A stretch of 34,820 nucleotides of DNA from Gemmatimonadota bacterium (GCA_947461225.1 CANHJV010000022.1:1-34820), one strand, 5' to 3'. Counted from the stretch's first letter, positions 1 to 34,820 are shown. Notes: a model not told the origin generated them from the sequence alone. Translations and numbers: made by a program.

Positions 1-63
1 GAAGCCGGATAAGCTTTAAGGCTACGTTTGAAGCCTGCAGAATACGATTTAACAGATAGAGCC

Positions 64-381
64 ATGAGCTACGCGATCATTCGCACCGGCGGCAAGCAGT
101 TCCGTGCCGAGCCGGGCAAGTCCCTCAGGATTCCCTCGCTGCTGGGCGACGCCGGCACGGCCGTCGAGTTTAACGACGTCCTTATCGGCAACGACGGCAC
201 CGGCGTCCGCATGGGTGTTCCCACGCTCAGTGGCGCCAAGGTCACCGGCGAGATCGTGAAGCACGGCCTCGAAGACAAGATCATTGTCTTCAAGTTCAAG
301 CGCCGTAAGAACTATGCCCGCAAGCAGGGTCATCGGCAGAAGTTCACGGAAGTCCGCATTAACGAAATCACCCTCGGCTGA
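64..381 (+). CDS. rplU: 50S ribosomal protein L21
   Basis: L21 is a structural protein of the large ribosomal subunit that binds 23S rRNA. The 105-residue product has the family's length, the opening [14 protein letters not shown] and the basic signature [17 protein letters not shown] near residues 78-95. The reading frame stays open upstream to 28, but the ATG at 64 gives the family N-terminus, so it was chosen; the Shine-Dalgarno sequence before it is weak. It is followed after a 50-nt gap by rpmA, the usual L21-L27 pairing. That gap contains a hairpin with a T-rich tail. Identification is secure. Confidence 0.97.
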
Positions 382-389
382 TCGCCGGC

Positions 390-418
390 GGTGCGCCTCA
401 CTGGCGCACCTCCTTTTC
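390..418 (+). terminator. Hairpin with T-rich tail between rplU and rpmA
   Basis: A perfect 8-bp stem (GGTGCGCC at 390-397, GGCGCACC at 403-410) with a 5-nt loop is followed by TCCTTTTC. It looks like a weak intrinsic terminator or attenuator inside the L21-L27 operon; it could also stabilise an RNA processing product. Seen in sequence; function inferred. Confidence 0.5.
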
Positions 419-431
419 CGGAGTAAGAGCA

Positions 432-725
432 ATGGCACATAAGAAAGGCGTCGGCTCATCACGCAACGGTCGCGATTCGAATCCGAAGTTTCGCGGCATC
501 AAGAAGTATGGCGGTGAGTTCGTAACGGCCGGCAACATCATCGCGCGGCAGTGCGGTACGAAGTGGCATCCCGGCAGCAATGTCGGCATGGGCACGGATT
601 ACACCATCTATTCGCTCGTCGATGGCGTCGTCCAGTTCCAGCACCACAACAAGAAAAAGTACAAGATCAGCGTACTCCCCGTCGAGTTCGTCGAAGTGAT
701 GGTCGAGGAAGCGGTCGAGGAGTAA
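432..725 (+). CDS. rpmA: 50S ribosomal protein L27
   Basis: L27 sits at the peptidyl-transferase centre, where its flexible N-terminus contacts tRNA. The 97-residue product begins [19 protein letters not shown], the classic L27 N-terminus without a processing extension of the Firmicutes type, and carries [13 protein letters not shown] in the core. GGAG at 419-422 lies 9 nt before the ATG. It is second gene of the rplU-rpmA operon; the acidic tail (VEEAVEE) is slightly longer than in short homologues. No obgE follows, unlike in many bacteria. Confidence 0.97.
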
Positions 726-752
726 GCCGCTCCGTGCGATCGTCGTTCTCGG

Positions 753-783
753 GAAGCCTCCGCCTCGCGCGGGGGCTTCTTGC
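753..783 (+). terminator. Putative terminator after rpmA
   Basis: A 10-bp stem with one U-G pair (GAAGCCTCCG at 753-762, CGGGGGCTTC at 770-779) is followed by a short TTGCG tract. Its place 27 nt after the L27 stop suggests transcription ends here. The T-tail is poor. Confidence 0.55.
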
Positions 784-857
784 GTTGCGGGTTGTAACTT
801 CTCCCCGCCACTGACGTAGGTTTGCTGCATCACTCACCCTTTGCGGAGCAGTGCGCC

Positions 858-1238
858 ATGGCGATCTGGGACAAGGTCAAACAGGGGATCGATAAGGCAG
901 GGAAGGCCGCGCAGGATGTCTTCGACGAGGGCAAACTGCGCCTCGATGCCTACCGCGCCCGAGAGCAGGCCGATAAGGCCGCGCAAGCGCTCGGGTACGC
1001 CGTGTTCCGTGCGGCGGACGCCGGTGGCGATTTGGCGGCGGACGCGCGTGATCGGCTCATGGTGGCCCTGCGGGCGCAGGACGCCGAGGCGCGCCGGTTG
1101 GAGACGGAACTGGCGGCTGCGCGCGCCGCCAATGGCACGACCGACCAGAACGCGGCGTCCGGTGCGGCGGCCAGCGCTCCGGTGTCCGCCGCGCCGGTGC
1201 CGCAGTCGGCGCCGCCCTCGGATTCTCAGGTGGGGTAG
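858..1238 (+). CDS. Unknown helical, alanine-rich protein
   Basis: Function not recognised. The 126-residue product starts MAIWDKVKQGIDKAGK, an amphipathic helix, and continues as a heptad-like, alanine-rich helical region to about residue 90 (AREQADKAAQALGYAVFRA, then LRAQDAEARRLETELAAARAA). The last 35 residues are a low-complexity Ala/Pro/Ser tail. There is no signal peptide or membrane segment. The ATG at 858 was chosen over the upstream open frame because GCGGAG precedes it at about 9 nt. Its 3' end overlaps the stop of the convergent phosphodiesterase gene by 13 nt. A membrane-surface or coiled-coil scaffold role is conceivable, but nothing proves it. Confidence 0.7.
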   Translation: MAIWDKVKQGIDKAGKAAQDVFDEGKLRLDAYRAREQADKAAQALGYAVFRAADAGGDLAADARDRLMVALRAQDAEARRLETELAAARAANGTTDQNAASGAAASAPVSAAPVPQSAPPSDSQVG

Positions 1239-1927
1239 AACGCCGCGCGGATGGTTGCCGGCACGTCGGTACAGAGGCCATCCACGCCCCACGAGGCGAG
1301 CAAGTGCGCGCGAACCGGATCATTTTCGGTCCAGGCAATGACTTTGACGCCGCGCTTGTGGGCCGCGCGCACGAGCGCTTCGTCGATCAGATGCGTGTAC
1401 TGCCAGAGGGTGTCCGGCGCGGTGGGATGCAGCATGCCGGACGGCTCTATCAGATACGAATCCGATAAGAAACCGATGGCGGTCCCCGGGCGAAGGCTGC
1501 GTATCGCGACCGGAATGCGATGGTCGAACGCGTGTACCGCCGTTCGGACGGTGGGGTGGCGGTCAAGCACGGCCGCGACGGCCGCTTCGATGTGGGGAGC
1601 CTTCACCTCGACGTACACGGTCGCCCTCGTGCCGACCAGTTCGAGCACCTCCTCGAGGAGTGGCACCCGCTGCCCACCATGAAGGCGCACGGCGCGCAGC
1701 TCCGGCAGCGTCAACTCCCGGATCGCGGCCGTGCGTCCGGTACTGCCGCCGGGCGCTAGCGGCAGGATCGCGTCGTGGTGCACCACGATGTGGCCGTCGG
1801 CCGAGCCGTGCACGTCGAGCTCGACGCCGTCGGCCCGCTGCTCGACGGCTCGGGTGAAGGAAGCCAAGGTGTTTTCGAGGCACTCGCGTGGCGAGCCGCG
1901 ATGGGCGATGATGTCCGGTATATGCAT
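1226..1927 (-). CDS. Glycerophosphodiester phosphodiesterase
   Basis: Hydrolyses glycerophosphodiesters to glycerol-3-phosphate and an alcohol. The 233-residue product is a compact cytoplasmic GDPD domain (TIM barrel) with the expected catalytic elements: IIAHRGSPRECLENT at the N-terminus, then GVELDVHGSADGHIVVHHD with the metal-binding Glu/Asp pair and His, and VYVEVK and GVDGLCTD towards the C-terminus. No signal peptide, so a UgpQ-like intracellular enzyme is more likely than periplasmic GlpQ. The inner ATG at 1927 was chosen because it begins the domain (MHIPDIIAHRG) and has a purine-rich GGGGAG upstream; an upstream open frame to 2017 adds an unrelated extension. Divergent from the sigma factor gene, convergent with the unknown gene at 858. 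Confidence 0.9.
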   Translation of the reverse strand: MHIPDIIAHRGSPRECLENTLASFTRAVEQRADGVELDVHGSADGHIVVHHDAILPLAPGGSTGRTAAIRELTLPELRAVRLHGGQRVPLLEEVLELVGTRATVYVEVKAPHIEAAVAAVLDRHPTVRTAVHAFDHRIPVAIRSLRPGTAIGFLSDSYLIEPSGMLHPTAPDTLWQYTHLIDEALVRAAHKRGVKVIAWTENDPVRAHLLASWGVDGLCTDVPATIRAAFYPT

Positions 1928-2073
1928 GTCTGCTCTCCCCCTCGCGTCCTGGTCGCCAGATCCCCAACCCGGCTCGTCCCAGCGGCCAAGGTGCGGTGCC
2001 GGAGCTCGTCCGGTCAATGGCGCGCCGCCGCCTTAACGATAGCGTCCGGCGGTCGTCCAATAGGTCGGAGCGT

Positions 2074-2628
2074 ATGATTCATGCTGAACCGACTGATGAC
2101 GCGTCACTCGATGGCGCCCTCATCGCGCAGTGGATGGCGGGTGACGAGCGGGCTGCGACGGCAATCGTCGAGCGGCACGCCGGCGCTCTGTCGCGCTTCG
2201 CTGTCCGACTTGGCGTCGAGGAAGACGTCGACGAGTTGGTGCAGGACACGTTCATGAGGGCGTTCTCGGCGCTCGACTCGTTTCGCTCGGAAAGTTCGCT
2301 GCGCACATGGTTGTTCACCATCGAACGCCGACTCGTCATTGACCGTCGACGATCGACCGCCAGACGGGGACGCGAGGTTGAAGTGGATGACGGTCATGCG
2401 GCCACCGAGTACGACGCCCTTGATATGTTGGTGGCGGACGAAGCGGCGCGACGTATGGCGTCGGCGATTGATCGGCTGACGCGCATGCAGCGTGAGGTGT
2501 TCACGTTGCGTGTGCAGGAAGGGCGGAGTTACAAAGAGATCGCGGAGATCCTCGACAGTTCGGAGGGCGCCGCCCGGGTGCACTATCACAACGCGATGCG
2601 AGCCGTGAAGGAGTTTCTCGATGACTGA
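2074..2628 (+). CDS. ECF-type RNA polymerase sigma factor
   Basis: A 184-residue group 4 sigma factor. Region 2 is seen as DELVQDTFMRAFSALDSF and SSLRTWLFTIERRLVIDRRR; region 4 as MQREVFTLRVQEGRSYKEIAEIL followed by the helix-turn-helix end EGAARVHYHNAMRAVKEFL. It would direct RNA polymerase to a small stress regulon. The ATG at 2074 is used; GGAG lies only 3 nt before it, so a start further upstream (open to 1996) is possible. It overlaps the next gene, an anti-sigma factor, by 8 nt, indicating translational coupling and control by that partner. The subfamily and inducing signal cannot be told from sequence. Confidence 0.9.
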   Translation: MIHAEPTDDASLDGALIAQWMAGDERAATAIVERHAGALSRFAVRLGVEEDVDELVQDTFMRAFSALDSFRSESSLRTWLFTIERRLVIDRRRSTARRGREVEVDDGHAATEYDALDMLVADEAARRMASAIDRLTRMQREVFTLRVQEGRSYKEIAEILDSSEGAARVHYHNAMRAVKEFLDD

Positions 2629-3316
2629 GTGCCGGACACCGGAGATGCAGGACCTGTTGCCCGACTATGTGTCGGCGTCGCTCAATGCGACCGCCGTGGC
2701 ATTGGTTGAGCAGCACCTGTCGATCTGCGACCCGTGTCGCGACGACATCGCCGTGTTGCGTCTGGCGCGCGCGGTGCGCGCGAGGGCCGTGCCGGTCGAC
2801 ATCGGGCGCATCGTGGCTGGCTTGCCGCGCCCGACGCCAACGTTGCGACTCGTGCGTTCCTCCACGGACACGTCGCGGGTGGCGCGATCCACCAGCGGTG
2901 GCGTGCGTCCGCGTCGTCTCCGGTCGGCCTCCGTGTGGCAGGTCGCCGCGGCGGTGGGGGTGATGATCGTCGGCGGTACGTCGCTGCTCGTGTCGCGGAA
3001 CAGTCCGATGAGTCTGACCGGCGCCCGTTCGAATGCGGCGCAGATGGCTGACGCCGCGGAGAGTGCGTTGGCGCGGTCGACCGCGTCGCCGGGTACCGCG
3101 TCGTCCGCGATGGTGGCCGCGACAGATTCACCGGCGAATATCGGGCGCGCCCGTCGGGACGCGCGGGTGTCCGTGTCATACGGCGATCTTGGTGATTATT
3201 CCGAGGCCGAGCTGCATCGTATGCTCGACCGCCTCGAGAAGTGGGACGGCACGAGCTCTACCGAGCCACTGCCGACGCTACCGGTTGTGTCGCACTCTGG
3301 AGGTTCCGCACCATGA
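2621..3316 (+). CDS. Zinc-finger transmembrane anti-sigma factor
   Basis: Predicted partner of the preceding ECF sigma factor. The N-terminal domain carries the anti-sigma zinc motif His32-x3-Cys36-x2-Cys39 (EQHLSICDPC), with Cys4 as the likely fourth ligand. A single membrane segment lies at about residues 105-124 (VWQVAAAVGVMIVGGTSLLV), followed by a periplasmic tail of about 105 residues rich in Ala and Ser, ending in an acidic helix (DYSEAELHRMLDRLEKWD). This is the ordinary layout of a membrane-bound anti-sigma factor: cytoplasmic sigma-binding domain, anchor, sensor. It overlaps the sigma gene by 8 nt and the next gene by 4 nt (ATGA). Release by proteolysis or by the downstream LTXXQ protein is inference. 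Confidence 0.85.
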   Translation: MTECRTPEMQDLLPDYVSASLNATAVALVEQHLSICDPCRDDIAVLRLARAVRARAVPVDIGRIVAGLPRPTPTLRLVRSSTDTSRVARSTSGGVRPRRLRSASVWQVAAAVGVMIVGGTSLLVSRNSPMSLTGARSNAAQMADAAESALARSTASPGTASSAMVAATDSPANIGRARRDARVSVSYGDLGDYSEAELHRMLDRLEKWDGTSSTEPLPTLPVVSHSGGSAP

Positions 3317-3903
3317 TCATACCTCGACTTCGACGGCTGATGTCCATTGCGTTGGTCCTGACGGCCGGCGCGCCGATCGCGGGACATGCGCAGGGCGGGC
3401 CACCACGTGGCGACGATCGGGGAGCCGCGCCTCGTATGAACGCGCAGCAGCGCGAGGCGCTGGAGAAGCGTTTTACGGCGCGCATCGATGCGATCGTCAA
3501 GGAGCGTTTGCGTCTCACTGACGAGCAGCAGGTCAAGTTGCGCGAGGTGGCGTCGCGGACCGAGGCGGCTCGGCGCGTGTTGCGTCGGGAGGAGTTCGTG
3601 CTGCGCACGGCGCTGCGCGATGAGATGAAGGCGGGCGAGAAGGCGAATGAGACGAAGGTCGGCGATCTCCTCGACCAGATGCCAGGACTCGAACGTCGGA
3701 AGCTCGATCTCTTGGAATCCGAGCAGCGCGACCTGGCGAAGTTTCTCTCACCGACCCAGCGCGCCCGTTACTTCGGGCTTCAGGACGAGCTCCGGCGGGG
3801 TATGCAGGACTTGCAGCGGCGGCGCATGGGTATGGACGACTCCACCAACGCCCCCACGGAGAGCCGGGGGTACCGGCGACGCGGGAACCCGCCGTTGATG
3901 TAA
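3313..3903 (+). CDS. Periplasmic LTXXQ (Spy/CpxP-like) protein
   Basis: A 196-residue exported helical protein. Residues 1-26 are a signal peptide (MIIPRLRRLMSIALVLTAG, cleavage near GHA/QG). The mature part has two LTXXQ-type motifs, LTDEQ at 68-72 and LSPTQ at 145-149, separated by long charged helices, as in Spy, CpxP and ZraP, which act as periplasmic chaperones or stress sensors. GGAGG at 3299-3303 precedes the ATG; the start overlaps the anti-sigma stop as ATGA. Being third in a sigma/anti-sigma operon suggests it tunes or reports envelope stress to the anti-sigma factor, as CnrX does in a related arrangement. Partner specificity is unproven. Confidence 0.8.
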   Translation: MIIPRLRRLMSIALVLTAGAPIAGHAQGGPPRGDDRGAAPRMNAQQREALEKRFTARIDAIVKERLRLTDEQQVKLREVASRTEAARRVLRREEFVLRTALRDEMKAGEKANETKVGDLLDQMPGLERRKLDLLESEQRDLAKFLSPTQRARYFGLQDELRRGMQDLQRRRMGMDDSTNAPTESRGYRRRGNPPLM

Positions 3904-3966
3904 TTGGCCCACCCGTGGCGGCGCTTTCGACAACCGTGTACACTTGTCTGACAGCGGTTGGTGTAC

Positions 3967-4050
3967 GCCCAGATGGCGGAACTGGCAGACGCACGGGACT
4001 CAAAATCCCGCGCCCGCAAGGGCTTCCGAGTTCGACCCTCGGTCTGGGCA
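3967..4050 (+). tRNA. tRNA-Leu (anticodon CAA)
   Basis: A full cloverleaf is visible. The 7-bp acceptor stem pairs GCCCAGA (3967-3973) with TCTGGGC (4043-4049), discriminator A at 4050. The anticodon arm is CGGGA-CTCAAAA-TCCCG, giving anticodon CAA, which reads UUG. A long variable arm (GCCCGCAAGGGC) marks a class II leucine tRNA. CCA is not encoded. A TACACT box at 3939-3944 is a possible -10 element. Confidence 0.95.
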
Positions 4051-4171
4051 TGGTGATCGGCTGATCGTACGGTGGTGGACGAAAGACCACTCGAGGCGCA
4101 CAACGTTTGTGTGTGATCGTGCGTAGCAGCGTGGATTGTGTGAAGGGCAGCGGTCGCGCGTCGGCCACTGA

Positions 4172-4243
4172 TGGGGTGTAGCTCAATGGCAGAGCACTCG
4201 ACTGTTAATCGAGCGGTTGTAGGTTCGACTCCTACCGCCCCAG
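4172..4243 (+). tRNA. tRNA-Asn (anticodon GTT)
   Basis: The acceptor stem pairs TGGGGTG (4172-4178) with CGCCCCA (4236-4242), with one T-G pair; discriminator is G at 4243. The anticodon arm CTCGA-CTGTTAA-TCGAG gives GTT for asparagine. The T arm is GTAGG-TTCGACT-CCTAC. CCA is not encoded. It lies 121 nt after tRNA-Leu and is followed by a terminator hairpin. Confidence 0.95.
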
Positions 4244-4257
4244 TTGGTTTTACAGCG

Positions 4258-4299
4258 AACGCCCGGTTTTCCTTGCGGAAGGCCGGGCGTTTCGTGTTT
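4258..4299 (+). terminator. Terminator after tRNA-Asn
   Basis: A perfect 9-bp stem (AACGCCCGG at 4258-4266, CCGGGCGTT at 4283-4291) with a 16-nt loop that itself can pair (CCTT/AAGG), followed by TTCGTGTTT. It sits 14 nt after the mature tRNA end. Confidence 0.7.
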
Positions 4300-4336
4300 G
4301 CGCAGGCCCCTCGCGGTGGCGTCGGTTCGTCTCGCT

Positions 4337-4366
4337 TGCCGCACCCGCTGGTGAATGCCTAGCTTC
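4337..4366 (+). promoter_or_regulatory. Possible promoter of pepA
   Basis: TTGCCG, an 18-nt spacer and TAGCTT (4360-4365) resemble a -35/-10 pair, about 87 bp before the pepA start. The match to consensus is partial; pattern seen, function inferred. Confidence 0.3.
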
Positions 4367-4452
4367 CGCTCGTCTGATGGTGCACGCCCGATGTCTCATG
4401 GGTGATCCGCGATCGTGCGGCATCCCCATCTCCCTCTGCGCCGATTGCGTCC

Positions 4453-5940
4453 ATGCCTTTTTCGCTCCAGCTCAGTCACGCCGCTCCTGCCTCGGTCGAC
4501 TCGCCCTTGCTGGCGATCATCCTACCTCAGGACCCGTCGCTCGACGACGCCGTGCGCGCCGTCGATACGCCGTTAGCCGGCGCGATCCAGCGCTCGATCA
4601 TCCGCCGCGATTTCCGCGGGGGACGTGATGAGACCATGCTGTTCGTCGGGGGAGAAACCGGTGCGCAGCGCGTCTTACTTGTTGGTCGCGGATCAGCGAC
4701 GCTCACGCGCGCCGTCGCTCGGCGTGCCGCGGCGATCGCCGCGCGTCAGGCGGGCAAGCTGGGCACCGGCGCGATGCATGTTCTGATCAGCGGGGCAGAA
4801 GCGGAGGCGGAGGCGATCGAAGGAGTCGCGCTTGGCGCTGCGGCTGGCAGCTGGTCATATCCTGATTTGCAGACACCGCCGCCGGAGAAGGATCGCCGGG
4901 CGCGGTTGCAGTCGGTGACGGTGCTTGGCGCCGATACCGATGCCGTGCGGGCGGGGTTCGCGGCCGGCGCCGCGGTGTCGGAAGGGCAGGCGATCGCGAA
5001 GCGGCTTGGCATGATGCCCGGCAACGTCTGTACACCCGACACGTTCGTCGAGGTGGGGCGTGAGATTGCCGCGCGGCACGGCATGACCATCACCGTGCTG
5101 GGTCGCGCGGAGATGGAGCAGGAGAAGATGGGGTCATTCCTATGCGTGGCGCAGGGCACGCCCGAAGAGCCCCGCCTCGTGGCGCTCGAGTATCACGGGG
5201 GGGCGCCTGGTCAGCAGCCGATTGTTCTCATCGGCAAAGGACTCTGCTTCGACACCGGTGGGATTTCCATCAAGCCGGCGCCGGAGATGGAATGGATGAA
5301 GTTCGACATGTCCGGCGCGGGCGGGGTCATGGGCGCGATGGAGGCCATCGGCCGTCTCAAGCTTCCCGTGAACGTGGTCGGCATCATCGGATCGACCACC
5401 AACATGCCGTCTGGAACCGCCGTGAAGCCTGGTGACGTCGTGCGGGCCTCGAACGGCAAGACGATCGAGATCATCAACACCGATGCGGAAGGCCGTCTCG
5501 TGCTGGCCGACTTGCTCGTGTTCGCGAAGCGGTTCAACCCGGCGCTCGCCATCGACGCCGCCACGCTTACGGGGGCCATCGTGATCGGTCTCGGGGCGAA
5601 TGCGGTGGGTGTCTTCGGCTCGGATTCGTCGGCGGTCGACGAAGTGCTGGCCGCCGGAGCGGCCGCCGGCGAACCGGGATGGCCCCTGCCGCTGTGGGCG
5701 GAGTACAAGGAGCAGATCAAATCCGACGTCGCCGACCTGAAGAACACGGGCGGCCGCGCGGCTGGCTCCATTACCGCGGCGCTTTTTCTGCAGGAATTCG
5801 TGGACGGCTATCCTTGGGTGCATCTCGACGTCGCTGGAACGGCCTATTCGCAGGTCGACCTCGGCTGGATTCCGAAGGGACCGACGGGTACGCCCGTGGG
5901 GACCTTCGTCGAAATCGTGCGGGCGCGCGCGCGTCGGTGA
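4453..5940 (+). CDS. pepA: Leucyl aminopeptidase (M17 family)
   Basis: A cytosolic two-metal exopeptidase that removes N-terminal residues from peptides. The 495-residue product has the M17 length and layout: a variable N-terminal macro-like domain (to about residue 170), then the catalytic domain with GKGLCFDTGGISIKP (metal-binding Lys and Asp), MKFDMSGAGGV and the family signature NTDAEGRLVLADLL. The ATG at 4453 is preferred to the upstream open frame from 4402. Its stop overlaps the GTG of the following outer-membrane gene by 4 nt, so the two are co-transcribed. Some M17 proteins also bind DNA; that cannot be judged here. Confidence 0.95.
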   Translation: MPFSLQLSHAAPASVDSPLLAIILPQDPSLDDAVRAVDTPLAGAIQRSIIRRDFRGGRDETMLFVGGETGAQRVLLVGRGSATLTRAVARRAAAIAARQAGKLGTGAMHVLISGAEAEAEAIEGVALGAAAGSWSYPDLQTPPPEKDRRARLQSVTVLGADTDAVRAGFAAGAAVSEGQAIAKRLGMMPGNVCTPDTFVEVGREIAARHGMTITVLGRAEMEQEKMGSFLCVAQGTPEEPRLVALEYHGGAPGQQPIVLIGKGLCFDTGGISIKPAPEMEWMKFDMSGAGGVMGAMEAIGRLKLPVNVVGIIGSTTNMPSGTAVKPGDVVRASNGKTIEIINTDAEGRLVLADLLVFAKRFNPALAIDAATLTGAIVIGLGANAVGVFGSDSSAVDEVLAAGAAAGEPGWPLPLWAEYKEQIKSDVADLKNTGGRAAGSITAALFLQEFVDGYPWVHLDVAGTAYSQVDLGWIPKGPTGTPVGTFVEIVRARARR

Positions 5941-7874
5941 TCCGCTCCGTTCGACTTCTGGTCGTCAGCCTCGTGACGGCCGTCACGGTGCCGACGCTCG
6001 CCCCGGCCCAAGTCCGTCCCGATTCAGTGCGGAAGGACAGCGTCGGTGTGTCGGTGCCGGTGCCGCCGCCAGCAGGCGTCGACACGATACCCAGGCGCAC
6101 GACGGCCAGCGACTCGGCGGTCTTCGCGCGTGAGGTCGCGCGCACGGACAGCATCAAGCGTGCGATTGCTGCTGACACGATTAAGGCAGCGCTTCTTCGC
6201 TTTGAGCGACCGGATGATTTTGAGACCTCACCTCGCCTGCGTTTTTCGCGAGAGGAGATTCTCTCGTCGGGTGCGGTCAACCTCGCGGACCTGCTGGATC
6301 GCATTCCGGGCGTCACCACGTATCGGAGCGGATGGATCGCCGGCCTGCATGCCGCTTCCTTTGCCGGTGACACGCGTCGCATCCGCCTCTTCGTCGACGG
6401 CGTCGAGATGGACGCCATTGAGCCACGCAACGGCGGTGCACTCGATCTCACCGATGTGCAGCTGTGGACGCTCGATGAGTTGGTGGTGGAGCGGGCCGCG
6501 GGTGAAGTGCGCGTGTGGATGCGGACCTGGACCGTCGAACGCACCACGCCGTACACGCGGGCCGACATCTTCACGGGCGATTTGAACACCAACGCCTTCC
6601 GCGGTCTCTTCGCGCGCCGGTGGCGGAACGGGGCGCTGCTGCAGCTTGGTGGGCAGCAGGTGGCGACGCAGAGTGGACGCGTGAACGCGTTCACCGGTGC
6701 TGATCGCTCAGGCGGACGCGGTGACGGCACGGTGCAGGGATTCATGGCCCGCATCGGCTGGTCGAAGCGGCGTGTCAGCGTCGACCTCTTCGCCAATGCG
6801 ACCGCACGTGAACGTGATCCGCATACGGCGCGCGAGGGGTTCACCGATCTGCTGCCCTTTAAGGGGGCGCGTCGCGATGCGTATCTCCGGGTCGGGTACG
6901 GCGATACGCTGCGAGGATTCTGGTCGCAGGCGATTGTGGGTGTGGTGCGCACGCGCCTCGAAGGTATCGGGGAAGCCGTTGCCGAAACCGACTCAACACC
7001 TGCGGTGTTGACGGACACGATTCGTGGACGCACGCAGCAGTTGCTGGCGGCGGGCTATCGCACCGCTCGATGGTCGCTGTCCATGACGGATCGTGCGCGT
7101 CCAATCAACGGCTCGGTGTTTCATGCTCCGGCGCTACGCGGACGTCTCGGTGGGTCGCGCTACGCCCTCGGTGCGTTCGCAGAAGCGAACGCCGTCGACT
7201 CGACGCGTCGTGTTGATCTCTCCGCCCGCGCGCAGCCGTTCTCCTGGCTTATTGTCACGGGCGCCCAAAGCACGCGCACACCGGATTCCGCGACCGGTCG
7301 ATTGCGTGGCAACACCGTGCGGGCGGAGGTTGCGCTGCACGTCGGTCGATTGTGGCTCGGCGGCGGTGTCATTCGGGACGGCGCCAACCGGTTCGAGTCG
7401 CCGGTAATCCTCGGGACGCCGGCCGCCGTGCTGTCATCGGTCGACGCGCAGGGTGTCGTGGTGTCGGCTGCCGGCCGGCTGTACAAGGACGTGCGCCTCG
7501 ATGTGCAGGCCATCCGCTGGGATGGATCGCAGTACAATCGCCCGCAGTTGCAGGTGCGCACGGAGATCGCGCTGATCAGCGATTGGCGCCGGAAATTTCC
7601 GCGCGGGGAGTTCTCGATCAACGCGCGCATCTGGCATGAGTTGCGCGATGGTGTGCCGTTCTTCTACGGCACGGCCGCCGGCAGCAGCACCCCGGATGTC
7701 CGAATCACCGAGCGCGCCAACGTTGTGACCGGACTGCTCGAACTCCGGATTCAGCGCGCGACGCTGTTCTACCAGTACCGCAACCTTACGGGCGGGGCGT
7801 ACGAGCAGATTCGCGGGATAACGATGCCGCCGGCCGTGCAGATGTACGGTGTGCGATGGGAGTTCTGGAACTGA
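5937..7874 (+). CDS. TonB-plug outer-membrane beta-barrel protein
   Basis: Predicted outer-membrane protein of 645 residues, starting at a GTG that overlaps the pepA stop (GTGA). Residues 1-24 form a signal peptide (IRSVRLLVVSLVTAVTVPTLAPAQ). After a linker rich in Asp/Ser comes a plug-like domain: FSREEILSSGAVNLADLLDRIPGV, then RIRLFVDGVEMD and LDELVVERAAGEVRVW. The remaining ~430 residues alternate hydrophobic and polar residues in short strands, as in a beta-barrel, and the protein ends RWEFWN with terminal aromatics. It is shorter than typical TonB-dependent receptors and no TonB box is clear, so substrate and TonB dependence are unknown. Co-transcription with an aminopeptidase hints at peptide uptake, but that is inference. 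Confidence 0.75.
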   Translation: MIRSVRLLVVSLVTAVTVPTLAPAQVRPDSVRKDSVGVSVPVPPPAGVDTIPRRTTASDSAVFAREVARTDSIKRAIAADTIKAALLRFERPDDFETSPRLRFSREEILSSGAVNLADLLDRIPGVTTYRSGWIAGLHAASFAGDTRRIRLFVDGVEMDAIEPRNGGALDLTDVQLWTLDELVVERAAGEVRVWMRTWTVERTTPYTRADIFTGDLNTNAFRGLFARRWRNGALLQLGGQQVATQSGRVNAFTGADRSGGRGDGTVQGFMARIGWSKRRVSVDLFANATARERDPHTAREGFTDLLPFKGARRDAYLRVGYGDTLRGFWSQAIVGVVRTRLEGIGEAVAETDSTPAVLTDTIRGRTQQLLAAGYRTARWSLSMTDRARPINGSVFHAPALRGRLGGSRYALGAFAEANAVDSTRRVDLSARAQPFSWLIVTGAQSTRTPDSATGRLRGNTVRAEVALHVGRLWLGGGVIRDGANRFESPVILGTPAAVLSSVDAQGVVVSAAGRLYKDVRLDVQAIRWDGSQYNRPQLQVRTEIALISDWRRKFPRGEFSINARIWHELRDGVPFFYGTAAGSSTPDVRITERANVVTGLLELRIQRATLFYQYRNLTGGAYEQIRGITMPPAVQMYGVRWEFWN

Positions 7875-7917
7875 TGCGGTTGACGCACTCCGACGTCCGC
7901 GTTTCATTGCCCATCGC

Positions 7918-8793
7918 ATGATTCGTTCAATGACGGGCTTCGGCCAGGCAGAAGGCACAGTCGGCACCTCTCGGGTGCTCGTCGAAGTGCGCACGGTCAA
8001 TCATCGGTTTTTCTCGCCGAGCATCAAGTTGCCGGGCGCCTATGGGCGCTGGGAAACCGAGGTGCGCGAGGCGATGCGGCTCAAGGTGAGCCGCGGCCAC
8101 GTGACGCTGACGGCCCGAAGCGAGCGTCTCGCCACGCAGGCCGTCGCCATCGACGACGAGCGCTTTGCCGCCGTGGTCGCGCAGCTGCGTGATCTGCACG
8201 ACCGGCATGGCCTGTCGGGCGGCGTCGATCTCGCCACCGTGCTCCGCATGCCGGATGTGATGTCGGCGCCTCGCGAGGAGGAGGACACCGGCACGGTGAC
8301 CGATCTGGTCGCCATCGTGGAGCGTGCCCTCGAGCACCTCGGACGTGCCCGGGCCGAGGAGGGCGCCCGCCTCGCCACGGTCTTGCGGGAGCGCCTGGAG
8401 ATGGTGGACTCGGCGCTCCAGCGCATCGCGCTCCGGGCGCCCGAGCGCCTCCTGGCCCAGCGCGATCGCCTTCGGGCGGCCGTGCGGGAGCTGGCCGACG
8501 GGTTGGCGGTCGACGAGGTCCGTTTGGCGCAGGAGATCGCCATTCTGGCCGATCGCATGGACGTGAGCGAGGAGCTGGACCGGTTCCGGTCCCATGTCAC
8601 CGCCTTTCACAGCGTCCTCTCGGACACGGGCGGGGAACCGGTTGGCAAGCGATTGGGCTTTCTCCTACAGGAAATGCTCCGGGAGGCGAATACCACCGGG
8701 AGCAAGGCGGCCGACGCCGCGATCCTTCACGATGTGGTCGGCGTGAAGGAAGAGCTCGAACGAATCCGGGAACAGGTCGAGAATCTCGAGTGA
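7918..8793 (+). CDS. yicC: YicC family endoribonuclease
   Basis: A 291-residue YicC/YloC protein, known in several bacteria as an endoribonuclease acting in RNA turnover. The N-terminal signature is MIRSMTGFGQAEGTV, followed by VEVRTVNHRFF; the C-terminal DUF1732-type end is RLGFLLQEMLREANTTGSKAAD with LERIREQVENLE. The ATG at 7918 gives this N-terminus exactly. Its stop overlaps the gmk start as GTGA, the common yicC-gmk-rpoZ arrangement. Confidence 0.93.
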   Translation: MIRSMTGFGQAEGTVGTSRVLVEVRTVNHRFFSPSIKLPGAYGRWETEVREAMRLKVSRGHVTLTARSERLATQAVAIDDERFAAVVAQLRDLHDRHGLSGGVDLATVLRMPDVMSAPREEEDTGTVTDLVAIVERALEHLGRARAEEGARLATVLRERLEMVDSALQRIALRAPERLLAQRDRLRAAVRELADGLAVDEVRLAQEIAILADRMDVSEELDRFRSHVTAFHSVLSDTGGEPVGKRLGFLLQEMLREANTTGSKAADAAILHDVVGVKEELERIREQVENLE

Positions 8794-9437
8794 GTCCATT
8801 TCCGGTCATCTTGTCCGCTCCGTCTGGGGGCGGAAAAACCACGATTGCGCGCCGCGTGCTGGAGCGGCGGGCCGATGTGGGTTATTCTGTTAGCTGTACC
8901 ACGCGTTCTCCTCGGGACGGTGAGGTGGACGGGCGCGACTATCGATTCATCAGTCTGGAGGCGTTCGCTGCCGCTCGGGTTGCGGGAGAGTTTGCTGAGT
9001 GGGCTGAGGTGCACGGCAACTTCTACGGGACGATGCGCTCCGAAATTCAGCGTGTGCTGAACGCCGGTCAGCACGTGCTGATGGACATCGACGTGCAGGG
9101 CGCACGACAGTTTCATGTCGCGTTCCCCGATACCGTGCTGATTTTTGTCTTGCCGCCGTCGGGCGAGGTGCTGAAGTCTCGGCTCTCGGCGCGGAAGAGC
9201 GAAGATCGCGAGCGGTTGCTCGTTCGTCTGCGGAACGCCCGAGCGGAGCTGGGAGAGGTGGGACGTTACCATTATGTGGTGGTGAACGACGATCTCGACC
9301 GCGCGGTGGATCAGGTCAGTGCAATCATCGATGCGGAAGGACTGCGACACGACCGGGTGCACGAGGTCGAGGCGCAGGTCGAGGCGCTTATTGCGCAGCT
9401 CGAAGAAGAAATCCACGTTTTCAGCAAGGGCGACTGA
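8790..9437 (+). CDS. gmk: Guanylate kinase
   Basis: Phosphorylates GMP to GDP with ATP. The 215-residue product has the P-loop LSAPSGGGKTTIA, the GMP-binding motif TTRSPRDGEVDGRDY, and EWAEVHGNFYGT and LMDIDVQGARQ, all in the expected order. It starts at GTG 8790, overlapping yicC by 4 nt. Followed after 3 nt by rpoZ, as in many bacteria. Confidence 0.96.
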   Translation: MSPFPVILSAPSGGGKTTIARRVLERRADVGYSVSCTTRSPRDGEVDGRDYRFISLEAFAAARVAGEFAEWAEVHGNFYGTMRSEIQRVLNAGQHVLMDIDVQGARQFHVAFPDTVLIFVLPPSGEVLKSRLSARKSEDRERLLVRLRNARAELGEVGRYHYVVVNDDLDRAVDQVSAIIDAEGLRHDRVHEVEAQVEALIAQLEEEIHVFSKGD

Positions 9438-9440
9438 CGC

Positions 9441-9647
9441 ATGCAGGTTTTTACTCCGTCCGACGTGTCGAAGCACGCGGCCAACAAGTATCTGAGCGTG
9501 CTCATCGCGGCCAAGTTCGCGCGCGTGCTCAACGAGTTCCCCCGCGATCGCTCAGCGCATGAGAAGAAGCTCACGACGCGCGCGCTCGAGGAGCTCGCTC
9601 ATGGTGAGATCGAGTACCGCGTGGTGCCGCGCCGCCGTCCGGGTTGA
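9441..9647 (+). CDS. rpoZ: RNA polymerase omega subunit
   Basis: The 68-residue omega subunit promotes assembly of RNA polymerase by holding beta-prime. It shows the compact omega core: NKYLSVLIAAKFARVLNEF followed by KKLTTRALEELAHGEIEYRVV. Length is normal for short omegas. It closes the yicC-gmk-rpoZ unit and is followed by a strong terminator. Confidence 0.9.
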   Translation: MQVFTPSDVSKHAANKYLSVLIAAKFARVLNEFPRDRSAHEKKLTTRALEELAHGEIEYRVVPRRRPG

Positions 9648-9671
9648 GCTCACGCCGCTCGCTGGACCCCC

Positions 9672-9710
9672 GCGCCGCGCCGTGACGATCGTCCCGGCGC
9701 GGCGCCTTTT
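9672..9710 (+). terminator. Strong intrinsic terminator after rpoZ
   Basis: A perfect 11-bp GC stem (GCGCCGCGCCG at 9672-9682, CGGCGCGGCGC at 9695-9705) with a 12-nt loop, followed by CTTTTCT. It separates the gmk-rpoZ unit from the coaBC relic. Confidence 0.85.
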
Positions 9711-9739
9711 CTCCCCCCTCAGCGCCCTCGCCTGTTCCT

Positions 9740-9880
9740 GTGCGTCCCTTCGACCGTCAGCGCATTCTGCTCGGGGTCACCGGCGGCATCGCGTCCTACA
9801 AGGCGATGCCGCTGCGCAGCACGACGCAGATGGCGGATGAGATGGTCGATCGCATCGAGGTGCTGCTTCGTGGACGCTAA
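9740..9880 (+). pseudogene. coaBC: Internally deleted relic of coaBC
   Basis: A 46-codon frame (GTG to TAA). Its first ~22 residues, VRPFDRQRILLGVTGGIASYKA, match the start of the flavoprotein domain of CoaBC (phosphopantothenoylcysteine synthase/decarboxylase, coenzyme A synthesis). The rest, PLRSTTQMADEMVDRIEVLL, resembles the CoaBC C-terminus (a PL-x-S-K-x-x-(L/V)A-x-x-(I/L)LD-x-I pattern). The ~350 residues between, holding both active sites, are absent, and the joint keeps the frame near 9800-9808. The place after gmk-rpoZ and overlapping the next gene by 11 nt is the usual coaBC locus. The product cannot be an enzyme. A true deletion with coaBC elsewhere, or a collapsed or chimeric assembly, could both explain it. 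Confidence 0.72.
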
Positions 9881-10985
9881 GGATCGTCTCCGCCGATACC
9901 TCGAGCAGCGTCGTGAGCTCGGTGAGTCCGAGTTGGTGCTTGACGGCCTCTCCGTCGATGAAGTGATGACGATGGTCGGCGCGAAGTCGTCCGCCCCCAG
10001 GGGCGCCAGCGCGCTCGCGCAGCCGACCGCGAAAGCGCGAACACAGACGCCGGTGGAGGCGCCGCTCGAGGGCCCACCGACACCGGCAGCGGCGCCCCCA
10101 GAGCCTGGCGTGCGCTTCGATCAGGCGGCCACGACTGACTGGCGTGAAGCACTTCGCAATGCCGGCGCGATGCGCCCCAGCGACTCGCTCGTGCCGCCGC
10201 CTGCGGCGACGGCATCCTCCGGCGCCGGTGTGGGGGCAGGGACCGCCAAACCGGTCGACGCCCCAGCCGCGAGCGCGACGGCCAACACGACGGCCGACCG
10301 GCTCGTCACGGACCTTCCGACGTGGTTGTCTGCGCTTGAGCTTCCGCTCGGGATCGAGGCGGGGCGGTTGCGCGTGTTCGCGGGCGCGCCTGACGTCGCG
10401 AGTCTGCCCACCCTTGACGCGGTCGCCGAGCATGTGGCCGGTTGCACGCGCTGTGCGCTGTACACATCGGCCAAGCGTCATGTGCCAGGCGAGGGCAACC
10501 CCACGGCAGAGCTGCTCTGTGTCGGTGAAGCGCCTGGCGTGCACGAAGATGAGCAGGGGCGCCCCTTCGTGGGTGAAGCCGGTGAGTTGTTCACCAAGAT
10601 TCTCGGCGCGATTCATTTGGCGCGCGAGGATGTCTACCTCTGCGACGTGCTCAAGCATCGAACGCCGGGCAATCGGGATCCGTTGCCGGAGGAAGTCGAC
10701 GCCTGCCAGCCGTACCTGCTGCGTCAGATCGAGCTCGTGCGGCCTCGCGTCATTCTCGCGCTCGGTCGCTTTGCGGCGCAGACGCTACTCCAGACCACCA
10801 CGGGCATCGGTGCCTTACGTGGTCGCATCCATCGTTTTCACGGCGTACCACTCATCGTGACGTATCATCCGGCGGCGTTGCTGCGCAACGAGTCGTGGAA
10901 GCGCCCGACGTGGGAAGACGTGAAGCTTGCCCGTCGTATTCTCGATGCATCGCGCTCGGCCAGCGCGGACACCACGGCACCATGA
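9870..10985 (+). CDS. Family 4 uracil-DNA glycosylase
   Basis: Removes uracil from DNA in base-excision repair. From the GTG at 9870 the product is 371 residues. Residues 1-180 are a low-complexity Ala/Pro linker region; the catalytic domain follows. Motif 1 is GEAPGVHEDEQGRPFVG, motif 2 is VTYHPAALLRN. The family's Fe-S ligands are C-x2-C ... C-x14-17-C; here Cys192, Cys195 and Cys279 are present, but the third position is His263 (VLKHRTPGNRDP), with Cys258 five residues earlier. UdgX-type relatives also carry His near here. It overlaps the coaBC relic by 11 nt and dnaB by 4 nt. The GTG start is favoured because the upstream 11 codons lie inside the relic in another frame. Confidence 0.88.
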   Translation: MDAKDRLRRYLEQRRELGESELVLDGLSVDEVMTMVGAKSSAPRGASALAQPTAKARTQTPVEAPLEGPPTPAAAPPEPGVRFDQAATTDWREALRNAGAMRPSDSLVPPPAATASSGAGVGAGTAKPVDAPAASATANTTADRLVTDLPTWLSALELPLGIEAGRLRVFAGAPDVASLPTLDAVAEHVAGCTRCALYTSAKRHVPGEGNPTAELLCVGEAPGVHEDEQGRPFVGEAGELFTKILGAIHLAREDVYLCDVLKHRTPGNRDPLPEEVDACQPYLLRQIELVRPRVILALGRFAAQTLLQTTTGIGALRGRIHRFHGVPLIVTYHPAALLRNESWKRPTWEDVKLARRILDASRSASADTTAP

Positions 10986-12478
10986 CCAGTCTCGTTGTTC
11001 CTAACGCCGCTGTACCGGCCGCTCGCGATCCGTTCAAGGAACGCCGGCCTCCCTGGTCCGAGGAGGCCGAGCAGGCCGTCCTTGGCGCCATGCTGCTCGA
11101 CGCCGACGCCGTCATGCGTGCGGCGGAGCACGTCGACGATACCATGTTCTACCGTGAGGGGCATCGCCGTCTCTTCCGCGCCATGATCTCGATCACGGAG
11201 CGCGGTGGCGTTATCGATCCGCTCACCTTGGCCGACGAGCTGGAACGGCGCGGCGAGCTCGAGCACGCCGGTGGCCGAGAGTATCTCGGCTTCCTGCTGG
11301 ATGCGGTCCCGACGGTGGCGAACGTGGAATACCACGCCCGCATCGTGAAGGAGCGCGCGTTGCTGCGCCGCCTCATCGAAGTCTCGACCGAAATTGTGTC
11401 GGAGGCGTTTGAGGGGCGCACCGCGGCGTCGGATCTGCTCGACTCCGCCGAGTCACGCATCTTTTCGCTGAGCCAGACGAGAGAACGGTCCGGCTTTTCG
11501 CGCATTAAAGAGCTGCTCTGGCCGGCCATGGAGAAGCTCGAACTGCTCGCGCAGCGCGAGGCCGCCATCACGGGCGTGCCGAGCGGCTTCAACGAGCTCG
11601 ATTTTATGACGTCGGGTTTCCAGCCGGCCGATCTGGTGATCGTCGCGGCGCGTCCGTCGATGGGCAAGACCGCGTTCACGTTGAATATCGCGCAGCATGC
11701 GGCAATCACCGCCAAAGTGCCGGTGGCGTTCTTTTCGCTCGAAATGAGCAAGGAGTCGCTGGTGCAGCGAATGCTCGCCTCGGAAGCGCTCATCGATGCG
11801 CAGGCGCTGCGTAAGGGCGGTAGGGCTCTCGACGAATCGATGCCACGTTTGGCGCAGGCTGCTGGTATCCTGAGCCATGCGCCCATCTTCATCGACGACA
11901 CGCCCGGCATCACGCTCCTCGATATGCGCGCCAAGGCGCGTCGGCTCAAGTCCGAGCACGACCTCGGGCTCATCATCGTCGACTACCTGCAGCTCATGAC
12001 GGGACCGGCCGGCGTCGAGAACCGACAGCAGGAAGTCTCGCAGATTTCGCGCGGCCTCAAGGCCCTAGCGAAGGAACTTGGCGTTCCCGTTGTGGCGCTT
12101 TCTCAGCTGTCGCGTGCGCCGGAACAGCGCACCGGCGACGACAAGGGACGTCCACAGCTCTCCGATCTTCGAGAGTCGGGCGCGATCGAGCAGGACGCTG
12201 ACGTCATCATGTTTATTTTCCGACAGGAAGTGTACGCCGAACGCGACGAGAACGGCCGGCTCAAGGATCCGGATCTCGAGGGGCGCGCGGAAATCATCAT
12301 CGGCAAGCAGCGTAACGGACCTATCGGAAGTGCTCGCCTGTACTTCCATAAGCAGTACACGCGTTTCGACAACTTCTCGGCGCGTCAGGAGTCGTCGAAC
12401 TACGGCGGTTCGAAGCCCGATTTCGGTGGGCCCAAGCTGGTGAAGGGTGCCGACGATTTCGGCGGGACACCGTTCTGA
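10982..12478 (+). CDS. dnaB: Replicative DNA helicase DnaB
   Basis: Hexameric 5'-3' helicase that unwinds the replication fork. The 498-residue product has the N-terminal domain (PPWSEEAEQAVLGAMLLD), the linker, and the RecA-like C-terminal domain with Walker A ARPSMGKTAF, FFSLEMSKESLVQRML, the Walker B segment LGLIIVDYLQLM and the arginine-rich SQLSRAPEQR. No intein interrupts it. The C-terminal ~35 residues are a glycine-rich tail (YGGSKPDFGGPKL, ending DDFGGTPF). It starts ATGA over the glycosylase stop. Confidence 0.97.
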   Translation: MTSLVVPNAAVPAARDPFKERRPPWSEEAEQAVLGAMLLDADAVMRAAEHVDDTMFYREGHRRLFRAMISITERGGVIDPLTLADELERRGELEHAGGREYLGFLLDAVPTVANVEYHARIVKERALLRRLIEVSTEIVSEAFEGRTAASDLLDSAESRIFSLSQTRERSGFSRIKELLWPAMEKLELLAQREAAITGVPSGFNELDFMTSGFQPADLVIVAARPSMGKTAFTLNIAQHAAITAKVPVAFFSLEMSKESLVQRMLASEALIDAQALRKGGRALDESMPRLAQAAGILSHAPIFIDDTPGITLLDMRAKARRLKSEHDLGLIIVDYLQLMTGPAGVENRQQEVSQISRGLKALAKELGVPVVALSQLSRAPEQRTGDDKGRPQLSDLRESGAIEQDADVIMFIFRQEVYAERDENGRLKDPDLEGRAEIIIGKQRNGPIGSARLYFHKQYTRFDNFSARQESSNYGGSKPDFGGPKLVKGADDFGGTPF

Positions 12479-12488
12479 GCCCGTCGTA

Positions 12489-13886
12489 ATGGCCAAGGCG
12501 AAAACGGTGTATCGGTGCACCGAATGTGGCGCCGAATTTCCCAAGTGGGCGGGACGCTGCGAGAGCTGCGGTGCGTGGAATACGCTCGGTGAGGAGTTCG
12601 TATCGAACACGCCAACGAGCAAGCGTACGGCGGCGCGTAGTGTTCCCGGCATGGCGGCGAGCACCGTCACCCTAGGGCATGTCACCGCCGCCGATACGCC
12701 ACGATGGATGACGCAGCTCAACGAGTTCGATTTCGTGCTCGGAGGCGGACTCGTACCCGGAAGCATGGTGCTCGTTGGTGGAGAGCCCGGGATCGGCAAG
12801 AGTACGCTCTTGTTGCAAGTCGCGGCCCGTCTCGAGGCGGCTGGGCTTGCCACGCTGTACGTGTCCGGCGAAGAGAGCGCGCTACAAGTGCGTTTGCGCG
12901 CTGACCGCCTGGCCGAGGATGCCTCACCGGTGTCGTTGCTCACGGAGACGTCGCTTGAGACGATTCTGGCCACGGCCGCACAGCCGACAGCGGATGGCCG
13001 TCGCATCAGCGTCCTGATCGTCGACTCAGTACAGACGGTGCACACCGAGTTGCTGGAAGGGGCACCCGGTAACGTCGGGCAGGTGCGTGAGTGTGCCGCG
13101 CGCCTGATGCGTTTCGCCAAGGACACAGGGACGGCGGTGTTCGTGATTGGGCATGTCACCAAAGGCGGTGGCATAGCCGGCCCGAAGACGCTCGAGCATA
13201 TCGTCGACACCGTGCTGTACTTCGAAGGCGACGGGACCCTCGATCATCGCGTGCTGCGTGCTACGAAGAACCGTTTTGGATCCGTCGACGAGATCGGCGT
13301 GTTTCGGATGGTCGGTACGGGACTCATTCCCGTCGAGAATCCGTCGGCGCTGTTCCTCGGTGATCGTCGCGATGTGGCCAGCGGCAGTGCTGTGTGTGCA
13401 CTGATGGAGGGCACGCGTCCGGTGCTCGTGGAAGTGCAAGCGCTCGCGGCGCGTGCCGGATTTGGCACCCCGCAGCGCGTCGCCAATGGCATTGACGCAC
13501 GCCGGCTAGCGCTCTTACTGGCCGTACTCGATAAGCGCGGAGGCTTCTCCTGCGCTCAGCTTGATGTGTTCTGCAACATCGTTGGTGGGATGCGCGTGCA
13601 GGAACCGAGCGTTGATCTCGCCATCGTGGCCGCGATCGCGTCGAGCGTGGTCGACAAACCCCTCCCAGCCCAAGCGGTTTTCCTCGGCGAGGTGGGACTG
13701 GGCGGCGAAGTACGTCCGGTGTCGCAGGTGGAACGGCGGCTTGCCGAAGCCGCGAAGCTTGGCATGACGCGCGCCTATCTCTCGGATCGCGCCATCCCGC
13801 GCCGGGTGTCCGGGGACATCACCCTGATCGGCGTGCGAACCTTGGGCGACGTGCTCCAGAAAACCGTAGGGAAGGATGCCACATGA
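12489..13886 (+). CDS. radA: DNA repair protein RadA
   Basis: RecA-like ATPase that processes recombination intermediates and drives branch migration. The 465-residue product begins with the zinc finger Cys10-x2-Cys13-x10-Cys24-x2-Cys27, then Walker A GGEPGIGKST, the RadA-specific KNRFG motif (RATKNRFGSVDEIG) and a C-terminal Lon-like domain (DLAIVAAIASSV, FLGEVGLGGEVRPV). It starts 10 nt after dnaB and overlaps ispD by 4 nt. Confidence 0.96.
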   Translation: MAKAKTVYRCTECGAEFPKWAGRCESCGAWNTLGEEFVSNTPTSKRTAARSVPGMAASTVTLGHVTAADTPRWMTQLNEFDFVLGGGLVPGSMVLVGGEPGIGKSTLLLQVAARLEAAGLATLYVSGEESALQVRLRADRLAEDASPVSLLTETSLETILATAAQPTADGRRISVLIVDSVQTVHTELLEGAPGNVGQVRECAARLMRFAKDTGTAVFVIGHVTKGGGIAGPKTLEHIVDTVLYFEGDGTLDHRVLRATKNRFGSVDEIGVFRMVGTGLIPVENPSALFLGDRRDVASGSAVCALMEGTRPVLVEVQALAARAGFGTPQRVANGIDARRLALLLAVLDKRGGFSCAQLDVFCNIVGGMRVQEPSVDLAIVAAIASSVVDKPLPAQAVFLGEVGLGGEVRPVSQVERRLAEAAKLGMTRAYLSDRAIPRRVSGDITLIGVRTLGDVLQKTVGKDAT

Positions 13887-14659
13887 GTGAGATGCCCGCA
13901 GCGCCACGGCGCGTGATCCCGCCGCCCGTCATCGCGTCACGCGCCGACGAATCGGTTGCGCTCGATGGCGTCGTGCGCGACGTGGGGGTGGTGATCGTGG
14001 CCGGTGGATCCGGGTCGCGTACCGGGAGCGCCGAGCTGAAGCAGTTCCGCTGGGTCGCCGGTAAGCCCGCGCTGTTGCACAGTGTGCAAACCTTCATGGC
14101 GCGCCCCGATGTCGCGATCGTCGTGGTCGTGTTGCCGAAGGCGTACGCGGCCGATCCGCCACCCTGGTTGTTCCAGTGTGACGTCGATCGACTACTCGTC
14201 TCCGTGGGCGGTCGCGAACGGCACGAAAGCGTCGTGAATGGCCTGGAGGATCTGCCGGAAGAGGTGGTCATTGCCGTCGTGCACGATGCGGCGCGTCCGC
14301 TCGTTACGGATGCCACCATCGACCGCGTGATCGCCGAGGCGAGGAAAGGCCACGGCGCCGTCGCGGCGCTACCGGTGGTCGATACGCTTAAAGAAGTGGA
14401 TGGCGATGGCCGCATCGTGCGCACCGTGGATCGCACCAATCTCTGGCGCGCGCAGACGCCGCAGGCGTTTCCACGCACGATGCTCGAGCAGGCGCACGTG
14501 GCGGCTCGTCGCGATGGCATCGGCGCGACCGATGACGCCGGACTGTGCGAGCGACTGGGGTTGCCGGTGGTGGTCGTTCGCGGGAGCGAGCGTGGCATGA
14601 AAATCACCGAGGATGTCGATTTCGCCCGGGCCGACGCCCTCAGCATGCTTCCGGAGTAG
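13883..14659 (+). CDS. ispD: 2-C-methyl-D-erythritol 4-phosphate cytidylyltransferase
   Basis: Third step of the MEP isoprenoid pathway: transfers CMP from CTP to MEP. The 258-residue product has the nucleotide-binding loop VVIVAGGSGSRTG, then VGGRERHESVVNGL, VHDAARPLV, ALPVVDTLKEVD and the C-terminal EDVDFARADAL. The canonical loop reads G-x-R-M ... P-K-Q; here it is GSRTGSAELKQF, with Leu for the usual Pro. A ~33-residue N-terminal extension precedes the domain; a start further in is possible, although ATGA coupling to radA supports 13883. No ispF neighbour is present. Confidence 0.92.
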   Translation: MSEMPAAPRRVIPPPVIASRADESVALDGVVRDVGVVIVAGGSGSRTGSAELKQFRWVAGKPALLHSVQTFMARPDVAIVVVVLPKAYAADPPPWLFQCDVDRLLVSVGGRERHESVVNGLEDLPEEVVIAVVHDAARPLVTDATIDRVIAEARKGHGAVAALPVVDTLKEVDGDGRIVRTVDRTNLWRAQTPQAFPRTMLEQAHVAARRDGIGATDDAGLCERLGLPVVVVRGSERGMKITEDVDFARADALSMLPE

Positions 14660-15343
14660 GTGCGGGTGTCCGTGCATCGCGACGCGCTCACCATCCCGTT
14701 CTGGTCCCCCGTTGAGGTCGAGACGGCGCTGCGTGACGCGATCGCACAGCTCACGGAACGGCGCGTTCTCGCCTATCCCACGGAGACCGTATACGGATTC
14801 GGCACGGCCGTCGATCATGCGTCCGTGGAAGCGCTGGTGCAGATGAAGGGCCGTCCGCCCGGCAAGCCGTTTCTTTTGCTCATCAACGATCCGGCACAAA
14901 TCGCCCGTCTCGACCTGCATCTGCCGACGTATGCGTCCACGCTGGCGGCACGCTTCTGGCCCGGTCCGCTGACGCTCGTGCTCCGCGGCGGTGATCAGCG
15001 TGTTTCGGCGCGATTGCGCGGACCCGAAGGCGGCGTGGCGGTTCGCTGGACGCCACACGTCGGGCTGCAGCGCCTCCTTGCCGCGTACGGCGAGCCGATC
15101 ACGAGCACGAGTGCGAACAGACCCGGGGTTCCACCTGCGATGACGGCCGCTGAAATTGTACAGCAGTGGCCGGACGCCATTCATCGCGGTCTGCTGCACG
15201 TGCTCGACGGGGGGCGACTCGCCCCGTCCCGTTCTTCGACGGTGGTGGACTGTACTGGACGTCGTGCCCGTGTGATCCGTCCGGGCGTGGTGACAGCGAT
15301 CCAGCTGCGCGAATGCGTGCCGGATCTCGTAGGCGATACCTAA
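14660..15343 (+). CDS. tsaC: L-threonylcarbamoyladenylate synthase (Sua5/YrdC)
   Basis: Makes threonylcarbamoyl-AMP for the t6A37 modification of ANN-decoding tRNAs. The 227-residue product is a YrdC domain without the extra Sua5 domain: RRVLAYPTETVYGFG, KGRPPGKPFLLL, FWPGPLTLVLR, and ITSTSANRPGVPP are all family motifs. It starts at GTG directly after the ispD stop (a second GTG two codons on is equally possible). A phosphatase follows, the ywlC-ywlE pairing known from Bacillus. Confidence 0.93.
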   Translation: MRVSVHRDALTIPFWSPVEVETALRDAIAQLTERRVLAYPTETVYGFGTAVDHASVEALVQMKGRPPGKPFLLLINDPAQIARLDLHLPTYASTLAARFWPGPLTLVLRGGDQRVSARLRGPEGGVAVRWTPHVGLQRLLAAYGEPITSTSANRPGVPPAMTAAEIVQQWPDAIHRGLLHVLDGGRLAPSRSSTVVDCTGRRARVIRPGVVTAIQLRECVPDLVGDT

Positions 15344-15367
15344 CTTCCGCCGAGGGGCGCGCACCGC

Positions 15368-15832
15368 ATGCATTTGCTCTTCGTCTGTACTGGCAACACC
15401 TGTCGAAGCCCGCTCGCTGAGGTGATCGCGCGGCGCATGATCGTCGACCGTGCGATTCCCGACGTGACGGTTGGCAGCGCCGGCACCAGTGCATGGGCTG
15501 ACTCACCGGCGTCGGATGGCGCCTTGCTGGTGGCACTCGAGCAGGGGCTCGATCTCGGCGATCATCGGTCGCGGCCCCTCGCGCAGGAGCTCGTGAGTGA
15601 TGCGCAGGTCATCCTCACGATGGGCCCGCACCACCTCGACCGCGCCGAGGCGCTCGGTGGGACGGGGCGGTCGTGGTTGCTAACCGATTATGCCGGTGGC
15701 ACGCCTCGTCCGGTCAGTGATCCGTTCGGCGGGGGTCTCGACGTCTATCGTGCGACGTATGTGGAACTTGAGCAAGCGATGAGCGCGGTGCTGGACCGGA
15801 TTGTCGCCGATCGCTCGCGCGGCACCGACTGA
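15368..15832 (+). CDS. Low-molecular-weight phosphatase, YwlE-like
   Basis: A 154-residue LMW protein phosphatase. The P-loop is Cys7-TGNTC-Arg13-S at the N-terminus (FVCTGNTCRSPLAEVI) and the general acid is Asp118 (PVSDPFGG). Thr11 in the loop matches the residue that makes Bacillus YwlE a protein-arginine phosphatase, whereas tyrosine phosphatases of this fold usually carry Ile there. Its place beside the Sua5/YrdC gene also mirrors Bacillus. Substrate remains inference; no mcsB-like arginine kinase is in the window. A TAACTTC box at 15341-15347, overlapping the tsaC stop, may be part of a promoter. Confidence 0.87.
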   Translation: MHLLFVCTGNTCRSPLAEVIARRMIVDRAIPDVTVGSAGTSAWADSPASDGALLVALEQGLDLGDHRSRPLAQELVSDAQVILTMGPHHLDRAEALGGTGRSWLLTDYAGGTPRPVSDPFGGGLDVYRATYVELEQAMSAVLDRIVADRSRGTD

Positions 15833-15857
15833 GGCATCGCTGCTCATGGAGCGTCCG

Positions 15858-16721
15858 ATGGAACGGCCGGTCCGCGCGGCGCAGCGTCCCGCTCGCCTGG
15901 TCATTCTTGGTCAACCGGTGGCCCACTCGTTGTCGCCGGTCTTTCAGCGTGCCGCGCTGCGTGTCGCGGGGCTGTCCATGACCTATGATCGGCAGGACGT
16001 CGCGCCCGATCGGTTGGCGGATGCGTTAGCGCAGCTCGCAGGCGAAGGCGCTGGCGGTAACATCACGATTCCGCACAAGGAGGCGGCGACGGGCCTTATC
16101 TCCAGATGCACGTCGCTCGCGCGCCGTGTGGGCGCCGTGAACACGTTTTGGACGGAGCACGGTGCGCTTGTTGGGCACAACACCGACGTCGCGGGCGCGA
16201 CGGCTACGATTCAGGCGTTGTGTCCGAGCGACGTCACCGACGCGCGCGATCGCTCCGTCGTGCTGCTCGGCGCCGGAGGGTCGGCCGCCGCCACGCTGAT
16301 CGCCCTGCATGATCTGGGATACCGACGCATCACGATCGTCGCGCGGAATACCGCGCGGGCACAGGCCTTGTCGACGAGGGTATCCATTCCCGCGCAGATC
16401 GCTTCAATGGACGTGGTGAACGACGTCGTCGGCGCGGCGGTGCTCGTGATCAATGCCACGCCCGTGGGATTGCGCGATGACACGTTTCCGGTCGCGGTGC
16501 GCGCGCTCCCCGAGCGGTGCGCCGTATTCGATTTGGTCTATCGTCCTGGACTCACCCCCTGGATCACCGCTTGCCGTCACGCTGGGCTGCGCGCGGAAGA
16601 TGGCCTCCGCATGCTGGTGGAGCAGGGGGCCGCGGCGTTTGAGACCTGGTTCGACATGCCGGCGCCGCGGGAGGCGATGTGGCAGGCGCTCGATGCCGCG
16701 CCGCCGACCTACCGCGCGTGA
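15858..16721 (+). CDS. aroE: Shikimate dehydrogenase
   Basis: NADPH-dependent reduction of 3-dehydroshikimate in aromatic amino acid synthesis. The 287-residue product has the substrate site VAHSLSP, the catalytic Lys in NITIPHKEA, NTDVAGA, and the dinucleotide loop VLLGAGGSAAA, ending with EDGLRMLVEQGAAAFETWF. GGAG at 15848-15851 lies 6 nt before the ATG at 15858; an ATG at 15846 would add four residues. It follows the phosphatase gene and overlaps comF by 1 nt (TGATG). Confidence 0.94.
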   Translation: MERPVRAAQRPARLVILGQPVAHSLSPVFQRAALRVAGLSMTYDRQDVAPDRLADALAQLAGEGAGGNITIPHKEAATGLISRCTSLARRVGAVNTFWTEHGALVGHNTDVAGATATIQALCPSDVTDARDRSVVLLGAGGSAAATLIALHDLGYRRITIVARNTARAQALSTRVSIPAQIASMDVVNDVVGAAVLVINATPVGLRDDTFPVAVRALPERCAVFDLVYRPGLTPWITACRHAGLRAEDGLRMLVEQGAAAFETWFDMPAPREAMWQALDAAPPTYRA

Positions 16722-17608
16722 TGACGCCACGCCATGCGTCGTCGCGTACGACGGCGCTTCCTGTCGATGGGGCGGGGCCATTAACGGCGGCCTCGCGGTT
16801 CGCGTGCGCGGCGGCGCGCGGTTTGGTCGATCTACTGCTGCCCTCGGCCTGTGCGGTCTGCCGATCGCTCCACCGGACGGATGCCGACGGCATCGTCTGT
16901 CAAACGTGTCTGGCGCGGGTCGTGCCCCTCGGATGGCCACAGTGTGCCCGTTGTGGCCACCCGCGGTTGTCACCGGCGATCCCGCTGCCCATTGAGGCCA
17001 CGCCATCGGACGTGATTCCGCCCTGTCGTTGGTGCAGCCGGCTCATACCGACCATCCGTGCGGTTCGCTCCGTGTGCCGCATGGACGAGGGGACGGGGAC
17101 AGCCCTCGTCCACGCGCTCAAGTACGATGGCTGGCACGCGGTCGCACGACCGATGGCCCGACGCATGGCCCGGCTCGATTGGCCGCTCGATGTCGTCCGC
17201 GAGCGGACCGCCCTCGTTCCCGTGCCACTTTCGAGCACCCGACGTCGCGAGCGCGGCTATAATCAGGCGGAGCGACTCGCCAGCGCCCTGTCCGCTGAAT
17301 GGGCGATTCCCTTGTGGACTGACGTACTCGAGCGCAATCGCGACACCAGATCGCAAGTACGGTTGACACCGTCGGAGAGGGCGAGCAACGTTTCCGGTGC
17401 GTTCGTGACGGCCGGTGCGGTCCGTACGCGTCTCCGGGGGGCACACATCGTGCTGGTGGACGATGTGATCACCACGGCGGCGACGATCAACGCGTGTGCG
17501 CAGGCCCTCGCTGATGGCGGCGCGCGCATCGTTTCCTGTGTGACATTCGGACGGGCGCCTGAACCGGGCGACCGTGCCGTTTCTGACTACGACTTCATCC
17601 GGAACTGA
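16721..17608 (+). CDS. comF: ComF family phosphoribosyltransferase-like protein
   Basis: ComF proteins support DNA uptake or related single-strand DNA handling. The 295-residue product has an N-terminal zinc-ribbon-like cluster (CAVCRSL, CQTCL, CARCGHP, CRWCSRL) and a C-terminal phosphoribosyltransferase fold with RERGYNQAERLA and the PRPP-binding loop VLVDDVITTAATI. The start ATG 16721 overlaps the aroE stop. The neighbouring gap starts 5 nt after its stop. Other competence genes are not in view. Confidence 0.88.
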   Translation: MTPRHASSRTTALPVDGAGPLTAASRFACAAARGLVDLLLPSACAVCRSLHRTDADGIVCQTCLARVVPLGWPQCARCGHPRLSPAIPLPIEATPSDVIPPCRWCSRLIPTIRAVRSVCRMDEGTGTALVHALKYDGWHAVARPMARRMARLDWPLDVVRERTALVPVPLSSTRRRERGYNQAERLASALSAEWAIPLWTDVLERNRDTRSQVRLTPSERASNVSGAFVTAGAVRTRLRGAHIVLVDDVITTAATINACAQALADGGARIVSCVTFGRAPEPGDRAVSDYDFIRN

Positions 17609-17613
17609 CACGA

Positions 17614-18624
17614 ATGGCTATTCGCGTAGGCATCAACGGCTTCGGCCGCATCGGCCGCCAGGTGCTTCGCGCCGCCAAGCAGCAGGGCGTCGCTGACCTC
17701 GATTTCGTTGCCATCAACGACCTCACCGATACCGCCACGTTGGCGCACCTCTTCGAGTACGACTCGGTGCATGGGCGTTACGACGGTGAGGTCAGTCATG
17801 ATGCCGAGAGCATCACGATCGATGGCGATCGGATCCGCATCCTCGCCGAGCGCGACCCGGCGAAGCTTGGCTGGGGCGAAATGGGTGTCGATATCGTTCT
17901 CGAGTCGACCGGCCGCTTCACCGTGGCGGCTGATGCCAAGAAGCACATGGACGCTGGCGCCAAGAAGGTGATCATCTCGGCACCGGCCACGAACGAAGAC
18001 ATCACGATCGTCATGGGCGTGAACAGCGACAAGTACGATCCGGCGTCGCATCACATCATCTCGAACGCGTCGTGCACGACGAACTGCCTCGTGCCTATGG
18101 TGAAAATCATCCGCGACAACTTCGGCTTTGTGCATGGTTCGATGGTCACGATCCACAGCTATACGAACGATCAGTCCATCCTCGACCTTCCGCACAAGGA
18201 CCTGCGTCGCGCCCGCGCGGCGGCGGTGTCGATGATCCCGACCACGACGGGCGCCGCCAAGGCCACGTCGCTCGTAATTCCGGAAGTAAAGGGCAAGATC
18301 GACGGTATCGCGGTGCGTGTGCCGACGCCCGATGTGTCGCTCACCGACCTCACGTGCGTGGTCGAGCGCAAGGTCACGAAGGAAGAAGTTAATGCGGCGT
18401 TCAAGGCGGCGTCCGAGACGTCGCTCGTGGGCGTGCTCGGCTACAGCGAAGTGCCGCTCGTGTCCATCGATTACGTCGGCGATCCGCATTCGTGCACGCT
18501 TGATGCGCTCAGCACGATCGTCATCGATGGCACGCTCGTGAAGATTTCGGGCTGGTACGACAATGAGTGGGGCTACTCGTCGCGCTGCGTCGACCTCCTG
18601 CGCTTCGTCGGCGCTCGTCTCTAG
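17614..18624 (+). CDS. gap: Glyceraldehyde-3-phosphate dehydrogenase (type I)
   Basis: Oxidises glyceraldehyde-3-phosphate to 1,3-bisphosphoglycerate with NAD. The 336-residue product has the Rossmann start VGINGFGRIGRQVLRA, the active site SNASCTTNCL (Cys154) and WYDNEWGYS near the end. The segment AINDLTD at the end of the second strand suits NAD rather than NADP. It leads the glycolytic run gap-pgk-tpiA, a common order; it may also be read from the comF side, as only 5 nt separate them. Confidence 0.97.
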   Translation: MAIRVGINGFGRIGRQVLRAAKQQGVADLDFVAINDLTDTATLAHLFEYDSVHGRYDGEVSHDAESITIDGDRIRILAERDPAKLGWGEMGVDIVLESTGRFTVAADAKKHMDAGAKKVIISAPATNEDITIVMGVNSDKYDPASHHIISNASCTTNCLVPMVKIIRDNFGFVHGSMVTIHSYTNDQSILDLPHKDLRRARAAAVSMIPTTTGAAKATSLVIPEVKGKIDGIAVRVPTPDVSLTDLTCVVERKVTKEEVNAAFKAASETSLVGVLGYSEVPLVSIDYVGDPHSCTLDALSTIVIDGTLVKISGWYDNEWGYSSRCVDLLRFVGARL

Positions 18625-18676
18625 GCGTTCGGGTATTCGTTTTCGATCGGTCGTTCTTCCCGTTCGCGTGTCCGTT

Positions 18677-18710
18677 CACGAGCCCCGGTACCAGCGTGCC
18701 GGGGCTCGTG
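18677..18710 (+). terminator. 12-bp hairpin between gap and pgk
   Basis: A perfect 12-bp stem (CACGAGCCCCGG at 18677-18688, CCGGGGCTCGTG at 18699-18710) with a 10-nt loop. No T-run follows, so it may be a partial terminator or an RNA-stability element that sets the gap:pgk ratio. Confidence 0.55.
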
Positions 18711-18759
18711 CGTCGCAGGATCGTCCTCCTGCGCCGTCACTCCCGTCGTATTTTCCGCC

Positions 18760-19956
18760 ATGACGACTCGCACCATTCGCGATCTCTCCGCTGCCGACCT
18801 TGCCGGCAAGCGCGCTCTCGTTCGCGTTGATTTCAACGTGCCGCTCGACGACTCGGGCGCGGTGGCGGATGACACGCGCATCACGGCCGCGCTGCCCACG
18901 ATTACGTCGCTTCTCGATCGGGGCGCGAAGGTCGTGCTACTGGCGCACTTCGGACGTCCCAAGGGCGCGCCAGAAGCCAAGTACTCTTTGGCGCCCGTCG
19001 CCGAGCGACTCAAGCAGTTGCTCCCGCGCCCCGTGCACTTCCTGGGCGAGACGATCGGCGCCACTGCCGTGGCGGCCACGCAGGCGCTGCCCTCCGGGGA
19101 AGTGCTGCTGCTCGAGAATACGCGTTTCCTCGCGGGCGAAGAGAAGAATGACGACGCGCTCTCGCGGCAGCTCGCGGAACTGGGCGACGTGTACGTCAAC
19201 GACGCGTTCGGCGCGGCGCATCGTGCGCATGCCAGCACCGCCGGCGTGGCGACGTATTGCAAACCGGCGGTCGCCGGATTGCTCATGGAGAAGGAACTGG
19301 CGTATCTGGGCGGCGCACTCGCCGCACCGGAACGTCCGTTCGTGGCGATTCTCGGTGGGTCCAAGATTTCGGGCAAGATCGACGTGGTGGAGGCTCTCCT
19401 GCCCAAGGTCGATCACCTGCTGATCGGCGGCGCGATGGCGTGCACCTTCTTCCGTGCGATGGGATTCGAAACTGGTAACTCGCTCGTGGAGCCCGATCGG
19501 CTCGACATGGCGAAGGACCTGTTGGGGCGAGCAGGGGACACGCTCGTCCTGCCGGTTGACGCCGTGATCGCCTCGTCGATGGACGCCGGGAGCTCGGCGC
19601 GCGTCGTTGGTCGCGAGTCGATTCCCGCTGGCGAGGCGATGTTCGACATCGGTCCCGCCAGTGTAGAGCAGTACCGGGCCTTGATCGAGTCCGCGCGCAC
19701 GGTGCTGTGGAATGGCCCGATGGGCGTTTTCGAAAAGCCGCCCTTCGACGTGGGCACGTTTGCCGTAGCGCAGGCGATGGCGGTGGCCACCGATCTCGGA
19801 GCTACGACGATCATTGGCGGCGGTGATTCCGCGGCGGCCGTGGCCGTGGCCGGACTGGAGTCGAAGATGTCGCACGTGTCCACCGGTGGCGGCGCCTCGC
19901 TCGAGTTCCTCGAGGGCAAGGAACTGCCCGGCGTCTCCGCGCTTGACCTCCGCTGA
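18760..19956 (+). CDS. pgk: Phosphoglycerate kinase
   Basis: Transfers phosphate from 1,3-bisphosphoglycerate to ADP. The 398-residue product shows [51 protein letters not shown] and the C-terminal nucleotide end [12 protein letters not shown] with [19 protein letters not shown]. Length and motif order are normal. It lies between gap and tpiA with its own 135-bp leader, which contains the hairpin. Confidence 0.97.
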
Positions 19957-20005
19957 TCTCTGATCCGCGTCCCGTACTCCACACTGCACTGGTCATCGCC
20001 CGCTC

Positions 20006-20761
20006 ATGCATCACAAGCCCGTCATCGCCGCCAACTGGAAGCTCAATCACGGCCCTACCGACGCGAAAGCGTTTCTGCAGCGGTTCCTCCCGCAGGCGCC
20101 GAAGATGAACGACCGCACGTTGGTCTTCTTTCCGTCGGCCATCACCGTGACGACAGTCGTGGAGGGACTACGCGAGCGTCCTGAAATCTGGGTGGGCGTG
20201 CAGAACGTGCATTCGGAGGCACAGGGGGCGTTCACGGGGGAGAACTCCGTGCTCATGGCCCGTGACGTCGGGGCTCGCGTGGTGCTGGTCGGTCATTCCG
20301 AGCGGCGCCACGTCTTCGGCGAGACGGACATCATGACGACCAAGAAGATGGCGCTGATCTGCCAAGCACGACTGGTCCCGATGCTCTGTGTCGGCGAAAC
20401 GCTGGACGAGCGTGAAGCCGGGGCGACGGCGTCGGTTGTCGAGCGTCAGCTGTCTGCCGGCCTCGCCGACCTCGACGACGCGCAGGCCGCGGGCATTATG
20501 CTGGCCTACGAGCCGGTGTGGGCGATCGGCACCGGACGTACGGCCACGCCAGAGGACGCCAGTGCCATTCATAGCGTGCTCCGCGCGGCCCTCGCCAGCC
20601 GGCTGGGCGAGAAGGCGGCGGCGGGCATTCCTATCCTGTACGGCGGTTCGGTGAATCGCGGCAATGCGGCCACGTTGCTCGCCGCGCCGGACGTCGATGG
20701 ACTCCTCGTGGGCGGCGCGTCACTCGACGCCGATAGCTGGGCCAGCATCGTCAGGAGCTAA
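20006..20761 (+). CDS. tpiA: Triosephosphate isomerase
   Basis: Interconverts dihydroxyacetone phosphate and glyceraldehyde-3-phosphate. The 251-residue TIM barrel has Lys12 in AANWKLN, the electrophile His in VGHSERR, the catalytic Glu in AYEPVWAIGTG and the phosphate site YGGSVNRGNA and GLLVGGASL. Third gene of the glycolytic run, 49 nt after pgk. Confidence 0.97.
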   Translation: MHHKPVIAANWKLNHGPTDAKAFLQRFLPQAPKMNDRTLVFFPSAITVTTVVEGLRERPEIWVGVQNVHSEAQGAFTGENSVLMARDVGARVVLVGHSERRHVFGETDIMTTKKMALICQARLVPMLCVGETLDEREAGATASVVERQLSAGLADLDDAQAAGIMLAYEPVWAIGTGRTATPEDASAIHSVLRAALASRLGEKAAAGIPILYGGSVNRGNAATLLAAPDVDGLLVGGASLDADSWASIVRS

Positions 20762-20773
20762 GTCCCGCGTAGC

Positions 20774-20806
20774 CCCCACCCGATCTGTCGCAACTGTTGG
20801 GTGGGG
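20774..20806 (+). terminator. Hairpin after tpiA
   Basis: An 8-bp stem (CCCCACCC at 20774-20781, GGGTGGGG at 20799-20806) with a 17-nt loop lies 12 nt after the tpiA stop. No T-run; a factor-dependent or weak terminator is possible. Confidence 0.4.
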
Positions 20807-20898
20807 AAGGACTTGCCTCGGCACATTCCCTCAGCCATGTTTGAAGGCTGGCGCGACTTTCGCGCATTCTGAAACGCACTCGATTCCGGCTTCGTGAC

Positions 20899-21279
20899 AT
20901 GTACACGTTCCTGCTGACTCTGCTTATCCTCGACGCGGTCGTTCTAGCGATCGCCGTGCTTCTCCAGTCCGGCAAGGGTGGTGGATTGGCGGCAAGCTTC
21001 GGAGGAGCCAGCTCATCGTCGGACTCCGTGATGGGCACTCGGCAGGCAGGCAATCTGCTGACGAAGGCGAGCTGGTGGTGCGGTGGCGTGTTCCTCGGCC
21101 TCGCGTTCATCCTGCAGATGATGTCGTCGCGTGGCTCGGCGCCGAAGTCGGTGCTCGACAAGCTCGCCACGCCCACGACGCCGTCCTCCGCGCCCGCTGG
21201 TGGAGCCGCTCCGGCTGCCCCGCTGACGCAGCAGCCCGCCGCTCCGGCCGCGCCGACGGCACCCGCCAAACAGCCGTAA
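20899..21279 (+). CDS. secG: Preprotein translocase subunit SecG
   Basis: Inner-membrane accessory subunit of SecYEG. The 126-residue product has two membrane helices ([21 protein letters not shown] and [14 protein letters not shown]) flanking the conserved cytoplasmic loop [14 protein letters not shown], plus GNLLTKA. The C-terminal ~45 residues are a Pro/Ala-rich tail beyond the family core. SecG downstream of tpiA is a frequent arrangement. It is followed by carA after 7 nt. Confidence 0.92.
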
Positions 21280-21286
21280 TCGACGC

Positions 21287-22399
21287 GTGAGCACGCTGCC
21301 TCCCAAGGGGTTCCTCCTCCTCGAGGACGGAACCCTTTTTCTCGGCCGATTGGTCGGTCCGACGACGCCCACCGTAGCGGAAGTGGTGTTCACCACGAAT
21401 ATGACCGGCTACCAGGAGGTCTTTACCGACCCCTCGTACCGCGGGCAGACCGTCGTGCTCACCGCGCCGCAGATCGGTAACTACGGCGTGAACACGGAAG
21501 ATCCCGAATCGTCGAAGCCGCAGGTTGCCGGTGTCGTGGTTCGTGAGCTCTCTCCCACCTATTCGAACTGGCGCGCCACCGGCGGCCTGCGCGAATGGCT
21601 CGAGGAGCATCAGGTCCCGGTCCTTACCGAAGTCGATACGCGTCGCCTGACCAAGCATCTTCGGTCAGTCGGCGTCATGCGTGGCGTAATCGGGCTGGGC
21701 GACACGCCGTCCCCCGAGGCGCTGGCGGTCCTTCAAAGCTGCCCAAGCATGGAGGGCCTCGATTTGGCGTCGGTGGTCTCCACCCGTGAGTCGTACACGT
21801 GGGGCAAGCCGGACGCCACGTATCACGTGGTCGCGTACGACTACGGGATCAAGCGGAACATTCTGCGCTTGTTCGAGGCGCACGATTGCCGAGTGACCGT
21901 CGTTCCGTCCGACACGCCGGCCGACCGCGTGCTCGCGATGAACCCCGACGGGGTGTTTCTGTCCAACGGACCGGGCGATCCGGATGCTGTGACCTATGCA
22001 CCGGCTTCCATCCGTGAGATCGCGGCCACCAAGACGCCGATGTTCGGTATCTGTCTCGGTCATCAACTGATCGGTCTGTCCTTCGGGGCGCGCACCGCGA
22101 AGATGCCCTTTGGGCACCGGGGCGGAAACCAGCCGGTCAAGGATCTCGCAACCGGTAAGGTGCTGATCACCTCCCAGAACCACGGTTTCGCCGTGGTCGG
22201 GTCAGTCGAAGGAGTCGACGGGGCGCCTGATCTCGCGATCACCCACGTCAACCTCAACGATGGCACGGTCGAAGGGCTCCGCCATCGGACGCTGCCGATC
22301 TTTGCGGTGCAGTACCATCCCGAGGCGGCGCCGGGACCCCATGATGCGGTTCCGCTGTTCGATCAATTTCTCGATGCCCTTAGAAATCGGCGTCAGTGA
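21287..22399 (+). CDS. carA: Carbamoyl-phosphate synthase small subunit
   Basis: Glutamine amidotransferase subunit that feeds ammonia to CarB for arginine and pyrimidine synthesis. The 370-residue product starts at GTG 21287 and has the N-terminal domain ([21 protein letters not shown]) and the class I amidotransferase domain with the nucleophile in FGICLGHQ and the later [10 protein letters not shown]. carB is not in the window; an HU-type gene follows instead. Confidence 0.96.
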
Positions 22400-22413
22400 A
22401 GTGACCCAACCGC

Positions 22414-22442
22414 TTGACTGACAAACACTAAGGTCATACGTT
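22414..22442 (+). promoter_or_regulatory. Probable sigma-70-type promoter of the HU gene
   Basis: TTGACT (22414-22419), a 17-nt spacer and TACGTT (22437-22442) make a good -35/-10 pair, 79 bp before the HU start and just past the carA stop. Seen in sequence; activity inferred. Confidence 0.5.
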
Positions 22443-22468
22443 CGCTTCCTTCGCTTGATCTTCGATGC

Positions 22469-22499
22469 GTGCCGGACGCCCCAAATGCTGGGACGGCAC
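22469..22499 (+). promoter_or_regulatory. Hairpin in the 5' leader of the HU gene
   Basis: GTGCCG (22469-22474) pairs with CGGCAC (22494-22499), with a further CCC/GGG pairing inside. It lies between the predicted promoter and the start codon, so it would be in the mRNA leader. Could modulate stability or translation. Confidence 0.35.
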
Positions 22500-22520
22500 G
22501 TTGACCCCTTGGTAGAGTCC

Positions 22521-22865
22521 ATGACGAAAGCCGATCTGGTTGAGAACGTCACGGCGCGCATCGCGCGGACGGCCGGACCGACCATCTCTAAGAAGGATTG
22601 TGCGCGGGTGGTTGACGCCTTTCTTGACGCGATCAAGGAAGCCCTTCAGGAGCAGAAGAACATTGAGGTGCGTGGTTTCGGCACGTTCAAGATCCGGCAG
22701 CGCAAGACGCGCATGGCGCGCAATCCGCGCACCGGCTCGCCTGTCGAGGTATCGGCGCGTCCCGTTCCGGTATTCAAGCCGAGCAAGGAATTGCGCGCCA
22801 TGGTCGCCGGTGTGGACGTGAGCATGCTTGAGGACGAAGAGGGCGACGAGATGAACGAGGCGTAG
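22521..22865 (+). CDS. HU/IHF-family DNA-binding protein
   Basis: A 114-residue nucleoid-associated protein that bends DNA as a dimer. The core is recognisable: MTKADLVENVTARI, the strand IEVRGFGTFKIRQRKTRMARNP, and the beta-arm RTGSPVEVSARPVPVFKPSKEL. The tip proline sits in NPRTG. The last ~20 residues are an acidic tail (EDEEGDEMNEA) beyond the usual ~90-residue core. The ATG at 22521 gives the family start; the frame is open further upstream but crosses the leader hairpin. HU versus IHF cannot be settled. Confidence 0.9.
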   Translation: MTKADLVENVTARIARTAGPTISKKDCARVVDAFLDAIKEALQEQKNIEVRGFGTFKIRQRKTRMARNPRTGSPVEVSARPVPVFKPSKELRAMVAGVDVSMLEDEEGDEMNEA

Positions 22866-22896
22866 TTCGCGTTCGTTCGTCCGTCTGTTCGGTATG

Positions 22897-22940
22897 CAAC
22901 GCCCCGTCGCGCTTCACGCGACCGGGGCGTTGGTCTTTGT
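22897..22940 (+). terminator. Terminator after the HU gene
   Basis: CAACGCCCCG pairs with CGGGGCGTTG and an inner TCGCG with CGCGA (one bulged C), spanning 22897-22932, followed by the T-rich GTCTTTGT. Strong stem, acceptable tail. Confidence 0.75.
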
Positions 22941-22944
22941 GTAA

Positions 22945-22971
22945 CTGAGGGAACCGAACGCTCTCCCTTAG
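22945..22971 (+). promoter_or_regulatory. Small hairpin before moaD
   Basis: CTGAGGGA (22945-22952) pairs with TCCCTTAG (22964-22971) with one G-U pair and an 11-nt loop, 17 nt before moaD. It may be a small operator or leader element. It is too small to be a Moco riboswitch. Confidence 0.25.
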
Positions 22972-22988
22972 GCTATCTTTTACACGAC

Positions 22989-23231
22989 ATGAGTATTCCC
23001 GTCCTTCTCTTCGCCTCCTACGCCGACGCTTTCGGCGCCCGCCGCCTCGACGTGCCGCTCGAGGCACCGTGTCAGGTGGCCGACCTCGTGCGTGTCATTC
23101 GGTCGATGCCTGGCGGTGACCGTCTGCCGGCAGCGCCGCTCGTGGCCGTGAACCGTACCTGGGTCCAAGAGGACGCCGCGGTGCAGATCGGCGACGAGAT
23201 CGCGCTCATCCCTCCCGTGGCGGGCGGATGA
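22989..23231 (+). CDS. moaD: Molybdopterin synthase sulfur carrier subunit MoaD
   Basis: Ubiquitin-like sulfur carrier for molybdopterin synthesis. The 80-residue product has the beta-grasp pattern (VLLFASYADAFG, VAVNRTWVQEDAAVQIGDEIALIPPVAGG) and ends in the essential Gly-Gly, which is thiocarboxylated. It overlaps moaE by 4 nt, so the two subunits are made together. Confidence 0.92.
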   Translation: MSIPVLLFASYADAFGARRLDVPLEAPCQVADLVRVIRSMPGGDRLPAAPLVAVNRTWVQEDAAVQIGDEIALIPPVAGG

Positions 23232-23677
23232 CCGGGCTCGAGCGCGGCGTGTTGCATGTGGCGATCGTGACGGAGCCGATCGACGTGGGCGCCCTCTTGT
23301 CCCGTGCGCAGGCATCAGGCGTTGGCGCCGTGTCGCTGTTTCTGGGCACCGTGCGCGACCTCAATGACGGGCGCCCCGTGAGCGGCATGGAGTATGAGGC
23401 CTATGCGCCAATGGCCGAGTCGGAACTACGCGCGATCGCGGAAGAGACCTGCGGGCGCATCGCCGGCTTGCGTCTCGTGGTTGAACATCGGGTCGGTACA
23501 CTCGAGATCGGTGAGGCGAGCGTGGCGATCGTCGCCGCCCACGCGCACCGCGCGCAGGCGATGGACGCGGCCCGAGAAGTTATCGAGTCATTGAAACAGC
23601 GCGTACCGATCTGGAAGCGTGAGCACTATCTCAGCGGCGATCGTGAGTGGATTGATCCGACCAAGGTGAGCGCATGA
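23228..23677 (+). CDS. moaE: Molybdopterin synthase catalytic subunit MoaE
   Basis: Converts cyclic pyranopterin monophosphate to molybdopterin using sulfur from MoaD. The 149-residue product has VSLFLGTVRDLNDGRPVSGMEYEAY, VEHRVGTLEIGEASV and the active-site stretch LKQRVPIWKREHY with the catalytic lysines. It overlaps both moaD and moaA by 4 nt, a tight moaDEA operon. Confidence 0.94.
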   Translation: MTGLERGVLHVAIVTEPIDVGALLSRAQASGVGAVSLFLGTVRDLNDGRPVSGMEYEAYAPMAESELRAIAEETCGRIAGLRLVVEHRVGTLEIGEASVAIVAAHAHRAQAMDAAREVIESLKQRVPIWKREHYLSGDREWIDPTKVSA

Positions 23678-24669
23678 GCCAGCCCATCCTCGGCGAGTCG
23701 CACGATCAATTCGGGCGGAAGATCGAGTATCTCCGCATCTCGGTCACCGATCGATGCAACTTCCGCTGCCAGTATTGCATGCCGCTGGAAGGGCTCCCGT
23801 GGTTGCCGAAAGCGGAGATTCTGCGATACGAGGAGATTGCCGATGTCGTCCGTCAGTTGGCCCCAATGGGACTGAGGCGCCTTCGCATCACCGGCGGCGA
23901 ACCCACGATCCGTCCGCAACTTGCCACGCTCGTTCGGATGCTGCGCGACATCCCCGGGATCGAGGATATCGCACTCTCCACGAACGGCGTGAAGCTGCCC
24001 ACCATGTCCGCGGAGCTGGCCGAGGCTGGTCTTGATCGCGTCAACATCAGTGCCGATTCACTGCGCCCTGATCGGGTGGTGAAGATTGCGCGCCGGGATC
24101 TCCACTTCGATCTCGTTGCGTCGGCGCGGGCCGCTCAGGCCGCCGGACTCGGCCCCATCAAGATCAATGTGGTGGTCATGCGTGGGATCAACGATGACGA
24201 GATCGCCGATTTCGCCGCGCTCACGCGGGACAATCCGTGGCATGTGCGGTTCATCGAACTCATGCCCGTCGGTGAGCTGCGCGAACTGACCTTTGATCAT
24301 GTGGTCCCGACGGACGAGGTGCTGGCGCGCATCCGTGCGGTCGATGCGCTGGAGCCCGATGTGGGGCCGGCGCGGGGGAACGGTCCGGCGGTCTATTATC
24401 GGTATCCCGGGGCGGCCGGTACCGTGGGGGTCATCACCCCGATGACCCATACGTACTGCGAGCGGTGCAACCGGGTGCGCCTCACGGCTGACGGGCGATT
24501 GCGTACCTGTCTGTTCGGTGATCACGAGGTGCTGCTGCGCGATGCGATCCGAAGCGGCACCCCCCTGGCTCCGCTGTTTGTCCGGGCCCTGGCCGAGAAG
24601 CCGAAGGCGCACGAGCTATTGCAGATGCGCGTCGGCGGTCTGCGGGCCCTCAGTCAGGTCGGCGGCTGA
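23674..24669 (+). CDS. moaA: GTP 3',8-cyclase MoaA
   Basis: Radical SAM enzyme that starts molybdenum cofactor synthesis from GTP. The 331-residue product has the SAM cluster CNFRCQYCMP near residues 27-36, LRITGGEPTIR, and the second cluster CERCNRVRLTADGRLRTC near the C-terminus. It ends in Gly-Gly (ALSQVGG), the tail needed for catalysis with MoaC. The usual VSLDSL segment reads ISADSL. moaC is not in the window. Confidence 0.95.
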   Translation: MSQPILGESHDQFGRKIEYLRISVTDRCNFRCQYCMPLEGLPWLPKAEILRYEEIADVVRQLAPMGLRRLRITGGEPTIRPQLATLVRMLRDIPGIEDIALSTNGVKLPTMSAELAEAGLDRVNISADSLRPDRVVKIARRDLHFDLVASARAAQAAGLGPIKINVVVMRGINDDEIADFAALTRDNPWHVRFIELMPVGELRELTFDHVVPTDEVLARIRAVDALEPDVGPARGNGPAVYYRYPGAAGTVGVITPMTHTYCERCNRVRLTADGRLRTCLFGDHEVLLRDAIRSGTPLAPLFVRALAEKPKAHELLQMRVGGLRALSQVGG

Positions 24670-24786
24670 CCGTTCCACGGCGCTTTGCGGAATCAGCAGG
24701 GCCGCTCGTGTTGCTCGTGTTGGTGCAGCGCTCTATGTTGCGAACGCTGTCCTCTTCGCAGCGGCAATGCTCGACTAACCGTCTAA

Positions 24787-25791
<1,005 letters not shown>

Positions 25792-25801
25792 TTCTGACGG
25801 G

Positions 25802-25842
25802 ACCGGCGCGTTCACCACGGTGAGTGCGCCGGTTTCTTCTTC
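25802..25842 (+). terminator. Terminator or attenuator between mdh and sdhC
   Basis: ACCGGCGC (25802-25809) pairs with GCGCCGGT (25826-25833); an inner TTCACC/GGTGA can extend it. TTTCTTCTT follows. The tail ends just before the sdhC start at 25854, so it sits in the sdh leader. Confidence 0.7.
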
Positions 25843-25853
25843 TGACCCCGCCT

Positions 25854-26576
25854 ATGTACGTTCTCTCGCGTTTCTGGCAAAGTACGATCGGCAAAAAGAT
25901 CGTGATGGCGGTGACCGGGATCATCGGGATCCTGTTCGTCATCGGCCACATGTCCGGCAATCTGCTCATGTTCAAGGGGCAGGAGGCCATGTATCACTAT
26001 GCGCTCCTGCTGCGCACGAGCATGCCGCTGCTCTGGGCGGTTCGCGTCGGCCTGATCGCCGCCGTCGTCCTCCATGCGGTTGCCGCGTATCAGCTCACGA
26101 TGCTCTCGCGCGCGGCGCGCCCGGACGGGTATGCCGAGCGTCGTCCGCAGGTCACCACGTTCGCCGCGCGCACGATCCGCTGGGGCGGCGTGCTGATCCT
26201 GGTGTTCATCGTGGCGCACCTCCTGCAGCTCACCCTCGGCGCGGTGCATCCGGATTTCACGCACCTCGATCCGTACAACAACGTGCGCATCCTGCTGTCG
26301 AACCCGCTGATGGCGGCGTTCTACGTGCTGGCGATGGCCGCGCTCGGCCTGCACTTGTACCACGGCAGCTGGGCCGTCGTGCGGACGCTCGGCGTGGCCC
26401 GACCGTCGGCACAGCCGCTCAAGCGTCGCCTGGCACTGGCGATTGCGATCGTCGTCGCCGCCGGTTTCATGATCATCCCGATTGCCGCCGTGCTCGGCAA
26501 GTTTGCGCCGGCACCACCGCTTGCCGAATCGTCGGCGGCCACTGCGCTGACGACGCCCGTTGCGGAGACCCACTGA
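25854..26576 (+). CDS. sdhC: Succinate dehydrogenase cytochrome b subunit (type B)
   Basis: Membrane anchor and quinone site of complex II. The 240-residue product has five predicted helices, starting [23 protein letters not shown], and four well-placed histidines ([27 protein letters not shown]). This is the single-subunit, dihaem cytochrome b558 kind known from Bacillus, Wolinella and Bacteroidetes, so no sdhD is expected. The C-terminal 25 residues are an Ala/Pro tail. It is followed by sdhA after 1 nt. Confidence 0.93.
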
Positions 26577-26577
26577 T

Positions 26578-28491
26578 ATGCTCGACCTGAACGCAAAGAC
26601 TCCCAGCGGTCCCCTCGAGCAGAAGTGGGACCAGCACCGTTTCTCCATGAAGCTGGTGAACCCGGCGAACAAGCGGCGCCACAACGTGATCGTGGTCGGC
26701 GCCGGCCTCGCTGGCGCGTCCGCCGCGGCCACCATGTCGGAGCTTGGGTACAATGTGTCGTGCTTTGTGTACCACGACACGCCGCGCCGCGCGCACTCGA
26801 TCGCCGCGCAGGGTGGTATCAATGCCGCCAAGAACTATCAGAACGATGGCGATTCCATCCGCCGGCTGTTCTACGACACCATCAAGGGCGGTGACTTCCG
26901 CGCCCGCGAAGCCAACGTGTACCGCCTTGCGCAGCTGTCGGTGAACATCATCGATCAGTGCGTGGCGCAGGGTGTACCGTTCGCCCGTGAGTACGGTGGC
27001 CTGCTGGCTAATCGGTCGTTCGGCGGTGCCCAGGTCTCGCGCACGTTCTATGCGCGTGGTCAGACCGGACAGCAGTTGCTGCTCGGTGCGTACTCGGCGC
27101 TTGAGCGCCAGATCGCCCTCAAGGGCGTGCAGATGCACACGTTCGAAGAGATGCTCGACGTGGTCGTCATCGACGGGCACGCGCGGGGTATCGTGACGCG
27201 TAATCTGCTCACCGGCAAGATCACGTCGCATGCGGCCGATGCCGTGGTGCTCGCTACGGGCGGGTATGGCAACGTGTTCTACCTCAGCACGAACGCCATG
27301 CTGTCGAACACCACGGCCACATGGCGTGCGTACAAGAAGGGCGCGGCGTTCGCCAACCCGTGCTACACGCAAATCCACCCCACGTGCATTCCCGTAAGCG
27401 GCGACCACCAGTCGAAGCTCACGCTGATGTCGGAATCGCTCCGTAACGACGGACGCGTGTGGGTGCCGATCAAGCGCGGAGACAATCGCGCACCGGCCGC
27501 CATCCCGGAGGCGGAGCGCGATTACTTCCTCGAGCGGAAGTATCCGAGTTTCGGCAACCTGGCGCCGCGAGACATTTCGTCACGTGCCGCCAAGGAAGCG
27601 TGTGATGACGGTCGCGGTGTCGGCCCCGGCGGGCTCGGCGTATATCTGGATTTCGCCGACGCCATCAAGCGCCTCGGAAAGGACACGATCGCCGAACGCT
27701 ACGGCAATCTGTTCGACATGTACCAGCGTATCACGGATGAAAATCCGTATGAGCGGCCGATGCGTATCTACCCGGCCGTGCACTATACGATGGGCGGTCT
27801 GTGGGTGGACTACAATCTCATGAGCACCATCCCCGGCCTGCATGTGGCTGGCGAGGCGAACTTCTCCGACCACGGGGCGAACCGGCTCGGCGCGTCCGCG
27901 CTCATGCAGGGACTGGCTGACGGCTACTTCGTGTTGCCGTACACCATCGGTGATTACATCGCCAGCACGAAGCTCGCGAAGGTCGACAACACGCATCCCG
28001 AGTTCAAGGCAGCGGAAGAGTCGGTGCGCGCGCAGACCAAGCGCTTCCTGGATATCAAGGGCAAGCGTTCGGTCGACTCCTTCCACAAGGAGCTGGGGAA
28101 GATCATGTGGGAGTACTGCGGCATGGCGCGCACGAAGGAAGGACTCACCAAGGCGCTGGAACTGATTGCAGCGCTCAAGGGCGAGTTCTGGAGCAACGTG
28201 AACGTGCCGGGCAGCGCCGACAACCTGAATCAGGCGCTCGAGAACGCGGGACGCGTGGCGGATTTCATCGAACTCGGTGAACTGATGTGCCGTGATGCGC
28301 TCGCGCGCGAAGAGTCGTGCGGCGGTCACTTCCGTGTGGAATATCAGGACGCCGGCGAAGCGAAGCGTAACGACGATGACTTTGCATACGTCGCTGCGTG
28401 GGAGTTCGCGGGCGAGGGCAAGGCGCCGATTCTCAACAAGGAACCGTTGGTGTACGAGAACGTGCACCTCTCCACCCGGAGCTACAAGTAA
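26578..28491 (+). CDS. sdhA: Succinate dehydrogenase flavoprotein subunit
   Basis: Catalytic subunit that oxidises succinate to fumarate. The 637-residue product has the FAD fold ([17 protein letters not shown]), the flavin-binding His in [14 protein letters not shown], the active-site QIHPTCIP and [11 protein letters not shown], and [15 protein letters not shown]. It groups by sequence style with type-B enzymes, matching the anchor. Its stop overlaps the sdhB start (TAATG). Confidence 0.96.
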
Positions 28492-29261
28492 TGAAGCTCA
28501 CTCTGAACGTCTGGCGTCAGCCGGCCTCGCAGTCTCCGGGCAAGCTCGAGACGTACACGCTCGATGGTGTCAGCGCGGACATGTCGTTCCTCGAGATGTT
28601 CGACCTGCTCAACGAGCAGCTCACGATGGAAGGGAAGGTGCCGGTCGCCTTCGCCCACGACTGCCGCGAGGGCATTTGCGGTTCGTGCTCGATGATGATC
28701 AACGGGCAGGCGCACGGACCGTGGGCCGGTGCGGCGACCTGCCAGCTGCACATGCGCGCGTTCAAGGACGGCGACATCATCACCGTCGAGCCGTGGCGTG
28801 CGGCGGGCTTCCCGATCGTGAAGGATCTGGTGGTGAATCGCGGGTCCCTCGACCGCATCATTCAGGCGGGCGGGTACGTGTCGGTGAACACCGGCGGTGC
28901 GCGCGATGCCAACTCGATCCTGATCGGCAAGGACACCGTCGAAGAAGCGATGGACGCCGCGGCGTGCATCGGTTGCGGGGCCTGTGTGGCGGCGTGCCCC
29001 AATGCATCGGCCTCGTTGTTCACCGGCGCCAAGATCACGCACCTCGGCATGTTGCCGCAGGGACAGCCGGAGCGCGACACGCGCGCGCTGGCGATGGTCG
29101 AGCAGATGGATATCGAGGGCTTCGGACACTGCACGCTGGTCGGTGAGTGTCAGGAAGCGTGCCCGAAGGAAATCAGCATCGACGTCATCAAGAAGATGAA
29201 TCGCGACTACCTCGTCGCGAGCGCCATTCGCCAGGAACCCAAGGCGGCTACGGCCAGCTGA
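28491..29261 (+). CDS. sdhB: Succinate dehydrogenase iron-sulfur subunit
   Basis: Carries electrons from FAD to quinone through three Fe-S clusters. The 256-residue product has the 2Fe-2S site CREGICGSC with a later Cys in AATCQLH, then [12 protein letters not shown] and CQEACPKEI for the 4Fe-4S and 3Fe-4S clusters. Last gene of sdhCAB, followed by a strong terminator. Confidence 0.96.
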
Positions 29262-29288
29262 TCGATTCCGGTCTTTCCGACGGTCGGA

Positions 29289-29327
29289 TCGGGGGCGCGT
29301 TACTTCGGTAACGCGTCCCCGATTTTT
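29289..29327 (+). terminator. Strong intrinsic terminator after sdhB
   Basis: A 15-nt stem arm from 29289 to 29303 (TCGGGGGCGCGTTAC) pairs with 29308-29322 around a TTCG tetraloop, with one G-T pair, followed by TTTTT. The UUCG loop and T-run make it convincing. Confidence 0.9.
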
Positions 29328-29342
29328 GTCGTATGTTGGAGT

Positions 29343-30179
29343 ATGCGTGTTCGCTCTGCTCTCCGCTTCGTCGGCCTGCTTCTCGCGGCCCCGCTCACGC
29401 TGGCGTGTACGGAACGCGTGCCGACGCTCCACGCCGGTAATGCCGAGCGTGGTCTGGCACTCATGACCGCGTTTCGTGATTCCTTGCCGGCGAACAGCGG
29501 CAACGCGCTTCGCTGTGTCAGTTGTCACCTCGACAACGGTACGCGGCCTACGGCTATGTCATGGCTGGGAACCGCCGCGCGGTATCCGCGCTATCGCTCG
29601 CGTCCCGGCTACGAAGAGACCTTGGCACGTCGGGTGAATGAGTGCATCGCCCGGAGTCTTGCGGGTCGCATGCTGCCGGAGGACGGTCAGGAGATGCGCG
29701 ATATCCTGGCGTACTTCGAGACGATGCGAGCGTCGCCGCGACCGGCGCCGGTCGACTCCGTGAAGCAGGTCGGCGTGGTGGCGCTCGGCGAAGTCGGCTA
29801 TGCGGGGCAATGTGCCCGCTGCCACGGCGCGAACGGGGCAGGCATAGCGGCCATGGCGGCGCCGGCGGTGTGGGGCAGTGACAGCTACGCGATCGGAGCC
29901 GGCATGGCGCGACAGTTCACGTTGGCCACCTTCGTGCGCCACAACATGCCGTTCGACCACGCTGACACGCTGACAGCGCAGGAGGCGGCAGACATCGCCG
30001 CGTACGTCCTTACGCAGCCGCGCCAAGATCATCCTGGGAAGGAGCGTGATTGGCCCAAGGGTGATCCCCCGGTTGACGTGGCCTATGCGACGTCGGCTGC
30101 GGCCGCCGCGGGCAAACCGCTGCCGGCCGAACGCCCGCTGCTGCCTCGTCGTGTTTCTCCGGATTCGAGTAATCGATAA
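29343..30179 (+). CDS. Dihaem cytochrome c, thiosulfate dehydrogenase-like
   Basis: Probably a TsdA-type periplasmic thiosulfate dehydrogenase, which joins two thiosulfates to tetrathionate. The 278-residue product has a signal peptide ending LLLAAPLTLAC (possible lipoprotein, Cys22) and two haem sites, CVSCH at 58-62 and CARCH at 157-161. TsdA hallmarks are present: YPRYRSRPGYEETLARRVNEC with Cys101 at the place of the unusual Cys haem ligand, RSLAGRMLPEDGQEMRDILAY, VWGSDSYAIGAGM, and FVRHNMP with Met202 as likely second ligand. The C-terminal ~45 residues are a Pro/Ala tail. GGAG lies only 1 nt before ATG and a TATGTT box sits at 29332-29337, so the mRNA may be leaderless. Activity is inferred. 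Confidence 0.82.
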   Translation: MRVRSALRFVGLLLAAPLTLACTERVPTLHAGNAERGLALMTAFRDSLPANSGNALRCVSCHLDNGTRPTAMSWLGTAARYPRYRSRPGYEETLARRVNECIARSLAGRMLPEDGQEMRDILAYFETMRASPRPAPVDSVKQVGVVALGEVGYAGQCARCHGANGAGIAAMAAPAVWGSDSYAIGAGMARQFTLATFVRHNMPFDHADTLTAQEAADIAAYVLTQPRQDHPGKERDWPKGDPPVDVAYATSAAAAAGKPLPAERPLLPRRVSPDSSNR

Positions 30180-30218
30180 CGTCGGGAACGGAACGATGGT
30201 CCGCGTAGTCTGCGGCGG

Positions 30219-31667
30219 TCATCGCCGCTTGGTCCAGATCAGAATCGTTCCGCATCCTGTCGATGAGGACAGGTCAAACTCCGGTGGAATACCCACTGGC
30301 GATGCGTAGACTTCGATAGCCAGTATCGATTCAGGCGGCACCGCAGCGTCGAGATCCGCGAACGTTCGAGATTTCCCTGGGGTGGGGACCACAGCCTCGA
30401 CGACGAAAGGCGATCCGTCGACGAAATAGTTTGGAATGCAGCGACCGGCCTTGAATCCGCGAATGAACGGCATACTTCGACCCCTGATAGTACCGCCAAG
30501 CGTCACTCCTCTGGCTTGAGAGAGTAACGAGCCAAGCTCGATCCCTCCCAGTTGTTCGATGACATCCGGACCGAGAATGACGCCGAATCCGGCGCGTCGG
30601 CGCGCATCAAACCCTTCTGGTAGCGATGAGCCGAATTGACCGACAATGCGTTTCGTCGTCAGCGCGACGGCAGCTCGCGGCATCGCGACAGAGATAATCG
30701 TGTCACGCACAACGTCGAGCAGCTGCATGTGTGCCTCGTATCCCACTTTGAGAACGGTTATTGATTGCGTCCCCGCGGTGCTCAGGAGCGTAGCGCGCCC
30801 CATGGCATCGGACCGCGTTTTCTCGTGCGCGCCACTCGACGAGACGTCGGCATTCTCGATGGGCACCCCCGTGTTCGCCATCACGGAGAAGGTCAGCCGA
30901 TGCTGCCCTTGCCGCACGTGAATGGGTAGGTGACGAAACGCAAGATCAGAAATGCTGATCTCGACCGGAGACGACGCCCCCGCCGAAGTGTAGGCCTCAA
31001 CTCGAATTGGTTGTCCGATCGGTACATCACACGCAACAAACGTGGCGCCGGTCTGAAGCGCGATTGACGTCGTGAGCGGAACTCGCACCAGCTTCGACTG
31101 AACGATCTCCATCTCCGTCCATGAAAGGTGAACGGATCCGGAATCCAATCTCGTGTCATTGCCCAGCGAAACCCGGCCGATCAGAAGTCCCGCTCCGTTT
31201 CTCAGAGTTGATCCACACATCGCGACGTTCAGCGATCGGACGCTCGGTATTGAGAGAGTAGTCATAACTCCGCCCGAGCTCGGTACGTCGATGAGCACTG
31301 GCGGGAGCGCGACGTCGAGCGAATCGAGCAACGGATGCAGCACTACCATCGCGTGACGGCCAGCTGGAACTCGGTCGAAGGAGAAACGCCCTGTGCTGTC
31401 TGCATCGGCCCACCGGTTCAGCCCCGGTATCGTGACAACTGCGGATGCGAGCGGACGCCCCGTTCCTGAGAGCGAGTCGATCACTAAACCGGAAATACGG
31501 CCTTGTGCGTGCAGCAGGGAGCTTGTCGCAATCGTAACGGTCGAGAGCGTGACGAGCGATAACGCGACGATCGCTGTGCCCGCGACACGTGTAACCTCCT
31601 GTGCCAACGTCAGTAAGCGCAAACGGACAAGCATGAAGGGAGTGGCTGTACTGGCAGCGCTTGTCAA
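30219..31667 (-). CDS. Exported regulatory-domain/TonB-plug protein without a barrel
   Basis: A 482-residue envelope protein from a TTG at 31667; an ATG at 31634 would drop 11 residues. A hydrophobic export segment (about residues 28-50) is followed by a carboxypeptidase-regulatory-like domain (GRISGLVIDSLSGTGRPLASAVVTI, DSTGRFSFDRVPAGRH, about residues 56-108), a middle beta-rich region with a second such repeat (ENADVSSSGAHEKT), and a plug-like C-terminal domain (VIEQLGGIELGSLLSQARGV, NYFVDGSPFVVE, ESILAIEVYAS). It then stops, so no barrel exists. Cysteines in GRCIPNYF and STGCGTILIW could pair. It starts 5 nt after the DsbA-like gene and is surely co-transcribed. It lies convergent to the cytochrome. 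Function unknown. Confidence 0.75.
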   Translation of the reverse strand: MTSAASTATPFMLVRLRLLTLAQEVTRVAGTAIVALSLVTLSTVTIATSSLLHAQGRISGLVIDSLSGTGRPLASAVVTIPGLNRWADADSTGRFSFDRVPAGRHAMVVLHPLLDSLDVALPPVLIDVPSSGGVMTTLSIPSVRSLNVAMCGSTLRNGAGLLIGRVSLGNDTRLDSGSVHLSWTEMEIVQSKLVRVPLTTSIALQTGATFVACDVPIGQPIRVEAYTSAGASSPVEISISDLAFRHLPIHVRQGQHRLTFSVMANTGVPIENADVSSSGAHEKTRSDAMGRATLLSTAGTQSITVLKVGYEAHMQLLDVVRDTIISVAMPRAAVALTTKRIVGQFGSSLPEGFDARRRAGFGVILGPDVIEQLGGIELGSLLSQARGVTLGGTIRGRSMPFIRGFKAGRCIPNYFVDGSPFVVEAVVPTPGKSRTFADLDAAVPPESILAIEVYASPVGIPPEFDLSSSTGCGTILIWTKRR

Positions 31668-31671
31668 CGCA

Positions 31672-32361
31672 TCACCGATCTTCTCTCAAAGCTTCGCGCT
31701 GCTTCTCGTCCAAATACTTGAGCAATTGAGTTGTTGGGGGCGCCCCCTCGATTCGAACTCCCTCAATGAAGATCGTTGGTGTACCTCCAATCTTAAGGGC
31801 ATCCGCCGCAAGGCTATCGGCGCCGAGTTTAGCGGTCAAGTCAATTGTGGACATACAAGACTCGAACTGAGTCGAATCTTTGATACCCGCAAGTTTTGCG
31901 CTTGCCCACCAAGGCTCAAGTCCAAATGTCGCCTGTCGACGCAAAAGCGTAGAGTTCATTTTCTCGAACGCTCCTTGTCTCTCAGCGCATACGCTCGCTT
32001 TCGCTGCTAAAACTGCAAATCGATGACGACTGCTCGGAAGGTGTCGATAAATGATTCTAAATTTCGCCCCTTCAGCTCGTAGAGAATCGAGAGTTCCGAA
32101 CAGGCGCGCGCAGTAGACACACTCGTAATCAGAGAAGATGAGAAGAGTCGCCGACGCGGATGAATCTCGGATTTCGCTTCCACCCGTCAAAAACCGGTCC
32201 CAGCTCGGTTCGAATCGTACTTGGCCCGCGGCGCGCGTTTGAGGCGCGCTGAAGCGATAGACCTGCAACGCGACGGTAATGAGAACGCAAACAGTTAGTA
32301 TCCATGTTGCGGCAGCGTTCGCGCTGGCCGTCGGTCGTGTTGAGTTCGGATGCTTTTCCAT
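31672..32361 (-). CDS. Membrane-anchored DsbA-like thiol oxidoreductase
   Basis: A 229-residue protein with one N-terminal membrane helix (about residues 19-36, TWILTVCVLITVALQVY) and a periplasmic DsbA-like thioredoxin domain. The redox motif is CVYC at 81-84 in FSDYECVYCARLF, the cis-proline loop is GGTPT at 192-196, and two more cysteines (125, 169) occur in the helical insert, as in other thioredoxin_4 proteins. It would make or reshuffle disulfides in exported proteins. GC is low for the window: I counted 26/60 for 32041-32100 and 32/60 for 31981-32040, against 39/60 for 21001-21060. It lies between a secreted six-cysteine peptide and a plug protein, both plausible clients. Confidence 0.82.
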   Translation of the reverse strand: MEKHPNSTRPTASANAAATWILTVCVLITVALQVYRFSAPQTRAAGQVRFEPSWDRFLTGGSEIRDSSASATLLIFSDYECVYCARLFGTLDSLRAEGAKFRIIYRHLPSSRHRFAVLAAKASVCAERQGAFEKMNSTLLRRQATFGLEPWWASAKLAGIKDSTQFESCMSTIDLTAKLGADSLAADALKIGGTPTIFIEGVRIEGAPPTTQLLKYLDEKQREALREDR

Positions 32362-32456
32362 AGGCCACGAATGATCAGTAAAGGTTCTCTCGGACGCTTG
32401 CGAATTATGTCAATAGAACATCGGCAACTTCGCAGTCGGACGGCTAGAGCACGACG

Positions 32457-32882
32457 TCACCGGCATCCCTCGCGCGCAATGATCGAACAGGTCGCAAATG
32501 CATCATTGACCGGTATGGCCGCCGGAGTTGAAGACGAGGTGCGCCGCCCACGTGACGGACTGGCCGACGGCCACGGGGCGCGGCGCTTCCTGTATCCACA
32601 AGATCTTCGCGATAGCATCGAGAGGTGCGCCGCACTTTGGCGAATTCGGCTCTCTCGTTTCGCTCCTTCGCGGCCTACGAGATCGGCAGTCGCTGTGGCC
32701 CGCGCTCGTAGACGAGACAATGCAGCAAGAGGCGCGACAATTTCGACGGTACGGAAACACGCTTCGTTTGTTAAGCGCGGATCGACGAGAACCAGCAATC
32801 GGCCGCTCAAAACAACGCTTGAACGAGGCACAAACCGCAGTGCGCGTTTAAGGGGCGTTCTCGGTTGTTCTGCCGCCGGCAC
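32457..32882 (-). CDS. Doubtful small ORF between peptide and DsbA-like gene
   Basis: Starts at GTG 32882 with GGAG 7 nt upstream, a good ribosome site, and runs 141 codons. The first half (SSVVLSGRLLVLVDPRLTN, then VEIVAPLAALSRL) reads like a small globular protein, but the second half is Arg/Ser-rich, as expected of a shifted frame. Another frame on the same strand (32503-32760) reads more naturally there (CGAPLDAIAKILWIQEAPRP). A frameshifted gene, a real short protein or no gene at all are all possible. No family recognised. The 572-bp gap 32362-32933 holds nothing else I can support. Confidence 0.3.
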   Translation of the reverse strand: MPAAEQPRTPLKRALRFVPRSSVVLSGRLLVLVDPRLTNEACFRTVEIVAPLAALSRLRARATATADLVGREGAKRESRIRQSAAHLSMLSRRSCGYRKRRAPWPSASPSRGRRTSSSTPAAIPVNDAFATCSIIAREGCR

Positions 32883-32933
32883 GTCCCAACTCCGATGCGG
32901 CGCGCGGAGTTGAGCCGTGTTCAGCGTGCCGGG

Positions 32934-33164
32934 TCAACTGGGGAAGCAAACTGCGATAAAATTCGGATACGGACAGGTGAAAGACGAATCGAGGCATTCG
33001 CCGCCGTACTCGCAGTTTTCCAGAACCCAGTACTCGCACTGGTTTCGATCGTTGAAGCACTGATCGGACGATCGTGATTGCTCGTGCGCCTGACCGGTGA
33101 GATCAGAAACACTTCCAATGAGACAAAACGCCGCCATAAGGAGGTTCCTGCGATGATTGTCCAT
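32934..33164 (-). CDS. Small secreted six-cysteine peptide
   Basis: A 76-residue exported peptide of unknown family. The N-terminus MDNHRRNLLMAAFCLIGSVS is a signal peptide with likely cleavage at GQA/HE (after residue 26), leaving about 50 residues. The mature part has six cysteines (36, 43, 51, 57, 64, 73; spacing 6-7-5-6-8) and several Tyr/Phe/Asn, suggesting a compact disulfide-linked fold. The ATG at 33164 is supported by GGAG 6 nt before it. An open frame extends 24 codons upstream but would cross the predicted start site. It is the first gene after a CRP-type promoter and lies upstream of a DsbA-like oxidoreductase, which could form its disulfides. Bacteriocin-like, adhesin or signalling roles are guesses. 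Confidence 0.7.
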   Translation of the reverse strand: MDNHRRNLLMAAFCLIGSVSDLTGQAHEQSRSSDQCFNDRNQCEYWVLENCEYGGECLDSSFTCPYPNFIAVCFPS

Positions 33165-33219
33165 TTCGTTCTCCGACTTAGGAATGCGGTAACTAAAAAG
33201 GAGGCCTTTCAGCCCCAGT

Positions 33220-33225
33220 ATTGTA
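33220..33225 (-). promoter_or_regulatory. -10 box (TACAAT) for the peptide operon
   Basis: Minus-strand TACAAT at 33225-33220 matches TATAAT in five of six positions. It predicts a start site near 33213, giving a 48-nt leader before the peptide ATG. No good -35 is present; instead the CRP-type palindrome occupies that region. Confidence 0.5.
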
Positions 33226-33245
33226 CCTTCGGTCACCTGAATATT

Positions 33246-33263
33246 CTGTGATTTGCATCACAG
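33246..33263. promoter_or_regulatory. CRP/FNR-family operator, perfect palindrome
   Basis: CTGTGAT-TTGC-ATCACAG is a perfect inverted repeat containing TGTGA-N6-TCACA, the exact consensus of CRP-type regulators. Its centre (33254.5) is 41.5 bp upstream of the start site predicted from the TACAAT box, the class II activator distance. It lies in the 358-bp region between the peptide gene and the divergent DsrE-like gene; the remainder of that region shows no gene. Confidence 0.65.
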
Positions 33264-33476
33264 TGTAAGCTTGTCGGCGGCAAGTTGGCGACCAACGCGA
33301 TCGCAAAGTGTGTTGGACCTGCGTCGCAACCGTGAGCGGCGAGGGTTTCCAGTCGAAGTCTGTGTACCACGTGTTTCGCGCCGCCAAAAGCTTGCACGAC
33401 AACGCGTTAGGCAAGCAACGCTTGAGCGCCTGGCGGCGCGTGTGCCCAAGGGGCCTTAAAAAAGGAGAGCCCAACG

Positions 33477-33512
33477 GTGATTTTAAAAACACTCGGTTAC
33501 GAATCCACCTGA
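33477..33512 (+). other. Possible 11-codon leader ORF before the DsrE-like gene
   Basis: GTG with AAAAAAGGAG about 10 nt upstream opens VILKTLGYEST and stops 10 nt before the ATG at 33523. The real gene has no clear ribosome site of its own, so translation re-initiation from this leader is conceivable. Weak evidence. Confidence 0.2.
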
Positions 33513-33522
33513 TCCCCACACC

Positions 33523-34152
33523 ATGTCCTCCGAATCAACGCGTCGTCGATTTCTCGCCAGCTTGTCGGCGTTGGGCGTTGCCGTGGGGCTGATCTCGCCC
33601 CTGCAAGCTGAAGCGACAGCGGTAAATGATGTAAATGCGCCAGCTGCTGGCGACGATCCTTGGCTGTCTCGGCTCAACGGAAAGCATCGCGTCATCTTTC
33701 ATTCACATCTCGCGAGCGACGGCATCGCCCTCAGGTGGGCGCAGACGTTCCTGGATACGCAGAAGAGCGCGTACGGCCTCACCGATGCCGACAGTAGCGT
33801 CGTGGTCGGGTTGAACGGCCGTGCGATCGGCCTGCTGTTCAACGATGCGATCTGGGGGAAGTACCCGATCGGCGAGACGCTGCAGATGCCGGGCTCACGG
33901 AACGCCAACGCCGCGCTGGTGGCTCAGCTCGTCTCGCGTGGCGTGATCATTCTGGCGTGCAATAATTCCATCCGTGCGGCGGGACAGCGATTCCTCCCCG
34001 AGGCCCAGCGGGGCGACGCGGCGTTGCGCACGGCCTTCTCCGACGAGGCCCGGGCGAATCTCCTGCCCGGCGTCGACGTGGTGCCGGCGATGATCGTCAC
34101 GCTCCAGCAGGCGCAGGACCGCGGCTGCCGATACATCTACGGCGGCGGCTGA
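33523..34152 (+). CDS. Tat-exported DsrE-like protein
   Basis: A 209-residue exported protein. The N-terminus STRRRFLASLSALGVAVGLISP is a twin-arginine signal. The rest has the DsrE/DsrF-like fold pattern: HRVIFHSHLASDGIALRWAQ, SSVVVGLNGRAIGLLFND, GVIILACNNSIRAAG with Cys146, and LPGVDVVPAMIVTLQQAQDRGCRYIYGGG with Cys202. DsrE relatives handle sulfur or bind small ligands; the periplasmic Tat versions have no settled role. Tat export suggests folding with a cofactor before export. It lies 0.36 kb from the six-cysteine peptide, divergently, and near the TsdA-like cytochrome. Convergent with dcd. Confidence 0.75.
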   Translation: MSSESTRRRFLASLSALGVAVGLISPLQAEATAVNDVNAPAAGDDPWLSRLNGKHRVIFHSHLASDGIALRWAQTFLDTQKSAYGLTDADSSVVVGLNGRAIGLLFNDAIWGKYPIGETLQMPGSRNANAALVAQLVSRGVIILACNNSIRAAGQRFLPEAQRGDAALRTAFSDEARANLLPGVDVVPAMIVTLQQAQDRGCRYIYGGG

Positions 34153-34166
34153 GCGGGCAGTTGGCA

Positions 34167-34204
34167 CGGCGGCGGCTGTTCAGTCCCTGACTCAGCCGCC
34201 GCCG
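34167..34204. terminator. Hairpin between convergent DsrE-like and dcd genes
   Basis: A perfect 12-bp stem (CGGCGGCGGCTG at 34167-34178, CAGCCGCCGCCG at 34193-34204) with inner TCAG/CTGA pairing. It could stop transcription from both sides, though no T-run follows on either strand. Confidence 0.5.
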
Positions 34205-34211
34205 TCCAGAA

Positions 34212-34766
34212 TCAGATGCGGGGCAGCGTGACGCCGTGTTGTCCCTGATACTTGCCCTTCTTGTCCCCGTACGACACCTCGGGCGGCTCGTCCCCCGTGA
34301 AGAAGACCACCTGCGCGATGCCCTCATTCGCGTAGATCTTGGCCGGGAGCGGGGTCGTATTCGAGATCTCGAGGGTCACGTAGCCTTCCCATTCGGGCTC
34401 GAAGGGCGTGACGTTCGTGATAATGCCGCACCGGGCGTACGTGCTCTTGCCCACCGTGAGCGTCAGCACGTTGCGCGGAATGCGGAAGTATTCCACACTC
34501 CGGGCGAGGGCGAATGAATTCGGCGGCACGATGCAGACATCGCCCTCGAACTCCACGAAGCTCTTCGGATCGAAGGCCTTGGGGTCGACGATCGAGCTCA
34601 GCACGTTCGTGAAGATCTTGAACTCCCGGGCGACGCGCATGTCGTACCCGTAGGAGCTGACGCCGTACGAAATGACGCCTTCGCGAACCTGGCGATCCTC
34701 GAACGGTTCGATCATGCCGTGCTCACGCGCCATTTGCGTGATCCAGCGGTCAGAGCAGAGCCCCAT
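34212..34766 (-). CDS. dcd: dCTP deaminase
   Basis: Deaminates dCTP to dUTP for thymidylate synthesis. The 184-residue product starts [22 protein letters not shown] and has SYGYDMRVA, the active-site region [11 protein letters not shown], the catalytic Glu in [11 protein letters not shown] and [13 protein letters not shown]. The motif pattern [12 protein letters not shown] is family-typical. Whether it is mono- or bifunctional (dUTP-forming versus dUMP-forming) cannot be decided by eye. No clear ribosome site precedes the ATG at 34766. Confidence 0.93.
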
Positions 34767-34801
34767 GAGGCAGAAGGGAAGAGGGTAACTCGTGCTGGAT
34801 A

Positions 34802-34815
34802 GGACCGGTCGGTCC
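34802..34815. repeat. Short palindrome upstream of dcd
   Basis: GGACCG-GT-CGGTCC is a perfect 6-bp inverted repeat about 36 bp before the dcd start, at the window edge. An operator or part of an upstream terminator; cannot be judged. Confidence 0.2.
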
Positions 34816-34820
34816 GCCCC

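Follow-up and report, generated by a model that had tools for sequence, protein, structure and literature searches.

A peptide-oxidase gene pair of Gemmatimonadota that probably forms an oxidative-folding cassette for secreted mini-proteins

Oxidoreductases encoded beside disulfide-bonded peptides are already known from bacteriocin operons, and EntV is a known case of a secreted peptide that depends on DsbA. The sublancin operon of the Bacillus subtilis prophage SPbeta, sunA-sunT-bdbA-sunS-bdbB, joins a disulfide-bonded secreted peptide to its own thiol-disulfide oxidoreductase (PMC4336743), and the activity of EntV, a peptide secreted by Enterococcus faecalis, needs DsbA (PMC6606811). Like the sublancin operon (PMC4336743), the cassette described here places a secreted peptide, with proposed disulfides, beside its own oxidoreductase; the sublancin operon, however, carries an ABC exporter, a glycosyltransferase and an immunity gene, whereas the cassette has a Sec-type signal, an acidic peptide and a propeller or plug protein. 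With EntV it shares a secreted peptide and a DsbA, the dependence of one on the other being proposed for the cassette, but entV and dsbA are core genes that lie far apart, and the enzyme is regarded as a general DsbA (PMC6606811). The literature searched, mostly outside subscription journals, contained no described counterpart of the peptide families, of the propeller/plug slot or of the phylum-wide spread, in agreement with the first-pass annotation, which knew of no system with this content. There is a fair chance that its function would prove the cassette to be a kind of its own. A further likeness, at the level of whole-genome content, is found in Bacteroidales, where genomes that encode the small exported, Cys-containing NVEALA peptides presumably also encode many PF17170 propellers; the two profiles each match in a Bacteroides control genome. 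Membership of the NVEALA family itself (PF14055) was rejected, with no match in 38 cassette peptides or in the genome studied here.

The window is a 34.8-kb stretch of DNA from a Gemmatimonadota bacterium, in which a peptide gene, a DsbA-like gene and a TTR/plug gene follow one another, in that order, on the minus strand (30219-33264):

33523-34152: TAT-signal gene, flanking the cassette
33262-33247, minus strand: CRP-type palindrome TGTGATGCAAATCACA, perfect, centred at -41.5 from the candidate -10
33225-33220, minus strand: candidate -10 element TACAAT, from the sequence
32934..33164, minus strand: 76-aa precursor of a secreted acidic peptide with six cysteines (ORF, Shine-Dalgarno sequence, Sec signal, six Cys)
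32362..32933, minus strand: gap of 572 nt between the peptide gene and dsbA, with no credible gene inside
31672..32361, minus strand: membrane-anchored DsbA-like putative thiol oxidase, 229 aa (Pfam Thioredoxin_4, 2.3e-17)
30219..31634, minus strand: exported TTR-like and plug-like protein without a barrel (CarboxypepD_reg twice, 2e-14; TTG 31667 as alternative start)
29343-30179: cytochrome gene, flanking the cassette

The peptide, the membrane DsbA-like protein with its CVYC motif and the barrel-less plug protein, all reported on this strand by the first-pass annotation, were confirmed in the sequence, and the CRP-type promoter that it placed there rests on a real site upstream of the peptide gene. 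TGTGATGCAAATCACA is the sole CRP-type match with at most one mismatch in the 34.8 kb, and 266 kb of control DNA held no perfect match. A centre at -41.5 is where class II activator sites lie; a two-hexamer sigma-70 scan found no -35 at the TACAAT promoter, as would be expected if the promoter is activator-dependent. As a feature common to cassettes the CRP site was rejected, since other cassettes lack it. An intermediate ORF (32882-32457, minus strand, 141 aa) has neither a homologue nor a codon signal and was discarded as a real or decayed gene, which bears out the doubt already voiced about it.

The peptide gene runs from an ATG at 33164 to a stop at 32934, and its Shine-Dalgarno sequence, GGAG at 33174-33171, lies six nt ahead of the ATG. 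The product has a Sec-type signal, predicted to end in ..TGQA with HE following, and the mature chain carries six cysteines with a spacing of 6-7-5-6-8 and a net charge of -7. A homologue search in 100 relatives returned chance matches only, and neither the peptide nor its six-cysteine pattern, taken as a possible known fold, matched anything in Pfam, NCBIfam or PDB. The peptide has a match to PF11402 (E 0.034) that falls under the family cut-off. In the absence of a sequence homologue, its coding status rests on the Shine-Dalgarno sequence, the signal peptide, the cysteines and the position of the gene.

The peptide does, however, match those of 46 other cassettes in position and type. The search that revealed them was seeded with the DsbA-like protein and not with the peptide, and the peptide detector asked for a signal-like hydrophobic start, at least 5 Cys, at most 125 aa, no Arg-rich or second transmembrane stretch, the same strand and a distance of at most 700 bp. 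By this rule a secreted Cys-rich peptide lies near 47 of the 67 dsbA genes of the subfamily, 20 being without one, and near 0 of 44 genes for canonical DsbAs of the same genus (p 1e-15); the contrast is slightly favoured by the transfer of one locus, L273, from the controls to the cassette set. In an earlier run with at least 4 Cys the counts were 30/43 and 1/45, and the lone positive control, L273, is itself a cassette. The first set gave 35/46 and the held-out set, in which one locus (L326) looks near-identical to L135, 12/21 (p 7e-8); several families of the class are represented among the held-out cassettes that have a peptide. Thus, peptide and DsbA are, statistically, shown to be paired, and the single cassette claimed earlier is supported by the recurrence of this pair across the phylum; the homologue search proposed for the peptide found nothing for its own sequence. 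Among 80 related DsbA loci, mostly from other bacteria and archaea, such peptides were absent except at a Gemmatimonadaceae locus (L135), which is a true cassette, and at three Myxococcota loci (L112, L127 and L161), which have an unrelated 8-Cys protein. Detector matches at L133, L149 and L168 look like out-of-frame noise and were set aside. In an even sample of Gemmatimonadota, the subfamily profile matches 199 of 298 genomes at E <= 1e-36, an upper bound on carriage, as the weakest matches include canonical DsbAs; loci of other phyla picked up by this profile are without peptides of the cassette type.

The peptides fall into many families with widely varying Cys spacing, and none of 38 matched any Pfam family. 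All of the 37 examined are net acidic (median -5), and the number of cysteines is even in 32 of them. Synonymous sites are mostly saturated between peptide pairs; the lone clearly unsaturated pair has a dN of 0.21 and a dS of 0.56. Moreover, GC3 of the cassette dsbA genes is 0.62 against 0.77 in their neighbours (p 9e-13), as expected of accessory, mobile genes. Most membrane-active bacteriocins are not acidic, and the acidity of the peptides argues against a membrane-lytic bacteriocin. More generally, a bacteriocin-type system, with the partner protein serving in immunity or receptor binding, seems unlikely: the extreme diversity of the peptides, their multicopy and patchy occurrence and the low GC3 would suit it, as would the dedicated oxidoreductases of bacteriocin operons such as that of sublancin (PMC4336743), but all 37 peptides are acidic, neither a recurrent immunity gene nor an ABC exporter was found among the cassette neighbours, and PADLOC gave no match.

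The DsbA-like protein of the window has an N-terminal transmembrane helix and a CxxC motif, C81-V-Y-C84, whose cysteines are invariant in 38/38 aligned members of the subfamily; the same alignment identifies two extra invariant cysteines, Cys125/Cys169, and a cis-Pro at Thr194-Pro195. Its AF2 model (pLDDT 92.5), searched with Foldseek, has a thioredoxin fold with an inserted helical domain and the cis-proline, with matches, among them 4pwp (E 6.5e-12), to C. diphtheriae DsbA/TsdA, S. pomeroyi 3gyk, ScsC, Wolbachia alpha-DsbA1 and BdbD. The protein thus resembles known DsbA-like oxidases (Wolbachia alpha-DsbA1, B. subtilis BdbD, C. diphtheriae DsbA/TsdA and ScsC) in fold, CxxC and cis-Pro, but it is only 16-25% identical to them in structural alignments and differs in its N-terminal anchor and in the Cys-rich peptide encoded nearby. 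Members of the subfamily in other genomes are 22-33% identical to it and keep the anchor, the CxxC, the two additional invariant cysteines and the cis-Pro. Within the genus the subfamily is patchy and multicopy, and its patchiness and its link to peptides set the window protein apart from the canonical housekeeping DsbA. The matches to ScsC copper-tolerance proteins, by Foldseek and by profile, raise the alternative of a metal-handling set in which an ScsC-like oxidoreductase acts with a Cys-rich metal-binding peptide. The acidic, Cys-rich nature of the peptides is in line with this, and HlyD/RND-type efflux genes (RND by length and clustering only) occur near 4 cassettes; such genes are, however, rare neighbours and lie 1-3 kb off, cysteine counts are mostly even, the spacing is varied, there is no conserved metal motif and no Pfam metal-binding match, and the usual partner is a beta-propeller. 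We consider this alternative very improbable.

In our preferred reading, which we think probable, the window contains a copy of an oxidative-folding cassette that occurs across Gemmatimonadota and serves a secreted mini-protein, its partners being interchangeable. The peptide would be exported by Sec, and the anchored DsbA-like protein would form its three disulfides at the outer face of the inner membrane, to be reoxidised by a quinone-linked partner, for example the VKOR, a gene for which is present elsewhere in the genome, or a similar donor. The mature acidic mini-protein may then act with, or pass to, an exported third protein, usually a propeller and here the TTR/plug protein. That the oxidase folds the peptide, as proposed earlier, gains support from the recurrence of the pair; catalysis, the peptide as the substrate and contact with the partner are inferred.

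A six-bladed beta-propeller of the PF17170 type adjoins 35/67 cassettes and 0/44 controls. It usually has a signal peptide or a lipobox, and its gene often overlaps dsbA by 4 nt; at one locus (L214) DsbA (residues 7-222) and propeller (228-614) form one protein of 619 aa. A plug-family protein adjoins 10/67 cassettes within 600 bp (the window, L088, L213, L215, L217, L235, L318, L328, L331 and L334) against 0/44 controls (p 0.005), three of which have a plug gene 0.8-1.35 kb off. Since the first set supplied the seeds for the propeller and plug profiles, only the held-out counts, 4/21 for the plug (p 0.009), are free of circularity. The order peptide-DsbA-plug is the same in L217, L088, L318 and L328, and no cassette combines propeller and plug on the same strand within 600 bp (p 2.6e-4). 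A protein of about 700 aa is a third alternative partner (L090, L092 and L093). The window thus has all three components, a DsbA of the subfamily, a Cys-rich secreted peptide on the same strand and a plug partner. The L214 fusion, the 4-nt overlaps and the four invariant cysteines of the plug family would also fit an oxidase that serves the third protein, the peptide being an unrelated passenger or regulator; but the peptide is the commonest companion of the oxidase and occurs with either type of partner, which makes such an arrangement quite improbable. A small predicted DNA-binding-like protein is encoded upstream in a few cassettes.

Taken more broadly, the cassettes may represent a new, phylum-wide class of fast-diversifying secreted mini-proteins that are acidic and rich in disulfides, each served by a membrane oxidase dedicated to it and by an interchangeable exported partner (beta-propeller, TTR-plug or the ~700-residue protein), for cell-cell interaction or signalling, a reading that we hold tentatively and rate a little short of even. 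Gemmatimonadota are abundant in soils and little studied. Through the cassette, dozens of secreted, disulfide-rich mini-proteins that lacked annotation can be recognised, each with a candidate folding enzyme, and it may be a new source of disulfide-rich scaffolds and matched foldases. Moreover, its partner slot swaps unrelated folds, which makes the roles of the barrel-less plug family and of the PF17170 propellers testable.

The plug protein of the window ends at the plug-like domain, with no outer-membrane beta-barrel. Pfam Plug is not called in this copy, but the C-terminal part of the protein can be aligned with a family that includes matches to Pfam Plug, such as the proteins at L086 and L088. 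As in the N-terminal CarboxypepD_reg and Plug modules of TonB-dependent receptors/SusC, TTR-like domains precede a plug-like domain; unlike those proteins, it has no barrel, carries four invariant cysteines and ends in ..GCGxIxIWT. Within its domains the AF2 model is of good quality (pLDDT 82, pTM 0.51), and a whole-chain Foldseek search gave only generic multi-domain pilin/Ig-like chains, at TM <0.2. The spacing of 5 nt reported between this gene and dsbA is correct if translation starts at TTG 31667; from ATG 31634 the gap is 37 nt. The family alignment shows a plug motif and the four cysteines, which are invariant also in copies away from any cassette, so that the plug's own cysteines, though present, give no sign of peptide handling, and a cysteine pair acting as a specific peptide-exchange site was rejected. 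The role suggested earlier for the plug protein, to receive or display the peptide, agrees with its adjacency to cassettes, in the same slot as the propeller, but not with these family-wide cysteines, the many plug copies per genome or the sister species G024, which keeps an 84%-identical plug orthologue alone; together, these data weakly suggest that the plug protein might do so.

Elsewhere in the genus, genomes that have both the cytochrome and the TAT-signal gene (>20) carry them directly side by side. In this comparison a plug gene separates the two only in the window and in G024, and the peptide and DsbA are present in the window alone, G024 lacking both; at this site the other members of the genus lack all three. 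Gene order recurs at the level of the phylum, while the peptide ORF is missing from the homologous locus of the sister species. The state of the sister species, together with the gap of 572 nt ahead of dsbA, which in most cassettes is typically <130 nt, speaks against the cassette reading, as do the 20 subfamily loci at which the rule detects no peptide and the failure to find a homologue of the window's own peptide. The plug genes of the window and G024 are 97-98% identical over 30200-31130, the 3' two thirds, but ~70% in the 5' third, and the flanking cytochrome genes ~83%. The jumps in identity make the plug gene a recombination mosaic and, with the identities of the flanks, the site an insertion point under recent recombination. 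Possibly the plug is a bystander in the window, encoded by a gene of a large, mobile family of paralogues that was already resident when the peptide-DsbA pair arrived upstream of it. The lone plug of G024, the genus members that lack both pair and plug, the family-wide cysteines, the copy number and the mosaic all favour this; its adjacency to cassettes, also in the held-out set, its mutual exclusion with the propeller and the same order of genes at four further, divergent loci do not, and we regard a bystander plug as possible but somewhat doubtful. Moreover, the divergent 5' third of the gene faces the cassette at the junction, in keeping with co-transfer: this end of the gene may have moved in with the peptide and DsbA, or been lost with them.

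The junction between the cytochrome c gene and the TAT-signal gene (window 29343-34152), direct neighbours that are kept together in the other members of the genus, is an insertion site both in the window genome and in its sister species, G024. The pair formed by the TAT-signal protein and the adjoining SoxA/TsdA-like dihaem cytochrome is conserved in the genus, and the former has a weak likeness to the C-terminal end of thiosulfate dehydrogenases of the TetH type (NF052225; its score of 43 bits falls well short of the cut-off).

Window features:
30219-31658, minus strand, barrel-less TTR and plug-like protein (family members also at L053-L081)
33523-34152, TAT-signal protein

Judged from the alignment of the sister species (window 30200-31500 against 4900-6235 of L082), recombination has made a mosaic of the plug gene: its 3' two thirds are 97-98% identical, above the flanking core gene (~83%), and its 5' third ~70% identical. 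The barrel-less family is large and multicopy (~4-15 matches per genome within the genus, E<=1e-8), with four invariant Cys residues and frequent tandem arrays.

The propeller or plug partner is replaced in three cassettes, whose peptides are closely related, by a ~700-aa protein; its L092 copy has no Pfam match.

~700-aa partner protein:
L090, 5185-7287
L092, 5833-7881
L093, 2062-4254

At L214 (866-2725), a single 619-aa ORF is a natural fusion of a DsbA-like protein and a six-bladed propeller. Four cassettes (L091, L099, L224 and L226) have HlyD-type and long RND-like genes ~1-3 kb away or nearer. At three Myxococcota loci (L112, L127 and L161), the DsbA-like gene (340-350 aa) has directly upstream a gene for an 8-cysteine protein (..CLVHxDCHASERCLV..), of a type other than the cassette peptides.
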